From the NCBI GenBank assembly GCA_937867335.1, contig CALMKX010000128.1:1-62609 (forward strand): a stretch of 62,609 nucleotides of DNA, read 5' to 3'. The notes beneath the pieces are model-generated. The model saw only the letters and a list, made by a program, of their open reading frames with translations. It made no database searches and was not told where the DNA came from. Source of the DNA: an uncultured Acidobacteriota bacterium (GTDB lineage Bacteria; Acidobacteriota; Thermoanaerobaculia; Multivoradales; SZUA-115). This document shows, piece after piece, positions 1-62,609 of this stretch. The translations under genes and the position numbers were made by a program. Positions within the stretch are counted from its first letter, which is position 1. Every line of letters starts with the position of its first letter.

Positions 1-1
1 C

Positions 2-1018
2 CTCGGGCGGACCGAGGCCGTGGTTCCCCGCTCCGAACAGGCTCGTCACGAGCGTTACAGCCAGGGCGAGCGCATCCGGGCGGTGATCGTCGACGTCCAC
101 ACTCAACCCAAGGGGCCGCAGATCGTGCTCTCGCGGACCGATCCTCGCCTCCTGGTCAAGCTCTTCGAGATGGAAGTGCCCGAGATCTACGACGGCACCG
201 TGGTGGTGAAGAACGCCGTACGTGCTCCGGGCGAGCGGGCCAAGGTGGCGGTCTACAGCCGGGCCCGCGATGTCGACCCGGTGGGCGCCTGCGTGGGCAT
301 GAAGGGCTCCCGGGTGCAGTCGATCATCCGCGAGCTGCGCGGCGAGAAGATCGACATCATCGAGTACAGCGACGACCTCGTGACCTTCGCCCAGAGCGCC
401 CTCGCTCCGGCCAAGATCACCCGCGTCTCGATCACCCACCATGGTGATGTGCCGCACCTCGATGTGATCGTCGAGGACGAGCAGCTCTCCCTCGCGATCG
501 GCAAGCGCGGGCAGAACGTGCGCCTGGCCTCCGAGCTGATTGGCGCCAAGATCGACATCAAGAGCGAGTCGGACGTCAAGGACGAAGTGGCCGACGCCCT
601 GGCCAAGATGCTCAAGACCGCCATGGCGCAGACCAACGAGAAGCTCCCCGAGCTCGACCTCGCGGAGGTTCCCGGAGTCTCGGCCGAGGTGGCGGAGAAC
701 CTGCAGCAAGCCGGCTTCACCAGCCTCGAGTCTTTGCTCGAGGCCGAGACCGAGCAGCTCCAGACCGTCGAAGGGGTGGACGCCGACACGGCCGAGGCCA
801 TCCTCGGTTGGGCGGCCAACAAGGATGCCGAACGCCTGGCCTCGGTGGGCCTCGGCATCGATCTGTCCGAGCCGGCCAAGCCGGCCATGGACGACTCGGA
901 TTTCATGGCCGCCCTGTCACGGGCGTTCCAGGAGAGCGAGGCTCTGCGCACGGCGCTCGAGGGCGAAGGCGCGGAAGGAGCAGCCTCCGAAGAGGCCGAC
1001 GAGGAGAGCCAGGCGTAG
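2..1018 (+). CDS. nusA: Transcription termination/antitermination factor NusA, 5'-truncated by the window edge
   Basis: NusA binds RNA polymerase and nascent RNA and modulates pausing, termination and antitermination. The reading frame is open from base 2, and the first visible residues (GRTEAVVPRSEQ) are the S1-proximal segment of NusA, so the true start lies before the window. Visible in order: the end of the S1 domain, two KH domains (the second with the loop GKRGQNVRLASELIG, about residues 165-180 of the fragment), then a helix-hairpin-helix-type segment (EVPGVSAEVAENL) and an acidic Glu/Asp-rich C-terminus. It is followed by infB after 48 bases, the usual nusA-infB order. A rimP gene would be expected just upstream, outside the window. 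Confidence 0.96.
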   Translation, partial: LGRTEAVVPRSEQARHERYSQGERIRAVIVDVHTQPKGPQIVLSRTDPRLLVKLFEMEVPEIYDGTVVVKNAVRAPGERAKVAVYSRARDVDPVGACVGMKGSRVQSIIRELRGEKIDIIEYSDDLVTFAQSALAPAKITRVSITHHGDVPHLDVIVEDEQLSLAIGKRGQNVRLASELIGAKIDIKSESDVKDEVADALAKMLKTAMAQTNEKLPELDLAEVPGVSAEVAENLQQAGFTSLESLLEAETEQLQTVEGVDADTAEAILGWAANKDAERLASVGLGIDLSEPAKPAMDDSDFMAALSRAFQESEALRTALEGEGAEGAASEEADEESQA

Positions 1019-1066
1019 CACGCGCCGGCTTCTGCGGGTCGTCAAAAGGAAGGATCGACAGAGCAT

Positions 1067-3994
1067 ATGGGAAAGATTCCGGTCCAGGACCTGGCCAAGC
1101 TCATGGGCATCTCGAACCAGGACCTGGTCTTCAAGTTGCGTTCGATCGGTGTTCGCATCGAGGGAGATAGCGCCCACATCGATACCGAGATCATCTCGGC
1201 CATCCTCCAGGGCAAGCGCCTCCCACAGCCGCGAGAGGTGATCCTGCGCGACGAGCAGACGCCAGTCGCGGCGGGTCCAGCGGTCAAGAAGCCCGTTCAG
1301 CCGGCTCCTCGACGCCTGCCCTCGAACCCGCTGCGTCCTTCCCGGCCCCGCACGGTGATCCAGACCGTCGAGCCTCGGATCGCAGCCATCCCTGCTGCCG
1401 AACGCACTACAGGCCTTCCGACCTACCTCTCTGAGGGGGACGAAGCGACGACCATGGCCGCCGCTCCGGGCCTCGAGACGAGAGGCGAACACTCGTCGGC
1501 GATCGAGGCCGCTCCGGCACTGCCGGGCGCCCCCGCCGAGGTCGCAACGCCCGTCTCCGCGGCGCCGGCGGAACAGCCCGAGACGCCTCAGCCGACTGTT
1601 GTGCGCCCACTTCGCCAGCCCTACACCACGGGCGCTCGGTTGATCGAACGCCCCACCAACCCGCCACCGCCGATGACTCGGCCGGCACCGGGCTCGCGGC
1701 CCAGCGGGCCGCGGCCGGGCGGTTACCAGGGTGGCCGGCCCGGAGATCGGCCCAGTGGTCCCCGGCCCGGGGGCTATCAGGGTGGGCGGCCGGGAGATCG
1801 GCCGAGCGGACCGCGTCCAGGCGGCGGCTCCTACCAGGGCACCCGACCTGGGGACCGGCCCCAGGGGCCCGGGAGGCCGGGAGATCGGCCGATGACCGGA
1901 CCTCGGCCGCCGGCTCGCCCGGCGCCCGGTACGGACGCCTTGCGTCGACCCGAGCGCGACGTGCGAACGGTCGCTCCCAAGCCGGCTGAAGATCGAGACG
2001 ACAAGAAGAACAAGCGGGGAGTGAAGAAGCCCGGCGGGCCGCGCACGGCGATCGACGAGGATCTCTCCGCCTATCGCGGCTCGGTACGTGAGATCGAGGC
2101 CGCCGAGGACGAGGATTTCGGACCGCCGGTGCCGGGCAGCGCCAGCGCCCGGCGCCGCCGGCGGGTGGAGCGGCGTCGCGAGGAAGAGAGGGCCGGAGAC
2201 GGCCGGGTGCTGGCCTTCCGCCAGGAGGGCTCCGGCGCGCCGGTGATGATCTCCGAAGGCATGACCGTGCGGGACTTTTCGGAGCGGCTCGGGGTCAAGG
2301 CCAAGGATCTGATCAAGAACTTGTTCGGCCGCGGCATCCTGGCCAACATCAACCATGTGATCGACGCCGACTTGGCCGAGCAGATCGCGGCCGACTACGG
2401 ACTCGAGACCATGGTGGTCAGCTTCGAAGAGGAAGTGCAGTTGACCCAGGAGTTGTCGAGCCGAACCACCACCGGCCCCAAGAGCTCCCGCGCCCCGGTG
2501 GTCACCATCATGGGCCACGTGGACCACGGCAAGACCTCGCTGCTCGATGCCATCCGCTCCTCGCGGGTGGCCGAGGGCGAGCATGGCGGCATCACCCAGC
2601 ACATCGGTGCCTACCACGTCGAGGTCAACGGCCGGAGCATCGTCTTCCTGGACACTCCGGGCCACGAGGCCTTCACCCTGATGCGCGCCCGAGGCGCTCG
2701 GGTCACCGACCTGGTGGTACTGGTAGTGGCGGCCGACGACGGCGTGATGCCTCAGACCAAGGAAGCGATCGACCACGCCCGGGCCGCCAAGGTGCCGTTG
2801 GTGGTAGCGATCAACAAGGTCGACAAGGACAACGCCAACATCGACCGAGTCAAGCGTCAGCTCTCGGAGACCGGAGTGCTGCTCGAGGAATGGGGCGGTG
2901 ACGTCGTCTCGGTGCCGGTCTCCGCCAAGAAGAAGCAAGGCATCCAGGAACTGCTCGAGATGATCCTGCTCACCGCCGACATCCGCGACCTCAAGGCCAG
3001 CCCGGATATTCCCGCCCAGGGCACCGTGCTCGAGGCCCGCAAGGACATCGGGCGCGGCATTGTGGCCACCGTGTTGGTGCAGGACGGCACCGTCTCCGTG
3101 GGCGATCTTTTCGTCTCCGGTCGCACCTGGGGTCGCGTGCGGGCGATGAACGACGAAGACGGCCGCCGCGCCCAGACTGCAGGCCCTTCGACTCCGGTCG
3201 AGATCACCGGCTTTGGCGACCTGCCGGAGGCGGGCGACCTCTTCCAGGTAGTGGAGGACGAGGCCAAGGCCCGCTCGATCGCCGAGTTCCGCAAGCAGGA
3301 ACAGCGCGCCCGCGAGCTCACGCCGACCGCAGGCCGACTCTCGCTCGAGCAGCTGTTCAACCGCATCGAGGCCGGCGAGGTCAAGGAGCTGCCGGTCATC
3401 CTCAAGGCCGACGTCCAGGGCTCCGTCGAGGTGCTCGAGGACACCATCGAAAAGGCCTCGACCGACAAGGTCAAGGTGCGGGTGATCCTCGCCGCGGTGG
3501 GTGCCATCTCCACCAACGACGTGCTTCTGGCTTCGGCTTCTGGAGCGATCGTGGTCGGCTTCAACGTTCGCCCGGAGCGCAACGCTGCCGAGCTCGCGGC
3601 CAAGGAAGGCGTGGACATCCGCCTCCACACCGTGATCTACGACCTCCAGGACGAGCTCAAGAAGGCCATGGCCGGTCTGCTCGAGCCCACCTTCGAGGAA
3701 GTCACCCGCGGCCGGGCCGAGGTCCGGGAGATGTTCAAGGTTCCCAAGTCGGGAATGGTGGCAGGCTGCCACGTGATCGAGGGTGTGGTGACCCGCAACT
3801 CCCAGGTGCGCCTGCTGCGCGACAACGTGGTGATCCACGAAGGCAAGATCGCCTCCCTGCGTCGCTTCAAGGAGGACGCCTCGGAGGTGCGAACCGGCTT
3901 CGACTGCGGCATCGTGCTCGAGCGCTACCAGGATCTGAAGCCCGGGGATATCGTCGAGGCTTTCGTCCGCAAGGAGGTCGCCCCCACGCTGTGA
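1067..3994 (+). CDS. infB: Translation initiation factor IF-2
   Basis: IF-2 is the GTPase that places initiator fMet-tRNA on the 30S subunit and promotes 50S joining. The protein has 975 residues. It starts with an IF2_N module ([14 protein letters not shown]), then a long Pro/Arg/Gly-rich linker (about residues 60-330) with tandem repeats, a second IF2_N-like module (about 398-434), and the G domain with P-loop GHVDHGKTS (about 483-491), DTPGHE (about 527) and NKVDKD (about 583). The usual C-terminal domains II-IV follow. The ATG at 1067 has AAGGAAGG upstream and directly encodes the family's N-terminal motif. The gene sits between nusA and a DUF503 gene, as is typical. Confidence 0.98.
1698..1886 (+). 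repeat. In-frame tandem repeats in the infB linker
   Basis: Two copies of a 51-base unit (17 residues, [17 protein letters not shown]) are followed by a 19-residue variant and a degenerate 10-residue copy. They encode a basic, Gly/Pro-rich disordered linker between the N-terminal modules and the G domain. Because copies differ at synonymous sites, this is an older coding repeat, not a recent slippage product. IF-2 linkers are known to vary in length and composition. Confidence 0.85.
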
Positions 3995-4046
3995 TCCAGC
4001 CGGAGCGGGAGCTCTTCCCGCTCCGCCAGCCTGAGGGAAGCTCTCC

Positions 4047-4340
4047 ATGGTCGTGGGCGTCGCCGTCTGCGAGCTCCATCTGCCGAGCTCGCGCAGCCTG
4101 AAGGACAAGCGCCGGGTGGTCAAGTCGCTGATCGAGCGCATCTTTCAGCGTTTCCGGGCCTCCGTCGCGGAGACCGGCTTCCACGACCTCCTGCAACGGG
4201 CGGAGATCTCGGTGGCGATCGTGGGTCGAGACGATTCGGAGGTAGAGGGTATCTTGGACTCGATTCGCGGGCTCTGCGACCAGGAAGGCGAGGCCTTCCT
4301 CACGCTCTGGGAACCACAGCTCCTGGAGCTGGCGCGATGA
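4047..4340 (+). CDS. DUF503 family protein (YlxP-like)
   Basis: A 97-residue protein of the DUF503/YlxP family. The hallmark N-terminal strand and basic helix are clear (LHLPSSRSLKDKRRVVKSLI, about residues 11-30), followed by the conserved segment with Asp/Leu and ISVAIVGRDD. In Firmicutes the gene lies between infB and rbfA and has been suggested to act as a ribosome-binding-factor-like protein, but its biochemical role is not settled. It shares an ATGA overlap with rbfA, so the two are almost certainly translationally coupled. Nothing in it is unusual for the family. Confidence 0.9.
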   Translation: MVVGVAVCELHLPSSRSLKDKRRVVKSLIERIFQRFRASVAETGFHDLLQRAEISVAIVGRDDSEVEGILDSIRGLCDQEGEAFLTLWEPQLLELAR

Positions 4341-4690
4341 GCCATCGTCCGGAACGGGTTGCCGATTTGCTGCGGGCCGAGATCTCAGCCATCCTCGCCC
4401 GCGAGCTTTCCGATCCGCGGGTGCGACTGGTGACCGTCTCGCAGGTCGAGGTCTCTTCGGACTTGCGCCATGCCAAGGTGAAGCTGTCCATACTCGGCAA
4501 CGAGGCCGAGCGCCAGGCCGCCCTCGAAGGCGCTCGGCACGCCCGCGGCTTCATCCGCCGCCAGCTCGGGTCCCGCCTTTCCCTGCGCCTGGTCCCGGAG
4601 CTCACCTTCGAGCTCGACCGCGGCGCCGAGCACAGCCAACGCATCTCCGACCTGCTGGAGGAGCTCGAGCGTGAGCGCCAGTCCTCCTGA
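4337..4690 (+). CDS. rbfA: 30S ribosome-binding factor A
   Basis: RbfA is a small KH-fold protein that binds the immature 30S subunit near helix 1 of 16S rRNA and is needed for its late maturation. The 117-residue sequence has the family start (RPERVADLLRAEISAILARE) and the conserved strand ending in LVTVSQVEVSSDLRHAKV. The C-terminal LVPELTFELDRGAEHS is typical. The ATG overlaps the DUF503 stop (ATGA), and the end overlaps the GTG start of the next gene by 20 bases, placing it in the middle of one operon. Confidence 0.96.
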   Translation: MSHRPERVADLLRAEISAILARELSDPRVRLVTVSQVEVSSDLRHAKVKLSILGNEAERQAALEGARHARGFIRRQLGSRLSLRLVPELTFELDRGAEHSQRISDLLEELERERQSS

Positions 4691-5657
4691 AGCGGTACTG
4701 TCGGCGATCGCCACGGGCCAGCGGTTCGTGCTCAGCAGCCACGCCAACCCCGACGGCGACGCCATCGGTTCGGAGATCGGCTTGGCGAGGATCCTCGCCA
4801 AGCTCGGCAAGGAGAGCCTGATCTGGAACCGTGACGGAGTTCCGCCGCTCTATCGGCCGATGCCCGGAACCGACCGCATCCATGCCGGCGCGTCTCCCCC
4901 CGATGGCTTCCCCGCGGGATTCGATGGCGCGATCATCCTCGAATGCCCGAGCCTCGACCGTACCGGGCTCGAGAGCTTCCTGCCTTCCCTGCCCTTGATC
5001 AACATCGACCATCACCTGGGCAACGTCGGCTACGGCGTGGCCCAGTGGGTGGATGAGCTGGCACCGGCCGTGGGCGAGATGGTGTTCCGTCTGGCTCGAG
5101 CGATGGGCGTCGAGGTCGATGCGGAAACGGCCACCTGCCTGTACTTGACGCTGGTCACCGACACCGGCGGCTTCCGTTTCGCCAACGCCAGCGCCACGGC
5201 GTTTCGTGCCGCAGCGGACCTGGTGGCGGCAGGGGCGCGACCGGAGCAAGTCTCGCAGTGGCTCTACGAGAGCTATCCGCCTGGGATGATCCGCCTCCTG
5301 GGTGCGATGCTGGGTACCCTCGAGCTCCACCTCGAGGGCCGGATCTCTTCGGTGCTCCTCACCCAGCAGATGTTCCAGGCGGCGGGCGCCGCTCCCGGCG
5401 ACAGCGAAAGCTTGATCGACTTCCCGCGCTCGATCGCCGGCGTCTGCGCCACGGCGCTTCTGCGCGAAAAGGCTCCCGGCCGGGTGAAGGTGTCGCTGCG
5501 CTCCCGGGGCGCGGTGGATGTGGAGAAAGTGGCGCGGCAGCACGGCGGCGGCGGCCACAAGAACGCGGCCGGCTTCGAGCTGCCCGGTAGCCCGGGCGAG
5601 TTGCGCGCTCAGGTGGTGGCCGAGGTGGCGAGGGCGGTCGAGGAGGCCCTGTCCTGA
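4671..5657 (+). CDS. nrnA: DHH/DHHA1 phosphoesterase, NrnA-like oligoribonuclease / pAp phosphatase
   Basis: A 328-residue DHH-DHHA1 protein. NrnA degrades short RNA oligonucleotides and dephosphorylates 3'-phosphoadenosine-5'-phosphate. Seen: the metal-binding motif HANPDGDAIGS (about residues 24-34), the signature IDHHLGN (about 112-118), a further Asp in the VTDTGGFRF segment, and the DHHA1 substrate loop GGGGHKNAAGFEL (about 292-304). The start is GTG at 4671, which overlaps rbfA by 20 bases. The stop overlaps the truB ATG by one base. Gene order rbfA-nrnA-truB is widespread, so the call is firm. The exact substrate preference is inferred from the family. Confidence 0.92.
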   Translation: MSASPPEAVLSAIATGQRFVLSSHANPDGDAIGSEIGLARILAKLGKESLIWNRDGVPPLYRPMPGTDRIHAGASPPDGFPAGFDGAIILECPSLDRTGLESFLPSLPLINIDHHLGNVGYGVAQWVDELAPAVGEMVFRLARAMGVEVDAETATCLYLTLVTDTGGFRFANASATAFRAAADLVAAGARPEQVSQWLYESYPPGMIRLLGAMLGTLELHLEGRISSVLLTQQMFQAAGAAPGDSESLIDFPRSIAGVCATALLREKAPGRVKVSLRSRGAVDVEKVARQHGGGGHKNAAGFELPGSPGELRAQVVAEVARAVEEALS

Positions 5658-6580
5658 TGGAAGAGTTGCGTCATGGGGTCCTGCTCGTGGACAAGGAGCC
5701 CGGCTGGACCTCTCACGACGTCGTGCAGAAGGCACGACGTCTGCTTCGCGAGAAGAAGATCGGCCATTGCGGAACGCTCGACCCGGCGGCGACCGGCCTC
5801 CTGGTGCTGACCATCGGCCGCGCCACTCGGCTGACTCGCTTCCTGATCCGGGCGCCCAAGGTCTACGAAGGCTCTTTGAAGCTCGGGATCACCACCGACA
5901 CTTACGACGCCGAGGGCAAGGTTCTGCGGGAAGCTTCGACCGCTGGCCTCACTCCGGGGCGGGTGGCCGAAGAGATGGCCGGTTTCGAGGGCGCCTACCT
6001 CCAGCAGCCGCCGATGTACTCGGCCAAGAAAGTACAAGGAGTCCGGCTCTACGAGATCGCTCGTCGGGGCGAGGACGTCGAGGTGGAGGTCGAGCCCAAG
6101 GAGGTCCAGGTCTACGAATTTCAGCCGCTCGCCTGGACCGGTCCGGACTCCCTCGGCTTCCGGCTGGCCTGTTCGTCCGGAACGTACGCGCGCTCCCTGG
6201 TGCACGACCTGGGCAACCGCCTGGGCTGCGGCGCCCATCTCTCCTCGCTGCGCCGCTTGAGTGTCGGCCCGTTCAAGCTCGAGAGCGCCCTCACTCTGGA
6301 CGCGCTGGCCGATCGGCTTGGCCGCGAGGAGAGTCTCGCCCCCGCCTGGTTGCCTTTCGATGCCATCCCCCTGCCTTTCGGAGAGATCACCACCGACAGC
6401 ACGCAGGAGCAACGCATCGCCAACGGTCAGAATGTCCTGGTCCGCGATCTCGAGGGGCACGAGGGCGACTGGGTGAAGCTGCTCAACCGCCGACGGCAGT
6501 TCATCGCCGTGGGCACCATCATCGAGAAGATCGGCAGCACCGGCATGGGGCTGGTGCAGCCCAAAGTGGTTTTTCGCTGA
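5657..6580 (+). CDS. truB: tRNA pseudouridine(55) synthase TruB
   Basis: TruB isomerises U55 in the T-loop of nearly all tRNAs to pseudouridine. The 307-residue protein begins with the conserved GVLLVDKEPGWTSHDVV, has the catalytic loop GTLDPAATG (catalytic Asp about residue 42), the QQPPMYSAKKVQG segment and the CSSGTYARSL motif (about 172-181). A C-terminal PUA-like domain follows. Its ATG overlaps the nrnA stop by one base. It lies upstream of rpsO, as in many bacteria. Confidence 0.97.
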   Translation: MEELRHGVLLVDKEPGWTSHDVVQKARRLLREKKIGHCGTLDPAATGLLVLTIGRATRLTRFLIRAPKVYEGSLKLGITTDTYDAEGKVLREASTAGLTPGRVAEEMAGFEGAYLQQPPMYSAKKVQGVRLYEIARRGEDVEVEVEPKEVQVYEFQPLAWTGPDSLGFRLACSSGTYARSLVHDLGNRLGCGAHLSSLRRLSVGPFKLESALTLDALADRLGREESLAPAWLPFDAIPLPFGEITTDSTQEQRIANGQNVLVRDLEGHEGDWVKLLNRRRQFIAVGTIIEKIGSTGMGLVQPKVVFR

Positions 6581-6704
6581 GAGACGAAGGACCGATGACG
6601 ACGAGGGGTGGCCGAGCGATGGGCGCCGGAACCGGTTGGGCCGGCTTCCGTGTGCTCCTGGGCCACTGTGGTAACATCCACGAGTTGATTGGGAGGAGTT
6701 TGCC

Positions 6705-6974
6705 TTGGCTCAGAGTACAGAAGCCAAACTGAAGATCATTACCGACTTCCGGCGCCATGACCACGACTCGGGCTCTCCCGAAGTCCAGGTCGCTTTGCTC
6801 ACGGGCCGGATCAACGAGCTGACCGAGCACTTCAAGAGCCATCCGAAGGACCACCACGGCCGTCGCGGCCTGCTCAAACTGGTGGGACACCGCCGTCGCC
6901 TGCTCGACTACCTCCGCCGTACCGACATCGAGCGCTACCGTTCGACCATCGAACGGCTCGGCATCCGGAAGTAG
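6705..6974 (+). CDS. rpsO: 30S ribosomal protein S15
   Basis: S15 is a primary 16S rRNA-binding protein needed for central-domain assembly. The 89-residue length is standard, and the motifs [20 protein letters not shown] and [19 protein letters not shown] are diagnostic. The start is TTG at 6705 (giving MAQSTEAK), supported by GGGAGGAG at 6691-6698 with a 6-base spacer. In-frame alternatives would remove conserved residues. About 125 bases separate it from truB, so it may have its own promoter. The next gene is pnp, the classic partner. Confidence 0.97.
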
Positions 6975-6995
6975 CCGCTGCCCGCCTTTTCCATC

Positions 6996-7039
6996 GGCCT
7001 CGCCCTCCGGGTAGGACCTGCCCTGGAAGGGCTGAGGCC
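6996..7039 (+). promoter_or_regulatory. Long hairpin in the rpsO-pnp intergenic region
   Basis: GGCCTC-GCCCT (6996-7006) can pair with AGGGC-T-GAGGCC (7028-7039) with a single bulge, and the loop itself holds GGGTAGG/CCTGCCC, which can extend the pairing. In E. coli a similarly placed rpsO-pnp stem-loop is cut by RNase III to start PNPase autoregulation. The position is the same here, but function is inferred from position and fold only. There is no T-run, so it is unlikely to be a full terminator. Confidence 0.5.
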
Positions 7040-7111
7040 CGGCACTAACGGCGCCCTCGATCTCGCTCGAAGGCTTTCGCGCCGACATGGCGCCACGCAC
7101 AAGGAACATTC

Positions 7112-9379
7112 ATGAAGCAAAGCAAGACCGTGACCATAGGTGAAGAGATCTTCACCTTCGAGTCGGGGCGGCTGGCCAAGCAGGCCGACGGCTCCTGCAC
7201 CATCCGCGTCGGGGACACCATCATCCTCGCCACCGCGGTAGCCGCCAAGGGCGGCCTTCCCAGGGGCTTCCTGCCCCTGACCGTCGACTACAAGGAGTAC
7301 ACCTCCGCAGCCGGCCGCATCCCAGGGGGCTTCTTCAAGCGTGAAGGGCGCCCGACGGAAAAGGAGATCATCACCTCGCGCCTGATCGACCGCGGCCTCC
7401 GGCCCCTCTTCCCCGAGGGCTACCAGGCCGAGACCCAGATCATGTGCACCGTGCTCTCGGCCGATGGCGAGCACGACCCGGACATCCTGGCGATCAACGG
7501 TGCCTCGACCGCCCTGGTGATGTCGCAGATTCCGTTCTACAACCCGATCGGCGCCGTCCGCGTCGGGCTGATCAACGGCGAGATCCTGATCAACCCCTCC
7601 AACAGCCAGCGCGACGTTTCCGACCTCGACCTAGTGGTCTCGGCCACCGAAGAGGCGGTAGTGATGGTGGAAGCCGGCGCCAACCAGCTGTCGGAAGAGA
7701 AGATGCTCGAGTGCATCTTCCGCGCGCACGAAGAGATCCAGCTGCTGATCCGGGCCCAGCACGAACTGTTCCGGGCCGCGGGGCTCTCGAAGCCGCGCTG
7801 GACGGTACCGGTGGACGTGCCGCAGGAGGTCTACCAGCAGGTCAAGAGCGACCTCTACGCGCCGATGAAGCAGGCCCTGTTCACCAAGGGCAAGTTTGCC
7901 CGCAAGGCCGCCGTCGACCAGGTGATCGAGGCCTACCTGGCCGCGATCCCCGCCGAAGAGGCCGCCCGCAAGGAACACTCCGGCAAAGTGGCTCACCAAC
8001 TGGAGGAGGAGATCCTGCGGGACAGCGTCCTCCATGAGCAGCGGCGCTTCGACGACCGCCGGGTGGACGAGGTTCGCGACATCGACATCGAGGCGGGACT
8101 CCTGCCTCGCACCCACGGCTCGGCACTCTTCCAGCGCGGCGAGACCCAGGCCCTGGTGTCGGCCACGCTCGGCTCCAAGCGGGATGCCCAGATCATCGAG
8201 GAGTACGAGGGCGAAAGCCTGCAACGCTTCCTGCTGCACTACAACTTCCCGCCTTTCTCGGTGGGCGAAGTGAAGCCGGTGCGTTCTCCCGGCCGGCGCG
8301 AGATCGGCCACGGCCTCTTGGCCCGCCGGGCTCTGACTCCCATGCTCCCCCACGAGGAGGAATTCCCCTACACCATCCGGGTGGTCTCGGACATCCTCGA
8401 GTCCAACGGCTCGTCCTCGATGGCGACCGTCTGCGGCGGCTCGCTGGCTCTCTTCGACGCCGGCGTGCCGATGCTCGCTCCGGTGGCCGGCGTGGCCATG
8501 GGCCTGGTCAAGGGCGAGGGAGACCATTTCGTGGTGCTCACCGACATCGCCGGCCAGGAAGATCACTACGGCGATATGGACTTCAAGGTGGCCGGCACCC
8601 GCGAGGGCATCACTGCCCTGCAGATGGACATCAAGATCTCCGGCGTGACCCGCGCGATCATGGGCAAGGCTCTGGAGCAGGCCCGGGCCGGACGCATGCA
8701 CATCCTCGGCTTGATGGAGCGGGTGCTGCCCGAGCCTCGTCGAGAGCTGTCGAAGTTCGCTCCTCGCCTGCACACCATCCATGTCACCAAGGACAAGATC
8801 CGCGACCTGATCGGCCCCGGAGGCAAGACCATCCGCTCGATCATCGAAGAGACCGGCTGCGATATCGACATCGAGGACACCGGCAAGGTGATCATCGCTT
8901 CGCCCGACGAGCAGGCGGCCGCGCGGGCCATCCAGATGATCGAGCGCCTCACCGAGGTTCCCGAGCTGGGCAAGGTCTACACCGGCACGGTGCGGCGCGT
9001 GGAGAGCTATGGTGCTTTCGTGGAGATCCTGCCCGGAACGGACGGCCTGCTCCACGTGAGCGAGATCGCCCCCTACCGGGTGCGCGAGGTGGCCGACGAG
9101 CTCTCCGAGGGCGATGAGGTGACGGTCAAGGTGCTCTCGATCGACGAGACGGGCAAGATCCGGCTCTCGAGGAAAGCCGTGATCATGGAGTCCCCGGACT
9201 TCAACCCGGCCGACTACCCCGAGCCCGAGGGCGGCTCCGAGCGTCCGTCCGGACCTCGGGAAGGCGGCCGTGGCGATCGCGGTGGGCGCGGCGGTATGCC
9301 CCCCCGGGGCGGCTTCCGCGGTCGGGAGGGCGGCGGCCGGCGCAACGGCGGCGGTGGTCGCTCGGCGCCTCGCCCGTAG
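7112..9379 (+). CDS. pnp: Polyribonucleotide nucleotidyltransferase (PNPase)
   Basis: PNPase is a 3'-5' phosphorolytic exoribonuclease of mRNA decay. The 755-residue protein shows the first RNase PH domain (start SGRLAKQADGS; GRPTEKEIITSRLIDRGLRP), the helical linker, the second RNase PH domain (RTHGSALFQRGETQAL; ICGGSLA-like segment VCGGSLALFDAGVP), a KH domain (IRDLIGPGGKTIR, about 566-578) and an S1 domain (VYTGTVRRVESYGAFVEI, from about 620). The last 50 residues form a Gly/Arg-rich RGG-like tail longer than in E. coli, probably extra RNA contact. The start has AAGGAAC upstream. Confidence 0.98.
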   Translation: MKQSKTVTIGEEIFTFESGRLAKQADGSCTIRVGDTIILATAVAAKGGLPRGFLPLTVDYKEYTSAAGRIPGGFFKREGRPTEKEIITSRLIDRGLRPLFPEGYQAETQIMCTVLSADGEHDPDILAINGASTALVMSQIPFYNPIGAVRVGLINGEILINPSNSQRDVSDLDLVVSATEEAVVMVEAGANQLSEEKMLECIFRAHEEIQLLIRAQHELFRAAGLSKPRWTVPVDVPQEVYQQVKSDLYAPMKQALFTKGKFARKAAVDQVIEAYLAAIPAEEAARKEHSGKVAHQLEEEILRDSVLHEQRRFDDRRVDEVRDIDIEAGLLPRTHGSALFQRGETQALVSATLGSKRDAQIIEEYEGESLQRFLLHYNFPPFSVGEVKPVRSPGRREIGHGLLARRALTPMLPHEEEFPYTIRVVSDILESNGSSSMATVCGGSLALFDAGVPMLAPVAGVAMGLVKGEGDHFVVLTDIAGQEDHYGDMDFKVAGTREGITALQMDIKISGVTRAIMGKALEQARAGRMHILGLMERVLPEPRRELSKFAPRLHTIHVTKDKIRDLIGPGGKTIRSIIEETGCDIDIEDTGKVIIASPDEQAAARAIQMIERLTEVPELGKVYTGTVRRVESYGAFVEILPGTDGLLHVSEIAPYRVREVADELSEGDEVTVKVLSIDETGKIRLSRKAVIMESPDFNPADYPEPEGGSERPSGPREGGRGDRGGRGGMPPRGGFRGREGGGRRNGGGGRSAPRP

Positions 9380-9391
9380 CCTTCTTCGTCT

Positions 9392-10156
9392 ATGAGCGGC
9401 GTCGACCTTGGTATCCTGGTTGACTACCTCGACTCCTACCTCGAGGCTGGCAAGGGCCGGGACTACTGTCCCAACGGCCTTCAGGTAGAAGGCCGACGCC
9501 GCGTACATCGCCTCATCACAGCCGTCTCGGCCTGCCGCCGGCTCTTCGAGCAGGCTCAGGACCGTGGCGCGGACGCGGTGCTGGTACACCACGGGCTGTT
9601 CTGGGAGGGCGACTCCCGGGCCCTGGTGGGAACCCAGTTCCGCCGGGTCGCCGAGCTGATCCGCTCGGAGATCAGCCTGCTCGCCTATCACCTGCCCCTC
9701 GACCGCCACCCGGAGCTCGGCAACAACGCGCTCGCAGCACGCCTTCTCGGCCTGGTCGAGATCGAGCCTTTCGCCTTCCACGACGGGTTGCCGCTCGGCT
9801 ATCGCGGCCGCTTCGCGACGGCGGTTCCGGCCGGCGAGTTCGTGGAACGAGTCCGGGCCCTGTACGCGCAGGAGCCGCTCGCGTTTCTCGCCGGGCCGGA
9901 TCCAGTGGAAACGGTGGGCATCGTCTCCGGCGCCGCGGAGCGGCAGGTTCACACCGCCATCGCCGCGGGGCTCGATGCCTATGTCACCGGCGAAGCCACC
10001 GAGTGGGTGAAGAACCTGGTGGAGGAAGCCGGTATCCACTACCTGGCCTGCGGCCACTACGCCACCGAGCGGCTCGGCGTTCGCGCTCTCGGCGAGCACC
10101 TCGCCGAGCGGTTCGACCTCGAGGTGGAGTTCCTGGACCTGCCCAACCCCGTCTAG
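9392..10156 (+). CDS. Nif3-like dinuclear metal centre protein (NIF3/DUF34/YbgI family)
   Basis: A 254-residue member of the NIF3/DUF34 family, which form hexameric rings with a dinuclear metal site. The cellular role is debated (GTP cyclohydrolase-like folding, metal insertion). Seen: DYCPNGLQVEG near the start, the metal-binding segment VHHGLFWEGDS (His pair about residues 64-65), the LLAYHLPLDRHPELGNN block with another His/Asp set, and the C-terminal GHYATERLGVRAL with His and Glu ligands. It starts 12 bases after pnp and is probably co-transcribed. Confidence 0.9.
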   Translation: MSGVDLGILVDYLDSYLEAGKGRDYCPNGLQVEGRRRVHRLITAVSACRRLFEQAQDRGADAVLVHHGLFWEGDSRALVGTQFRRVAELIRSEISLLAYHLPLDRHPELGNNALAARLLGLVEIEPFAFHDGLPLGYRGRFATAVPAGEFVERVRALYAQEPLAFLAGPDPVETVGIVSGAAERQVHTAIAAGLDAYVTGEATEWVKNLVEEAGIHYLACGHYATERLGVRALGEHLAERFDLEVEFLDLPNPV

Positions 10157-10181
10157 CCTCTCCTCCACTTCCTCTCACTCC

Positions 10182-11456
10182 GTGGCGACCTCGGATCCCT
10201 TCGCCGGCCTGCGCATCCCCTTCGTGCGCGCTTTCGCTTTCGGGCGAGCGGCGGCGATCCTGGGGATGATGGCGCTCTCGCTGGCGGTGGGCTGGCAGCT
10301 CTACGAACGCACCGGAAGTGCCTGGGCCCTCGGCCTGGTGGGCCTGGTGGAGGTGATCCCGGTGGTGGTGCTGATGCTGCCGGCCGGCAGCGTGGCCGAC
10401 CGCTACGCCCGGCGCAATGTGGCCATCTTCGCCCACTCGCTGCTCGCCCTGGCGGCGGCCGGTCTGTGGTTCGCCAGCCGCCTCGAGGCGCCCCTGGCGG
10501 TGATCTACGCACTCTTGGTGCTGGTGGGCGTGAGCCGCGCCTTCGCCTCACCGTCGGTGGGAACCATCCTGCCGCAGCTGCTCGAGCCGGAGCAATTCGC
10601 CAACGTCAACGCCTGGCTCGCCACCAGTTTCCAGCTCGCAGCGATCTCCGGCCCCGCCGTCGGCGGCTTCCTGATCGCCTGGACGGGGGATGCGGCGTGG
10701 GTCTACGCGGCAGCCGCCGCCGGCCAGCTGCTTTTCATCCTGGCCCTCTGGAGCGTGCCGGCGCTGCCCCCGCCCGCGCCTCGCGAGCGCCACGACGCCC
10801 GCGAGCTCTTCGCCGGCCTGGCTTTCATTCGCAGAAACCCGGTATTCCTCGCGGCGATCACCCTGGACCTCTTCGCCGTGCTCCTGGGTGGCGCCGTAGC
10901 CCTGCTGCCGATGGTGGCCAAGGACGTCCTCGGCGTGGGGGCCGGCGCCATGGGCTGGCTGCGGGCGGCACCCTCCCTGGGCGCCCTACTGATGGCCCTC
11001 GTCACCACCCACCTGCCGCCCTGGCGCCGACCCGGCCGCACTCTGCTCGCCACCGTCGCCGGCTTCGGCCTCGCCACGGTGGGCTTCGGATTCTCGAAGA
11101 GTTATTGGCTCTCGATGCTCTGTTTGTTTCTGACCGGGGTCTTCGACGAGGTCAGCGTGGTGATCCGCATGACCCTCGAACAGATCTTGACCCCCGACGC
11201 CCTGCGCGGTCGGGTCTCGGCGGTGCACTACGTGTTCATCGGCTTCTCGAACGAACTCGGCGCGTTCGAGAGTGGCGCCACCGCGGCCCTCTTCGGGCTG
11301 ATTCCGGCCATCGTCAGCGGGGGCGTTGGAACGCTCTTGGTGGTGGCCCTGGTGGCCCGGGTCTGGCCCCAGCTGGCCGCCCTCGGCCCCCTCGACACCC
11401 TCCGTCCACTCGAAGTCGAACCCGTCGAATCCCTCGAGGCGAGCTCGGCTCCTTAG
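10182..11456 (+). CDS. MFS transporter, EntS/enterobactin-exporter-like
   Basis: A 424-residue major facilitator protein in the inner membrane with about 12 hydrophobic segments. The first loop carries GSVADRYARRNV, the cytoplasmic loop 2-3 MFS signature, and the overall pattern (FAGLAFIRRNPVFLAAITLDLFAVLLGG) matches the MFS_3/EntS-type group that exports siderophores or drugs. The substrate cannot be told. The start is GTG at 10182, 25 bases after the Nif3-like gene. Its TAG stop overlaps the convergent tatD stop in a shared TTAG (11453-11456), so the two genes have no intergenic space. Confidence 0.85.
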   Translation: MATSDPFAGLRIPFVRAFAFGRAAAILGMMALSLAVGWQLYERTGSAWALGLVGLVEVIPVVVLMLPAGSVADRYARRNVAIFAHSLLALAAAGLWFASRLEAPLAVIYALLVLVGVSRAFASPSVGTILPQLLEPEQFANVNAWLATSFQLAAISGPAVGGFLIAWTGDAAWVYAAAAAGQLLFILALWSVPALPPPAPRERHDARELFAGLAFIRRNPVFLAAITLDLFAVLLGGAVALLPMVAKDVLGVGAGAMGWLRAAPSLGALLMALVTTHLPPWRRPGRTLLATVAGFGLATVGFGFSKSYWLSMLCLFLTGVFDEVSVVIRMTLEQILTPDALRGRVSAVHYVFIGFSNELGAFESGATAALFGLIPAIVSGGVGTLLVVALVARVWPQLAALGPLDTLRPLEVEPVESLEASSAP

Positions 11457-12268
11457 GCCTCGGCTGCAGCCAGCGCCCGGATTGCGGGCCGAGCGGCCTT
11501 CGAGAACAGCCGGAAGAAGTTTTCAGTGGTCTGGGCGGCCACGGCTGCGAAGGTCTCTCCTTGCTCCTGAGCCAGGCGCTCGGCCACTTCCACCACGTAG
11601 GCCGGGCGGTTGGGCTTGCCGCGGTAGGGGATCGGCGCCAGGTAAGGGGTGTCGGTCTCCACCAGAGCTCGCTCGCGGGGAAGCTCGGGAATCACCTCGC
11701 GAACGTTGTCGGCCCGGGGGAAGGTGATCATCCCCGAAAGGCCCAGGTAGAAGCCCCGCACCAGGAGCTCCCGGCCCATCTCGAGGCCGCCGGCGAAGGA
11801 ATGGAAGTCGGCTTGGAGACGGGCGAATTCCGGGCGCCGCACCATCTCGAGCATGGCGAGGTTGGAGTCCCGGTTGTGCACCACCGCCGGCAGGCCGAGG
11901 TCGATCGCCAGCTGCCATTGCTCGGCGAGGGCGCGCTCCTGCACGTCCCGGGGAGCGTGGTCGTAGTAGAAATCGAGCCCGCACTCCCCCACTGCCACGG
12001 CTCGTGGATCCTCGAGCAGGCTAGCGAGGCGCTTCTGGTCGCCGCTCTGCCAGCTGGAAGCCTCGTGCGGATGGACCCCCAGGGCGCACCAGACGTCCGG
12101 ATGGCGATGGCAGAAGGCGAGCACTTCTTCGGCATCGCTGAGCCGCACGGCCGGCAGCAGGAAGCCGCCCACTCCGCGTCTGCGGGCGTCGTCCAGGGCG
12201 GCGTCCCGCTCTTCGGGCCGCAGGTTCTGAACGTGGCAGTGGGAGTCGACCAGGAACTCCCGGCTCAC
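11453..12268 (-). CDS. tatD: TatD family metal-dependent hydrolase
   Basis: A 271-residue TIM-barrel metal-dependent hydrolase of the TatD family; characterised members are 3'-5' DNA/RNA exonucleases. Seen: DSHCH metal motif near the N-terminus, GECGLDFYYD (Glu ligand), LPAVVHNRDS (His), the HSFAGG segment and the ETDTPYLAP motif with the catalytic Asp. The GTG start overlaps the metG TGA (GTGA), indicating coupling. MetG-TatD adjacency is common. A longer open frame runs upstream, but only because it reads through metG out of frame. Confidence 0.93.
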   Translation of the reverse strand: MSREFLVDSHCHVQNLRPEERDAALDDARRRGVGGFLLPAVRLSDAEEVLAFCHRHPDVWCALGVHPHEASSWQSGDQKRLASLLEDPRAVAVGECGLDFYYDHAPRDVQERALAEQWQLAIDLGLPAVVHNRDSNLAMLEMVRRPEFARLQADFHSFAGGLEMGRELLVRGFYLGLSGMITFPRADNVREVIPELPRERALVETDTPYLAPIPYRGKPNRPAYVVEVAERLAQEQGETFAAVAAQTTENFFRLFSKAARPAIRALAAAEA

Positions 12269-14175
12269 TTCACCCTCGTGCCGTTGGGCACGGCGCGCTC
12301 GGGCTGGAGCAGAACCGGCAGGCCGTCGATCGACGCCGCGAGCACCATGCCCTGGGATTCGATGCCCATCAGCTTGGCCGGCTCGAGGTTGGCGACCAGG
12401 ATCACCTGCCGCCCCACCAGGGACTCCGGCGGGTACTGCTGGACGATGCCGGCCACCACGGTGCGCACCTCGTCGCCGAGGTCGACGGTGAGCTTCACCA
12501 GCTTGGAGGACTTGGGCACGGCTTCGGCGGCCTGGACGGTGGCCACCTTGAGCTCGGTCTTGAAGAACTCGTCGATCGAAACCATCTTCTTCTCCGGGGC
12601 CGACTTGGCGGGAGCAGTCGGCTGCGCATCCGCCAGGTAGGCGGCCTTGTCGATTCGGGGGAACAGCGGGGAGGGCTCGGGCAGCGGCACGCTGTTGGCG
12701 AGACCGCCCCAGGCGAGCGCGGCAAGCGAGCTCGGCGGCTCGGGTTGACCGATGGCCGCGAGCAGCCTCGGGGCGATCGCCGGCATGACCGGCAGCAGGC
12801 CGGTGGCCACGATGCGCACGGCTTCGAGACCGTTCCACAGGATGCGCGAGAGCCGCCGCGCCTCCTCGGGCTTGCCGAGGAGGGTCCAGGGCTGGCGCTC
12901 GACGATGTACTGGTTGGTCTCGGCCAGGAGCTTCCAGAGCGCCTCGAGGGCGCGGCTGAAGGCCGGCTCCTCCATGGCCTGACGATATTCCGCAGCCACC
13001 GACTCGGCGACCGGGATCAGCGGGTTGTCGGCGCAGGACTCGGGCGGCGTGAGGCCGCCGAAGGCGCGACGGGAGAGAGTGACCAGGCGGCTGATGGTGT
13101 TGCCGAGGTCGTTGGCGAGATCGCTGTTGTAGCGGTCGACGAAGCCTTCGTCGGAGAAGGAGGCATCTTGACCGAAGACCATCTCGCGCAGCAGGAAGTA
13201 GCGCAGGCTGTCGGGTCCGAACCGCGAGACGATCTCGTCCGGGCGCACGGCGCTGCCTGTGGACTTGGCGATCTTCTTGGCATCGCGCAGCCAGAAGCCG
13301 TGCACGAAGACGGTGCTCGGCAGGGGCAGGCCGGCGGCCATGAGAAAGGCCGGCCAGTAGACGCAGTGGTGGCGCAGGATGTCTTTGCCGACGAGATGCA
13401 GGCGCACGCCGCCCTCGCTCGCCCAGAAGTCCTGGTAGCGCTGATCTTCGCCCGGGCGACCGAAGCCGAGGGCGGTGATGTAGTTGGAGAGGGCGTCGAG
13501 CCAGACGTAGACGGTGTGGCCGGGGTGGCCCGGGAAGGGCAGGCCCCAGGCAAGGTTGGAGCGAGAAACGGAGAGATCTCTCAGGCCGGAGGCCACGAAG
13601 GAGCGCACTTCGTTGGCCCTCACCCGCGGCCGGACCGGCTCGGTCTGGCTGTCGTACCACTCGAGCAGGCGGTCCTGGTAGCGGGAGAGGCGGAAGAAGA
13701 CGTTCTCTTCTTCCTGGCGCTCGACGGGAAGCTCGTGGATCGGGCAGAGGTTGCCGGGAAGGAGCTCTTTCTCGGTGTAGAAGGTCTCGCAGGGGGTGCA
13801 GTACCAACCGGTGTGCTTGTCGACGTAGAGGTCGCCCGAAGCGTACAGGCGCTGAATTAAGGCCTCGACGCCCAGCCGGTGCCGAGGCTCGGTGGTGCGG
13901 ATGAAGTCGTCGTTGGAGATACCGAACTGCTGCCACACTTCGTGGAACCTCGCCACTACGCGGTCGGCGAGGGCGATCGGGGCGATTCCCTGCTCGGCTG
14001 CGGCGCGCTCGATCTTCTGGCCGTGCTCATCGGTGCCGGTGAGGAAGTGCACGGGCTCGCCGGCCAGGCGATGGAACCGCGCCAGGGTGTCGGCCACGAT
14101 CGTGGTGTAGATATGGCCGATGTGAGGCAGGTCGTTGACGTAGTAGATCGGTGTGGTGACGTAGAACGTGCGCAT
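12265..14175 (-). CDS. metG: Methionyl-tRNA synthetase
   Basis: A 636-residue class I aminoacyl-tRNA synthetase that charges tRNA-Met. The HIGH motif is PHIGHIYT (about residues 17-24) and the KMSKS motif appears as KIAKST (about 297-302), an accepted variant. One zinc knuckle is visible as CTPC...CPIH, with His in the fourth position. The C-terminal about 105 residues form a Trbp111-like OB-fold tRNA-binding domain (DEFFKTELKVATV; GMVLAAS), joined by an Ala/Pro/Lys linker. It overlaps tatD by four bases and is transcribed first. Confidence 0.97.
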   Translation of the reverse strand: MRTFYVTTPIYYVNDLPHIGHIYTTIVADTLARFHRLAGEPVHFLTGTDEHGQKIERAAAEQGIAPIALADRVVARFHEVWQQFGISNDDFIRTTEPRHRLGVEALIQRLYASGDLYVDKHTGWYCTPCETFYTEKELLPGNLCPIHELPVERQEEENVFFRLSRYQDRLLEWYDSQTEPVRPRVRANEVRSFVASGLRDLSVSRSNLAWGLPFPGHPGHTVYVWLDALSNYITALGFGRPGEDQRYQDFWASEGGVRLHLVGKDILRHHCVYWPAFLMAAGLPLPSTVFVHGFWLRDAKKIAKSTGSAVRPDEIVSRFGPDSLRYFLLREMVFGQDASFSDEGFVDRYNSDLANDLGNTISRLVTLSRRAFGGLTPPESCADNPLIPVAESVAAEYRQAMEEPAFSRALEALWKLLAETNQYIVERQPWTLLGKPEEARRLSRILWNGLEAVRIVATGLLPVMPAIAPRLLAAIGQPEPPSSLAALAWGGLANSVPLPEPSPLFPRIDKAAYLADAQPTAPAKSAPEKKMVSIDEFFKTELKVATVQAAEAVPKSSKLVKLTVDLGDEVRTVVAGIVQQYPPESLVGRQVILVANLEPAKLMGIESQGMVLAASIDGLPVLLQPERAVPNGTRVK

Positions 14176-14275
14176 GGAGGAGCCTCGTCGGGCCCATGGG
14201 CCCTGCAGAATCCGGCGATTCTAGCAAACGGCTTCCTGCGAGAGAGGAGGGGCCGGACCCTTGCGGTGCTCGCCC

Positions 14276-14965
14276 TCACCAGCCCTCCCGCTCGCGCAGA
14301 GAGACCCAGCGGTCGCAGCCGCCGAGGATCAGGTGGTCGATCAGCCTCACGCCCACCAGGTCGCCGGCATCCTGCACTCGCCGAGTGAAAAGCAGGTCTT
14401 CGACGCTCGGGTTGATGTCGCCGCTCGGGTGGGTGTGGAACAGCACCATGCCGGCCGCGCCGGCGAGCAGGGCGGCCTTGAGGATCGCTCTGGGCTCCAC
14501 CAGGGAGCGGTCGAGGGTACCCCGGAAGAGCTCGCGCTCGCCCACGACTTTGTTCTTGACGTCGAGGAACAAGGCCCCGAAGATCTCTTGATCGAGCACG
14601 CCGAATCGCAGGTAGAGGTAGCGGGCCACCGCCTTGGGCGTCGTCATGGGGTCTCGCTCGGGTAGCTCGAGCCGGGCCAGGCGGCGGCCGATCTCCAGGG
14701 CCGCGAGCACGGTGGCCGCCTTGGCTTCTCCCAGCCCGGCCCGGCGCAGGCTCGTGGGATGGGCGACCAGGAGGCCAGCCAGGCCTCCATGCTCCCCCAC
14801 CAGGGCCTGGGCCAGGGCCAACGCCGAAGTGCCCCGGCTGCCGGTGCGCAGCAGCACCGCCACCAGCTCGAAGTCGGCCAGGGATCGCCCTCCGTGGCTG
14901 AACAGCCGCTCGCGGGGCCGTTCCGTCTTAGGCAGCTCCTGCATTCGCGATCGAGTGGCGCGCAT
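14276..14965 (-). CDS. radC: RadC family JAB-domain protein
   Basis: A 229-residue RadC (DUF2466) protein. It has an N-terminal helix-hairpin-helix-type segment (LADFELVAVLLRTGSRG; SLRRAGLGEAKAATVLAAL) and a C-terminal JAB/MPN domain with the metalloprotease-type motif HTHPSGD followed by Pro, Ser and a second Asp (about residues 176-189). Despite the historical name, a direct repair role for RadC has not held up; the exact function is unknown. AAGGAGG stands just before the ATG at 14965. It is divergent from argR. Confidence 0.93.
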   Translation of the reverse strand: MRATRSRMQELPKTERPRERLFSHGGRSLADFELVAVLLRTGSRGTSALALAQALVGEHGGLAGLLVAHPTSLRRAGLGEAKAATVLAALEIGRRLARLELPERDPMTTPKAVARYLYLRFGVLDQEIFGALFLDVKNKVVGERELFRGTLDRSLVEPRAILKAALLAGAAGMVLFHTHPSGDINPSVEDLLFTRRVQDAGDLVGVRLIDHLILGGCDRWVSLREREGW

Positions 14966-14992
14966 CGCTCCCTCCTTGCCCTAGGGAGAGGC

Positions 14993-15029
14993 AAAATCGC
15001 CGGCTTTCCTTTCACCTCGCGGCGATTTT
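14993..15029. promoter_or_regulatory. Perfect 10-bp inverted repeat in the radC-argR divergent region
   Basis: AAAATCGCCG (14993-15002) and CGGCGATTTT (15020-15029) are exact inverted copies 17 bases apart. They lie between two divergent starts, 28 bases upstream of radC, so a terminator role is unlikely. An operator for a dimeric regulator or a transcript structure in either leader is possible. No regulator can be named. Confidence 0.4.
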
Positions 15030-15067
15030 CTTGCTGGCACGTCGAAGGCCTTGACTCGCGCGGCTTC

Positions 15068-15083
15068 ATGCATCACTATGCGC
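15068..15083 (+). promoter_or_regulatory. Candidate ArgR operator (ARG box) upstream of argR
   Basis: ATGCATCACTATGCGC lies 45 bases before the argR start. From memory, the high-GC actinobacterial ArgR site is TTGCATAACGATGCAA; 11 of 16 positions agree, including TGCAT and ATGC with the correct four-base centre. The E. coli box (TGAAT-N4-ATTCA) has the same geometry. This fits autoregulation of the arginine operon by ArgR and arginine. It is a single imperfect site, so it is a prediction. Confidence 0.45.
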
Positions 15084-15128
15084 ATTCTTTGCGAGCGCCC
15101 TGGAGCGCCCGCCGCGGAGATGGCTTCC

Positions 15129-15647
15129 ATGCCGACCGAGCTCGAACAGCGCGAAGCCCGTCACCGGGCCATCCTGGCCCTGGTGGGACGGGCGCGCATC
15201 GCGAACCAGCATGAGTTGGCGGAGAGGCTCACCGAGCGGGGCTTCGCCGTCACCCAATCGAGCATCAGCCGCGACCTGCGGGACCTCGGCGTGGTCAAGG
15301 TGTCCGGGCGCTACCTGCCCCCGCCTGCCCATGCCTCGAACCCGGGAACCCTGGGCGAGGTGCGCTCCTTCTTTCGCGGTGTGCGCCCGGCCGGCCCTTA
15401 TCTGGTCGTGGTCCACACTCTACCGGGAGCGGCTCAGCCGGTGGGAGTGGCGATCGACCGCGCGGAATGGCCGGAAGTCGTCGGGACCGTAGCCGGAGAC
15501 GACACCGTCTTCGTAGCCTGCGCCAGCGCGCGGGACCAGCAGCGTCTGCTGGTGCACTTGCACCAGGCCCTGGGCGAGGCCGCCGAGGGGGAGGCCGCCA
15601 CTTTCTTCGCAGCCGCTTTCGCCGGCGGCAGGGAGCTGCCCCGATGA
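15129..15647 (+). CDS. argR: Arginine repressor ArgR
   Basis: ArgR is the hexameric, arginine-responsive repressor of arginine genes. The 172-residue protein has an N-terminal winged helix ([10 protein letters not shown]...[13 protein letters not shown], about residues 18-55) and a C-terminal oligomerisation/arginine-binding domain with [11 protein letters not shown] (about 122-132). I chose ATG 15129 because GGAG (15116-15119) is nine bases away; ATG 15120 is also in frame. A long open extension further upstream would run over the candidate operator. Its stop overlaps the next start (ATGA), so the repressor heads its own target operon. Confidence 0.92.
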
Positions 15648-16723
15648 AGAGCTATCGCCTCGACAAGATCTCTTCGGTCACCCGCAGCTGCGCGCTCAAG
15701 CGGGAAGTGAGGGTATCAGCAGAGATTCCCTGCCAGGAGGGAGTGGTGCTGGCGGTGCGGGTGCTGAACGACAAGAGCACCTACAACCAGATCGAGCTGC
15801 CTTCGGGCAGGATGGCCCAGGTGAAGAAGGGAGACATCGTGGCCGGCGCCCTCGGGCACAGGAGCGCTCTCTTCGGCTACGCCGGTCACCTTCCCGCGAA
15901 GCTCGAACCCGGGGATACCGTGCACCTGCTCAACCTGGGGGGAGTGCTGGGCCACTGCGACTCGGTGAATCTCGACCTCGGCCGGCCGTTCCAATGCGAA
16001 GTACTGGGCACGGTGCTTTCTTTTCCCTTCCTCGGCGAGCGGATCGGCGTTCCGGCGCGCGTGGGCGAGCACAAGCTCGAAGCCGATGCGCCGCTCGCCA
16101 CCCACGGAGTGCCGGTGGTGGCCATGGTGGGCTCGTGTATGAACGCCGGCAAGACCGCGGCCGCCTGCGCCCTGGTGCGCGAGATGTCCCACCGCGGCCT
16201 GGCGGTGGACGGTCTCAAAGCGACCGGTGTCTCGCTGCGCCGCGATGTGCTGGCCATGGAAGACGCCGGAGCCCAGCGCACGGCCCTGTTCACCGACTTC
16301 GGTGTGGTGGCGACCACCGCCGCGAACAGCCGGCCGCTGGCCCGAAGCCTGATCAGCCGCCTGGCGGCCGACCGCCCGGACGTGATCATGGCAGAGCTGG
16401 GGGACGGACTGATGGGCACCTACGGCGTGGACGCGATCCTGGCGGACCCGCAGCTCGTGGCGAGCTTCTCGGCGGTGGTGCTGGCGGCCAACGATCCGGT
16501 GGCGGCCTGGGGCGGCACGGAGCTGCTGCGCCGTCGCTACGGCATCGAACCGGTGGCCGTGACCGGCCCGGCGACCGACAATCTGGTCGGCGTGCAGCTG
16601 ATCGAGCAGGCCCTGGGAGTGCCGGCGATCAACGCCCGAAGCGACGCCGAGAAGCTCGCCGACGTGGTGCTGTCTCACCTTCCCAAGACGCAGCCCCTGC
16701 CGGCCGGAGGTGCCTCCCGATGA
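15644..16723 (+). CDS. P-loop NTPase of unknown function in the arginine operon (dethiobiotin-synthetase/DUF1611-like fold)
   Basis: A 359-residue soluble protein whose function I cannot name. Residues 1-155 are beta-rich with no motif I recognise (segments such as [20 protein letters not shown]). A Walker A loop follows, GSCMNAGKT (about 162-170), then the segment [13 protein letters not shown] and [14 protein letters not shown], which resemble the layout of BioD/MobB/DUF1611-type P-loop enzymes. It is flanked by ATGA overlaps with argR and argC, so it is made in step with arginine enzymes. A role in arginine synthesis or its control is inferred from context only. Confidence 0.7.
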
Positions 16724-17844
16724 GCGTGGTGAAGCCGAAGTCGGGTCCCCGGCCGCTCGCCCAGCCCCAGTTCGAGGCGGGCGGCCAGGTGGCGACAGTG
16801 ATCCTCGCCGGCTCGGGCTATGTGGCCGGGGAGCTGCTCCGGCTGCTGACCACCCACCCGGTCTTCTCGCCGGTGGCGGTGGTCTCCAGCAGCCAGGGCG
16901 GCGAGCCGGTCACCGTGGCCTTTCCCCATCTCGCCGGCCACTACCCCACCCTGGCCTTCCGCGAGCTCGAAGGGGCCCTCGCCACGGCCCGCCGAAGCGA
17001 GTCCCTGGCGATCTTCTCCGCCGCTCCCCATGGGCACTCGGCGGCCCTGGTGGCGCGAGTGCTCGAAGACCTCGAAGGCGACGGCATGGACCGGCAGGTC
17101 CACGTAGTCGACCTTTCGGCCGACTTCCGCTTCCCCTCGGCCGAGGCCTACGAACGCGTCTACCGCCACCCCCACGCTGCCCCGCAACGCCTCGAGCAAT
17201 TCCACTGCGGCGTGCCCGAGCTCTCGGCCGGGCTCCCCCGCCGGCACATCGCCCATCCTGGCTGTTTCACCACGGCGGCGCTCTTGGGCTCCGTACCGCT
17301 CCTGGCCGCGGGCGTGGTGGAGCGGGAAGTGCAAGTATCGGCCGTGACCGGCTCGACCGGTGCCGGCAAGACGCCCACCGCCACCACTCACCACCCCGAA
17401 CGGCGCTCGAATCTCTTCAGCTATGCCCCGCTCGGGCATCGCCACGAGCCCGAGATGGAGAGCCTCGCCGAGCAGGCGATCGGCTGGCGGCCGCGGATCG
17501 CCTTCGCCCCCCACGCCGGCCCCTTCGCCCGCGGAATCTACGCCACGCTCTGGCTCCGGCTGGCCCCCGGAGCGAGTGCCGACGCGGTGGCCGATGCCCT
17601 CCACCACGCTTACGACGCTTCGCCGTTCGTGCTGCTCTGGGCCGGACCACCCGAGATGCAGGACGTGGTGGGCACCAACCACTGCCATCTGGGCTGGGCG
17701 GTCGAAGGGCGGACGGTGGTGGTCTTCTCCACCCTCGACAATCTGATCAAAGGCGCCGCCGGCGGAGCCGTGCAGTGGATGAACCGGCTCTTCGGCCTTC
17801 CGGATGAAACCGGCCTCGTTCAGGCCGGGCTGGGTTGGCTCTAG
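16720..17844 (+). CDS. argC: N-acyl-gamma-glutamyl-phosphate reductase ArgC
   Basis: ArgC reduces N-acylglutamyl 5-phosphate to the semialdehyde with NADPH, the third step of arginine synthesis. The 374-residue protein has a Rossmann start (VILAGSGYVAGELLRLL, about residues 27-43), the catalytic cysteine in HPGCFTTAAL (Cys about 181) and the catalytic His in FAPHAGPFARGI. The N-terminal about 25 residues before the Rossmann fold are an extension. The ATG overlaps the P-loop gene stop. Next door is a succinyl-type transcarbamylase, so the acyl group here may be succinyl; ArgC itself does not reveal that. Confidence 0.93.
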   Translation: MSVVKPKSGPRPLAQPQFEAGGQVATVILAGSGYVAGELLRLLTTHPVFSPVAVVSSSQGGEPVTVAFPHLAGHYPTLAFRELEGALATARRSESLAIFSAAPHGHSAALVARVLEDLEGDGMDRQVHVVDLSADFRFPSAEAYERVYRHPHAAPQRLEQFHCGVPELSAGLPRRHIAHPGCFTTAALLGSVPLLAAGVVEREVQVSAVTGSTGAGKTPTATTHHPERRSNLFSYAPLGHRHEPEMESLAEQAIGWRPRIAFAPHAGPFARGIYATLWLRLAPGASADAVADALHHAYDASPFVLLWAGPPEMQDVVGTNHCHLGWAVEGRTVVVFSTLDNLIKGAAGGAVQWMNRLFGLPDETGLVQAGLGWL

Positions 17845-17866
17845 GGGAAGGGGGCTCGAGACCGCC

Positions 17867-18892
17867 ATGCAGCACTTCCTGAGCCTCGCCGAGCAGACGC
17901 CCGAGGAGATCGAAGGCCTACTCTCCCTGGCCAAAGCCTTCGAGCAGGCCGGCTCCGCCGAGCGGCTGGCCGAACGTCGCCTCGCCGGGCGCATCCTTGC
18001 GCTGCTCTTCTTCAACCCTTCGCTGCGCACCCTGGCTTCGTTCCAGTCGGCCATGGTGCGCCTGGGCGGCTCTACCCTCACCATCTCTCCCGGCCGCGGC
18101 AGCTGGGTGCTCGAGACTCGCGACGGCGCGGTGATGGACGGCGAGGCCTCCGAGCATGTGCGTGAAGCGATTCCGGTCTTGGGCGGCTACGCCGACGCGT
18201 TGGGCATACGCTGCTTCGCGGGCGGTACCGACCTCGAAGCGGATGTGGCCGACCTCGAGTTCCGGCGCATGGCCGCGCTCTCGCCGGTGCCGGTGATCAA
18301 CCTCGAGTCCGCTGTCGACCATCCCTGCCAGGCTCTGGGCGATTGGAAGACTCTCGACGACCTCGCTCTGCCCCGCCGGGGCGGGAGGCTGGTGCTGTCC
18401 TGGGCCAACCACCCGAAACCGCTACCACTCGCCGTGCCGGCCGCGGTGGCTCATATGGCGGCGCTCCGGGGCATGGAGTTGGTGATCCTCCGGCCCACGG
18501 CCTTCGCCCTACCCGAACCCGTGATGGCCCGCGCTCGCGAGGCGGCCGAGCTCTCCGGCGGCCAGGTGATCGAGACCGAAGACCGCGCCGAGGCCCTTGC
18601 CGGCGCTCACGCGGTGTACGCAAAGTCCTGGGCGTCGCCGCTCTACTATGGCCAGCCGGAGGCTGAGGTCGAACTGCGCCAGAGGCTCTCGGACTGGTGC
18701 GTGCGGGAAAGCTGGTTCGCCCCGGCCCGACCGGACTGCCGCCTCCTCCACTGCCTGCCGGTGCGGCGCAATGTGGTGGTGGCCGACGAAGTGCTCGACG
18801 GACCGCGCAGTGCGGTCTTGCAGCAAGCCAAGAATCGTCTCTGGGTGCAGATGGCCGTGCTGGCCCGGCTGCTTCGAGGAGAGTCGCGATGA
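17867..18892 (+). CDS. argF': N-succinyl- (or N-acetyl-) ornithine carbamoyltransferase
   Basis: A 341-residue transcarbamylase of the acylornithine branch, which makes N-acylcitrulline from carbamoyl phosphate. Carbamoyl-phosphate motifs are FFNPSLRT (about 47-54) and HPCQ (about 152-155); HCLPVRRN (about 295-302) is also diagnostic. In Xanthomonas acetylornithine enzyme the specificity residue is Glu92 (TEEH) and in Bacteroides succinylornithine enzyme Pro90 (KPEH). Here the aligned block is MDGEASEH, with Ser95 at that site. The segments LETRDG, EAIPVLG and HPKPLPLAVP also look closer to the Bacteroides enzyme. ATG 17867 follows a purine-rich AGGGGAAGGGGG. Ordinary ornithine carbamoyltransferase is excluded by these blocks. 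Confidence 0.85.
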   Translation: MQHFLSLAEQTPEEIEGLLSLAKAFEQAGSAERLAERRLAGRILALLFFNPSLRTLASFQSAMVRLGGSTLTISPGRGSWVLETRDGAVMDGEASEHVREAIPVLGGYADALGIRCFAGGTDLEADVADLEFRRMAALSPVPVINLESAVDHPCQALGDWKTLDDLALPRRGGRLVLSWANHPKPLPLAVPAAVAHMAALRGMELVILRPTAFALPEPVMARAREAAELSGGQVIETEDRAEALAGAHAVYAKSWASPLYYGQPEAEVELRQRLSDWCVRESWFAPARPDCRLLHCLPVRRNVVVADEVLDGPRSAVLQQAKNRLWVQMAVLARLLRGESR

Positions 18893-19818
18893 GCAAGGAT
18901 GTGGGGCAGCAGATCGCCGACGCCGCACGGTTGCGGAGCCTTTTTCCCTATCTCCGGATGTACCGGGCCAAGACCTTCGTGATCAAGGCCGGCGGCGCGT
19001 CGCTGGACACTCCCGCCAAGGCCAAGGCCCTGCTCAGCCAGGTGGCGGTGCTCCAGGAGCTGGGAATCCGGGTGATGGTGGTGCACGGCGGAGGCGAGGA
19101 GGCGAGCGAGCTCTCGCGCGCCCTGGGCCTCGAGGTGCAGTTCGTGGACGGCCGGCGGATCACCTCCGACCGAGCCCTCGAGGTGACCACCATGGTGCTC
19201 AACGGCAGCACCAACACCCGGCTGCTCGCTGCCGGGCGGGCTCTCGGCCTGCGCACCGTGGGCATCTCGGGGGTGGACAGCGGCTTGATCCAGGCCCGTC
19301 GCCGCCCGCCGGTGGTGGCCCGGGACGGCTCCACGGTGGACTACGGTCACGTGGGAGACATCGACCGAGTGGACCCCTGGCTCGCCGAGCGGCTGCTCGA
19401 GGACGGAGCCATCCCGGTGGTGAGCCCGATCTCGGCGGATGCCGCCGGGGCCCTGCTCAACATCAACGCGGATTCCGTGGCCTCGGCGCTGGCGATCGCC
19501 CTCAAGGCCGTGAAGCTGATCCTGGTCACCGAGGCCGCCGGTCTACTGGACCACCCCGAGCTGCCGGGCTCGCTGATCTCCTACACCGACCTCGCCGGCC
19601 TCGCGCGGCTGAAAGCCAACGGCAGCGTCACCGCCGGCATGCTGCCCAAGCTCACCGCCATCGAGCGCGCTCTCGAGGAGGGCGTGCCCCGCGCACACAT
19701 CGTCTCGAGCCAGGTGCCGGACAGCTTGCTGATCGAGGTCTTCACCAACGAAGGCTCAGGAACCTTGATCGTCCCCGAGCTCGCCACGCTCTCGAGCGCC
19801 GAGCAAGCCGCACCTTAA
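18889..19818 (+). CDS. argB: N-acylglutamate kinase ArgB
   Basis: A 309-residue amino acid kinase that phosphorylates N-acetyl- or N-succinylglutamate. Seen: IKAGGASLD (phosphate-binding loop, about residues 29-37), VVHGGGEEASEL (about 64-75), the block TTMVLNGSTN and NINADSVASALA near the ATP site, with LVTEAAGLL following. The C-terminus has GSVTAGMLPK, the conserved Lys loop. The ATG overlaps the argF' stop (ATGA). With argC and argF' it gives three consecutive steps. argA/argJ, argD, argE, argG and argH are not in the window. Confidence 0.92.
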   Translation: MSKDVGQQIADAARLRSLFPYLRMYRAKTFVIKAGGASLDTPAKAKALLSQVAVLQELGIRVMVVHGGGEEASELSRALGLEVQFVDGRRITSDRALEVTTMVLNGSTNTRLLAAGRALGLRTVGISGVDSGLIQARRRPPVVARDGSTVDYGHVGDIDRVDPWLAERLLEDGAIPVVSPISADAAGALLNINADSVASALAIALKAVKLILVTEAAGLLDHPELPGSLISYTDLAGLARLKANGSVTAGMLPKLTAIERALEEGVPRAHIVSSQVPDSLLIEVFTNEGSGTLIVPELATLSSAEQAAP

Positions 19819-19827
19819 GAGAGGTGG

Positions 19828-21159
19828 CTATTTCTCGGCCGCGAGCGGCTCGCGAGTACCTGGCACACGGGCCCCCGGCAGGACCAAGCCCCGGCTGAAC
19901 AGCTGGTAGATCGGCGAGGCCATGCCGGTGGTCACCACGGCCATCAGCACCATGATGGTGAAGAAGGTGGGAGTGATCACTCCGCGCTCGAGGCCGATGT
20001 TGAGCAGAATCAGCTCCATCAGCCCGCGGGCGTTCATCAGCACGCCGATGATCGCCGAGTGCCGCCAGCTCTCGCCGGTCACTCGCGCCGCCACCATGCA
20101 CGCAACGCCCTTGCCCAGAATGGAGATCAGGATCACCACCGCCGTCAGAGTCCAGAGCTCCACCGTGTTGACCAGGTCGATCTTGGTGTTCAAGCCCGAG
20201 TAGACGAAGAACATGGGCAGGAACAGCGAGGTGGTGAGCTGTTCGATGCGCTCCGTCAGGCGGTCGGCGAACCGTCCCTTGGGCATCGAAGCGCCGCAGA
20301 TGAAGGCGCCGAACACGGCGTAGATGCCGATCAGGTCGGTAAAGAAGGCGCAGAACATCAGCACCACGATGACCACCGTGAAGGCGTCCATGGTGAGCTC
20401 GCCGCGTTGGCGGAAACGCTCGCCGAAGGTGGCGGCGAAGAGCCAGCGCCCTGCGGTGAGCATCACGATGCCGTAAGCCACTCCGCCACCGACCGTCATC
20501 CAGGCGGTTTCCGGTGTCTTGTGGAACACCGCCAGCACCAGCGCCAGGAGACACCAGGCGATGGCGTCGTCGATCGAGCCGGCGGCGAGAGTCAGGGTGC
20601 CCAGGCGGGTGTTGGCGATGCCCCGCTCGAAGAGGATGCGCGCCAGCATCGGAAAGGCTGTGATCGAGATCGACGAGCCCACGAAGAGCCAGGCGATCGG
20701 CGCGCTGACATCGCCGTGGAAGAGATCGCTGCGGCGGAGCAGAACGGGCAGGAGCGCCGCTCCCACGAGGAATGGCACGGCGATTCCCGCTCCCGAAACC
20801 AGTCCGGCCGTTTTCGCTCGGCCGCGCAGCAGGCTGAGGTCGAACTCGAGGCCGATCACGAACATATAGAGCACCAGCCCGACCTGGGCCAGGGCGTAGA
20901 GGATGCTCATGTTCGGATGGCCCACCTGAACGGTTCCGGCAGCCGTCTCCAGGGCCAGCTGCTTGGGGAAGAGCCAGACCTGCACCTCGGGAGCCACCAG
21001 GCCCAGCAGCGACGGCCCGAGGAGCACTCCGGCCACCATTTCCATGAAAACCTGAGTCTGCCCCAGGAACTTGCGCCCCAGCCAACCGACCAGACGGCAG
21101 GTGGCGATGATCACCGCCAGCTGCAGGAAGAGGTGGATGCCGATCTGGAAGTTGCTCAT
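19828..21159 (-). CDS. Cation:proton antiporter, CPA2 family
   Basis: A polytopic inner-membrane protein (443 residues from this start) with about 12 hydrophobic segments and the CPA2/KefB-type transport core: GQTQVFMEMVAGVLLGPSLL, MFVIGLEFDLSLL, ITAFPMLARIL and the AAGSIDDAIAWCLL segment with the paired acidic residues of the ion site. It most likely exchanges Na+ or K+ for H+. There is no C-terminal RCK/TrkA-N domain, so it is not a full Kef system. ATG 21159 follows AGGAGG closely; an in-frame ATG at 21198 is possible. It converges on argB with a nine-base gap. Confidence 0.88.
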   Translation of the reverse strand: MSNFQIGIHLFLQLAVIIATCRLVGWLGRKFLGQTQVFMEMVAGVLLGPSLLGLVAPEVQVWLFPKQLALETAAGTVQVGHPNMSILYALAQVGLVLYMFVIGLEFDLSLLRGRAKTAGLVSGAGIAVPFLVGAALLPVLLRRSDLFHGDVSAPIAWLFVGSSISITAFPMLARILFERGIANTRLGTLTLAAGSIDDAIAWCLLALVLAVFHKTPETAWMTVGGGVAYGIVMLTAGRWLFAATFGERFRQRGELTMDAFTVVIVVLMFCAFFTDLIGIYAVFGAFICGASMPKGRFADRLTERIEQLTTSLFLPMFFVYSGLNTKIDLVNTVELWTLTAVVILISILGKGVACMVAARVTGESWRHSAIIGVLMNARGLMELILLNIGLERGVITPTFFTIMVLMAVVTTGMASPIYQLFSRGLVLPGARVPGTREPLAAEK

Positions 21160-21298
21160 GCGCCTCCTGCTGGGCGGTGCTCGCTCGAGAACCCGCACAG
21201 GGCTACAGGCTGTAGCCGCGCAGTTGCTCGAAAGAGGATCTTATCGGCAACTGGGGAGGCCGTGATGGCCTCCCCGAGGTTGCCGCGAGGAAGGAGGC

Positions 21299-22777
21299 TC
21301 AGTTCTTGGCGGCCGCGTTACGCAGCACGCTGTGGCGCGCCCCATAGACGAAGTAGAGGATCAACCCAATCGCCATCCAGACCAGAAGCCGAATCCAGGT
21401 ATCGCCCGGCAAGCCTGCCATCAACCCGAGAGAGACCAGGGCCGAGAGAGGCCCCACCACCCACACCATCGGCACAGCGAAGGGCCGTTGGAGGTTCGGC
21501 TGCTTGACGCGCAGCACCACAACTCCCACCGAGACGATGACGAAGGCGAGCAGCGTGCCGATCGAAACCAGCTCGCCGAGGATGCCGATCGGCACAAGAC
21601 CGGCGAAGATGGCCACCACCAAGCCGGTCAAGAGCGTGGTGTTGGCCGGGGTGCGGAAGCGGGGGTGGACTTTGCTGAACCAAGGCGGAAGCAGTCCGTC
21701 CTTCGCCATCGACATGAAGACACGCGGCTGGCCGAGCATCATCACCACCATCACCGACGACAGGCCGGCAAGCGCCCCCAGCTTGACCAGGGTTGGCATC
21801 ACCGTCAGCAACCCCGACCACATCGAACCGGCGGCCTTGGCCTTAGCGGCATCGATCGCCACTGCCATGGGTGCCTCACCACTCAGCTCGGTGTAAGGAA
21901 CCAAGCCCACCATCACGCCCGATACCAGCACGTAGAGGAGAGTGCAGATCGCCAGCGAGCCGAGGATACCGATCGGCATGTCCTTCTGCGGGTTGCGCGC
22001 TTCCTGCGCGGCGGTCGAGACCGCGTCGAAGCCGATGTAGGCGAAGAAGATCACGCCAGCACCGCGCAGAATGCCGCTCCAGCCGTACTCGCCGAACTTG
22101 CCGGTGTTGGGCGGGATGAACGGCTTCCAGTTGGCGGTGTTGATGAAAGAGACACCCGCCATGATCACCAGCAGCACCACAATCACCTTGATGATCACGA
22201 TTACCGAGTTGACCCGAGCGGATTCCTGGATTCCGATTACCAGGAGCAGCGTGACCAGAGCTGTGATCAGTACCGCCGGCGGGTTGAACACCACGTTCCA
22301 GTCCGCCCCCCAGGGCAAATGGACCGTGCCCAGAGGGATCGCATTGGGCATGGTGATGCCGAAGTCGCTCAGCACCCTCACCAGGTAGCCCGACCACCCC
22401 ACTGCCACCGTCGCAGCGCCGAAGGCATACTCGAGAATCAGGTCCCAACCAATGATCCAGGCCACGAACTCGCCGAGGGTGGCGTAGCCGTAAGTGTAAG
22501 CCGAGCCGGCAATGGGAACCGTCGAGGCAAACTCGGCGTAGCACAGGCCGGCTAGCGCGCTCGCTAGGCCGGCGAGCACCATCGAGAGGACAATCGCCGG
22601 GCCAGCGTGGGCCGCGGCTGCATGACCGGTGAGCACGAAGATACCGGTGCCGATGATGGCGCCGATACCCAGGGTGGTCAGGTCGAGCGGGCCGAGCACG
22701 CGTTTGAGGGTGTGCTCGCCTCCGGCGGCCGCCTCGGCCTTCAGCTTCTCGATCGATTTAGTGACGAAGAACGACAT
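21299..22777 (-). CDS. APC superfamily amino acid permease (cationic amino acid transporter-like)
   Basis: A 492-residue amino acid permease with about 12-14 transmembrane segments. The first helix carries the APC substrate motif [15 protein letters not shown] (about residues 34-48), followed by [19 protein letters not shown] and the [16 protein letters not shown] block that is typical of the CAT (cationic amino acid transporter) subfamily. GGAGGAAA lies before ATG 22777. It closely resembles the permease at 24653-26401 on the other strand. Substrate is not determined; amino acid import is the family role. Confidence 0.9.
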
Positions 22778-22859
22778 TTACGGTTTCCTCCGCGAGTGGG
22801 GGGAAAGGGCCGACCGGCGCGGCGCGACCCCGAACCAGCGATTAGGCCTACACGGCCGT

Positions 22860-24407
22860 TCAGGCCGCATCAGCTCGAGCCGCCTGGCGTCGCCAGGCGA
22901 AGTAAACGGGAACCCCGGCGAGCACGATCAACACGCCCGGCCAGGTGGTCTTCGTCTTGTAGAGGAGCAGCACCGTCGAAATGGTGGCCGCCGCCAGGAT
23001 GTAGAGGATGGGCACCACCGGGTAGCCCCAGGCGCGGTAGGGACGCTCGGCTTCCGGCCGCTTCTTGCGCAGCACGAAGATGCCGGAGATGGTGAGGATG
23101 TAGAACAGCAGCACCACGATGATCACATAGTCCAGGAGGTCGCTGTAGAGATTGCCGTAGGCGGGGTGGCCGGCGGCATCGAGGGCCAGGTTGCCCGCGC
23201 CGTCGCGCAGCCGGGTTCGCGGCAGCACCAGGAACGACGCCCAGAAGCACTGCACCACCAGGCCGAAGGCCGGCACGTGGAAGCGGTTCAGGCGGCCGGT
23301 GCCGCGGAAGAACAGCCCATCCTGGGCCATCGCGTAGTACACCCGAGGTCCCGTGAGCACCAGGCCGTTGTTGCAGCCGAAGGTGGAGATCACGATCCCG
23401 ATCGCCATGATCACTGCGCCAGCCGAGCCGAACACATGGGCCAGCATGGCGGTGGCCACGCGGTCGTCCGGGGCTTGCTGGATCTGGGCGAGCGGCAGGG
23501 TCACCAGGTAGGCCAGGTTGGCGAGCAGGTAGAGCGAAGTCACCAGCAGGGTGCCGAAAGCCAGCGAGAGTGGAATGTTCCGGTTCGGGTTCTTCACCTC
23601 ACCGGCGGTGAAGGTGATGTTGTTCCAGGCGTCCGAGGAGAACAACGACCCTACTTGAGCGACACAGAAGGCCACGAACAGGGCGAAGACCCCGGCTCCG
23701 GCCTGAACCGCCGGAACGAAGGCGAAGTCGGGCTGCACGGCGACGGTGTCGCGCGGCGCCCAGAGGTTGCCGAAGTTGGTCGACACCGCCTCGTGGTTCC
23801 AGCCGGCGAAAAGACCGACCAGGATCAAGAGCACCAGGGCGATGGTCTTGGTGGAGGTGAAGGTGTTCTGGATCAGCTTGCCGATGCGGATGCCGCGGGT
23901 GTTGATCCAGGTCAAGAAGGCGATCATCACGATCGCCACCAGCTGCTGAGTGGAAAGGGAGAGGGCGTAGCTCTCCGAGATGTCGATCGGCGGAATCAGC
24001 CAGCGATCCGGGGCGATCCAGGGCAGCAGCACGCCCAGGTAGCGGGCGAAGCCCACCGCCACGGCGGCGATCGAGCCGGGCTGGATCACCAGGAAGATCG
24101 CCCAGCCGTAGAGGAAGCCCCAGAGCGGCGAGTAGGCCTCGCGGAGGTAGACGTACTGGCCTCCCGCGCGGGGCATCATGCCGGCGAGCTCGCCGTAGGA
24201 AAGCGCGGCGGTCACGGTCAGAAGGCCGGTCACGATCCAGGCGGCCAGCAGCCAGCCCGCCGAGCCCACCCGGCGGGCGATGTCCGCCGAGACGATGAAG
24301 ATGCCGGAGCCGATCATGGCCCCGGCCACGATCATGGTGGAGTCCAGGAGCCCGAGCTCCCGAACGAAACCGGACTCCCTGCCCTGCCCTACCACGTCGG
24401 AGCTCAT
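22860..24407 (-). CDS. APC superfamily amino acid permease (LAT/SteT-like)
   Basis: A 515-residue amino acid permease in a different subgroup from its two neighbours. The first helix has STMIVAGAMIGSGIFIV (about residues 22-38), followed by LSYGELAGMMPRAGGQYVYL, the signature of LAT/SteT-like exchangers. About 12 transmembrane segments follow, and the C-terminus is Arg/Ala-rich. The start ATG 24407 has GAGGAAG upstream; an upstream open extension lacks family similarity. It is 82 bases upstream of the CAT-like gene and on the same strand, so the two may share a transcript. Confidence 0.88.
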   Translation of the reverse strand: MSSDVVGQGRESGFVRELGLLDSTMIVAGAMIGSGIFIVSADIARRVGSAGWLLAAWIVTGLLTVTAALSYGELAGMMPRAGGQYVYLREAYSPLWGFLYGWAIFLVIQPGSIAAVAVGFARYLGVLLPWIAPDRWLIPPIDISESYALSLSTQQLVAIVMIAFLTWINTRGIRIGKLIQNTFTSTKTIALVLLILVGLFAGWNHEAVSTNFGNLWAPRDTVAVQPDFAFVPAVQAGAGVFALFVAFCVAQVGSLFSSDAWNNITFTAGEVKNPNRNIPLSLAFGTLLVTSLYLLANLAYLVTLPLAQIQQAPDDRVATAMLAHVFGSAGAVIMAIGIVISTFGCNNGLVLTGPRVYYAMAQDGLFFRGTGRLNRFHVPAFGLVVQCFWASFLVLPRTRLRDGAGNLALDAAGHPAYGNLYSDLLDYVIIVVLLFYILTISGIFVLRKKRPEAERPYRAWGYPVVPILYILAAATISTVLLLYKTKTTWPGVLIVLAGVPVYFAWRRQAARADAA

Positions 24408-24652
24408 CTTCCTCGTCCCCTCCCGGGTCCTACAGCGATTCGGCGCGGATTCAGGTGGCGGTAGTGTAGCAGTGCGCAAGCTGCTTTGCGACGCCGGGCC
24501 CAGTGCCTCGGCCACACCTCGACCGAACTCCTCCAGCCGCCCATCGAGTTCTGTACAATCCCGGCAGCGTTCGACGCTCGCTCCTCTAACCTGTGCCCCG
24601 GGAGTCGCTCCTTCGGACTCGCCCCGAGGCGCCCGATGCCGGGAGACCCACG

Positions 24653-26401
24653 TTGCTCAAGACCCTCTTTCGCACCAAGGATCTCGATGAGATCCTGGCC
24701 TCCGCGGCGGACCCGCACACTTCGCTCAAACGAGTGCTGGGCGCCTGGCAGGTGACCCTCCTGGGCATCGGAGCGATCATCGGCGCCGGCATCTTCACCA
24801 CTGTCGGCACGGCCACGGCGGGCGATGCGCAACGCCCCGGCGCGGGCCCCTCGCTGATGCTCTCCTTTGTGATCACCGCGGTGGTCTGCGCCTTCACGGC
24901 CCTCTGCTATGCGGAGTTCTCCTCGCGGGTGCCGATCTCCGGCTCGGCCTACACCTACTCCTACGCCACCCTAGGCGAGCTGGTGGCCTGGATCATCGGC
25001 TGGGACTTGATCATCGAGTACGCCGTGGGCAACGTGGCAGTGGCGATCAGCTGGTCCGGCTACTTCCGCAACCTGATGGGGAAGATCGGCATCGACATCC
25101 CTCCCTGGCTGGTGACCGACTACCGGACCGGGGCCAAGATCGAGGGCCTGTTCGACTCGGCCCCCCATGTCTTCGGGGTGCCGATCGTCTTCAACCTGGT
25201 GGCCTTCTTGATCATCATGGCGATCACCGCCATCCTGATCCGCGGCGTCCAGGAGTCCTCTCGGTTCAACGCCGCCATGGTGCTGATCAAGCTCCTGGTG
25301 CTGATGTTCTTCGTGGGTATCGCGCTTTCCCTGGTTTCGCCCGCCAAGATGGCCGTGAACTACCATCCCTTCTTCCCCAACGGCTTCGCGGGCACTCTCC
25401 ACGCCGCAGCGGTGGTGTTCTTCGCCTACATCGGCTTCGACGCTGTCTCCACGGTGGCCGAAGAGACCAAGAACCCACGCCGGGACCTGCCGATCGGCAT
25501 CCTGGCTTCGCTCGGCATCTGCACGCTGATCTATGTCGTGGTCTCGGCCATTTTCATCGGCCTGGTGCCGTTCCAGAAGATGGTCTCGGCCACCGCCGCC
25601 CAGCGCGCCGAGCCCCTCACCATGGCCCTCGACTACGTGGCCCCCAACAGCCCCTTCGCTTCCACGATCGTGGCCCTGGGCTCGGTGGTGGCGCTCTCCG
25701 CGGTGTTGCTGGTCTTCCAGATGGGTCAGCCGCGGATCTTCTTCTCGATGGCCCGGGACGGCCTGCTCCCCCAGGGTTTCGCCAAGGTCCATCCGCGCTT
25801 CAAGACTCCGCACGTCACCACCTTCGTGACCGGCCTGGTGGTGGCCACGATCGCCGGCTTCGCCAACATCGACGAGATGGTGGACCTGACCAACATCGGC
25901 ACCCTCTTCGCGTTCGTGCTGGTGTGCATCGGCGTGCCGCTGCTGCGCCGCCAGGAGGCGAGGAAGCCCGAATCCGCCGCGTCGCAGGGTGCCTTCCGGG
26001 TGCCCGGCGGGCCCTACCTGCTGCCCCTGATGGGTGCGGTCTCGTGCGTGGGCCTGATGGTCTACTTGCCGCCCGCTTCCTGGTGGCGGTTCGTGGGCTG
26101 GCTGTTGATGGGCCTGGGTGCCTATTCCTCGTACGGTTTCGCGCATAGCACGGTAGGACGCAAGCTGGGCCGGCCGACTACTACCCCGAGCTCGCTGCGC
26201 CTGGCGGCGATCGGCTTTCTGCTGGCAGGGCTCGGGTTGATCTTGATTCCTCACGAGCTGCCGCTCGGCCAGATCTTCGCCAGCCTCGCGGCGCCGGGCG
26301 ACGCACCGCGGGCGGCCCTGGGCAGCTGGCTGGCGGTGCTCGGCGTGGCCACCGGCCTCGCCGGTTGGTTCCCCGTCCTGCGGCGGCCGGCGACGAGCTA
26401 G
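24653..26401 (+). CDS. APC superfamily amino acid permease (cationic amino acid transporter-like)
   Basis: A 582-residue permease of the CAT group. It starts MLKTLFRTKDLDEIL, typical of the group, with helix 1 motif GIGAIIGAGIFTTVG and ALCYAEFSSRVPISGSAYTY. A C-terminal pair of extra hydrophobic segments (after about residue 525) exceeds the length of its paralogue at 21299-22777. I chose TTG 24653 because GGGAG lies seven bases before it; an in-frame GTG at 24593 would add 20 residues. It is divergent from the LAT-like permease, so the cluster has inverted CAT paralogues around it. Confidence 0.88.
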   Translation: MLKTLFRTKDLDEILASAADPHTSLKRVLGAWQVTLLGIGAIIGAGIFTTVGTATAGDAQRPGAGPSLMLSFVITAVVCAFTALCYAEFSSRVPISGSAYTYSYATLGELVAWIIGWDLIIEYAVGNVAVAISWSGYFRNLMGKIGIDIPPWLVTDYRTGAKIEGLFDSAPHVFGVPIVFNLVAFLIIMAITAILIRGVQESSRFNAAMVLIKLLVLMFFVGIALSLVSPAKMAVNYHPFFPNGFAGTLHAAAVVFFAYIGFDAVSTVAEETKNPRRDLPIGILASLGICTLIYVVVSAIFIGLVPFQKMVSATAAQRAEPLTMALDYVAPNSPFASTIVALGSVVALSAVLLVFQMGQPRIFFSMARDGLLPQGFAKVHPRFKTPHVTTFVTGLVVATIAGFANIDEMVDLTNIGTLFAFVLVCIGVPLLRRQEARKPESAASQGAFRVPGGPYLLPLMGAVSCVGLMVYLPPASWWRFVGWLLMGLGAYSSYGFAHSTVGRKLGRPTTTPSSLRLAAIGFLLAGLGLILIPHELPLGQIFASLAAPGDAPRAALGSWLAVLGVATGLAGWFPVLRRPATS

Positions 26402-26578
26402 GCGGGGAGGAGGGGAGCGCTTCCTGCCGCCGGCGGTGAGCAGGAAGGCGCGGACTATGGCAGGATGCGCGGCGGGGCACCCGGAACCGTCGCTCGACCG
26501 AGAGCGTAGCTCGTTTCGTTCGGGCGTCCCCGCCGGCCTGCGGTTGGCCAGAGTGCTAGACGGTGGAGCAGGCTTCTG

Positions 26579-27910
26579 ATGAGTGAGACTCCAGCTTCGA
26601 CTCCCTCCCGCCTCAGCGGGCGCCAGTGGCTGTTCTGCGCCATTGCTGCGCTGGCCTTCTTCTTCGACATCTATGAGCTCCTGATGCTGCCGCTGGTGGT
26701 GCGGCCAGCCCTGGCCGAGCTCCTGGGGGCGGCACCCGGTAGCCCGCTCTTCAACCGCTGGACCGGGCTGCTCTTCTACCTGCCGGCAGTGTGCGGCGGC
26801 GTCTTCGGCCTGCTGGGCGGGTATCTGACGGATCGCTTCGGCCGCCGCCGGGTGTTGGTGTGGAGCATCCTGCTCTACGCCGGCTCGGCCTTCGGCGCGG
26901 CCTTCGCCACCTCGGCCTCGGCGCTTCTTCTCTTGCGCTGCACCACTTTCGTGGGCGTGTGTGTGGAGTTCGTGGCCGGAGTGGCCTGGCTCGCCGAGCT
27001 CTTCCCGGAGCCCCGGCTGCGCGAGAAGGTGCTCGGCTACACCCAGGCGTTCTCCTCCCTGGGCGGGCTCGCGGTCTCGGCGGTCTACGGCCTGGTGGTG
27101 AAGCTCGGGCCAAGCTTGCCGGAGATCGCCGGCGGCCACCAGGCCTGGCGCTACACCTTGATCTCCGGATTGATTCCGGCCTTGCCCTTGCTCCTGGTTC
27201 GCCCCTGGCTTCCGGAATCCCCCCTCTGGCAGCAGGAGCGGCAGCGCACACGGCCCAGCCTGGGCGAGCTCTTCACCCCCGGGCTCCTGCGCACCACGCT
27301 GGTGGCCGCCCTGCTCACAGCGGTTTCCTACGGCCTGGCCTTCGGCGCTCTCCAGCAGACACCGCGGATCGTGCCGGGCCTGGCCGACGTCAAGGACCTG
27401 ACGCCCCAGGCTCGAGAATTCGCCGTCAGCCGAGTGCAGATGGCGCAGGAGGTTGGGGGCCTCGTGGGCCGCACTCTCCTTGCAGCTCTGGCTCTGGTGG
27501 TGGTGTCCCGGCGCAGGCTGCTGCAGATCTTCCTCGTGCCGGCGACCTTGGTCTTGCCCCTGATCTACTGGCTGGCCCCGGGGCAAGGCTGGGGCTTCCT
27601 GGCCGCCGGGGTCTTCGCCGGCGGCCTTCTGACCATCGGCCAACATAGCTTCTGGGGGAATTACCTTCCCCGCGTCTACCCAACCCATCTGCGGGGCACC
27701 GGTGAGAGCTTCGCCGCCAACGTCGGCGGTCGCATGATCGGTACCGCGGCCGCGCTGGCTAGCACTCAGCTGGCCAGCGCCTTCTCTGGAGCTGGCCCGG
27801 CCGTGGCCCTGGCCCATGCCTGTGCCTTGGTCGCACTGGGCGTGGGCCTGGTCGGCATCGTCGCCAGCTTCTGGCTGCCGGAGCCGGACCCGCTGGCCAA
27901 AACGGAATGA
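26579..27910 (+). CDS. MFS transporter, sugar/metabolite symporter-like
   Basis: A 443-residue major facilitator protein with about 12 transmembrane segments. The loop 2-3 signature is GGYLTDRFGRRRVLVWS (about residues 80-96), and a large central loop follows helix 6 (WLPESPLWQQERQRTRP), as in the sugar porter and metabolite:H+ symporter groups. The substrate is unknown. Its TGA overlaps the kup ATG (ATGA), so the two proteins are probably co-translated. Upstream is a 177-base gap without a recognisable gene. Confidence 0.85.
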   Translation: MSETPASTPSRLSGRQWLFCAIAALAFFFDIYELLMLPLVVRPALAELLGAAPGSPLFNRWTGLLFYLPAVCGGVFGLLGGYLTDRFGRRRVLVWSILLYAGSAFGAAFATSASALLLLRCTTFVGVCVEFVAGVAWLAELFPEPRLREKVLGYTQAFSSLGGLAVSAVYGLVVKLGPSLPEIAGGHQAWRYTLISGLIPALPLLLVRPWLPESPLWQQERQRTRPSLGELFTPGLLRTTLVAALLTAVSYGLAFGALQQTPRIVPGLADVKDLTPQAREFAVSRVQMAQEVGGLVGRTLLAALALVVVSRRRLLQIFLVPATLVLPLIYWLAPGQGWGFLAAGVFAGGLLTIGQHSFWGNYLPRVYPTHLRGTGESFAANVGGRMIGTAAALASTQLASAFSGAGPAVALAHACALVALGVGLVGIVASFWLPEPDPLAKTE

Positions 27911-29808
27911 GCCAAGACAATCCTTCCCAACATCATGTACCCGCCTCTCCCAAAGACCTGGTAGCTCTGTCGTTCGGAGCCCTGGGAGTGGTCTACGGCG
28001 ATATCGGCACCAGCCCTCTCTACGCTCTAAAGGAGTCTTTCCACGCCGATTGGGGAATCTCGACCGCCTCGGAGAACATTCTCGGCATCCTCTCGCTGAT
28101 CTTCTGGTCCTTGATGCTGGTGGTGGTGGTCAAGTACCTGGCCATCCTCCTGCGAGCGGACCACCATGGCCAGGGCGGCATCCTCGCCCTGCTCACCCTC
28201 TTGACCGTCAATCCGGCCGTGCGCGGGCGGCGGCTGTTCTTGATCACCACTCTCGGCCTCTTCGGTGCTGCCCTGCTCTACGGCGACGGCATGATCACTC
28301 CGGCCGTGTCCGTGCTCTCCGCCATCGAGGGTCTGAAGATTGCCGCCCCGGGCCTCGAGAAGGCCATCGTGCCGCTCACGGTCGCTATCTTGATTGCCCT
28401 GTTCGCCGTGCAGCGCCGGGGAACCGCCAGCATCGGCACCCTCTTCGGCCCGGTGATCCTGGTCTGGTTCCTCACCATCGGAACCCTCGGCCTCGTTGCC
28501 CTGGCCTCGGCGCCTCAGGTGCTCGCAGCGCTCAACCCCGTCTGGGCCGTCCGGTTCTTCTCCCAGCACGGGCTCAAAGGCTTCTGGGTGCTCTCGGCGG
28601 TGGTTCTCGCGGTCACCGGCGGCGAGGCGCTGTACGCGGACCTCGGCCATTTCGGCCGCAAACCGATCCGCCTGGCCTGGTTCTCGCTCGCCATGCCAGC
28701 GCTGCTGCTCAACTACTTCGGCCAGGGAGCTCTGCTACTCAACCACCCTCAGGCGGTGGAGAACCCCTTCTATGAACTCGCCCCGAGCTGGTTCCGTCTT
28801 CCCTTGATCGCCATCGCCGCGGCTGCCACGGTGGTGGCGTCCCAAGCGCTGATCTCGGCCTCCTACTCCTTGACCGAGCAGCTGGTGAACCTGGGCTTCA
28901 TGCCCCGCCTGCGCATCATCCACACTTCGGCCAAGCTCCAGGGCCAGATCTTCGTGCCCAAGGTGAACAGCGCCCTGATGGTGGCCTGTGTGCTGCTGGT
29001 GGTGCAGTTCAAGAGCTCGAGCGCGCTGGCCGCGGCCTACGGCCTCTCGGTGGTGGGGACCATGCTGATCACCAGCATCCTCTTCTTCTTCGTGGCTCGC
29101 CTGCATTGGGGCTGGAAGACCCCCCTCGCACTGGCCGTGGCCGGCAGCTTCATGGTCATCGAATGCGCCTTCCTGGGTGCCAACCTGATCAAGTTGGTGC
29201 ACGGCGGTTGGGTGCCCCTGGTGGTGGGCGTGGCTCTCTACCTGATGATGTCCACCTGGCGTCGCGGACGAGAGCTGCTTGCGAACTCCTACGGCACCGC
29301 CAGCCTGGAGATCGAGCCTTTCCTGGCCGATATCGAAGCCCGAGCCGTGCATCGAGTGCCGGGTACGGCCGTCTTCATGACCCGCCAGACCGGTGGCGTG
29401 CCCCAGGTGCTGCTCCACCACCTGAAGCACAACTACGTGCTGCACAAGCACGTGGTGCTGCTCTCGGTGGTGAGCGAGAACGTTCCCGATCTGCCCCGTG
29501 GGGAGCGGCTGGAGATCTCGGATCTCGGCCACGGCTTCCATCGCGTGATCGTCCGCCACGGCTTCATGCAGCCGCCGAAGGTCGCCTCGGTGATCAGCCA
29601 TCTGGTGCTCGACGGCGAGCCGGTGACGCTCGCCAGCACCTCGTTCTTCCTCGGCCGAGAGACCATCATCCCCACCGGCAAGGGGGCGATGTCCCGCTGG
29701 CGCAAGCGCCTGTTCGGCCTGATGTCCCGCAACTCGAACCCGGCTCTCGCTTTCTTCGGCTTGCCGCCCAATCGGGTGGTCGAGCTCGGCATGCAGGTGG
29801 CCCTCTAG
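27907..29808 (+). CDS. kup: Low-affinity potassium transporter Kup
   Basis: A 633-residue KUP/HAK/KT K+:H+ symporter. The N-terminal signature GVVYGDIGTSPLYALKE (about residues 23-39) is diagnostic, and GDGMITPAVSVLSAIEGL (about 120-137) and the GGEALYADLGHFG block follow. There are about 12 transmembrane segments, then a cytoplasmic C-terminal part (from about 450) of ordinary length. Its start overlaps the MFS gene, and a DAACS symporter follows six bases later, so it is the middle gene of a three-transporter operon. Confidence 0.95.
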   Translation: MSQDNPSQHHVPASPKDLVALSFGALGVVYGDIGTSPLYALKESFHADWGISTASENILGILSLIFWSLMLVVVVKYLAILLRADHHGQGGILALLTLLTVNPAVRGRRLFLITTLGLFGAALLYGDGMITPAVSVLSAIEGLKIAAPGLEKAIVPLTVAILIALFAVQRRGTASIGTLFGPVILVWFLTIGTLGLVALASAPQVLAALNPVWAVRFFSQHGLKGFWVLSAVVLAVTGGEALYADLGHFGRKPIRLAWFSLAMPALLLNYFGQGALLLNHPQAVENPFYELAPSWFRLPLIAIAAAATVVASQALISASYSLTEQLVNLGFMPRLRIIHTSAKLQGQIFVPKVNSALMVACVLLVVQFKSSSALAAAYGLSVVGTMLITSILFFFVARLHWGWKTPLALAVAGSFMVIECAFLGANLIKLVHGGWVPLVVGVALYLMMSTWRRGRELLANSYGTASLEIEPFLADIEARAVHRVPGTAVFMTRQTGGVPQVLLHHLKHNYVLHKHVVLLSVVSENVPDLPRGERLEISDLGHGFHRVIVRHGFMQPPKVASVISHLVLDGEPVTLASTSFFLGRETIIPTGKGAMSRWRKRLFGLMSRNSNPALAFFGLPPNRVVELGMQVAL

Positions 29809-29814
29809 AGCGTC

Positions 29815-31104
29815 ATGAAGAAACTCCCCCTCCACACCCGTGTGCTGTTGGGCGGCCTCCTGGGAGCCGTCGCCGGAATCCTGGCCCACTTCCTGGCCGA
29901 CGGCCAGCCGTGGCTCGACGCCCTGCTCCGCTACGCGGCCGAGCCGTTGGGGAAAATCTTCCTGCGCCTGCTCTTCATGCTGGTGATCCCCTTGATCTTC
30001 TCCGCTCTGGTGCTCGGAGTCGCCGGCCTGGGGGATTTGAAGAGCCTGGGCAGGATGGGCCTTCGGACTCTGCTCTACACGGTGGCGGTGTCCACCATCG
30101 CGGTGGTGCTGGGGCTCACCCTCGTCAACGTGCTGCGGCCCGGCGAGGGCCTGCCGGAGGCCAAGCGCGCCCAGCTGATCGCCCAGGCCGCCGAGCGGGG
30201 AGCCACCGTGGCGAGCGCCACGCCGCCCAAAACGGGCATCGATCTGCTGATCCAGCTGGTGCCGGACAACCCCATCCGGGCCGCCGCCGAAGGCGACATG
30301 CTGGCCCTGATGTTCTTCTCGCTCTTCCTCGGCATCGGCCTGACCCAGGTGCGCACCGTGGCTGCGCAGCGCTTCACCGAAGCGGTGGAAGGCCTCTACG
30401 ACGTCACCATGCGGCTGATCGACGTGGTGATCTCGGCCGCGCCGATCGGCGTCGGCGCACTGCTCTTCTCGCTGACCGCCCAGCTCGGCTATGGAGTGCT
30501 GGTGCAGCTCGCCCGCTACGTCTTCGTGGTGTTGCTCGCCCTGGCGATCCACCAGTTCGTGGTCTACTCGCTCGCCGTCCGGCTACTCGGCAAGATGAGC
30601 CCGCGAGAGTTCTTCCGCGGCATCGAGGAGGCGATGCTCACCGCCTTCTCCACCGCTTCGAGCAACGCCACTCTCCCTACCGCTCTGAGGGTGGCGGAAG
30701 AACATCTCCATCTGCCGCCCAACGTGAGCCGCTTCGTGCTCACCATCGGCGCCACCGCCAACCAGAACGGCACCGCGCTGTTCGAGGGCGTAACGGTGCT
30801 CTTCCTCGCCCAGCTCTACGGCGTACAGCTCGGCCTCTCCCAGCAGCTGATGGTGCTCCTGATCTGTATCCTGGGTGGAATCGGGACCGCCGGTGTGCCT
30901 GCCGGATCGATCCCGGTGGTGGCGTTGATCCTGAAGAAGGTCGGAGTACCGGTCGAGGGCCTGGGCCTGATCCTCGGTGTCGATCGCTTCCTCGACATGT
31001 GCCGGACCACTCTCAACGTCACCGGCGATCTCGCGGCGGCGGTGGTGGTGTCACGGGGTGAGCGCCATCACTGCGTGGCCGCCGAGACGACGGACGGCGA
31101 CTGA
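29815..31104 (+). CDS. Dicarboxylate/amino acid:cation symporter (DAACS family)
   Basis: A 429-residue GltP/DctA-type symporter that takes up glutamate, aspartate or C4-dicarboxylates with Na+ or H+. It has the serine-rich hairpin STASSNATLPTAL (about residues 279-291), the TM7 motif GATANQNGTALFEG where most characterised members have NMDGT, and GIGTAGVPAGSIPV (HP2). The Asp-to-Asn change at the motif may alter coupling or substrate; I cannot tell which. It is six bases after kup. Confidence 0.9.
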   Translation: MKKLPLHTRVLLGGLLGAVAGILAHFLADGQPWLDALLRYAAEPLGKIFLRLLFMLVIPLIFSALVLGVAGLGDLKSLGRMGLRTLLYTVAVSTIAVVLGLTLVNVLRPGEGLPEAKRAQLIAQAAERGATVASATPPKTGIDLLIQLVPDNPIRAAAEGDMLALMFFSLFLGIGLTQVRTVAAQRFTEAVEGLYDVTMRLIDVVISAAPIGVGALLFSLTAQLGYGVLVQLARYVFVVLLALAIHQFVVYSLAVRLLGKMSPREFFRGIEEAMLTAFSTASSNATLPTALRVAEEHLHLPPNVSRFVLTIGATANQNGTALFEGVTVLFLAQLYGVQLGLSQQLMVLLICILGGIGTAGVPAGSIPVVALILKKVGVPVEGLGLILGVDRFLDMCRTTLNVTGDLAAAVVVSRGERHHCVAAETTDGD

Positions 31105-31118
31105 GCGCCGCCGACCGC

Positions 31119-32888
31119 TCAGAGCGGCCAGAGCAAAGGCACCATCAGCAGGGTGATGACGAAGGCCAGCAGAGTCAGCCCGGCGCCGAATTTCGGGTAG
31201 TCGAGGAAGCGGTACCTCCCCGGCCCATAAACCAGCAAGCAGGACGGCTCCAGAGGCGTCAGAAACGAGCTCGAGGCGGCGAGCGTCACCGTCATGGCCA
31301 TGGCTCGCACACCGATCCCCGCGTGCTGGGCGACGGACAGTGCCACCGGCAGCACCACCAGTGCCGCCGCCTGGTTCGACATCGGCTGGGTCAGCAGTAC
31401 GGTCAGCAGATAGAAGCCGGCCAGCAGGCCGATCGTGCCGACGCCGCCGGTCAAGCTCACCACCCAATCGGCGAGAACCTGGGCGGCTCCGGTCTTGCTG
31501 AGGGCGGTGGCGTAGGCCATCATGCCGGAGATCAGGATCAGCATGCGCCAGTCGACCGACTGATAGGCCTCCTGGGGCGTGAGCGTGCGGCTGACGAAAA
31601 GCAGCAAGCACCCCAGCAACACGGCACCGGCCAGGCTCAGCAGACCCGAAGAGCCCAGGACCACCACCATCAGGAAGACGAAGGGCGCCAGCATCGCCCC
31701 CTTCGGCCTCTGCCCCTGGGGAGCGTGCTGGTTGAGCACCATGAGACCGGTCTCGGCAGGCAGCCGAGCCAGGGTGTCTTCATCGCCGTAGACCAGCAGC
31801 ACATCACCCACCGAGAGGGTGATCCGCGCCAGCTTCTCGATCACGGTCTCGCCGTGGCGATTGAGCGCCACCACTCCGGCGCCCAGCCGCTGACGGAAGC
31901 CCAGCTCTTTGAGCGTGCGGCCCACCACCTCGGAGCGCGGCATCACCAGCGCCTCGACCAGCTTGGCCTCCTTGCCCCCAGGGAGAGTCGGGGCCGAACC
32001 CGAGCCGGGGCCCCGGCGAATTCCCAGGCCGCTCGCCTCGCCCAGTCGGAGCAGCGCTTCGAGGCGCCCCTCGACCAGCAGCAGATCGCCTTCGAAGAGG
32101 CGCTCATCGGCCTCGACCGGCAGACGCTGACCTCCTCGCTCGATCGCCAGGAGGTTGAGGTCGAAGCGGCGGCCGAGGCCGGCTTCGGACACGGTCAGGC
32201 CGCTCAGCGGCGATCGCGGCAGGACCACCAGCTCGGTCAGGTAGTCGCGAATGTGGTACTGCTCACCGAGCTCCACTTCCCGGCGATCGGGCAGCAGGCG
32301 TCGAGCGCCGAAGACCAAGTAGAGCAGACCCGCAACCGCCAGCGGCGCTCCCACCGGCGTGAGCTCGAACATGCCGATCGGCTTCTCGCCGTAGTTGGCA
32401 AGCAGGCCGCTCGCGATCACGTTGGTCGAGGTGCCGATCAGGGTCAGCGTGCCGCCCAGGATCGAGGCAAAGGCGAGCGGCATCAAGACCCGCGAGGGGG
32501 CCAGGCCAGAGCTGCGAGACAGGGCCAGGCCGACCGGCAGGAACGCCGCCGTGCAGGTGGTGTTGTTCATGAACCCGGAAGCCGCCGCCACCACCAACAG
32601 TAGAATCGCCACCATCCGCCCCGGCTTACCGGCGCTGCGCGCCTCCACCCACTCCACCAGGCGATCCATGGCCCCGCTCGATCGCAGGCCGGCGGTCAAC
32701 ATGAACAGGCCGCCGATCACGATCACAGGCTCGCTCGAGAGCCCCTTGAGCACTTCTTCCGGGGAGAGAATGCGGGCGAGGAGCAGGACCACCATGATGC
32801 CGAGGGCCACGACGTCCACCGGCACCCGCTCGAAGCAGAACAGGATTCCAGCCACAACCATGATTGCGAGAACGAGAGCGACTTGCAT
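31119..32888 (-). CDS. SLC13/DASS-type permease with internal RCK_C (TrkA-C) domains
   Basis: A 589-residue membrane protein. It has an N-terminal membrane half with NNTTCTAAFLPVGLALSR and a TLIGTSTNV segment, the paired Asn/Thr motifs of the divalent anion:Na+ symporter (DASS/SLC13) fold. About 200 central residues form two RCK_C-type domains (YLTELVVLPRSPLSGLTV; VEALVMPRSEVVGRTLKEL), then the second membrane half with QPMSNQAAALVV. Relatives are annotated as sulfate, citrate or dicarboxylate permeases; the substrate is unknown. It converges with the DAACS gene across 14 bases. Confidence 0.85.
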   Translation of the reverse strand: MQVALVLAIMVVAGILFCFERVPVDVVALGIMVVLLLARILSPEEVLKGLSSEPVIVIGGLFMLTAGLRSSGAMDRLVEWVEARSAGKPGRMVAILLLVVAAASGFMNNTTCTAAFLPVGLALSRSSGLAPSRVLMPLAFASILGGTLTLIGTSTNVIASGLLANYGEKPIGMFELTPVGAPLAVAGLLYLVFGARRLLPDRREVELGEQYHIRDYLTELVVLPRSPLSGLTVSEAGLGRRFDLNLLAIERGGQRLPVEADERLFEGDLLLVEGRLEALLRLGEASGLGIRRGPGSGSAPTLPGGKEAKLVEALVMPRSEVVGRTLKELGFRQRLGAGVVALNRHGETVIEKLARITLSVGDVLLVYGDEDTLARLPAETGLMVLNQHAPQGQRPKGAMLAPFVFLMVVVLGSSGLLSLAGAVLLGCLLLFVSRTLTPQEAYQSVDWRMLILISGMMAYATALSKTGAAQVLADWVVSLTGGVGTIGLLAGFYLLTVLLTQPMSNQAAALVVLPVALSVAQHAGIGVRAMAMTVTLAASSSFLTPLEPSCLLVYGPGRYRFLDYPKFGAGLTLLAFVITLLMVPLLWPL

Positions 32889-32950
32889 GGCCGGGCAATT
32901 GTAAGCGATTTGGTCTCAAATAAGTCGAGGGTCTCGACCGGACCTCGGAG

Positions 32951-33661
32951 CTACGACCGAGAGCCGGTGTCGATCAGGATCTGCATACCGGCCCGAAAGA
33001 GGTGATGGATGCGCTTGGCGTTCTCCGGCTCGGCTGCCAGCACGACGAGGTCGGACTCGTCCGGCTGTTCACCCTTGAGCCGAGCCCAGCCGTCGTTCAA
33101 CGCGAAGCGGAGCCTGCTGGACCAGTTCGTACGCGGGGGTGTTTGGGTCACTTCGAGCTTCCAGCCCCCTTGGAGAGCGATGCGGTAGTTTGGCGGAGGC
33201 TCCGGCAGGGGCTCACCCTGGTTGGGCGGTACCTTGATCGTAGTGCCAACCTCTTCCTGTTGGTCGTCCCCCGGATAGGGCCTGAGCTCCTCGGGAGCGA
33301 TCACCTTGCGGTGGCTACCGTCCGCGTCCTCGGCCACCACGAAAGCCAGGGGCAGCTCAGCGGAATGTCCCTTTTCCGAGCCCACGAGCCGGTGATAGCG
33401 CAGGAAGGCCACCTGCTGCAGAGGGATCGTCTCGAGCGTGAGCCCTTTAGAGCGGACTTCCAGAGCTCCGGGACTCGGGCGCAGCAGCAGGTAGACCCCT
33501 GGATCCTTGGCCTGGGCGAGCTCCGCCTCTTCGAGGGAGGTCGGCGGCGGCGCCGGCTCGGGCTTCTTGCGCGCCGCCAGAGCCGCCGGTGCCAGACACG
33601 CCAGCGCGAGCAGGCTAGAAGAGATAAACCTTCGAGCCCAGCGGTACCGTTTTGTAGACAT
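32951..33661 (-). CDS. Exported protein of unknown function
   Basis: A 236-residue protein I do not recognise. It begins with a Sec-type signal (RRFISSSLLALACLAPAALA, cleavage likely after ALA), then a Pro/Lys/Glu linker and a soluble domain with mixed beta strands (DPGVYLLLRPS; TLETIPLQQVAFLRYH). ATG 33661 is used, giving a 47-base overlap with the L,D-transpeptidase upstream; ATG 33673 is also in frame and sits three bases after GGGAG. It is the last gene of the envelope module, so a periplasmic job linked to peptidoglycan or a lipoprotein is a contextual guess. Confidence 0.75.
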   Translation of the reverse strand: MSTKRYRWARRFISSSLLALACLAPAALAARKKPEPAPPPTSLEEAELAQAKDPGVYLLLRPSPGALEVRSKGLTLETIPLQQVAFLRYHRLVGSEKGHSAELPLAFVVAEDADGSHRKVIAPEELRPYPGDDQQEEVGTTIKVPPNQGEPLPEPPPNYRIALQGGWKLEVTQTPPRTNWSSRLRFALNDGWARLKGEQPDESDLVVLAAEPENAKRIHHLFRAGMQILIDTGSRS

Positions 33662-34331
33662 ACTCGAGGTCATCGTCTCCCAACCGAATGCAGCCGTGAG
33701 TGACCCGCCGGCCGAGCAGGGTCTGGAAGACCGTTCCATGAATGATGTAACCGTCTCCCAGGTAGAGCCCGTAGGCTCCCAGGGAGAAGTCGTCGAAGCG
33801 CTCTTTCGAGCCCGCCGGTGGTGGCTGGTAACCCTCCTCGATGAAGGCCCAATCGGGCTTCGACCAGATCGGGTCCTTCACTTTGCGCTGCACCTCGTGC
33901 TCGCCCAAGGGCGTATCGAAAATCCAGACTTTGCCAGTCCGGGGGTCCTTGAGCACCGTGCCGCTGCCGGTCGAGCAGCGAGCGTCGCGCAACAACTCGC
34001 CGTTCTTGTAGACCCGCAGGTGATTCTCGTAGGTATCGACGACGACGTAGATCCCCTTCGGCCCGAGCGCCGCCAGCCGTTTTTCAATCTTGTCGGTGCG
34101 CGAATCCTGGTCCGGGTCGGCGGGCGCGGCCACCTGACGGGTCTCGAGCGGCAGGTACCAGCCGCCTCGGGAAAGGCAGAAGCCAGCGGCCAACGCCACG
34201 GCGGTGGTCGCGCCGAGCAGCAGCACCAGGAGGCCCTTCAGCAGGCGCCTTGGGCGCGCCGGGGCTTCGGCCTCCGGCGGCGCTGGCTCCACGGGCAGCG
34301 TGCTCGCCGGGGTCTCGAGGGGTACGTTCAT
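33615..34331 (-). CDS. L,D-transpeptidase, YkuD domain, membrane-anchored
   Basis: A 238-residue YkuD-fold enzyme; this family makes 3-3 peptidoglycan cross-links or attaches lipoproteins to peptidoglycan. One N-terminal membrane segment (LLKGLLVLLLGATTAVALAA, about residues 30-49) anchors it, after a Pro/Ala-rich cytoplasmic tail. The catalytic block is YIIHGTVFQTLLG followed by RVTHGCIRLGDDD, with Cys about residue 213, which matches HX(n)S/THGCxR. It lies downstream of a second, larger transpeptidase, ten bases away, and overlaps the next gene. Confidence 0.92.
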   Translation of the reverse strand: MNVPLETPASTLPVEPAPPEAEAPARPRRLLKGLLVLLLGATTAVALAAGFCLSRGGWYLPLETRQVAAPADPDQDSRTDKIEKRLAALGPKGIYVVVDTYENHLRVYKNGELLRDARCSTGSGTVLKDPRTGKVWIFDTPLGEHEVQRKVKDPIWSKPDWAFIEEGYQPPPAGSKERFDDFSLGAYGLYLGDGYIIHGTVFQTLLGRRVTHGCIRLGDDDLEYVYKTVPLGSKVYLF

Positions 34332-34341
34332 CTGCGGCTTC

Positions 34342-35457
34342 TCATGGCACCGTGCCGACGATCGTCACCAGCATGTTCACCCGAGCATATTGGAACAGCC
34401 GGTCCATCTCATTGTTGCGCAGGGCGATGCAGCCGTCCGTCCAGTCTTTGCCACGGCCCCCTTCGCCGTGGATCTCGATCAGACTCCCCAGGCCCACACC
34501 CTTGGGCACCTGGCCGCGCCTGCGATGGAGCTCGAATCGGCTACGGTCCTCATCGTTCGGGTAGTTGATCAACAGCGCCTTGTAGTAGTGCGTCTGGCCG
34601 TGGTTCTTCACCGCCACCACTCGATAGCGGCCCTCGGGCGTGGCCTTGTCGCCGGCATGCTCCTTCTGGCGCAGGCCCTTGGAGCCGAGCTCCACCGAGA
34701 AGCTCGCCACTTTCTTGCCGCTCGCATAGACGTCCAGGCGCCGGCGCAGCTTGTCGATCACCAAGGCCGTGGTGCCGATCCGGGCCGATTCGGCGATGGT
34801 CGCTTGCACCATGGAGCTCCACTCGTGGAGCGAGCTGCGATCCGAAAAGCGGGCGTGAAGGGCCTCCCAGGCCCGGTGAATCTCCTGAGCACGGGCCAGG
34901 GCGATCTCGGCGGCGGAGCTGGCCTGGGCGTTGGCGCCACGCTTGGCCAGGCGCTGGGCCCGGTCGAGAGCGATCTCGGCCTGCTGGAGCAGAGCCTGTT
35001 CTCGGCGCGACAGACCCGGCGCCTTCACTTCCTCTCGCGCCAGGGGGAGCGCCTTCTCCGCCTGCTTGCCGACATCGGCCCAGCGGCTACGGGCGGCGAT
35101 CCGCCGCGCCAGCAGCTCGCGCATGGAGTCCCGGGTCAGGTCGAGCACCCGGCCCCACATCATCTGGACGGTCTCGTCGGAGCGATCCCAGACAGGCTGC
35201 ACGTCCTCGCGGCTGGTGACGCTCTCCGCGAGGTTCATCAGGAGCCGAATCTGGCGAGCTTTGTCAGGGGACTCGGGGGCCAAGCGGCCGGCGGCCCGGG
35301 TCGCCACCGCCCGAGCTCCCACCACGTTGTAGCGAGGCTCAGCTCGCTTCCCGAAATAGTAGGTCAGGGCGGCCGCGGCAATGCCAAATAGGCACAAAAA
35401 AAGGCGGCGGCGCAGCGCCGCCGCCTTTCGCGGTCCCGAAGAACCCTCAAGCTCCAT
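34342..35457 (-). CDS. L,D-transpeptidase with helical N-terminal region
   Basis: A 371-residue protein. After a basic start and membrane segment (RRRLFLCLFGIAAAALTYYFG, about residues 15-35) comes a helical, Ala/Arg/Glu-rich part (about 60-215), then a YkuD domain with IEIHGEGGRGKDW followed by TDGCIALRN, the YafK-like variant of the catalytic motif. It uses the TAATG overlap with the lipoprotein gene (ATG 35457; ATG 35463 is also in frame). A strong intrinsic terminator lies inside codons 10-21, so full transcripts of this gene should be fewer than of the lipoprotein gene. Confidence 0.88.
   Translation of the reverse strand: MELEGSSGPRKAAALRRRLFLCLFGIAAAALTYYFGKRAEPRYNVVGARAVATRAAGRLAPESPDKARQIRLLMNLAESVTSREDVQPVWDRSDETVQMMWGRVLDLTRDSMRELLARRIAARSRWADVGKQAEKALPLAREEVKAPGLSRREQALLQQAEIALDRAQRLAKRGANAQASSAAEIALARAQEIHRAWEALHARFSDRSSLHEWSSMVQATIAESARIGTTALVIDKLRRRLDVYASGKKVASFSVELGSKGLRQKEHAGDKATPEGRYRVVAVKNHGQTHYYKALLINYPNDEDRSRFELHRRRGQVPKGVGLGSLIEIHGEGGRGKDWTDGCIALRNNEMDRLFQYARVNMLVTIVGTVP
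35396..35428 (-). terminator. Intrinsic terminator located inside the start of the L,D-transpeptidase gene
   Basis: Read on the minus strand, AAAGGCGGCGGCG and CGCCGCCGCCTTT pair as a 13-bp stem (35400-35428) with a three-base loop, followed by a run of seven T (three of which pair in the stem). It starts 29 bases after the lipoprotein stop. It is canonical in stem strength and T-run, and it encodes KAAALRRRLF of the next protein. It would end most lipoprotein transcripts unless translating ribosomes or another factor disrupt it. Confidence 0.8.
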
Positions 35458-36068
35458 TAGCACTTGATCTTGGTCTTGGCGTTCTGGAGGTCGGTGACCA
35501 GGGTCTGAGCGCGACCGGCGAGCGACTCGGCAGTCGACTTGGCACCGAGGAAGTCCTCGCTGGTGAAGGCGTTCTCAGCGTTGGCGACCTCGGCGACGAT
35601 GCCGTCAAGGTTGCCCTTGAGCACGGTCATGTCAGCCGCGAAGCCCTTCGGCTTGCGCTTGCAGCCCTCGAGAGTGGTCATCTCGGTCTGCGCCTGGGTG
35701 ATCAGGTTCTTGGCGTTGTCGATCGCCGCACGAGCCTCGCCCTTGGCCTTTTCCTTGTTGGCGACCGCGGTGTCCTTGGCGGTCTTGGCCTTGGCGGCGG
35801 CGTCGGTCAGCATCGCGATGGCGTTCTTGTAGGAACGGAACAGAGCGAACTTGTTGTTCTGGGTCTCGATCTCCTGCTTGGCCGCGTTCAGAGCGTCGCG
35901 GGCGGCGCCCAGTTCGGCGGAAGCGTAGGTATCGGCCTTCGCGCCCTCAGCCTCGGTGAGAGCGGCAGTGGCGGCGTCCAGCTCCTGCTGCGGCGGCTTG
36001 GCACAGCCGGTCACAAGCAACGCGGACGAGAGCAGCACCGCGAGAGCCAGGGTCGTCTTGCTGCGCAT
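35457..36068 (-). CDS. Helical lipoprotein, Ala/Lys/Glu-rich
   Basis: A 203-residue lipoprotein. The signal ends in the lipobox LVTGC (Cys about residue 22), then a long region rich in Ala, Lys, Glu and Thr that should be almost wholly helical (AATAALTEAEGAKADTYASA; AKAKTAKDTAVANKEKAKGE). Two later cysteines (GCKRK, about 137, and the C-terminal KIKC) could form a disulfide. No catalytic motif is visible. It may resemble DUF4398-type or Lpp-like lipoproteins; I cannot confirm a family. Its position upstream of two L,D-transpeptidases makes covalent or close contact with peptidoglycan plausible. Codon use suggests high expression. Confidence 0.85.
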   Translation of the reverse strand: MRSKTTLALAVLLSSALLVTGCAKPPQQELDAATAALTEAEGAKADTYASAELGAARDALNAAKQEIETQNNKFALFRSYKNAIAMLTDAAAKAKTAKDTAVANKEKAKGEARAAIDNAKNLITQAQTEMTTLEGCKRKPKGFAADMTVLKGNLDGIVAEVANAENAFTSEDFLGAKSTAESLAGRAQTLVTDLQNAKTKIKC

Positions 36069-36587
36069 CGGTATCTCCTCACAAGTGGATCACGGTCCGG
36101 GCTTTGGTCTCGAGCCGTACAGTACACGGGGCCCGTTGCCCCGAGTCCTGCGCTCGACAGCCGAGCTGTCCAAGCGGCTACCGCTTCGGTAGGACGATTC
36201 GCGGCTTCTTCGCGCCGCCGTCCACCGCCGGCTTACCGTCGCCGCCGGGTCGAATTCCCGGTTGGGCTTGGGCGAGCCGGCGCTCCGGCACGGGAGCTTG
36301 CGGACTGCCAGCTACGGCCGGCAGAATTTGGCCCCGAGATGGCACAGCCTTGTTGAATGGACCGTATGGGATTTCGATCAGGTCAAGCGACACACTCGCT
36401 CGCACCTCACGATCGAGGCTCTATTATGGCAAACTCAATGCCAACTAGAAAGGTCCGGTCAGGAGGCTTCTAGAGCCCCTAGTTCTGGGGTTCTCGGGAG
36501 TTCTGGCGCGAAGAGCCGGCAAGAATCGGAGCTTTGACTTCCGATCAGATCGGAGGTAGATTTCCGAAACGGAGACCGCTTTCGGGT
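36069..36587. other. 519-base intergenic region with no confident gene
   Basis: This region separates the divergent lipoprotein gene and the sigma-54-type activator gene, so it should hold both promoters. I see no convincing RpoD or RpoN promoter. CATAAT on the minus strand (about 36424-36429) is a fair -10 candidate without a matching -35. A minus-strand frame, 36178-36405 (GTG start, 75 residues, basic end KKPRIVLPKR), has mixed codon bias and no Shine-Dalgarno; I would not call it a gene. CTACCG-CTT-CGGTAG (36178-36192) is a short hairpin. Confidence 0.5.
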
Positions 36588-38042
36588 ATGTTGATCCGAA
36601 TCCTGCTCGTCATCGAGGAGCCCACGCTCTATCGCCGCGTCAGCCGGCTGATCGCCCAGCCGAACGTCGTGCTCTTCGCCGCCGCCAGCGCGGAGGGCCT
36701 CTGGGAAGGGCTGGCGCGCGACAGCTGCGACCTGGTGGTGCTCGATCGCTCCGGCATCCCGGGGCCTCCGGCGGAGTTCATCTCGGCGCTGCGCAAGCTC
36801 CCAGATCGACCGGAGCTGCTGGTGCTCCAAGAGCATGAGGATCCGCAAGACCGCACTGCTCTGCTGGCCGCGGGCTGCTTCGCGGTCATCTCCCTCGACT
36901 TCTCGGACCCCGTGCTGGCTCAGACGCTGCGGGCGTTGGTATCCCGCCGACGCGAGTCGGTGATCAACCGGCTGCGGGCCGAGCAGCCCGACGAGCACTA
37001 TCACCTCTCGGACTTCGCCTCGGCGAGCGAGGGCATGCAGGAGCTGCTCGACCTTGCTCGCCGCGTCGCCGCCTCGGACAGCTCTCTCTTGATCCTCGGC
37101 GAGACCGGCGTGGGCAAAGAGTGGCTGGCCCATGCCATCCACACCGAAGGCCCGCGGGCGCAGGCGTCGTTCATCGGCGTCAACCTCGCGGCCGTGCCGG
37201 ATTCGCTGCTCGAATCGGAGCTTTTCGGCCACGAAAAAGGGGCCTTCACCGGTGCGATCCGCTCGCGCCGGGGCTACTTCGAGCTGGCCCATCGCGGCAC
37301 CATCTTCCTCGACGAGATTGCGGACATGTCGCCGCACCTCCAGGCGAAGCTGCTGCGCGTGCTGCAGGAGCGCAAGATCCAGCGGGTGGGTGGCGAGCAG
37401 ACTATCGAGGTCGACGTACGGGTGATGGCCGCCACCAACCGCAACCTCGAGGAAGCGATCGAGAAGAAGGAGTTCCGCAGCGACCTCTACTACCGCCTGG
37501 GCGTGGTAACGCTCACGGTTCCACCGCTCCGGGAGCGACGCGAGGACATCCCCGCCCTGGTGATGAGCTACCTCACGCGCTTCCGCCTGCGGCTGGGCCG
37601 CCACGCCGAGTCGGTCACCGACGAAGCGCTCGAGGCCTTGATCGACTACGCCTGGCCGGGCAACGTCCGCGAGCTCATCAACGTCATGGAGCGGGCGGTG
37701 CTGCTCTGCGAGGGACACCAGATCACCCTCGCCGACCTGCCAGACAACATCGCCCGGCGCCGGCGGTCGGCGAGCGACGGCGAGCTGGGGCCGAGCGGGG
37801 CGGGCCTCGCGGTGCCTCAAGACTGGCTGTCGAAGCCGCTCAAGAGTGTGCGCAAGGACGTGATCATCGCCCTCGAGAGGGCCTACCTCGCCGAGCAGCT
37901 CAAGGCGACCGGCGGGCGGATCGGCGAGACGGCCCGCCGCTCGGGGCTCGACCCGCGCTCGCTCTACGACAAAATGCGCGAACTCGGCCTGCGCAAGGAA
38001 CTCTTCCGGGCCGGCGGGCCGGAGCCGGTCGAACCGAGCTAG
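36588..38042 (+). CDS. Sigma-54-dependent response regulator, NtrC family (REC-AAA-Fis HTH)
   Basis: A 484-residue activator of RpoN-dependent promoters. It has a receiver domain with the phospho-acceptor Asp in VVLDRSG (Asp53), although the usual acidic pair is replaced by IEEP, then an AAA+ domain with Walker A GETGVGKEW (about 171-179), the sigma-54 contact loop GAFTGA (about 218-223) and Walker B FLDEIADM. The C-terminus is a Fis-type HTH (GRIGETARRSGLDPRSLYDK). ATG 36588 gives a standard receiver start; an in-frame TTG at 36534 adds 18 residues. No histidine kinase gene is adjacent. Confidence 0.92.
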   Translation: MLIRILLVIEEPTLYRRVSRLIAQPNVVLFAAASAEGLWEGLARDSCDLVVLDRSGIPGPPAEFISALRKLPDRPELLVLQEHEDPQDRTALLAAGCFAVISLDFSDPVLAQTLRALVSRRRESVINRLRAEQPDEHYHLSDFASASEGMQELLDLARRVAASDSSLLILGETGVGKEWLAHAIHTEGPRAQASFIGVNLAAVPDSLLESELFGHEKGAFTGAIRSRRGYFELAHRGTIFLDEIADMSPHLQAKLLRVLQERKIQRVGGEQTIEVDVRVMAATNRNLEEAIEKKEFRSDLYYRLGVVTLTVPPLRERREDIPALVMSYLTRFRLRLGRHAESVTDEALEALIDYAWPGNVRELINVMERAVLLCEGHQITLADLPDNIARRRRSASDGELGPSGAGLAVPQDWLSKPLKSVRKDVIIALERAYLAEQLKATGGRIGETARRSGLDPRSLYDKMRELGLRKELFRAGGPEPVEPS

Positions 38043-39673
38043 CCGACGCCCACCACCTTGCCGTCCACCAGGTCGACCTTGTCGGACTGAGGCACCAGCG
38101 GCAGCCCGGGCATGCGCAGGATCGGCCCCAGGATCGGCACCAGGAAGCCGGCGCCCGCCGACAGCACGACGTTGCGCACCGTGATGCGGAAGCCGGTGGG
38201 GCGCCCGGCCTTGCTGGCGTCGTCGGAGAAGGACATCTGGGTCTTGGCGACACAGAGCGGCAGGCGGTCGTAGCCCAGCCGAGAGATCTCGGCGAGCTCC
38301 CGGTCGGCCTCTTTCTGGTAGATCACTCCGTCGGCGCCGTAGATCTTGCGGGCCAGGGTTTCCATCTTGACCTTCGGCGGGTCGTCGTCGTTGTAGAGCC
38401 GGCGAACCGGCGGCGGCTCGCTGAGGGCGATCTCGGTCAAGGCGCGAGCCGCCTCGGTGGAGCCTTCGCCGCCGGCGGCGAAGCCGTCGCAGACAGCGAA
38501 GGCCACGCCCCAGCCGGCACAGGCGCGGCGCACAACCTCGATCTCGTCCTCCTGGTCCCCGTTGAAGCGGTTGAGCACTACCAGCGTCGGCCGCTCGAAC
38601 AGGCGCATGTTCTCGAGGTGCTTCTCGAGGTTGGGCAGACCACGCTCGACGGCCGCCGGATCATGCTGGGCGAGGGCCGTCTTGGCCACGCCACCGTGCC
38701 GCTTGAGGGCTCGGATGGTCGCCACCATCACCACGGCCGCCGGCGCCAGGCCGGCCGAGGCGCATTTGATGTCGAAGAACTTCTCGCCCCCGAGGTCGCC
38801 ACCGAAGCCGGCCTCGGTGATCACCCAATCGCCGTAGGCGAGAGCCATGCGGGTGGCGAGCACCGAGTTGCAGCCGTGGGCGATGTTGGCGAAGGGACCG
38901 CCGTGGATGAACGCCGGCACACCTTCCACGCTCTGTACCAGGTTCGGCTTGATCGCTTCGGCCAGGAGGGCCATCATCGAGCCGACCGCCTTCAGGTCCG
39001 CCGCGGTCACCGGTTTGCCCTCGCGATCGACTCCCACCATCAGCCTCGAGAGCCGTTCGCGCAGATCCTGCTCGCCCTGCGAGAGGCAGAGCACGGCCAT
39101 CACTTCCGAGGCGGGAGTGATGTCGAAGCCGGTCTCTCGCGGCACACCCTCGGTGGCCCCACCGAGGCCGATGATGGTCTTTCTCAGGGAGCGGTCCGAA
39201 AGGTCCATCACCCGCCGCCAGAGGATCTTGCGCGGGTCGAGGCCAAGCGCATTGCCGTGGTGGAGGTGGTTGTCGAGCAGGGCTGCGAGCAGGTTGTTGG
39301 CGGTGCTGATGGCGTGGAAGTCGCCGTTGAAGTGCAGGTTGATGTCCACCGAAGGCTCGACGGTCGACTTGCCTCCGCCCGTGGCGCCTCCCTTCATGCC
39401 GAATACCGGCCCCAGCGACGGCTCTCGCAAGGCCAGGCAGGCCCGCTCGCCGATGCGCGCGAGGCCCTGAGCGAGCGAGATGGACATGGTGGTCTTGCCC
39501 TCGCCGGCGTCGGTCGGGGTCACTGCCGACACCAGAATCAGCCGCCCGGGCTTGCGGCCACTCTCCAGAGCCTCCAGGCGAACTTTGGCCTTGAGGTCTC
39601 CATACGGCACCAGATGCTCCCGGCGAACACCAAGGCTCTCAGCGATTTCAACGATCGGACGCAACGCAGCCAT
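38039..39673 (-). CDS. fhs: Formate-tetrahydrofolate ligase
   Basis: A 544-residue enzyme that makes 10-formyl-THF from formate, THF and ATP. Diagnostic segments are TPTDAGEGKTTMSISLAQGL (about residues 52-71), EPSLGPVFGMKGGATGGG (about 84-101) and the HFNGDFHAISTANNLLAALL block. The protein is slightly shorter than the usual 555-560. It supplies one-carbon units for purines and may run in reverse for formate. Its stop overlaps the activator's stop in a shared CTAG (38039-38042), and no other folate gene is adjacent. Confidence 0.96.
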   Translation of the reverse strand: MAALRPIVEIAESLGVRREHLVPYGDLKAKVRLEALESGRKPGRLILVSAVTPTDAGEGKTTMSISLAQGLARIGERACLALREPSLGPVFGMKGGATGGGKSTVEPSVDINLHFNGDFHAISTANNLLAALLDNHLHHGNALGLDPRKILWRRVMDLSDRSLRKTIIGLGGATEGVPRETGFDITPASEVMAVLCLSQGEQDLRERLSRLMVGVDREGKPVTAADLKAVGSMMALLAEAIKPNLVQSVEGVPAFIHGGPFANIAHGCNSVLATRMALAYGDWVITEAGFGGDLGGEKFFDIKCASAGLAPAAVVMVATIRALKRHGGVAKTALAQHDPAAVERGLPNLEKHLENMRLFERPTLVVLNRFNGDQEDEIEVVRRACAGWGVAFAVCDGFAAGGEGSTEAARALTEIALSEPPPVRRLYNDDDPPKVKMETLARKIYGADGVIYQKEADRELAEISRLGYDRLPLCVAKTQMSFSDDASKAGRPTGFRITVRNVVLSAGAGFLVPILGPILRMPGLPLVPQSDKVDLVDGKVVGVG

Positions 39674-39792
39674 GAAAGTCGGGCCTCCCCAGCCGAGTGA
39701 TTAGAGCTTTCGCTTCACGACGCCCGCAGGATATTTCAATTCGCGCCTCCTGTGGAGCAGCTCAGCGATTGTGGAAGCATTGCCACAAGCTC

Positions 39793-40656
39793 CTAGAGCC
39801 CCCAGACGCGATACCGCAGCGAGCCGACCAGCCTGCCCGAGCGCCAGGCGAGCTGATGCAGCCAGGCCGCGCGGCGGCCGGGCCAGAGGATCGACGGTAC
39901 CCCCAGTACGAGCCGGCCCCACTTGGCAAGTCCCAGCCACCAGGGCAGCCGCGGCATCCCGAGAGGGCGGTAGCGCCGGTAGATCAGCACGTTGTAGAGG
40001 CCGAACCGGTAGGTTTGCCGGAAGAGGTCGGACAGGTCTTGGCGGTAGCGCACATGAACCACGGCTTCCGAGACGAAGGAAAGCTCGACCCCGGCCCTCT
40101 GCAGGCGCCAGCAGTAGTCGGTGTCCTCGAGGGCCGGCAAAGTCTCGTCGAAGCCTCCGCTCTGGAGGTGCAAGCTCCGGCGCACTCCCAGCCCTCCGCC
40201 ACCGGCATGGGGTAGATAGGGCGGGTAGGTGTAGGGGTTCAGCCCCTCATGCTGATGCTCGCCGCGGGCCGTCACCAGCCAGGGGGGGTTGAGCTTGCGC
40301 ATCTCGTAGCGAGCGGCCACCAGCTCGTGCTCGGCGAGGGCTCGAGCCATAGCGGCGAGCCAGCCGGGGGCCACCTCGTCGTCGGCATCGCAGAAGGCGA
40401 GGGCGTCCCCCGTGGCGGCAAGGGCCCCGGCGTTGCGCGAGCCCCCCGGGCCGGAGTGGCCCGAGGCATCGACCACCCGGAGGGCCGGCAGGCGGCCGCG
40501 GAAACTCTCCGCCACTTGACGTGAACCATCCGTGGAGGCGTTGTCGGCCACCACCACTTCCCACTCCCCCGCCCATTCCTGCCGGCAGAGGGCCTCCAGC
40601 TGCGCCCCGAGCGTGGTGGCGGCGTTACGGCAAGGGATGACCACCGAGACTTTCAA
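39793..40656 (-). CDS. Glycosyltransferase family 2
   Basis: A 287-residue GT-A fold enzyme. It starts VSVVIPCRNAATTLGAQLEAL, has VVVADNASTDGSRQV (nucleotide-binding, about residues 34-48) and a DAD/DD metal motif in CDADDEV (about 89-95). The acceptor-side Glu-Asp-Thr-Asp segment (PALEDTDYCWRL) is typical. The C-terminal about 60 residues are hydrophobic/basic and could contact the membrane. It lies seven bases downstream of a polysaccharide deacetylase, which suggests joint work on an envelope glycan; donor and acceptor are unknown. Confidence 0.9.
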   Translation of the reverse strand: MKVSVVIPCRNAATTLGAQLEALCRQEWAGEWEVVVADNASTDGSRQVAESFRGRLPALRVVDASGHSGPGGSRNAGALAATGDALAFCDADDEVAPGWLAAMARALAEHELVAARYEMRKLNPPWLVTARGEHQHEGLNPYTYPPYLPHAGGGGLGVRRSLHLQSGGFDETLPALEDTDYCWRLQRAGVELSFVSEAVVHVRYRQDLSDLFRQTYRFGLYNVLIYRRYRPLGMPRLPWWLGLAKWGRLVLGVPSILWPGRRAAWLHQLAWRSGRLVGSLRYRVWGL

Positions 40657-40663
40657 AGCGGAC

Positions 40664-41404
40664 TCAGCTCAGGCGGTGCAGCCAATCGAGATCGGGCCGC
40701 TGATAGTGATGCCACTTGCGGGCCGGGCCCAGGCGAAGCAGCTCCGGGACGGTGACGAAGCGATAGCGGCCGGCATGGCGGGCGAGCAGCATCTCGACCG
40801 CCTCGAGAGTCGGTGTCCGGTCGCTGAAGGCCGGATCGATCGTGGTGTAGAGGCGATCGTGGAAGAGCACGATCGAGCCGGGCCCGAGCCGTCGCTCCAC
40901 CCGCGCCACCAGCTGCTCGGGAGGGTCCGCGAGCCAATCCTCGGCGATGGCGTTCCAGGTCACCACCCGATAGCCGAGCAGGGTGGCATCGAGCTGGGAG
41001 AGCAACGTCTGGTGACCGTAGGGCGGGCGGAAGAGGCCGCTGTCGTGGCGCCCCAGGGCTTGCCGGCACCAGCGCAGCTGGGTGCGACGATAGCGCCCAC
41101 GCAACGTGGGCAGCGACGGGTGGTCCCAGGTATGGTTGGCCAAGGCATGGCCGCCCTCGGCCAGTCGCTCCAAGAGCTCGGGATGAGCGGCGGCGCTCTT
41201 GCCCACCAGGAAGAAGGTGCCCCGAGCGCCGTGAGCCTCCAGCAGCTCGGCGAAGCGTGGCGTCCATTCCGGATCCGGGCCGTCGTCGAAGCTGAGGGCC
41301 ACGGCCGGCTCGCGCGTCGCCACGCCGATGGTCGTGCCGGTGAGCGACGCCGAAAGCTCGATCAGCCGCCGGGCGAGCGCCCGCAGTCGGGGGTCGATAG
41401 CCAC
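40664..41404 (-). CDS. Polysaccharide deacetylase (NodB domain, CE4)
   Basis: A 246-residue CE4-type metal-dependent deacetylase of N-acetylated sugars. Motif 1 is ALSFDDGPDPEWT (Asp-Asp catalytic/metal), motif 2 NHTWDHPSL (two His ligands) and motif 3 LFRPPYGHQ. A further Asp/Trp segment (VTWNAIAEDW) and FHD near the end complete the NodB set. GTG 41404 is chosen because longer in-frame starts would run over the 5' end of the divergent reductase gene; the Shine-Dalgarno is weak. It may be cytoplasmic since no signal peptide is visible from this start. It is co-directional with the GT2. Confidence 0.85.
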   Translation of the reverse strand: MAIDPRLRALARRLIELSASLTGTTIGVATREPAVALSFDDGPDPEWTPRFAELLEAHGARGTFFLVGKSAAAHPELLERLAEGGHALANHTWDHPSLPTLRGRYRRTQLRWCRQALGRHDSGLFRPPYGHQTLLSQLDATLLGYRVVTWNAIAEDWLADPPEQLVARVERRLGPGSIVLFHDRLYTTIDPAFSDRTPTLEAVEMLLARHAGRYRFVTVPELLRLGPARKWHHYQRPDLDWLHRLS

Positions 41405-41570
41405 CGCGCCGGATGATAGCGCAGCCCTCCAAGGCTCTCTCCCTCGCCGCCCCGGAGAGCTTCCCGAGGCGAAGATCTTTCTTCTTCCCCGGCGGATCGC
41501 GTTGACTTCCCAGCGGATTCCGACTACAAGAAAGCTCCCGACGGCAGCGAGCCAGGCCCGGAGGCTTTCC

Positions 41571-43412
41571 ATGCGCAAGAGTGCCAGCGTATCGCCCGAG
41601 ATCTCGCCCAACCATTACATCGAGAAAGTCAGCCTGGCCACCGGCGAGGTGCTCGAGGTCGAGATCCTCCCCCGCCAGCTCCTGGTGCACCACCACCGGG
41701 ACTACCACATCGTGGACGTCCAGGCCCGGCGCATGATGAGCCGCATCGTGCGGCGCACCGGCGACGAGGAGCAAGCTCGCAAGTGGATGCGCGAAGTGCG
41801 AGAGATGGGTTTCAAGGCCGCAAGCACCATCGCCCGCTTGTTCGGCAGCGAGCCGGAGCGGGTGGCGAGGAGCCTCTTCGGCCTGAAGGAGCGGGAGTAC
41901 TACTTCCGCTTCAAGCAGCTTCCCTGGACCCGCGAAGAGATCAACGCCAAGGTGGAGGCGCTGCAGCACGCGGCGGCCGAAAGACTGACGACGGCGACGG
42001 CCGGAGGCAAGCTGCAGCTCCGCGTACTGTTGACCGGCGGCACCGGCTTCGTGGGCAAGGAGATCCTCTGGCAGGCCGCCCACGACCCGGACATCGTCGA
42101 GATGGTGGTGCTGATCCGGCCCCGGGTGGTCAAGGATCGCAAGACGGGCGAAGTGCGCGAAGTGATTCCCCCGGCCCAGCGGGGCGAGGAGCTGCTCCGC
42201 CAACTGTGGCTCGATACCCCGGAGCTCCGGGCCAAGTTCCGCTTCATCGCCGGCGACATCGAGCTGCCCGGCATGGGCATCGAGCCCGACGAGCTCGAGC
42301 GCCTGCAGGAGAGCCTCACCCATGTGATCCACTGCGCGGCGAGCGTGGCCTTCGACGACCCCTACGAGGAGTCCTTCCGCGCCAACGTGCTCGGCACCCA
42401 GAACGCCCTGGCCTTCTCTACCGGCCTGCAGAGCGCCGCCGACAGCCCTTTCGTGGCGCACCTGGCCATCGAAACGTCCTACATCCATGGCCGGCAGATG
42501 CGCCAAGCGGCCCGGGAGGATGAGATCGTCTTCCCGCGGAACTTCTACAACAACTACTACGAGCTCACCAAGGCCATGGCCTCGCTCGAAACCGAGCGCT
42601 TCCTGTTCGAGCAGGGTCTGAGAGTCGTCCAGCTCAATCCGGCGATCGTCATCGGCGAGTCCCGCGCCGGCAACAACCGCGGTGATACCAAGGTGGTCAA
42701 CGCGCCGGTGAACGTCTTCGGCCGCGCTCATCAGGCGCTGACCGAGGCCAAGGGCAGCTGGCGCGAACGCTCCACCGGCGCGATGCTGGCGCGGATGGCC
42801 TGCATTTTCCCGGCGGATCCCACCGCTCAGCTCAACTTGATCCCGGTCGACTGGGTGGTCGAGGGCATCCTCGCTGCCACCAAACGGGCCCAGGCCGTGG
42901 GCGAGCGCATCCACCTCGCCACCGACAACCGCATCACCTCCGAGCAGATCCGCGACATCGTGCGCCAGGAGCTGGGCGTGGACGTCCGTCTGGCCGATCC
43001 CACGCTGCACCGCAACGTCACCCTGCCGGTAATCTCCAAGGCTCTGAACCGCTTCGGCCAGGACCGCCTGGCGCGGGCCCTCGAGAAGCTGGGGACCATT
43101 TTCGGCAGCTACAGCGAATGGGGCCAGCCGGTGCACGAAGTGGGCAACGACGTCCGCCTTCTGGGCTTGCCCAAGAACCGCCCGAACACCGTCCACGCCT
43201 TCCGTATGCTCTGCCGCCACAACCGCTACGTGCAGCAGTTCGGCCAGGTGCGAGACCTGGATGAGATCTCCCGCCGGGAGCGCGTGTGGTGGCAGCTCAT
43301 GGGCGAGCTCGAGAAGACCAGCGGCCAGCCAGTCGGAGCAATGGCGGCACCCGAGTTCCAGAGGGCCCTCGACAAGCGGCTCGATCTCGAGAAGTTCGAG
43401 TTCCGGGCCTGA
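41571..43412 (+). CDS. Fatty acyl-CoA/thioester reductase-like SDR-fold protein
   Basis: A 613-residue protein with a central male-sterility/thioester-reductase NAD(P)-binding domain. The Rossmann motif is TGGTGFVGKE (about residues 152-161), and the YxxxK catalytic pair is YYELTK (Tyr330, Lys334). The first about 150 residues are an Arg/Glu-rich N-terminal domain without a motif I recognise, and the C-terminal about 120 are similar to fatty acyl-CoA reductases. Likely reduction of a fatty acyl thioester to alcohol or aldehyde. ATG 41571 has GGAGG eight bases upstream. Confidence 0.85.
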   Translation: MRKSASVSPEISPNHYIEKVSLATGEVLEVEILPRQLLVHHHRDYHIVDVQARRMMSRIVRRTGDEEQARKWMREVREMGFKAASTIARLFGSEPERVARSLFGLKEREYYFRFKQLPWTREEINAKVEALQHAAAERLTTATAGGKLQLRVLLTGGTGFVGKEILWQAAHDPDIVEMVVLIRPRVVKDRKTGEVREVIPPAQRGEELLRQLWLDTPELRAKFRFIAGDIELPGMGIEPDELERLQESLTHVIHCAASVAFDDPYEESFRANVLGTQNALAFSTGLQSAADSPFVAHLAIETSYIHGRQMRQAAREDEIVFPRNFYNNYYELTKAMASLETERFLFEQGLRVVQLNPAIVIGESRAGNNRGDTKVVNAPVNVFGRAHQALTEAKGSWRERSTGAMLARMACIFPADPTAQLNLIPVDWVVEGILAATKRAQAVGERIHLATDNRITSEQIRDIVRQELGVDVRLADPTLHRNVTLPVISKALNRFGQDRLARALEKLGTIFGSYSEWGQPVHEVGNDVRLLGLPKNRPNTVHAFRMLCRHNRYVQQFGQVRDLDEISRRERVWWQLMGELEKTSGQPVGAMAAPEFQRALDKRLDLEKFEFRA

Positions 43413-43473
43413 GCCGCTCGTTGCGGAGCTCGCCGGGCCCCCGGAGCCACGCCGGGAGCCCGACTCGCAGCCG

Positions 43474-43971
43474 TCAACCGAAGGGATTCTCGTCCGCCGA
43501 CGGCCCGTAAACCGAGGGCAGCGGCACATCCAGGAGGCGGAGATACACCGTCAGTTGGCCGCGGTGGTGGTACCAATGGTTGAGCTGGATGGCCCGCAAC
43601 AACCCGATCCGCGGCAGGCTCATGAGCACAGCGCCTTCCTTGGTGGCCGTCCAGGTGGCCATGGCCTGCTCGTCGGAGAGGCCTCCCAGCACGCTCTTGG
43701 CCTGGGCCAGGCTGTCCTCGAACGCCTTGAGCAGCTCCGCTTTGCTCGCTGGCTCGGGCTGCGTGAAGCCCTGGAACTCGTAGCTTTCCTTGCTGGCGAT
43801 CTCGGCAACGTTGCCTGGCGTGGTGGCCACGTGGAATGCCAGCTGGCCCAGGGTCATCGATTTCGCATGCGGCCGCCAGCCCAGCTTGTCCTCCGGGACC
43901 CGCTCGAGCACTCGGCGGGTGGTCTGCCCTTCTTGGTCCAGCTCCATCAGGATCGGGTCGATCGCTCTCAT
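43474..43971 (-). CDS. DinB family protein
   Basis: A 165-residue four-helix protein of the DinB/YfiT family, which are mostly metal-dependent thiol transferases or of unknown function. Seen: LGQLAFHVATTPGN with the first metal His (about residue 48) and the pair NHWYHHRGQLTVYLR (His about 131 and 135), which complete the three-His site. The start DPILMELDQEGQTTRRVLE is typical. It lies downstream of an SRPBCC gene and an ArsR-type gene, 41 bases away, probably in the same transcription unit. Confidence 0.9.
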   Translation of the reverse strand: MRAIDPILMELDQEGQTTRRVLERVPEDKLGWRPHAKSMTLGQLAFHVATTPGNVAEIASKESYEFQGFTQPEPASKAELLKAFEDSLAQAKSVLGGLSDEQAMATWTATKEGAVLMSLPRIGLLRAIQLNHWYHHRGQLTVYLRLLDVPLPSVYGPSADENPFG

Positions 43972-44012
43972 GTCGTCTCCAGGTTGATTCGGTTGAGTCG
44001 TTTTGGGGGCCG

Positions 44013-44453
44013 CTAGCCCAGGAATTTGGCCAGGTTGTCGAGACAGCCCTGCCAGCCCATGCGGTGCCGATCTCGCTGCTCCTCGTCCAGGAACAGATCA
44101 TGGACCAAGACCACCTCGGTGCCTTCGGGGTGGGCACGGAACTCTACGCTCACCCGTGTCACGGGGCTCTCGGGCTGGGACTCCCAGCGCCACGAGTAGA
44201 CCAGCCGTCGAGGCGGGTCGATCTCAGAATATTCGCCTCCTACCCGGTGCAGGGTGCCGTTCGGCGCTTGCATGTGGATCACGAAGCCGCCCCCTACTCG
44301 TAGATCCACTTCGGCGTGGGGCACCGTGTAGTCCCCGGGGGCGCTCCAACGTTTCAGCTCCTCCGCCCGGGTCCAGGCTTTGAAGACCCTCTCGGGCTTC
44401 GCCGCGAAGACCTGATGGAGGGTGAGGGTGGTGTCGGCGGCTTGGCTGGGCAT
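44013..44453 (-). CDS. SRPBCC (AHSA1-like) domain protein
   Basis: A 146-residue START/Bet v1-fold protein of the AHSA1 group. It has LHQVFAAKPERVFKAWT near the start, GGGFVIHMQAPNGT in the middle and SRVSVEFRAHPEGTEVV-like TRVSVEFRAHPEGTEVVLVH, the usual set. These proteins often sit beside ArsR-type repressors as here, and their ligands are generally unknown. A strong GAGGAGGAGAG lies before ATG 44453. The start lies 100 bases inside the 3' end of the ArsR-type gene. Confidence 0.9.
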   Translation of the reverse strand: MPSQAADTTLTLHQVFAAKPERVFKAWTRAEELKRWSAPGDYTVPHAEVDLRVGGGFVIHMQAPNGTLHRVGGEYSEIDPPRRLVYSWRWESQPESPVTRVSVEFRAHPEGTEVVLVHDLFLDEEQRDRHRMGWQGCLDNLAKFLG

Positions 44454-44797
44454 GGGCTCTCCTCCTCGTCCTTGGTCTCTTCGAGATATCTAGCCAGGCG
44501 GTCGAGCTGCTCCCGCCAGAAGCGTCGATAGCCTTCGATCCACAGCGCAGCCTCTTGCATCGGCGTGGCGACCAGCCGGCACCAGCGGGTGCGGCCTTGG
44601 AGCCGCCGCTCGATCAGGCCGGCCTGCTCGAGCACCGCCAGGTGCTTCGAAACCGCCACCAGGGACATCGGCAGCGGCGCCGCCAGCTCGCTCACCGAGC
44701 GCTCGCCGTCGCGCAGGCGGCCGAGGATGGCCCGGCGGGTGGGATCCGCCAGAGCGGCGAAGACGGAGTCGAGGTCGGCAGGCTGATGGTGAACCAC
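44354..44797 (-). CDS. ArsR/SmtB family winged-helix transcriptional regulator
   Basis: A 147-residue regulator of the ArsR type common next to AHSA1-like genes. Start: DLDSVFAALADPTRRAILGR; recognition helix region SVSELAAPLPMSLVAVSKHL (about residues 34-53); wing LIERRLQGRTRWCRL. The usual metal-binding ELCVCD motif is absent, so it is not a classical metal sensor. The family-like part ends near DRLARYLEETKDEEE; the last about 30 residues are a Pro/Ser/Arg-rich tail that overlaps the SRPBCC gene in another frame. Confidence 0.9.
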   Translation of the reverse strand: MVHHQPADLDSVFAALADPTRRAILGRLRDGERSVSELAAPLPMSLVAVSKHLAVLEQAGLIERRLQGRTRWCRLVATPMQEAALWIEGYRRFWREQLDRLARYLEETKDEEESPCPAKPPTPPSPSIRSSRRSPRGSSKPGPGRRS

Positions 44798-44856
44798 TTG
44801 GTTTACTATAGTTCAGAGCCGCGGCTCCGTCAAGCGCTCCCCCGGTGTCTTCTTGG

Positions 44857-47043
44857 CTACGGCAGAATGGGCCGGAAGCCGCTCTCGCTCTCTTCCACCA
44901 GCAGCAAATGAAAGCCTCGCCGGGGCCCCACGCGCACGAAGCCCTCGTAGCCGGTGAAGCTCTCCTCCACCGCGAAGCGCCGGCCGGACTCCGAGAGCGA
45001 GCCGCCGCCTCCGTAGGCGTCCAGGAGGCCGGGAGAGAGCTGGCGCGCCACCAGCAAGGCGCCACCCACATCCCCCGTCTTGATGCGTTCGGCCTTCACC
45101 CGGGCGACATCGTCGATGAAGCGAGATGCGGCCTCGCGGTCGGCGAAGTCCACCCGGCGAGCCAGATGCAGCAGCTTGCCGGTGCCGTCGAAGGTGGCAA
45201 AGTCGAAGCCGGAGCCGGCGAGTTCGGCGTACAGCCGGGCCGAGCGCACGTCGGCCAGCCACTCCACCAGGTATTTCCACTTCGCGGCACGGTCTCGCTC
45301 GCGAAAGAAGGCGCCACCGTCGCTGAGAAGCCAGCCCAGCAGCCGATAGGCCGGGGCCTTCTCGAGAGCGAGCGGCGAGGTTTCGCGCGCTCCTCGATGC
45401 GCGGAAGAGCTCGGCTGCGGCACGAGAACCGGATCCGCCGCTGCGCCAGTGCCCGTGCCTCGCTGCGTCAGAACTTCGAAGCCCGGGAACAGCCGCCGGT
45501 AGGAAAGGCTCAAGGGCCGCTCCTGGGCCTCGAGCACCCGCGCCTTGAGGGGCAAGGCGGCCACCAGCTCGGGCCAGGGGCGGTCGAGAGGTAGTCCCTG
45601 CCAATCGCCGCCGAAGAGTCGCAGCGGGCTCCGGCCCCCGGCGAGGAGCACGCGCCCCCAGGAAGTCCCCGTGGCGAGCTCCAGAAAACCGGCGAAGCCC
45701 TCCTGGCAAAGCCTGCGGGCCAAGGCCTCGAGGTTGACGAAGCTCGAGTCCAGATCGCCGTGACGCACGATGGGAACGTTGAGCCAGGAGGCGAGCACCC
45801 GCACTCCGGGGGCCCCCAACTCATTCGGGGCGGCATGGAGGGTAGCCTCGGCCCGCTCCGGGAGGAGCTCGAGAACGCGGTCCCCGGCAAGGCCGGTGCG
45901 CTCATCGAGGGCGGCCCAGACCACCCCATCGGCCAGCAGCACCCAGGCAGAGCCCAGCCGGGCCGCTCCGGAGAAGGGCTCGGCGTGAAGCGGTACTTCG
46001 AGGAGGCGCTCGAGCAGGCCCGCCACCGGCTGAGGGCCGAGCGGTCGAGCCGGCCAGGTGTGGAGTACCTGAGCGAGCGCAGCGGGCGGCTCGGCGACGA
46101 GGCCCTCGAGCCAGCCCTGGCCGGGAGCTGGAGCCAGCTCCGAACCAGCGGCCTCTGGGCGCTGGGGTTCGTTCGCGGCCACGGCCGCCGCCAGCGCCCG
46201 GGCCATCTCCGCCGCCGAACCGAAGCGGCGGGCGCGGTCCTTGGCCAGGGCTCGGTGCACCACCGCAGCCACTTTGGACGAAAGTCCAGGTACCAGCTGT
46301 TCGAGGCGACGGGGCTCGGCGCTCAGCACCTTATGAGCGACCTCGAGGTAACCCTGTCCTTCGAAAGGCAGCTCGCCCGAAAGAGCCTGATAGAGCACCA
46401 CAGCTGCCGAGAAGAGGTCCGAGCGGGCATCCACCTGCTCGCCCCGCAGCTGCTCGGGCGAGGCGAAGAGAGGCGTGGCGAAGACCTCCCCGGCGCGCGT
46501 CTTGACCAGCTCGCCTTCCTGGAGCCGGGCGATGCCGAAGTCCGTGACCTTGAGTCGGCCGTCGGTCAACAGCACCAGATTCGCGGGCTTGATGTCCCGG
46601 TGCACGATGCCCCGGGCATGGGCGGCTTCGAGCGCCGCGAGCAGCTGGCCGGCGAGCTCGTTCGCCTCCGCCGGCGCCAGCGGAGCCCGCTTGCTGAGCA
46701 CCTCCTCGAGGGTCGAGCCTTCGAGCCACTCCATCACGATATAGGGCTGCCCGCCTTCCTCCCCGACGTGGTGGATCACCGTGACATTGCTGTGCGACAG
46801 GGCCGCCCCGGCCCGGGCCTCCTGGAGAAAGCGCAGGCGGTTCTCCCGGGCGCGGGCGGCGTCCCGACTCTCGAGCACCTCCCGGTGCAACACCTTGATC
46901 GCCACCGGGCGGTCCAGAGCGGGGTCGAGGGCGCGGTAGACCACTCCCATGGCGCCTTCGCCCACGCGGGAGAGGATGCGGAACGGGAAGCTCGGCGTCG
47001 GGGCAGCAGGGGGGAAGCTCATCGTCCAGGGCTTGGATGCCAA
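44857..47043 (-). CDS. Serine/threonine protein kinase with an unidentified C-terminal region
   Basis: A 728-residue protein. Residues 20-280 are a Hanks-type kinase: glycine loop VGEGAMGVVYRA, Lys in VAIKVLH, catalytic HRDIKPANL (about residues 147-155), DFG in VTDFGIARL, and SPEQLRGE in the activation segment. The remaining about 430 residues have no transmembrane segment, PASTA or WD repeat, and I cannot assign them. I use TTG 47043 because GGAG lies seven bases upstream; ATG 47022 has none. It is divergent from the first Cys-rich gene. The substrate is unknown. Confidence 0.85.
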   Translation of the reverse strand: MASKPWTMSFPPAAPTPSFPFRILSRVGEGAMGVVYRALDPALDRPVAIKVLHREVLESRDAARARENRLRFLQEARAGAALSHSNVTVIHHVGEEGGQPYIVMEWLEGSTLEEVLSKRAPLAPAEANELAGQLLAALEAAHARGIVHRDIKPANLVLLTDGRLKVTDFGIARLQEGELVKTRAGEVFATPLFASPEQLRGEQVDARSDLFSAAVVLYQALSGELPFEGQGYLEVAHKVLSAEPRRLEQLVPGLSSKVAAVVHRALAKDRARRFGSAAEMARALAAAVAANEPQRPEAAGSELAPAPGQGWLEGLVAEPPAALAQVLHTWPARPLGPQPVAGLLERLLEVPLHAEPFSGAARLGSAWVLLADGVVWAALDERTGLAGDRVLELLPERAEATLHAAPNELGAPGVRVLASWLNVPIVRHGDLDSSFVNLEALARRLCQEGFAGFLELATGTSWGRVLLAGGRSPLRLFGGDWQGLPLDRPWPELVAALPLKARVLEAQERPLSLSYRRLFPGFEVLTQRGTGTGAAADPVLVPQPSSSAHRGARETSPLALEKAPAYRLLGWLLSDGGAFFRERDRAAKWKYLVEWLADVRSARLYAELAGSGFDFATFDGTGKLLHLARRVDFADREAASRFIDDVARVKAERIKTGDVGGALLVARQLSPGLLDAYGGGGSLSESGRRFAVEESFTGYEGFVRVGPRRGFHLLLVEESESGFRPILP

Positions 47044-47213
47044 GAAGGGGCTCCAGGTTTCAGGGCTCCTGAGCTTCTACGGCGCCGGCCCGGGCGCGGT
47101 TCAACATCGCGTCCCTTCCCCGGCCTTCCGCGGCACCCCTAGGGAGGCAGTACAAGCTCGGAACCGTCTCGGTCCGCCCGCTCGGGGCGACCGCTCTCAC
47201 AGAGGAGATCTCC

Positions 47214-47543
47214 ATGAACAAGCTTCTGCCGGTCCTCGCCCTCGCCTTCCTCGCATCGGTCTCAGCCTTCGCAGAGAGCTTCGTGCCAGCCTCCTGCGAG
47301 GCGCGCCAGTCGCCCGTGGCCGCCCGGGAAATCTCCAGCCCTCTCGACCTCTCTCCGGCCACGCAGTGGCAGCCCAGGCTGGCCGATCCCGGCTGCTACA
47401 CCACCTGCATCCGCAACCGCGCTTGCCGCGCCAACTACAACGCCTGCGTGGCCGCCTGCCCGTCCGGCGACACCGCATGCAGTGACGCCTGTACCGCCGA
47501 GTACGTGGACTGTCTCGACGTCTGCCGGGAACTCTGCCAGTAG
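47214..47543 (+). CDS. Secreted cysteine-rich protein 1 (helical-hairpin ladder family)
   Basis: A 109-residue precursor. The Sec signal is KLLPVLALAFLASVSAFA, with cleavage likely after AFA. A linker of about 40 residues, including one Cys, precedes a core with ten cysteines at spacings 3-5-6-3-6-3-6-3-3. The core is Ala/Asp/Tyr-rich and should be helical, with PSGDTA as the probable turn. AGAGGAG precedes the ATG. It is divergent from the kinase gene and has a terminator-type hairpin after its stop. It differs from the other members in its first spacing and in an extra C-terminal Cys. No function is known. Confidence 0.8.
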   Translation: MNKLLPVLALAFLASVSAFAESFVPASCEARQSPVAAREISSPLDLSPATQWQPRLADPGCYTTCIRNRACRANYNACVAACPSGDTACSDACTAEYVDCLDVCRELCQ

Positions 47544-47553
47544 CCCTTCCACT

Positions 47554-47578
47554 GCCCGCCTCCCGGTCGGAGGCGGGC
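47554..47578. terminator. Terminator-type hairpin between convergent genes
   Basis: GCCCGCCTCC (47554-47563) and GGAGGCGGGC (47569-47578) form a perfect 10-bp stem with a five-base loop, just after Cys-rich gene 1 and just before the end of the PQQ-type dehydrogenase gene. No real T-run follows in either direction, so it may be a Rho-aided or RNA-stabilising hairpin rather than a classical intrinsic terminator. Confidence 0.55.
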
Positions 47579-47586
47579 CTTCGCCC

Positions 47587-49116
47587 TCACGGGCAGGTGG
47601 CGAAGGCCTGGGTGTCCTGCACGGGCCGAAAGGCCTGACCCAGCGGGCTCGAGTACGTCTGATCGGCCCCGGCCTCGACGTCCACCACGTGCAGGCTCAC
47701 CTCGACGTCGGTCAGCCCCGCCACGAACACCCAGTAGCGGTCGAAAGGCGGCGCGCAGGCGTCGATCACCTTGACGAAAAGCTCCGGATTGTTCGGGCTG
47801 AAAAAGGTGAAGTAGCCCGCATCGCTCGTGAGCGGCACCGCCGTGCCCTGGCCGCTCGCTCCGCCCTCCGTGCGCCAACTCGCCTCCACCAGGAAGCGCC
47901 CGCCCAGGAGGCAGAGGGTGTTGGGGCCGGCGGTGCAGTGGGTGGGCAGCGGCGCCGCCACGCGATAGACCCGGTTGCCGGCCGCCAGGTAGAGCTCGCC
48001 CGCGGCGTCCTCGCCGAAGGTGGTGAGCTCGGCCGGCGCCGCCGACAGCAGCTCCCTTACCCAGGCGCCTCCGTTCTGTCGGGCTGCCCACACCTCGCCG
48101 GTGCAGTAGTCGCCGAAGAGGTAGGCCCCAGCGAGGGCCGGCAGCCGGCTTCCGCGGTAGACGTAGCCGCCGGTCACCGCACAGCGGCCACTCTGGTGGC
48201 CGTAGGTGAGGATCGGCGAGTTGTAGCCCGAGGAGCCGCAGGCGGGCACGGGAAATCCGCAGCCGGCCGCGGAGCCGAGGCAGAGGTCTCCTTCGAGCAG
48301 CTTCCAGCCGTAGTTCTCGCCTCCGGCGCTGCCCGCCGGCTGCCGATCGATCTCCTCCTGGCTGTTCTGGCCCACATCGCCCAGGTAGAGGTCGCCGCTC
48401 TGGCGGTCGAAGGAGAAACGCCAGGGGTTGCGCAGGCCCTTGGCCCAGATCTCGTCGAGGGGCGCTCCAGCGCCTCGGAAGGGGTTGGTGGCCGGGATGC
48501 CATGGTACGGCGGTGCATCCGGGCTCTGGTCCACGTCCAGGCGGAGCAGCTTGCCCAGCAGGCTGGAGTCGTCCTGGGCGCGGCATTGAGGGTCGAAGCC
48601 GGAGCCGCCGTCGCCCATACCGACGTAGAGGTAACCGTCCGGACCGAACTGGAGCTGGCCACCGTTGTGGTTGGCGAACGGCTGGGGGATGCGCAGCAGC
48701 ACCTTCTCGCTGGTGGCCAGAGCCCGGTTGGCATCTGCAGGCGACACGGAAAAACGGGAGATCACGGTTTCTCCCCCCGCGCCGGTGTAGTCCGCGAAGA
48801 AGAAGCCGTTCTGCGAGTACAGCGGATGGAAGGCCACGGAAAGCAGGCCCTGCTCGCCGCAGCAGCTCACCCGGTCTTCGATGTCGAGGAAAGGCTCCGA
48901 GCGCAGCAGTCCGCGCTCGAGAATCACCACCCTGCCGCCCTGGAGGGTAACGAAGAGCCGGTCGTCTCCGGCATGGGTGATGGCCACCGGGCGGCTCAGC
49001 TCAGGGCCCACCGGCTGCAGTTGGACCGCGGGTAGTTGAGCAGCGACTCTGGTCGCGGTAACCAGCGGCAGGGCCAAGCAGAAGGTCGCAAGCGAAGCGC
49101 GGGAGAGGCGGCTCAT
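47587..49116 (-). CDS. PQQ-dependent sugar dehydrogenase (glucose/sorbosone dehydrogenase family), secreted
   Basis: A 509-residue secreted protein. A signal peptide (RASLATFCLALPLVTATRVA, cleavage near AAQ) precedes a six-bladed propeller of the glucose/sorbosone dehydrogenase family: GDDRLFVTLQGGRVVI, GLLSVAFHPLY, NHNGGQLQFGPDGYLYVG and GDGGSGFDP (PQQ/calcium-site region), LRNPWRFSFD. The last about 130 residues (SDAGYFTFFSPNNPELFVKV; YWVFVAGLTDVEV) form a separate module that I associate with secreted proteins of Acidobacteriota, from memory. Cofactor and substrate are inferred from the family. It lies between two Cys-rich genes on the opposite strand. Confidence 0.88.
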   Translation of the reverse strand: MSRLSRASLATFCLALPLVTATRVAAQLPAVQLQPVGPELSRPVAITHAGDDRLFVTLQGGRVVILERGLLRSEPFLDIEDRVSCCGEQGLLSVAFHPLYSQNGFFFADYTGAGGETVISRFSVSPADANRALATSEKVLLRIPQPFANHNGGQLQFGPDGYLYVGMGDGGSGFDPQCRAQDDSSLLGKLLRLDVDQSPDAPPYHGIPATNPFRGAGAPLDEIWAKGLRNPWRFSFDRQSGDLYLGDVGQNSQEEIDRQPAGSAGGENYGWKLLEGDLCLGSAAGCGFPVPACGSSGYNSPILTYGHQSGRCAVTGGYVYRGSRLPALAGAYLFGDYCTGEVWAARQNGGAWVRELLSAAPAELTTFGEDAAGELYLAAGNRVYRVAAPLPTHCTAGPNTLCLLGGRFLVEASWRTEGGASGQGTAVPLTSDAGYFTFFSPNNPELFVKVIDACAPPFDRYWVFVAGLTDVEVSLHVVDVEAGADQTYSSPLGQAFRPVQDTQAFATCP

Positions 49117-49231
49117 GGCGGCCTCAGCATACCCGCAGGCGCGCTCATCCAGGGCGCGAGGAGCTTCGTAGCTTCGACGCAGTCAGCTGACTTCCCCAGA
49201 CAAGGACTCAACCAACAAGGAGAACCGATCC

Positions 49232-49537
49232 ATGAGCCGAATTCTCAGTGTCTTCGCCGCCCTGCTGGTGGTCGCCGCCCTCGCGGTTCCGGCTGGCGCC
49301 GAGCCCGCCCCCACTCCCACGCTCGCGCCGAGCTCCGGCCCGGCCGCCAGCCTGACCGTAGCCCTCGAAGCCGACCCGCTCTTGGTGGCCCTGCTGCCGA
49401 TCAACGGCGCCTGCATCCGCGGCTGCCGCGCCTCCCTGCGGGTATGCCTGTTCGACTGCGGCCAGTCCCCCGGCTGCAGCGACTCCTGCAACGAGCAGTA
49501 CCAGTTCTGCGCGGCGGACTGCAGCGCCACTCCGTAG
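49232..49537 (+). CDS. Secreted cysteine-rich protein 2 (canonical eight-Cys ladder)
   Basis: A 101-residue precursor with signal SRILSVFAALLVVAALAVPA, cleaved after AGA. An Ala/Pro/Thr linker runs to about residue 60, then a core of eight cysteines with spacings 3-6-3-5-3-6-3. The pattern is symmetrical about GQSPG, the turn. CX3C pairs 11 residues apart lie on one helix face, so a hairpin with four cross-strand disulfides is possible. AAGGAG precedes the ATG by nine bases. It is the cleanest member of the family. Confidence 0.8.
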   Translation: MSRILSVFAALLVVAALAVPAGAEPAPTPTLAPSSGPAASLTVALEADPLLVALLPINGACIRGCRASLRVCLFDCGQSPGCSDSCNEQYQFCAADCSATP

Positions 49538-49681
49538 TTTCCGCTCGTGCGGGGCGGCTCGCCGCCGCTCCGCCTCTTGCTTCGGTGTGCCCCGGCGCTC
49601 TGCGCAGCCTCCTCTCGCCAGTCCGGAAGCAGGTTCTCGCCTCCATCCTTGGCCCACTATCTGGCCTTACAGACAAAGCCA

Positions 49682-49710
49682 TTGAACCAAGAATTGTACT
49701 AGCGTAGTAT
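49682..49710 (+). promoter_or_regulatory. Candidate sigma-70-type promoter of Cys-rich gene 3
   Basis: TTGAAC (49682-49687), a 17-base spacer and TAGTAT (49705-49710), 50 bases before the ATG. Each box matches consensus at four of six positions. The same arrangement occurs at the matching place before gene 4 (TTGCAA-N17-TAACAT), inside a block that is otherwise only partly conserved. The preserved 17-base spacing supports function. Confidence 0.55.
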
Positions 49711-49760
49711 TCGGAGTCGAGGCTCGACTCTCACCCACCCTCGTTTCAAGGAGGTCTGTC

Positions 49761-50066
49761 ATGAAGAGAACCGTACTGGCTTCGATCCTGGCGCTGTGCT
49801 TCGCCACTGTCGCTGCCGCAGGAGTCCCCACGGCCCAGCCGGCAACGACCGCTCCGGCCGACTCGCTCGACCTCAGCGCCCTGGAAACGCCTGCGCCCGA
49901 CGCTTCGCTGCTCACCCCGGCCCCAGTAGTTGTCAGCTGCCTCAGCCAGTGCGCGGCCGTTCGCACGGCCTGCGTCGCGGCCTGTGGCACCGATGTCAAC
50001 TGCAAGGATCGCTGCCTCCTCCAGTACGAGGGCTGCACCTGCAACGCCTGTCACTTCTGCCGCTAG
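49761..50066 (+). CDS. Secreted cysteine-rich protein 3
   Basis: A 101-residue precursor with signal MKRTVLASILALCFATVAAA. A Thr/Ala/Pro-rich linker of about 37 residues follows, then ten cysteines with spacings 3-6-3-5-3-6-1-2-2. The turn is GTDVN. The final CTCNACHFC replaces the last CX3C of gene 2's core with a CxCxxCxxC end that could bind a metal or form extra disulfides. A perfect AAGGAGG is six bases before the ATG. It is nearly identical in layout to gene 4, including the signal and the C-terminus, so the two are recent duplicates. Confidence 0.82.
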   Translation: MKRTVLASILALCFATVAAAGVPTAQPATTAPADSLDLSALETPAPDASLLTPAPVVVSCLSQCAAVRTACVAACGTDVNCKDRCLLQYEGCTCNACHFCR

Positions 50067-50079
50067 CCCACAGCCCCAG

Positions 50080-50113
50080 ACCGTCGGGCCGACCCTGTAC
50101 TCGGCCCGACGGT
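50080..50113 (+). terminator. Strong hairpin after Cys-rich gene 3
   Basis: CCGTCGGGCCGA (50081-50092) and TCGGCCCGACGG (50101-50112) pair perfectly, with one further A-T pair outside, around an eight-base loop. It starts 14 bases after the stop codon. No T-run follows, so it is a terminator-like or 3'-end-protecting hairpin. Confidence 0.55.
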
Positions 50114-50254
50114 AAGGCCCTTGGCCTCAACCCGCCCCCGCTGAGAGCGGTGAGCTCTTCCAGGCTGACCGCACCAAGACTCCAACGCCCAACAGGGGGA
50201 AGGCTTGGTGGCTTGCAAGCCAAGACCGCCTATTGAATCTTACAGACAGAGGCA

Positions 50255-50283
50255 TTGCAATAAGAGATTCATGATCGTAACAT
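50255..50283 (+). promoter_or_regulatory. Candidate sigma-70-type promoter of Cys-rich gene 4
   Basis: TTGCAA (50255-50260), a 17-base spacer and TAACAT (50278-50283), 51 bases before the ATG. It lies in the same place and with the same spacing as the promoter candidate of gene 3. The upstream block TTACAGACA-AG-CATTG is shared by both copies. Confidence 0.55.
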
Positions 50284-50334
50284 TCGAGGTCGACATGCGC
50301 TTCCCCACTCAACCACCGTCCTAGGAGACCTGCC

Positions 50335-50673
50335 ATGAAGCGAACCGTCTTGGCTTCGATTTTCTTGCTGTGCCTGGCCACTCTCGCGACTGCGGAAGCC
50401 CCGACTGCCCAACCGGCACCGAATCATCCCACCACCCATCCCTGCGTCGCCGCTCCGGCTGACGCGCTCGACTTCACCGTCTTGGAGGTCTCGCAGGCTG
50501 AGGCGTCCATCGTCACTCCCGCTCCCACACTCCTGGCCACGGGTTGCATCGGAAACTGCTTGACGGCCCTGAGGAACTGCCGTGCCGCCTGCGGCACCGA
50601 TGTCAACTGCCTGGACCGCTGCGACGGCGCCTACGAGGGCTGCACCTGCAACGTCTGCCACTTCTGCAAGTAG
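50335..50673 (+). CDS. Secreted cysteine-rich protein 4
   Basis: A 112-residue precursor. Its signal, MKRTVLASIFLLCLATLATA, matches gene 3 over the first nine residues. The linker is longer, His/Pro/Thr-rich and contains one extra Cys (HPCVAAP). The core has the same spacings as gene 3 (3-6-3-5-3-6-1-2-2), the same GTDVN turn and the same end (CTCNVCHFC). TAGGAG precedes the ATG. The intervening loop residues have diverged much more than the cysteines, which points to selection on the fold. Confidence 0.82.
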   Translation: MKRTVLASIFLLCLATLATAEAPTAQPAPNHPTTHPCVAAPADALDFTVLEVSQAEASIVTPAPTLLATGCIGNCLTALRNCRAACGTDVNCLDRCDGAYEGCTCNVCHFCK

Positions 50674-50676
50674 AGC

Positions 50677-50691
50677 CCGTGCTCGGCACGG
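50677..50691 (+). promoter_or_regulatory. Short hairpin between Cys-rich genes 4 and 5
   Basis: CCGTGC-TCG-GCACGG forms a 6-bp stem with a three-base loop in the 40-base gap between the two genes, nine bases before the AGGAGG of gene 5. It could weaken read-through or protect the upstream message end. It is short, so this is tentative. Confidence 0.35.
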
Positions 50692-50713
50692 CTCTCGCCG
50701 AGGAGGAATCTCG

Positions 50714-51007
50714 ATGAAGAACGTCCGTCTTTTCGCTCTTACCGCCCTGGCCGTGGCCTGGCTCGCGAGCCCCGTCTGGGCTGAAGGGGCCGCGATTGCC
50801 GCGGCCGACCCGGCTAACGTGGCAGGAGTGCCTGCTCCAGCGATCGCTCAGCTGGTCGCCCCCGAGCCGCAGCAGGTTTCCACCGGGCTCTGCGACGCCC
50901 GCTTCAACCGCTGTGTCTACTGGTGCCAGGGAGATCAGTGGTGCATCTGGGGCTGCGAGGACGAGTGGATCGCCTGCCTTTGCAGCAACGATCCCAGCTA
51001 CTGCTGA
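50714..51007 (+). CDS. Secreted cysteine-rich protein 5
   Basis: A 97-residue precursor with signal NVRLFALTALAVAWLASPVWA. An Ala/Pro/Glu linker of about 30 residues precedes eight cysteines with spacings 6-3-5-3-6-1-6. The first CX3C half is missing, but the shared 6-3-5-3-6 core and a CxC like genes 3 and 4 are kept. It is Trp-rich (five Trp in the mature part), unlike the others. AGGAGG is eight bases before ATG 50714; the open frame upstream is a read-through. It probably shares a transcript with gene 4. Confidence 0.8.
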   Translation: MKNVRLFALTALAVAWLASPVWAEGAAIAAADPANVAGVPAPAIAQLVAPEPQQVSTGLCDARFNRCVYWCQGDQWCIWGCEDEWIACLCSNDPSYC

Positions 51008-51027
51008 GACCCAGGTCGATCGAGGCT

Positions 51028-51056
51028 CGGGGGAGACGGCAAGCTCGCCTCCCCCG
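51028..51056. terminator. Terminator-type hairpin between Cys-rich gene 5 and sdhB
   Basis: CGGGGGAG (51028-51035) and CTCCCCCG (51049-51056) pair over 8 bp with a 13-base loop that can pair further (CG/CG). It lies between convergent genes and may serve both directions. No T-run is present. Confidence 0.5.
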
Positions 51057-51070
51057 CTGCTCCGGCTCCC

Positions 51071-51852
51071 CTATCCAGGACCGCTCGCCCGCTTCTTCTC
51101 CGGCCCCCTGTCCAGGAATAGCTGGGCCTTCAGATAGTCCCGGTTCATTCGGCTGATCCAGTGGCTGGAAACCTGCTTCGGGCAGACCGCCTCGCACTCC
51201 CGGAAGTTCGAGCAGGAGCCGAAGCCTTCCTGCTCCATCCGCTCCACCATCGCCACCACCCGCTGGTAGCGCTCCGGCTGCCCCTGGGGCAGGAGCCCGA
51301 GGTGAGCCAGCTTGGCGGCGGTGAAGAGATGAGCCGCTCCATTCGGGCACTGCGCCACGCAGGCGCCGCAGCCGATGCACTCCGCGGCGTCCATGGCCAG
51401 CTCGGCCACGTCCTTGCCCACCGGCAGCGAGTTCGCCTCGGGAGCGTTGCCGGTCGAAGCCGAGATGAAGCCCCCCGCCTGGATGATGCGATCGAAAGCG
51501 CCGCGGTCCACCACCAGGTCCTGGACTACCGGGAAGCCCTTGGCCCGCCAGGGCTCGATGGTGAGGGAGTCGCCGTCTTTGAAGTGGCGCATGTGGAGCT
51601 GGCAGGTGGCCGTGGCCGGCAGCGGGCCGTGAGCGATACCGTCCACCACCACCCCGCAGGAGCCGCAGATCCCCTCCCGGCAGTCGTGCTCGAACTCGAT
51701 TGGCCGCTCCCCTTGGTGGATCAGCCGCTCGTTCACCACGTCCAGCATCTCGAGGAACGACATATCCGGGTTGATGTCCGGCGCGTCGTAGCGCACCAGC
51801 CGGCCCTCGGCCTCGCCCCTGGCCTGGCGCCAGATGTAGAGGGTGAGGTTCA

Positions 51853-51853
<1 letters not shown>
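51071..51853 (-). CDS. sdhB: Succinate dehydrogenase/fumarate reductase iron-sulfur subunit
   Basis: A 260-residue electron-transfer subunit of complex II. The N-terminal plant-type ferredoxin domain has [10 protein letters not shown] and a later Cys (ATCQLHM) for the [2Fe-2S] cluster (about residues 58-86). The C-terminal domain has [14 protein letters not shown] and CEAVCPKQV for the [4Fe-4S] and [3Fe-4S] clusters. It is the longer, b-type style with insertions around [14 protein letters not shown]. Its ATG overlaps the sdhA stop (TAATG). Gene order on the minus strand is sdhC-sdhA-sdhB. Confidence 0.96.
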
Positions 51854-53766
<1,913 letters not shown>

Positions 53767-53775
53767 GGCGCCTCC

Positions 53776-54486
53776 CTACTTGACGACACCGCAGAGCACG
53801 GCGATGGGAAAGGAGAGGTTGCCCGCGGTGACCACGAAGGCGACCAGCAGGGCGGCTCGCCGCCACAGGGCGTCCGAGCTCGCGGTACCGAGGCCGAGGC
53901 TGCGGCCGGCGCTCCAGATGCCGTGGTAGAGGTGGAAGCCGAGGGCCAGGTTGGCTGCCATGTAGGCCAGAGCCACCAGCGGGTGTCCGGCGAAGCCAGC
54001 CACCAGGTTCTCGTAGGCGTGGTAGGCCTCGGTGCCGCCGGGCAGGGTTTCCGGGTGGGTGAAACTCGGATGGACCACGCCCAGGGTCAAGTGCAGCAGG
54101 TGGTAGACCACGAACAGCAGCAGGATCACTCCGCCCCAGCGCATGGTGCGCACGGCGTAGTCTGCCTGGGCGTAGGCGTGACGCTGGTACCGGGTGGCTC
54201 GAGCGCGCTGGGCTTGGCGGGTGAGGAGCCAGGCCGAGCCGATGTGCGCTACCACCGCCGCCAGGAGCACTCCCCGCGCCACCCACAGCAGGCCGCCGTG
54301 GGGGAAGAACGGCTGGCCCAGCTCGCGCAGCCCGGCAGCGTAGTGGTTGAACGCCTCGCGGCCGAGGTACATCTTGAGGTTGCCGGCCATGTGGGCGAGC
54401 ACGAAGCCCACCAGAATCAGGCCACTAACCGCCATCACCGCCTTCTTGCCGAGCGAGGAGCTCAGCACGCTTCGACTCTCTGCCAT
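53776..54486 (-). CDS. sdhC: Succinate dehydrogenase cytochrome b558 subunit
   Basis: A 236-residue membrane anchor with five hydrophobic segments, the single-subunit b558 type of Bacillus, Bacteroidetes and many Acidobacteriota. Conserved haem-ligand His residues are in FVLAHMAGNLKMY, AHIGSAW, VVYHLLHLTLGV and GFHLYHGIW. ATG 54486 (MAESRSVL) is chosen; AAAGGA is upstream, and the open frame before it has no similarity. Two haems and a menaquinone/ubiquinone site are expected from the family. Confidence 0.92.
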   Translation of the reverse strand: MAESRSVLSSSLGKKAVMAVSGLILVGFVLAHMAGNLKMYLGREAFNHYAAGLRELGQPFFPHGGLLWVARGVLLAAVVAHIGSAWLLTRQAQRARATRYQRHAYAQADYAVRTMRWGGVILLLFVVYHLLHLTLGVVHPSFTHPETLPGGTEAYHAYENLVAGFAGHPLVALAYMAANLALGFHLYHGIWSAGRSLGLGTASSDALWRRAALLVAFVVTAGNLSFPIAVLCGVVK

Positions 54487-54521
54487 CCTGCTCAGATCCT
54501 TTCTTTCCCCTCGCCCAGGCC

Positions 54522-55937
54522 TCAGCGCCGCCGGCGACGCCTGCGCTCTCGGCGCGCACCTCGCTCCGGGGCGGCCTCGAGAAGGTCCTCCTCCTGCTCG
54601 TCCTTCGCTGGGGCTGGCGGCTGGCGCCGGCCGACCCGCTCGTAGGCCTGCCGCCATAGAGCCAGCAGTTCCGCCCCTTCGCCGGTGGCCTCGACCAGCA
54701 CGGCCAAGAGCGCCAGGGCGTCACCGAAGCTCGGACGCCGGGCCAGACGAACGCGCTCGGCCGGAGTTCGGGGCTCGACACCGAACTCCTGGAACAGAGA
54801 GAGAGCTTGGAACAGCCCCTGAGCCCTCGCCTTGGAGAGCGCGAAGCGGCGCACGAACGGCTCTACCACTTGCTCGATCAGGCGCTCTCCAGCGTGCTTG
54901 CTGATCGCCCGCCCCCGCTCGGCCTCGAGGGCGAAGCGCCGCACCAGAACCGCCGGCAGCAGCAGCACGGCGAGCACGGCGACGTCCGAGAACGCCTCCC
55001 CCGCCTGACAACGCCGGTCGAGGGTGGGCAGCAGCTGCGAGAAGTCGCCGTAGCGCCGCTGGCTGGCCGAGACGATCGCCAGGGTCTCCGGCAGCAAGTC
55101 CTCGAGCAGGCCGAGCTCGAGCATCCACTGCAGGGCACGGCCGGAGTGGCCGCAACGCAGCAGCTGCAGGAGCTCGTCCGTGAGGCGCGCGGGCGAGGCC
55201 TTGGCCAGCTCGCGCCGGTGGCGGTCGATCGCCTCCTGGGTGCGCGGCTCGATGCCGAAACCCAGCCGGGCCGCGAACTCGCAGGCCCGCATCATCCGCA
55301 CCGGATCCTCCCGGAAGCGGATGTCCGGGTCGCCGATGACTCGGATCACCCGGTTCTCGAGATCCTCGACGCCTCCCACGTAATCGATCACGCTGAAGTC
55401 TTCGATCGAGTAGAACAGGGCGTTGACGGTGAAGTCGCGGCGGAAGGCGTCCTCCTCGGGGCTGCCGAAGGTGTTGTCGCTGGTGATCAGCAGCTCGCCC
55501 TCGCCCCCTTCCTGCTCGTTCGGGTCCGGCACCTTGCGGAAGGTCGAGACCTCCACCACGCCGTCCTTGAAGAAGACGTGAACCAACCGGAATCGCCGGC
55601 CGATCAGCCGCGAGTTCCTGAACAGCCGGCGAATCTCGTTGGGCCGGGCGTCGGTGGCGGCATCGAAGTCCTTGGGCTGGCGGCCGAGCATGAGGTCGCG
55701 CACGCTGCCGCCCACCAGGTAGGCCTTGAAGCCGGCACCGTGCAGCCGGTAGAGGACTTTGAGGGCGTTGTCCGAAATGTTCTTGCGGGAGATGGGATGC
55801 TCGGCCCGCGCCAGGATCCTGGGCTGCCGCGCCCCGCTTGCGTCCATCACGGAGTGTGATTCTACATGAGGAGAAAGCGCCGGCAGGGGCTCGGCCAAGC
55901 CGCTCTCCGGCGCCTCTCGGTCGAAGGCGAGGCTCAC
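54522..55937 (-). CDS. pcnB: Polynucleotide adenylyltransferase (poly(A) polymerase) PcnB
   Basis: A 471-residue class II nucleotidyltransferase. Catalytic motifs: LVGGSVRDLMLGRQPKDFD (about residues 74-92) with GS and DFD, followed by RLFRNSRLIGRRFRLVHV, which is the poly(A) polymerase rather than CCA-adding form. RRDFTVNALFY and DPVRMMRACEFAARL follow. The C-terminus is a basic run of arginines, as in PcnB. It adds poly(A) tails that promote RNA decay. The start may be GTG 55937, which overlaps the ppdK TGA (GTGA), or ATG 55847. It is downstream of ppdK. Confidence 0.93.
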   Translation of the reverse strand: MSLAFDREAPESGLAEPLPALSPHVESHSVMDASGARQPRILARAEHPISRKNISDNALKVLYRLHGAGFKAYLVGGSVRDLMLGRQPKDFDAATDARPNEIRRLFRNSRLIGRRFRLVHVFFKDGVVEVSTFRKVPDPNEQEGGEGELLITSDNTFGSPEEDAFRRDFTVNALFYSIEDFSVIDYVGGVEDLENRVIRVIGDPDIRFREDPVRMMRACEFAARLGFGIEPRTQEAIDRHRRELAKASPARLTDELLQLLRCGHSGRALQWMLELGLLEDLLPETLAIVSASQRRYGDFSQLLPTLDRRCQAGEAFSDVAVLAVLLLPAVLVRRFALEAERGRAISKHAGERLIEQVVEPFVRRFALSKARAQGLFQALSLFQEFGVEPRTPAERVRLARRPSFGDALALLAVLVEATGEGAELLALWRQAYERVGRRQPPAPAKDEQEEDLLEAAPERGARRERRRRRRR

Positions 55938-58636
55938 TTCGAAAGCCGGGCGCGAGCTGCGGCCAGGCGCGCCACCGGGATTCGATAGGGCGAGCAGGAC
56001 ACGTAGTCCAGGCCCACGCGGTCGAAAAACATCACCGAGGCGGCATCGCCGCCATGCTCGCCGCAGATTCCCAGCTTCAAGTCGGCTCGAGTCTGGCGGC
56101 CCTTGCGGCAGGCCATCTCCACCAGCTGGCCGACTCCCTCCTCGTCGATGCGCGCGAAGGGGTCGCCGGGCAGGATCTCCTGTTCCAGGTAGACCGGCAG
56201 GAAGTGGCCCACGTCGTCTCGCGAATAGCCGTAGGTCATCTGGGTCAGGTCGTTGGTGCCGAAGGAGAAGAAGTCGGTGTGGCGGGCGATCCGGTCGGCC
56301 ACCAGCGCGGCTCGCGGCACTTCGATCATGGTGCCGATCAGGGTGTGTACCGAGACCCCTTCCTCGGCATAGACCCGCTCGACGATCGCCGCCGTGCTCT
56401 TGCGCAGGCGAGCGATCTCGACCTCGGTGCCCACCAACGGCAGCATGATCTCCGGCAGCACCTTCTTGCCGGCCTTGCTCACCCGGGCCGCGGCCCGGGC
56501 GATCGCCTCCACCTGCATGTCGTAGATCTCCGGCGCCGTCAGGCCCAGGCGGCAGCCGCGGTGGCCGAGCATGGGGTTGGCCTCGGCGAGGGAGGCGATC
56601 TTCTGCTTCACCAGCTCCACTGCGACCCCGATCTCCCCGGCGAGAGCGACGACGTCCTCCTCCTCGCGGGGCAGGAACTCATGGAGCGGCGGGTCGAGCA
56701 GCCGGATGGTCACCGGCAGGCCCTCGAGAGCCTCGAAAATGCCCTCGAAATCCCCCTGCTGGAGCGGCAGCAAGTGCGCAAGGGCGGCCTGGCGATCGTC
56801 GGGAGTGGCAGCGAGGATCATCCGCTGCACCCAGGGGATGCGCTCGGTTTCGAAGAACATGTGCTCGGTGCGGCAGAGGCCAATTCCCTCGCCACCGAGA
56901 GCTCGGGCCACGCGGGCATCGTGCGGGGTGTCGGCGTTGGCTCGCACCTTGAGTCGCCGCACCTCGTCGGCCCAGGACAGCAGCAGGCGGAAGGCGTGGA
57001 CTTCCCGGGTCTCCTCGCCCCGGCCCTCCACCAGCACCTGCACCACCTGCGACGGCCGGGCGGCCAGGCTGCCGGCGATCACTTCCCCGGTGGTGCCGTC
57101 GATCGACAGCTGATCCCCTTCCTGGAAGCGGTGGCCGTTGGCCGAGAGCACGCCTTCCTCGGCGTCGATGGCGATCGAGCCGGCGCCCACCACGCAGGGC
57201 TTGCCCATGCCGCGAGCCACCACCGCGGCGTGGGAAGTCATGCCGCCGCGGGAGGTGAGGATGCCTCGGCTGGCGTGCATGCCCACGATGTCGTCCGGCG
57301 AGGTCTCTTCCCGCACCAAGAGCACCGGCCCACCCGCGGCCATCTCGGCGGCGCGCTCGGCGGTGAAGGCGATCCGCCCGGCGGCAGCGCCGGGGCCAGC
57401 GCCCAGGCCCTTGCCCAACAGGCGCCCGGCCTCGATCGCGGCCTGCTTCTCCTCCGGGTCGAAGACCGGCGCGAGCAGCTGGATCAGCTGGTCCGGCTCC
57501 ACCCGGGAAAGCGCCTTGGCGCGGTCGATCCGCCCCTCCTCCACCATGTCCACGGCGATCACCACCGCCGCCGGGCCGGTGCGCTTGCCGGTGCGGGTCT
57601 GCAGCATGTAGAGCTTGTCGTGCTCGATGGTGAACTCGACGTCCTGCATCTCGCGGTAGTGGTCCTCGAGGACCTGACAGACCCGCGCGAAATCGGCGAA
57701 AGCCCCGGGGAACACACTCTCGAGGCCCGGCGAGCCGTCGGCCGGGGCGATCTCCTGCGGCGTGCGGATGCCCGCCACCACGTCCTCGCCCTGAGCGTTC
57801 ACCAGGTACTCGCCGAAGAGCTTCTTCTCGCCGGTGTTGGGGTTGCGGGTGAAGGCCACGCCGGTGGCGCAGTCGGCGCCGCGGTTGCCGAACACCATGG
57901 CCTGCACGTTGACGGCGGTGCCCATATCGTCCGGGATGCCGTGGATCTTGCGGTAGTCCCGGGCGCGCTTGATGTTCCAGCTCTCGAAGACCGCCCCCAC
58001 ACCCCCCCAGAGCTGCTCGCGGGCGTCCTGGGGGAAGGGGCGCTTGCCCTCGCGGGCGATGATGCCCTTGTAGGCTTCGATCAGCCGGTCCAGGGCCTCG
58101 GCGGTGAGCTCGGCGTCGGTGGCCACGCCGAGCTCGGAGCGAGCCGCGCCGATCGCCTTCTCGAAGGCCTCGTGAGGAGCGTTGAGCACCACATCGCCGT
58201 ACATGGAGAGCAGCCGCCGGTAGGAGTCGCGCAGGAACCGCGGGTTGATGCCGGCCGCCGTCTGGGCCGCCACGGTGGCGTCGTTCAAGCCCAGGTTGAG
58301 CACGGTGTCCATCATGCCGGGCATCGAGACCGCCGCTCCGGAGCGCACCGAGACCAGGAGCGGATTGGCGGGGTCCCCGAAGCCCCGGCCAAGCCCCGCC
58401 TCGAGTTGCGCCAGATGCTGCTCGAGCTCGGCCTTCAGGCTCTCGGGATAGCGTTGGTCGTGGGCGTGGAAGTAGGTGCAAACCTCGGTCGTGATGGTGA
58501 AACCGGGAGGAACCGGGATGCCCAGCCGGCTCATCTCCGCCAGGCCCGCCCCCTTGCCCCCCAGCAAAGCCTTCTGATCCCCCCGCCCCTCCGCACTGCC
58601 ACCTCCGAAGCGATAGATGTACTTCGCGTCTGCCAT
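55934..58636 (-). CDS. ppdK: Pyruvate, phosphate dikinase
   Basis: A 900-residue enzyme that interconverts pyruvate, ATP and phosphate with PEP, AMP and PPi. Seen: the N-terminal ATP-grasp region (GGKGAGLAEMSRLGIPVPPG; VSVRSGAAVSMPGMMDTVLN), the phospho-His in GGMTSHAAVVARGMGKPCV (about residues 470-490), and the C-terminal PEP-binding barrel (TEHMFFETERIPW; GHRGCRLG; FSFGTNDLTQM). ATG 58636 has GGAGG before it; the open frame further upstream is not family-like. It supports gluconeogenic or PPi-linked glycolysis. Confidence 0.97.
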   Translation of the reverse strand: MADAKYIYRFGGGSAEGRGDQKALLGGKGAGLAEMSRLGIPVPPGFTITTEVCTYFHAHDQRYPESLKAELEQHLAQLEAGLGRGFGDPANPLLVSVRSGAAVSMPGMMDTVLNLGLNDATVAAQTAAGINPRFLRDSYRRLLSMYGDVVLNAPHEAFEKAIGAARSELGVATDAELTAEALDRLIEAYKGIIAREGKRPFPQDAREQLWGGVGAVFESWNIKRARDYRKIHGIPDDMGTAVNVQAMVFGNRGADCATGVAFTRNPNTGEKKLFGEYLVNAQGEDVVAGIRTPQEIAPADGSPGLESVFPGAFADFARVCQVLEDHYREMQDVEFTIEHDKLYMLQTRTGKRTGPAAVVIAVDMVEEGRIDRAKALSRVEPDQLIQLLAPVFDPEEKQAAIEAGRLLGKGLGAGPGAAAGRIAFTAERAAEMAAGGPVLLVREETSPDDIVGMHASRGILTSRGGMTSHAAVVARGMGKPCVVGAGSIAIDAEEGVLSANGHRFQEGDQLSIDGTTGEVIAGSLAARPSQVVQVLVEGRGEETREVHAFRLLLSWADEVRRLKVRANADTPHDARVARALGGEGIGLCRTEHMFFETERIPWVQRMILAATPDDRQAALAHLLPLQQGDFEGIFEALEGLPVTIRLLDPPLHEFLPREEEDVVALAGEIGVAVELVKQKIASLAEANPMLGHRGCRLGLTAPEIYDMQVEAIARAAARVSKAGKKVLPEIMLPLVGTEVEIARLRKSTAAIVERVYAEEGVSVHTLIGTMIEVPRAALVADRIARHTDFFSFGTNDLTQMTYGYSRDDVGHFLPVYLEQEILPGDPFARIDEEGVGQLVEMACRKGRQTRADLKLGICGEHGGDAASVMFFDRVGLDYVSCSPYRIPVARLAAARARLSK

Positions 58637-58778
58637 CCCATCCTCCAAATCCAAGACCCTTGGCCAAATCGAGTGGACCGCTGCAAGCCCAGGCACGAAC
58701 CGCACCGCCGAATCACCGGGCAAGCCTATCCGATGAAGTCTGCCGGGAAGCGGCTGCTAGAGCGGGAAGATACCTTCT

Positions 58779-58994
58779 TCAGGCGAACATCAGTCTGCCC
58801 CGAGGCTCAGGAATCGCCCGGCCCAGCTCGGTAGCCGTTTCGATCCACTCCTCGATGATCACTTCGACATTCGCAAGAGCTGCCTGGTAGGTTGGTCCGT
58901 CCGCAGCACAGCCAGGGAGCTCCGGAACCTCCGCAATGAAGGCCTGATCCTCGTCGCTCCAGTAGAGAATGACTTCGTAGCGTGGCTCACTCAT
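58779..58994 (-). CDS. hicB: HicB-family antitoxin
   Basis: A 71-residue partial-RNase-H-like HicB protein. The typical strands are RYEVILYWSDEDQAFIAEVP and the substrate-like PELPGCAADGPTYQAAL. It lacks a C-terminal DNA-binding domain, as in the short HicB type. ATG 58994 overlaps the HicA stop by eight bases. It should neutralise HicA. It is downstream of hicA and upstream of ppdK in genome order, on the minus strand. Confidence 0.88.
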   Translation of the reverse strand: MSEPRYEVILYWSDEDQAFIAEVPELPGCAADGPTYQAALANVEVIIEEWIETATELGRAIPEPRGRLMFA

Positions 58995-59247
58995 GGTTGG
59001 TCCCACCTAGCCGATAACTGAGGATCACGTTGCGCACCTGCCTAACCTGATAGGCCTTTGCCAGCCTTCCGACAGGCTGCAGGTTCAGGATCTCTGCCAC
59101 ACCTTGCTTCGAGAAGACATGGTGGCTTCCTCGGATTCTCTCTGCGAAGCCCAAGTCACGGAGCAAGGAGCAAAGCGAGTCAAACGGGATGTTCGCGTCG
59201 GACGAGCCTCGGAGTATCCGATCGACCAACTTGGACCGCCAGGTCAC
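58987..59247 (-). CDS. hicA: HicA-family toxin (mRNA interferase)
   Basis: An 86-residue protein with the double-stranded-RNA-binding-like HicA/YcfA fold. The catalytic His lies in RGSHHVFSKQ (about residues 40-49), followed by ILNLQPVGRLAKAYQVRQVR, the standard helix. The N-terminus (SSDANIPFDSLCSLLRDLGF) is typical of this longer YcfA subtype. Start GTG 59247 has no clear Shine-Dalgarno. HicA cuts mRNA in a ribosome-independent way in the family. The order toxin then antitoxin is common for hicAB. Confidence 0.88.
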   Translation of the reverse strand: MTWRSKLVDRILRGSSDANIPFDSLCSLLRDLGFAERIRGSHHVFSKQGVAEILNLQPVGRLAKAYQVRQVRNVILSYRLGGTNHE

Positions 59248-59309
59248 TCTGCGAGCTTAGCAGCTCGTGCTCTCAGAACGACAGGCGCGCAACAAGTCCT
59301 GACTGCTCC

Positions 59310-61401
59310 CTACCCCTCCCCGAATTTCGCCCGGTGCTCGGCGCGGTCGACTACCACTTCGGTCAAGTGGGCGGTGCGCCGGAGGGTGCGCTGGATGGCG
59401 CCCAGGAGGGCCAGGCGGTTGGCCTTGAGGGCCGGGTCCTCGGCCATCACCAGCACCTCGACGAAGAAGCGGTCGAGCACCGGCGCAAGACCTACCGTGC
59501 GCTCCAGGCAGCGCTGGTACTGGCGCTCGCGGGCAGCTTGCTCCACTTCGGCGGCGAGGCTCTGGTAGGCCACGTGGAGCGCCTTCTCGGCCGGCTCGGC
59601 GAGCAGTGCTTCCTGGATTTCGCCCGGCTCGGTCTCCTTCAGGATGTTGGCGATCCGCTTGGCCGAGAGCACCAGCGAGAGAAAATCCTTGCTCTCGCGC
59701 AGCCGCTTCACCGCCGCCACCCGCGCCGCGAGATCCGGCAAGTTGGCCACGCCGGCGGCGAGACCGGCTTCGATCTCGTCGTAGGCGTAACCGGCCAGGC
59801 CCAGCACGTAGCGGATGCGGTCCTCGAAGAACGGCTTGAGACTCTGCAAGATCTCCGGAGTGGACTTCTTGAGCCGCGAGCCGTAGAGCTCCGCGGCTTT
59901 CGCCACCACACCGTCGAGGCCGAGGGCGAGATCTCCTTCGAGCAGGATGCGCACCACGCCCAGCGCAGCGCGACGCAGGCCGAACGGGTCCCGGCTGCCG
60001 GAGGGCAGGAGGCCGAGGCCGAAGATGCCCACCAGGAGGTCGAAGCGGTCCGCCAGGGCCACCGCCTTGCCCACCGGACCGCGGGGCAGGGAGTCCTCCA
60101 CAGTGGCCGGGGTGTAGTGGTCGTAGATCGCCTGCCACACCGCCTCGGGGCGCCCCTCGCGCTCGGCGTAGAGGCCGCCCATCACCCCCTGGAGCGAGGT
60201 GAACTCCTTCACCATCTCGGTGGTCAGGTCCACCTTGAGCAGCCGCGCGGCTTCCACCGCGGCCGCCACTTCGGCCGTCCAACCGAGCTCCCGGCAGAGG
60301 TGCTCGGCCAGGGCCGCCAGGCGCTCGGCCTTCTCGGCGTAGCTGCCGAGCTGGACATGGAAGGTGAGGCGAGCGAGGTCTCCGGCGCGCTCGGCGAGCG
60401 GCCGCTTCAGGTCCTCGTGGAGGAAGAAGCGGGCGTCCTCGAGACGGGCCGCCACCACCCATTCGTTGCCCGAGCGCACCCGGCCGATCGGGTCGTCCGG
60501 CCGGTCCATTACGGTCAAGAAGAACGGCAGCAGCCGCCCTTCCCGCTCCACGGCGAAAGCGCTCTGGTGGTCCTTGAGGCTGGTGGCCAGCACTTCCTTG
60601 GGCAGCTCGAGGAAGCGCGCGTCGAAGCCGCCCATCACCACCCCGGGGATCTCGCAGATCGCCGCCAACTTCTCGACCAGGGCCGGGTCCGTCACCGGCT
60701 TGCCGCCCTCGGCCGCCGCGAGCTCGGCCATCCGCTCGGCGAGCCAGCGCTGGCGCTCGGCCGGGCGTACTTCGAGGCCCCGCGCTGCCAGCCCCGCACG
60801 ATAGCCCTGGGCGTCCTGCACCTCGAAGGGCTCCGGCGAAAGCACCGGATGGCCCACCGTCTGGCGGCTGGCCGCGATGCCGAAGAGCTCGAAGGGCACG
60901 ATTTCGCCGTCGAACAACGCCAGCACCCCGTGTACCGGCCTCACCCAGGGGCCGTAGCCGGTGCCCCACACCATGGTCTTCGCCCAGGAGAGCGCCGCCA
61001 GCACCCGCGGCAGGATCTCCGCCAGCACCTCGCGCGTGGGCCGACCCTCGCGCTTCTTCACAGCGGCCACGTACTCGCCCTTCTCGGTGGCCACTCGTAG
61101 CACTTCCGAAGCGGGGATCTCCATCCGGCGCAGGAACCCCTCGAGCGCCGGCGAGGGCGTGCCGTCCGGCCGATAAGCCGCGGAGACCGGCGGGCCGATC
61201 ACCCTCTCCTCGCTATCCGGCTCGCCGGCGGGCAGGCCGCGCATCACCAACACCAGGCGCCGCGGCGTCGAGCCGGTTTCCACCTCGGCCGGGGCGAGGC
61301 TCCTCGCCACCAGCTCCTCGAACACCCGAGTGCCGAGCTCCTTGACCGCTGGCGTCAGCATGCGGGCCGGAATCTCCTCGGCCCGAACCTCGAGCAGCAG
61401 C

Positions 61402-61415
<14 letters not shown>
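59310..61415 (-). CDS. glyS: Glycyl-tRNA synthetase beta subunit
   Basis: A 701-residue beta subunit of the alpha2-beta2 GlyRS. N-terminal signatures: [20 protein letters not shown], the [14 protein letters not shown] block and [13 protein letters not shown], then the HD-like domain and an anticodon-binding helical end ([19 protein letters not shown]). It overlaps glyQ by 14 bases, so glyQ and glyS are coupled. The protein charges tRNA-Gly together with the alpha subunit. Confidence 0.97.
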
Positions 61416-62313
<898 letters not shown>

Positions 62314-62347
62314 GGAGGGTTCCTCTGGCAGAGGTTCGCAACCCCGC

Positions 62348-62478
62348 TCAGCCCGGCAAGCCGGCGAGCGTGCGCTGCATGACTTGGAAGCTCTTGAGCT
62401 CGTAACCGAGAAAGGAGCGCCGCAGGCGGGCGCAGAGCTCCGCCACCTCGGCGAGCACCGGCGGCGGCGCGGGCATCC
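62348..62478 (-). CDS. recO: Probable 3' end of recO (DNA repair protein RecO), partial
   Basis: The last about 40 codons before the stop at 62348 read as [17 protein letters not shown] followed by [13 protein letters not shown], which resembles the C-terminal helix and Lys-Ser end of RecO. A recO gene before glyQ is the usual order. The frame stays open to the end of the window, but beyond about 62478 its residues no longer look like protein, and the opposite strand codes better. It is a fragment with uncertain 5' limit. Confidence 0.4.
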
Positions 62479-62609
62479 GCTTCGGTGGGCAGCTCAACAC
62501 CGTCAGCGGTTTCGGCATCTCCACCATCGCCAGCGACGGCACCATCCTGACCACATCGACGGGCAACACCGACACGCTCGGGAACGTGCTCGCGGCTGGC
62601 GCAGGGAAT
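62472..62609 (+). other. Plus-strand coding-like sequence at the contig end, unknown origin
   Basis: On the plus strand the last about 135 bases read as a Gly/Thr/Ser-rich polypeptide ([20 protein letters not shown], then DGTILTTSTGNTDTLGNVLA) like a secreted repeat protein. No start or stop is visible. It faces the recO fragment with no room for a promoter or terminator, so it may be a chimeric assembly end. Confidence 0.3.

What the first reader, a model, noticed from the sequence alone, without database searches (positions are those of the whole stretch)
47214..51007. Cluster of five secreted Cys-rich proteins with a symmetrical cysteine ladder
Five short genes within 3.8 kb encode Sec-exported precursors (signal, Ala/Pro-rich linker, Cys-rich core). 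Gene 2 has eight cysteines at spacings 3-6-3-5-3-6-3, a pattern that is a mirror image about its central turn. CX3C pairs recurring every 11 residues put the cysteines on one face of a helix, so two antiparallel helices joined by a G-x-x-x turn could be stapled by up to four cross-strand disulfides. All five share the inner 6-3-(5 or 6)-3-6 unit. It differs from CX9C (CHCH) proteins and extends beyond two-CX3C alpha-hairpinins. I know of no bacterial family described this way.
Basis: partly seen in the sequence, partly recalled or inferred. Interest (0 to 1): 0.85.

Follow-up and report, generated by a model that had tools for sequence, protein, structure and literature searches.

The report
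Secreted disulfide-stapled helical hairpin miniproteins
A bacterium carries five neighbouring genes for small exported proteins whose evenly spaced cysteines very probably bolt two antiparallel helices together like the rungs of a ladder, a build known from animal toxins and plant defence peptides but not named as a family in bacteria.

Summary
Five genes (47214-51007, + strand) encode signal peptide, Ala/Pro-rich linker and Cys-rich core. All share C-x6-C-x3-C-x(5/6)-C-x3-C-x6-C; gene 2 is exactly 3-6-3-5-3-6-3. All five copies in the 5.56-Mb genome lie in these 3.8 kb. AlphaFold2 predicts a two-helix hairpin for both cores tried (pLDDT 85.6 and 93.1). The cysteines sit within 60 degrees on each helix, and nested pairs have equal residue sums, as in solved alpha-hairpinins. 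Homologues with 3-6-3 arms and a variable turn (4-11) occur in other classes of the phylum and in about 10% of Myxococcota sampled, as lone exported miniproteins, lipoproteins or domains of larger proteins. The outermost cysteines C1 and C8 tend to be present or absent together. No Pfam, NCBIfam, PHROGs or PADLOC family matches. The nearest solved relative by build is nemertean neurotoxin B-IV, a four-disulfide helical hairpin (match not significant; a convergent precedent). In other lineages some ladder genes sit directly behind a membrane-anchored thioredoxin-like gene, which fits disulfide chemistry. Function is inferred: a very stable extracytoplasmic binding scaffold. Verdict: an unnamed bacterial family; new variant of a known kind.

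The parts
47214..47543 (+). g1: exported Cys-rich precursor, 109 aa; core 47394-47537, 10 Cys, five-rung ladder with a helix break in arm 1
   Evidence: SD AGGAGA; AlphaFold2 core pLDDT 93.1, helices 3-12, 15-25, 31-52
49232..49537 (+). g2: exported Cys-rich precursor, 101 aa; core 49412-49522, exact palindromic 3-6-3-5-3-6-3
   Evidence: SD AAGGAGAA; AlphaFold2 core pLDDT 85.6, helices 5-24 and 28-47
49761..50066 (+). g3: exported Cys-rich precursor, 101 aa; core 49938-50060, 10 Cys, C-terminal C-x1-C-x2-C-x2-C variant
   Evidence: SD AAGGAGG; tandem paralogue of g4
50335..50673 (+). g4: exported Cys-rich precursor, 112 aa; core 50545-50667, paralogue of g3
   Evidence: SD AGGAG
50714..51007 (+). 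g5: exported Cys-rich precursor, 97 aa; core 50891-51004, three inner rungs plus one extra C-terminal Cys pair; lacks both C1 and C8
   Evidence: SD GAGGAGG
49667..49760 (+). upstream region of g3, duplicated together with the gene (shares TTACAGACA and further blocks with 50240-50334)
   Evidence: local alignment score 89 against a shuffled maximum of 55
50240..50334 (+). upstream region of g4, matching that of g3

Best explanation
The five genes encode Sec-exported miniproteins whose cores fold outside the cytoplasm into two antiparallel helices stapled by nested cross-strand disulfides (C1-C8, C2-C7, C3-C6, C4-C5; more or fewer rungs in paralogues). The stapled hairpin is a very stable scaffold that leaves the helix surfaces free to vary. 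The five paralogues arose by duplication and most likely act as extracytoplasmic binding miniproteins, secreted or kept in the envelope, with different partners. Shown: gene structure, spacing, predicted hairpin fold, homologues, C1/C8 co-variation, an extracytoplasmic DsbA-like protein in the genome. Inferred: disulfide pairing, export and processing, binding function. The fold part alone I would put at about 0.85, the function part at about 0.4.
For: Fold: AlphaFold2 hairpins for g2 and g1 without templates and with only 5 sequences. Geometry: positions i, i+4, i+11, i+15 fall at 0, 40, 20 and 60 degrees on a helix. In g2 every nested pair sums to 158 (61+97, 65+93, 72+86, 76+82), the same constant-sum rule as the solved alpha-hairpinin disulfides (VhTI 7-29 and 11-25; BWI-2c 11-32 and 15-28; PMC7191063). 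g1's three inner rungs sum to 171 and its outer two to 169, with the predicted helix break where the spacing changes from 6 to 5. Natural variation: among 63 distinct cores C1 and C8 are both present in 53, both absent in 6, mismatched in 4 (Fisher p = 1e-5, or 2e-4 after removing doubtful ORFs). L164 carries two adjacent 6-Cys genes lacking both; L165 has extra rungs. Oxidative export: no twin-arginine motif; the own genome has a DsbA-like lipoprotein with a CPFC site. In other lineages of the phylum a membrane-anchored thioredoxin-like CxxC gene is followed on the same strand by an exported ladder protein (L203, L205, L206, L218). Free surface: only the Cys are conserved across homologues; the g3/g4 core has dN 0.35 against dS 0.46 while the signal peptide has dN 0.16 against dS 0.90 (small numbers).
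Against: No disulfide was measured, and AlphaFold2 coordinates could not be inspected for S-S distances. Some cores have odd or displaced Cys (g3, g4, L014); g1 and g4 have an extra Cys in the linker. No neighbour gene in the window explains a function, and the thioredoxin-like partner is absent from this genome. Synteny is not conserved in the two same-family genomes. In relatives the hairpin also occurs inside larger proteins, so lone-peptide functions may not generalise.
Confidence: 0.55

Rival explanations
1. Secreted antagonistic peptides: the Ala/Pro-rich linker is a pro-region, the core is released and acts as an antimicrobial or toxin-like peptide against competitors or predators, as plant alpha-hairpinins and the nemertean B toxins do.
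For: Prepropeptide-like architecture and a cluster of five diverged paralogues. Core changes faster than signal in g3/g4. The nearest solved folds include a toxin (1VIB, TM 0.63/0.58) and, for g1, acrorhagin I (6UX5, TM 0.65/0.68), though none is significant. Alpha-hairpinins are antimicrobial or trypsin-inhibiting.
Against: Cores are neutral to anionic (-4 to +1), unlike most membrane-active peptides. No immunity gene, peptidase-transporter or bacteriocin context. Relatives include lipoprotein-like forms (L031, L057, L162) and embedded domains (L045, L172, L179), which are not free toxins.
Confidence: 0.2
2. Thiolate metal carriers: the cysteine-lined hairpin binds Cu(I) or other soft metals in the envelope, as Csp copper storage proteins do in a Cys-lined four-helix bundle.
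For: Cysteines on one helix face; Csp proteins are Cys-lined helical bundles (abstracts). One homologue, L025, lies next to a multicopper oxidase gene.
Against: No match to any Pfam family. Sec-type rather than Tat signal peptides. Joint presence and absence of C1 and C8 fits pairs. A DsbA-like protein would oxidise thiols. No metal-resistance genes next to the cluster. The multicopper oxidase neighbour is a single case.
Confidence: 0.12
3. Redox partner proteins: substrates or reservoirs of disulfides for an extracytoplasmic thioredoxin system rather than rigid scaffolds.
For: Directly linked thioredoxin-like gene in several relatives.
Against: No such gene in this genome or near this cluster. 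Lone ladder genes without it are the rule in the class. A four-rung ladder is a poor cycling disulfide.
Confidence: 0.1
4. Chance Cys-rich ORFs without common origin.
For: Low-complexity Cys-rich frames do match parts of the pattern (also L161).
Against: Signal peptides, ribosome sites, coding GC3, clustering of all five genome copies, and homologues with the same arms.
Confidence: 0.02

Closest known systems
Alpha-hairpinins (plant antimicrobial and trypsin-inhibitor peptides; 4C motif CX3C-X4-20-CX3C, 6C motif CX3CX3C-X4-20-CX3CX3C)
   Same: Antiparallel helix-turn-helix, CX3C pairs, nested disulfides with constant residue sums, Cys the only conserved residues, precursors with signal peptides (PMC11591084, PMC7191063)
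   Different: Eight Cys and four rungs with CX3C repeated every 11 residues on each arm; bacterial; the 4C motif is only the inner half; no significant sequence similarity (7lve at E=1.9)
Nemertean neurotoxin B-IV / B-toxin family (Pfam Toxin_13, PF07822; PDB 1VIB)
   Same: Helical hairpin cross-linked by disulfides, eight Cys; Cys spacing 3-6-2-10-3-6-3, read off the alignment, is the closest found in the PDB; found independently by profile and by fold
   Different: Longer turn, animal venom peptide; E-values 1.4 (sequence) and 8.0 (fold), Pfam E 3.5: not significant, probably convergent
Csp copper storage proteins / DUF326
   Same: Bacterial helical proteins lined with Cys
   Different: Four-helix bundles of thiols binding Cu(I); no profile match here
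CHCH (twin CX9C) proteins
   Same: Disulfide-stapled helical hairpin (own knowledge)
   Different: Spacing CX9C rather than CX3C-X6-CX3C; eukaryotic family

Membership tests
Alpha-hairpinin | CX3C-X4-20-CX3C motif, helix-turn-helix | tested here: met
   Inner CX3C-X5-CX3C is present in g2-g5 (x6 in g1); AlphaFold2 hairpins for g2 and g1
Alpha-hairpinin | 4-6 Cys in the 4C/6C arrangement; three or more further Cys only if arranged in the same motif | tested here: not met
   Eight or more Cys as CX3CX6CX3C arms, neither 4C nor 6C (criteria)
Neurotoxin B-IV family (Toxin_13) | Pfam profile match above cut-off | tested here: not met
   One of 13 cores at E 3.5
Neurotoxin B-IV family (Toxin_13) | Four-disulfide helical hairpin fold | tested here: inconclusive
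   TM 0.63/0.58, rmsd 2.2 A, E 8.0; disulfides not measured
Csp / DUF326 | Profile match | tested here: not met
   No such Pfam hit
Csp / DUF326 | Cu(I) binding by free thiols | not testable with these tools
   Needs protein
CHCH / CX9C | Twin CX9C spacing | tested here: not met
   Spacings
Any NCBIfam, PHROGs or PADLOC family | Significant profile match | tested here: not met

The most novel reading that the evidence does not exclude
An unnamed, widespread bacterial superfamily of disulfide-ladder hairpins with 11-residue Cys periodicity (3 to 6 rungs, even iterated arrays), sometimes with a dedicated membrane thioredoxin, that some lineages have expanded into a diversifying set of secreted binding or antagonistic miniproteins: a bacterial counterpart of venom and plant-defence hairpins.
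Probability: 0.3. Interest if true: 0.75.

Novelty: new variant of a known kind. Interest (0 to 1): 0.55.

Why it matters
Stapled helical hairpins are valued scaffolds known mainly from venoms and plant seeds. A bacterial family with an extendable ladder (rungs added or lost in pairs, arms fixed at 3-6-3, free turn and surface) would give a natural design rule and a source of very stable miniproteins, and it points to unstudied oxidative-folding partners in this phylum and in Myxococcota.

Tried and rejected
It mostly returned poly-Cys frames but did retrieve plausible four-residue-turn members (L057, L117, L130, L140), and its named records served as centres for the Myxococcota and Planctomycetota searches. 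DNA matches of the g1 region elsewhere in the genome lie mostly in the neighbouring sugar-dehydrogenase part of the query; no further ladder paralogue was found. Plasmid tblastn: none. Defence and phage libraries: none. PDB profile hit to a scorpion toxin (1sn4, E 0.046, 19 columns) rejected as a short Cys match. L161, L012 and L022 rejected as low-complexity or noise frames. Literature searches for a described bacterial CX3CX6CX3C family found none, but most subscription papers are not held. Gene neighbourhoods of seven single homologues showed no common partner except the thioredoxin-like gene in two.
Full report
Observation. Five short genes on the + strand were re-read from the sequence. 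Each starts behind a Shine-Dalgarno-like purine stretch, has a signal-peptide-like start (charged n-region, hydrophobic run, small residues; judged by eye, no predictor was available), an Ala/Pro-rich linker and a Cys-rich core. Third-position GC is 0.79-0.90 against 0.91 for sdhA. The inner unit C-x6-C-x3-C-x(5/6)-C-x3-C-x6-C is present in all five. Gene 2 alone is the exact mirror 3-6-3-5-3-6-3. Shuffles of the window give no match, and the whole genome holds this unit only here.

Relatives. A plain DNA pattern for the x5 unit in 149 genomes of the class returned noise from low-complexity frames but also clear exported homologues in other genera (L014, L015, L023, L025, L031) and larger exported proteins carrying the unit (L019, L020, L034). 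A profile from these found 11 of 147 class genomes, further members elsewhere in the phylum (L159, L160, L162, L163-L165), and 23 of 237 genomes of the phylum of a record titled Myxococcales, against 3 of 246 weak hits in the phylum of a Planctomycetota record. E-values are per genome, and Cys-rich composition inflates them: at least L161 is a false positive. Across 63 distinct cores the arms are 3-6-3 and the turn is 4 to 11 residues, most often 5 or 6. The sampling is biased because the profile and the regular expression were built on these arms.

Fold. AlphaFold2 on the g2 core with its four paralogues gave mean pLDDT 85.6 and two helices, 5-24 and 28-47, joined by three residues. The g1 core gave pLDDT 93.1 with helices 3-12, 15-25 and 31-52. 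This confidence is notable for such shallow alignments, but coordinates could not be measured. On a helix the four Cys of an arm fall at 0, 40, 20 and 60 degrees. Nested pairing of g2 gives a constant residue sum of 158 for all four pairs, the rule obeyed by solved alpha-hairpinins (sums 36 in VhTI, 43 in BWI-2c; PMC7191063). In g1 the three inner pairs sum to 171 and the two outer to 169, and the predicted helix break lies at the matching place. In g5 three pairs sum to 148 and the two remaining Cys are at the C-terminus.

Natural test of pairing. If C1 pairs with C8 they should be gained and lost together. They are both present in 53, both absent in 6 and mismatched in 4 of 63 cores (p about 1e-5, or 2e-4 without doubtful ORFs). 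Two of the mismatches are g3 and g4, where C8 is displaced by two residues rather than lost, and one is g1, where the Cys preceding the unit is displaced by two. Shared ancestry makes the p-value optimistic. L164 has two adjacent 6-Cys versions; L165 has additional rungs at the open end; L169, L171 and L182 run the unit on as iterated arrays.

Oxidation. Export by Sec into an oxidising compartment is the simplest reading; there is no twin-arginine motif. The genome encodes a DsbA-like lipoprotein with a CPFC site. In relatives outside the class, a membrane-anchored thioredoxin-like protein (P0002/P0003 type, no Pfam hit at E 0.001) with CxxC and TPT motifs is followed on the same strand by a small exported Cys-rich protein in about half of 18 loci. 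In L203, L205, L206 and L218 that protein carries CX3CX6CX3C, and in L199 and L217 a ladder gene lies nearby. The own genome lacks that thioredoxin at E 1e-8, so for this cluster the link is only by analogy.

Function. No enzyme motif, no conserved surface residue and no conserved neighbour was found. sdhB lies beside the cluster, but in both same-family genomes it is followed by other genes and no ladder. g3 and g4 were duplicated with their upstream regions, and their cores have changed in protein sequence relatively faster than their signal peptides, though only 43 codons are involved. This pattern, together with lipoprotein-like and multidomain forms elsewhere, favours a stable binding scaffold over a single biochemical activity. 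A secreted antagonist is possible but the cores are neutral to acidic. Metal storage is disfavoured by the paired Cys variation.

Comparison. The kind (disulfide-stapled helical hairpin) is known: alpha-hairpinins with two or three rungs (PMC11591084, PMC7191063) and neurotoxin B-IV with four (PMC6410017; 1VIB). B-IV came up both by profile (E 1.4) and by fold (E 8.0, TM 0.63/0.58); neither is significant, and convergence is the safer reading. No curated family covers the bacterial proteins. I therefore file it as an unnamed bacterial family and a new variant of a known kind.

Noticed in passing
L203, L205, L206, L210, L211, L214, L218 (about 1500-2550 in match orientation): A membrane-anchored thioredoxin-like CxxC protein gene is followed closely, on the same strand, by a small exported protein with 8-19 Cys; the pair recurs across several families of the phylum and has no Pfam name.
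   Followed up: partly
L044, L045, L019: Exported 300-400 aa proteins with the hairpin in the middle and a partly shared C-terminal region (Y-T-V-T-T-L in two of them), no Pfam or NCBIfam match.
   Followed up: partly
L169, L171, L182, L192: Myxococcota proteins with long CX3CX6 arrays; in L182/L192 repeated acidic/His-rich CDHGYEGC-like units.
   Followed up: no
L164:1220-1731 (minus): Two adjacent 6-Cys ladder genes that lack both C1 and C8: a second case of clustering.
   Followed up: partly
window 49667-49760 and 50240-50334: Upstream regions of g3 and g4 are related and share TTACAGACA; possible common control element.
   Followed up: partly
L197:4298-4876 (minus): Another Cys-containing exported protein directly beside a ladder gene and close to a multicopper oxidase gene; no Pfam match.
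   Followed up: no
window 47587-49116 (minus): PQQ-type sugar dehydrogenase gene lies between g1 and g2, splitting the cluster.
   Followed up: no
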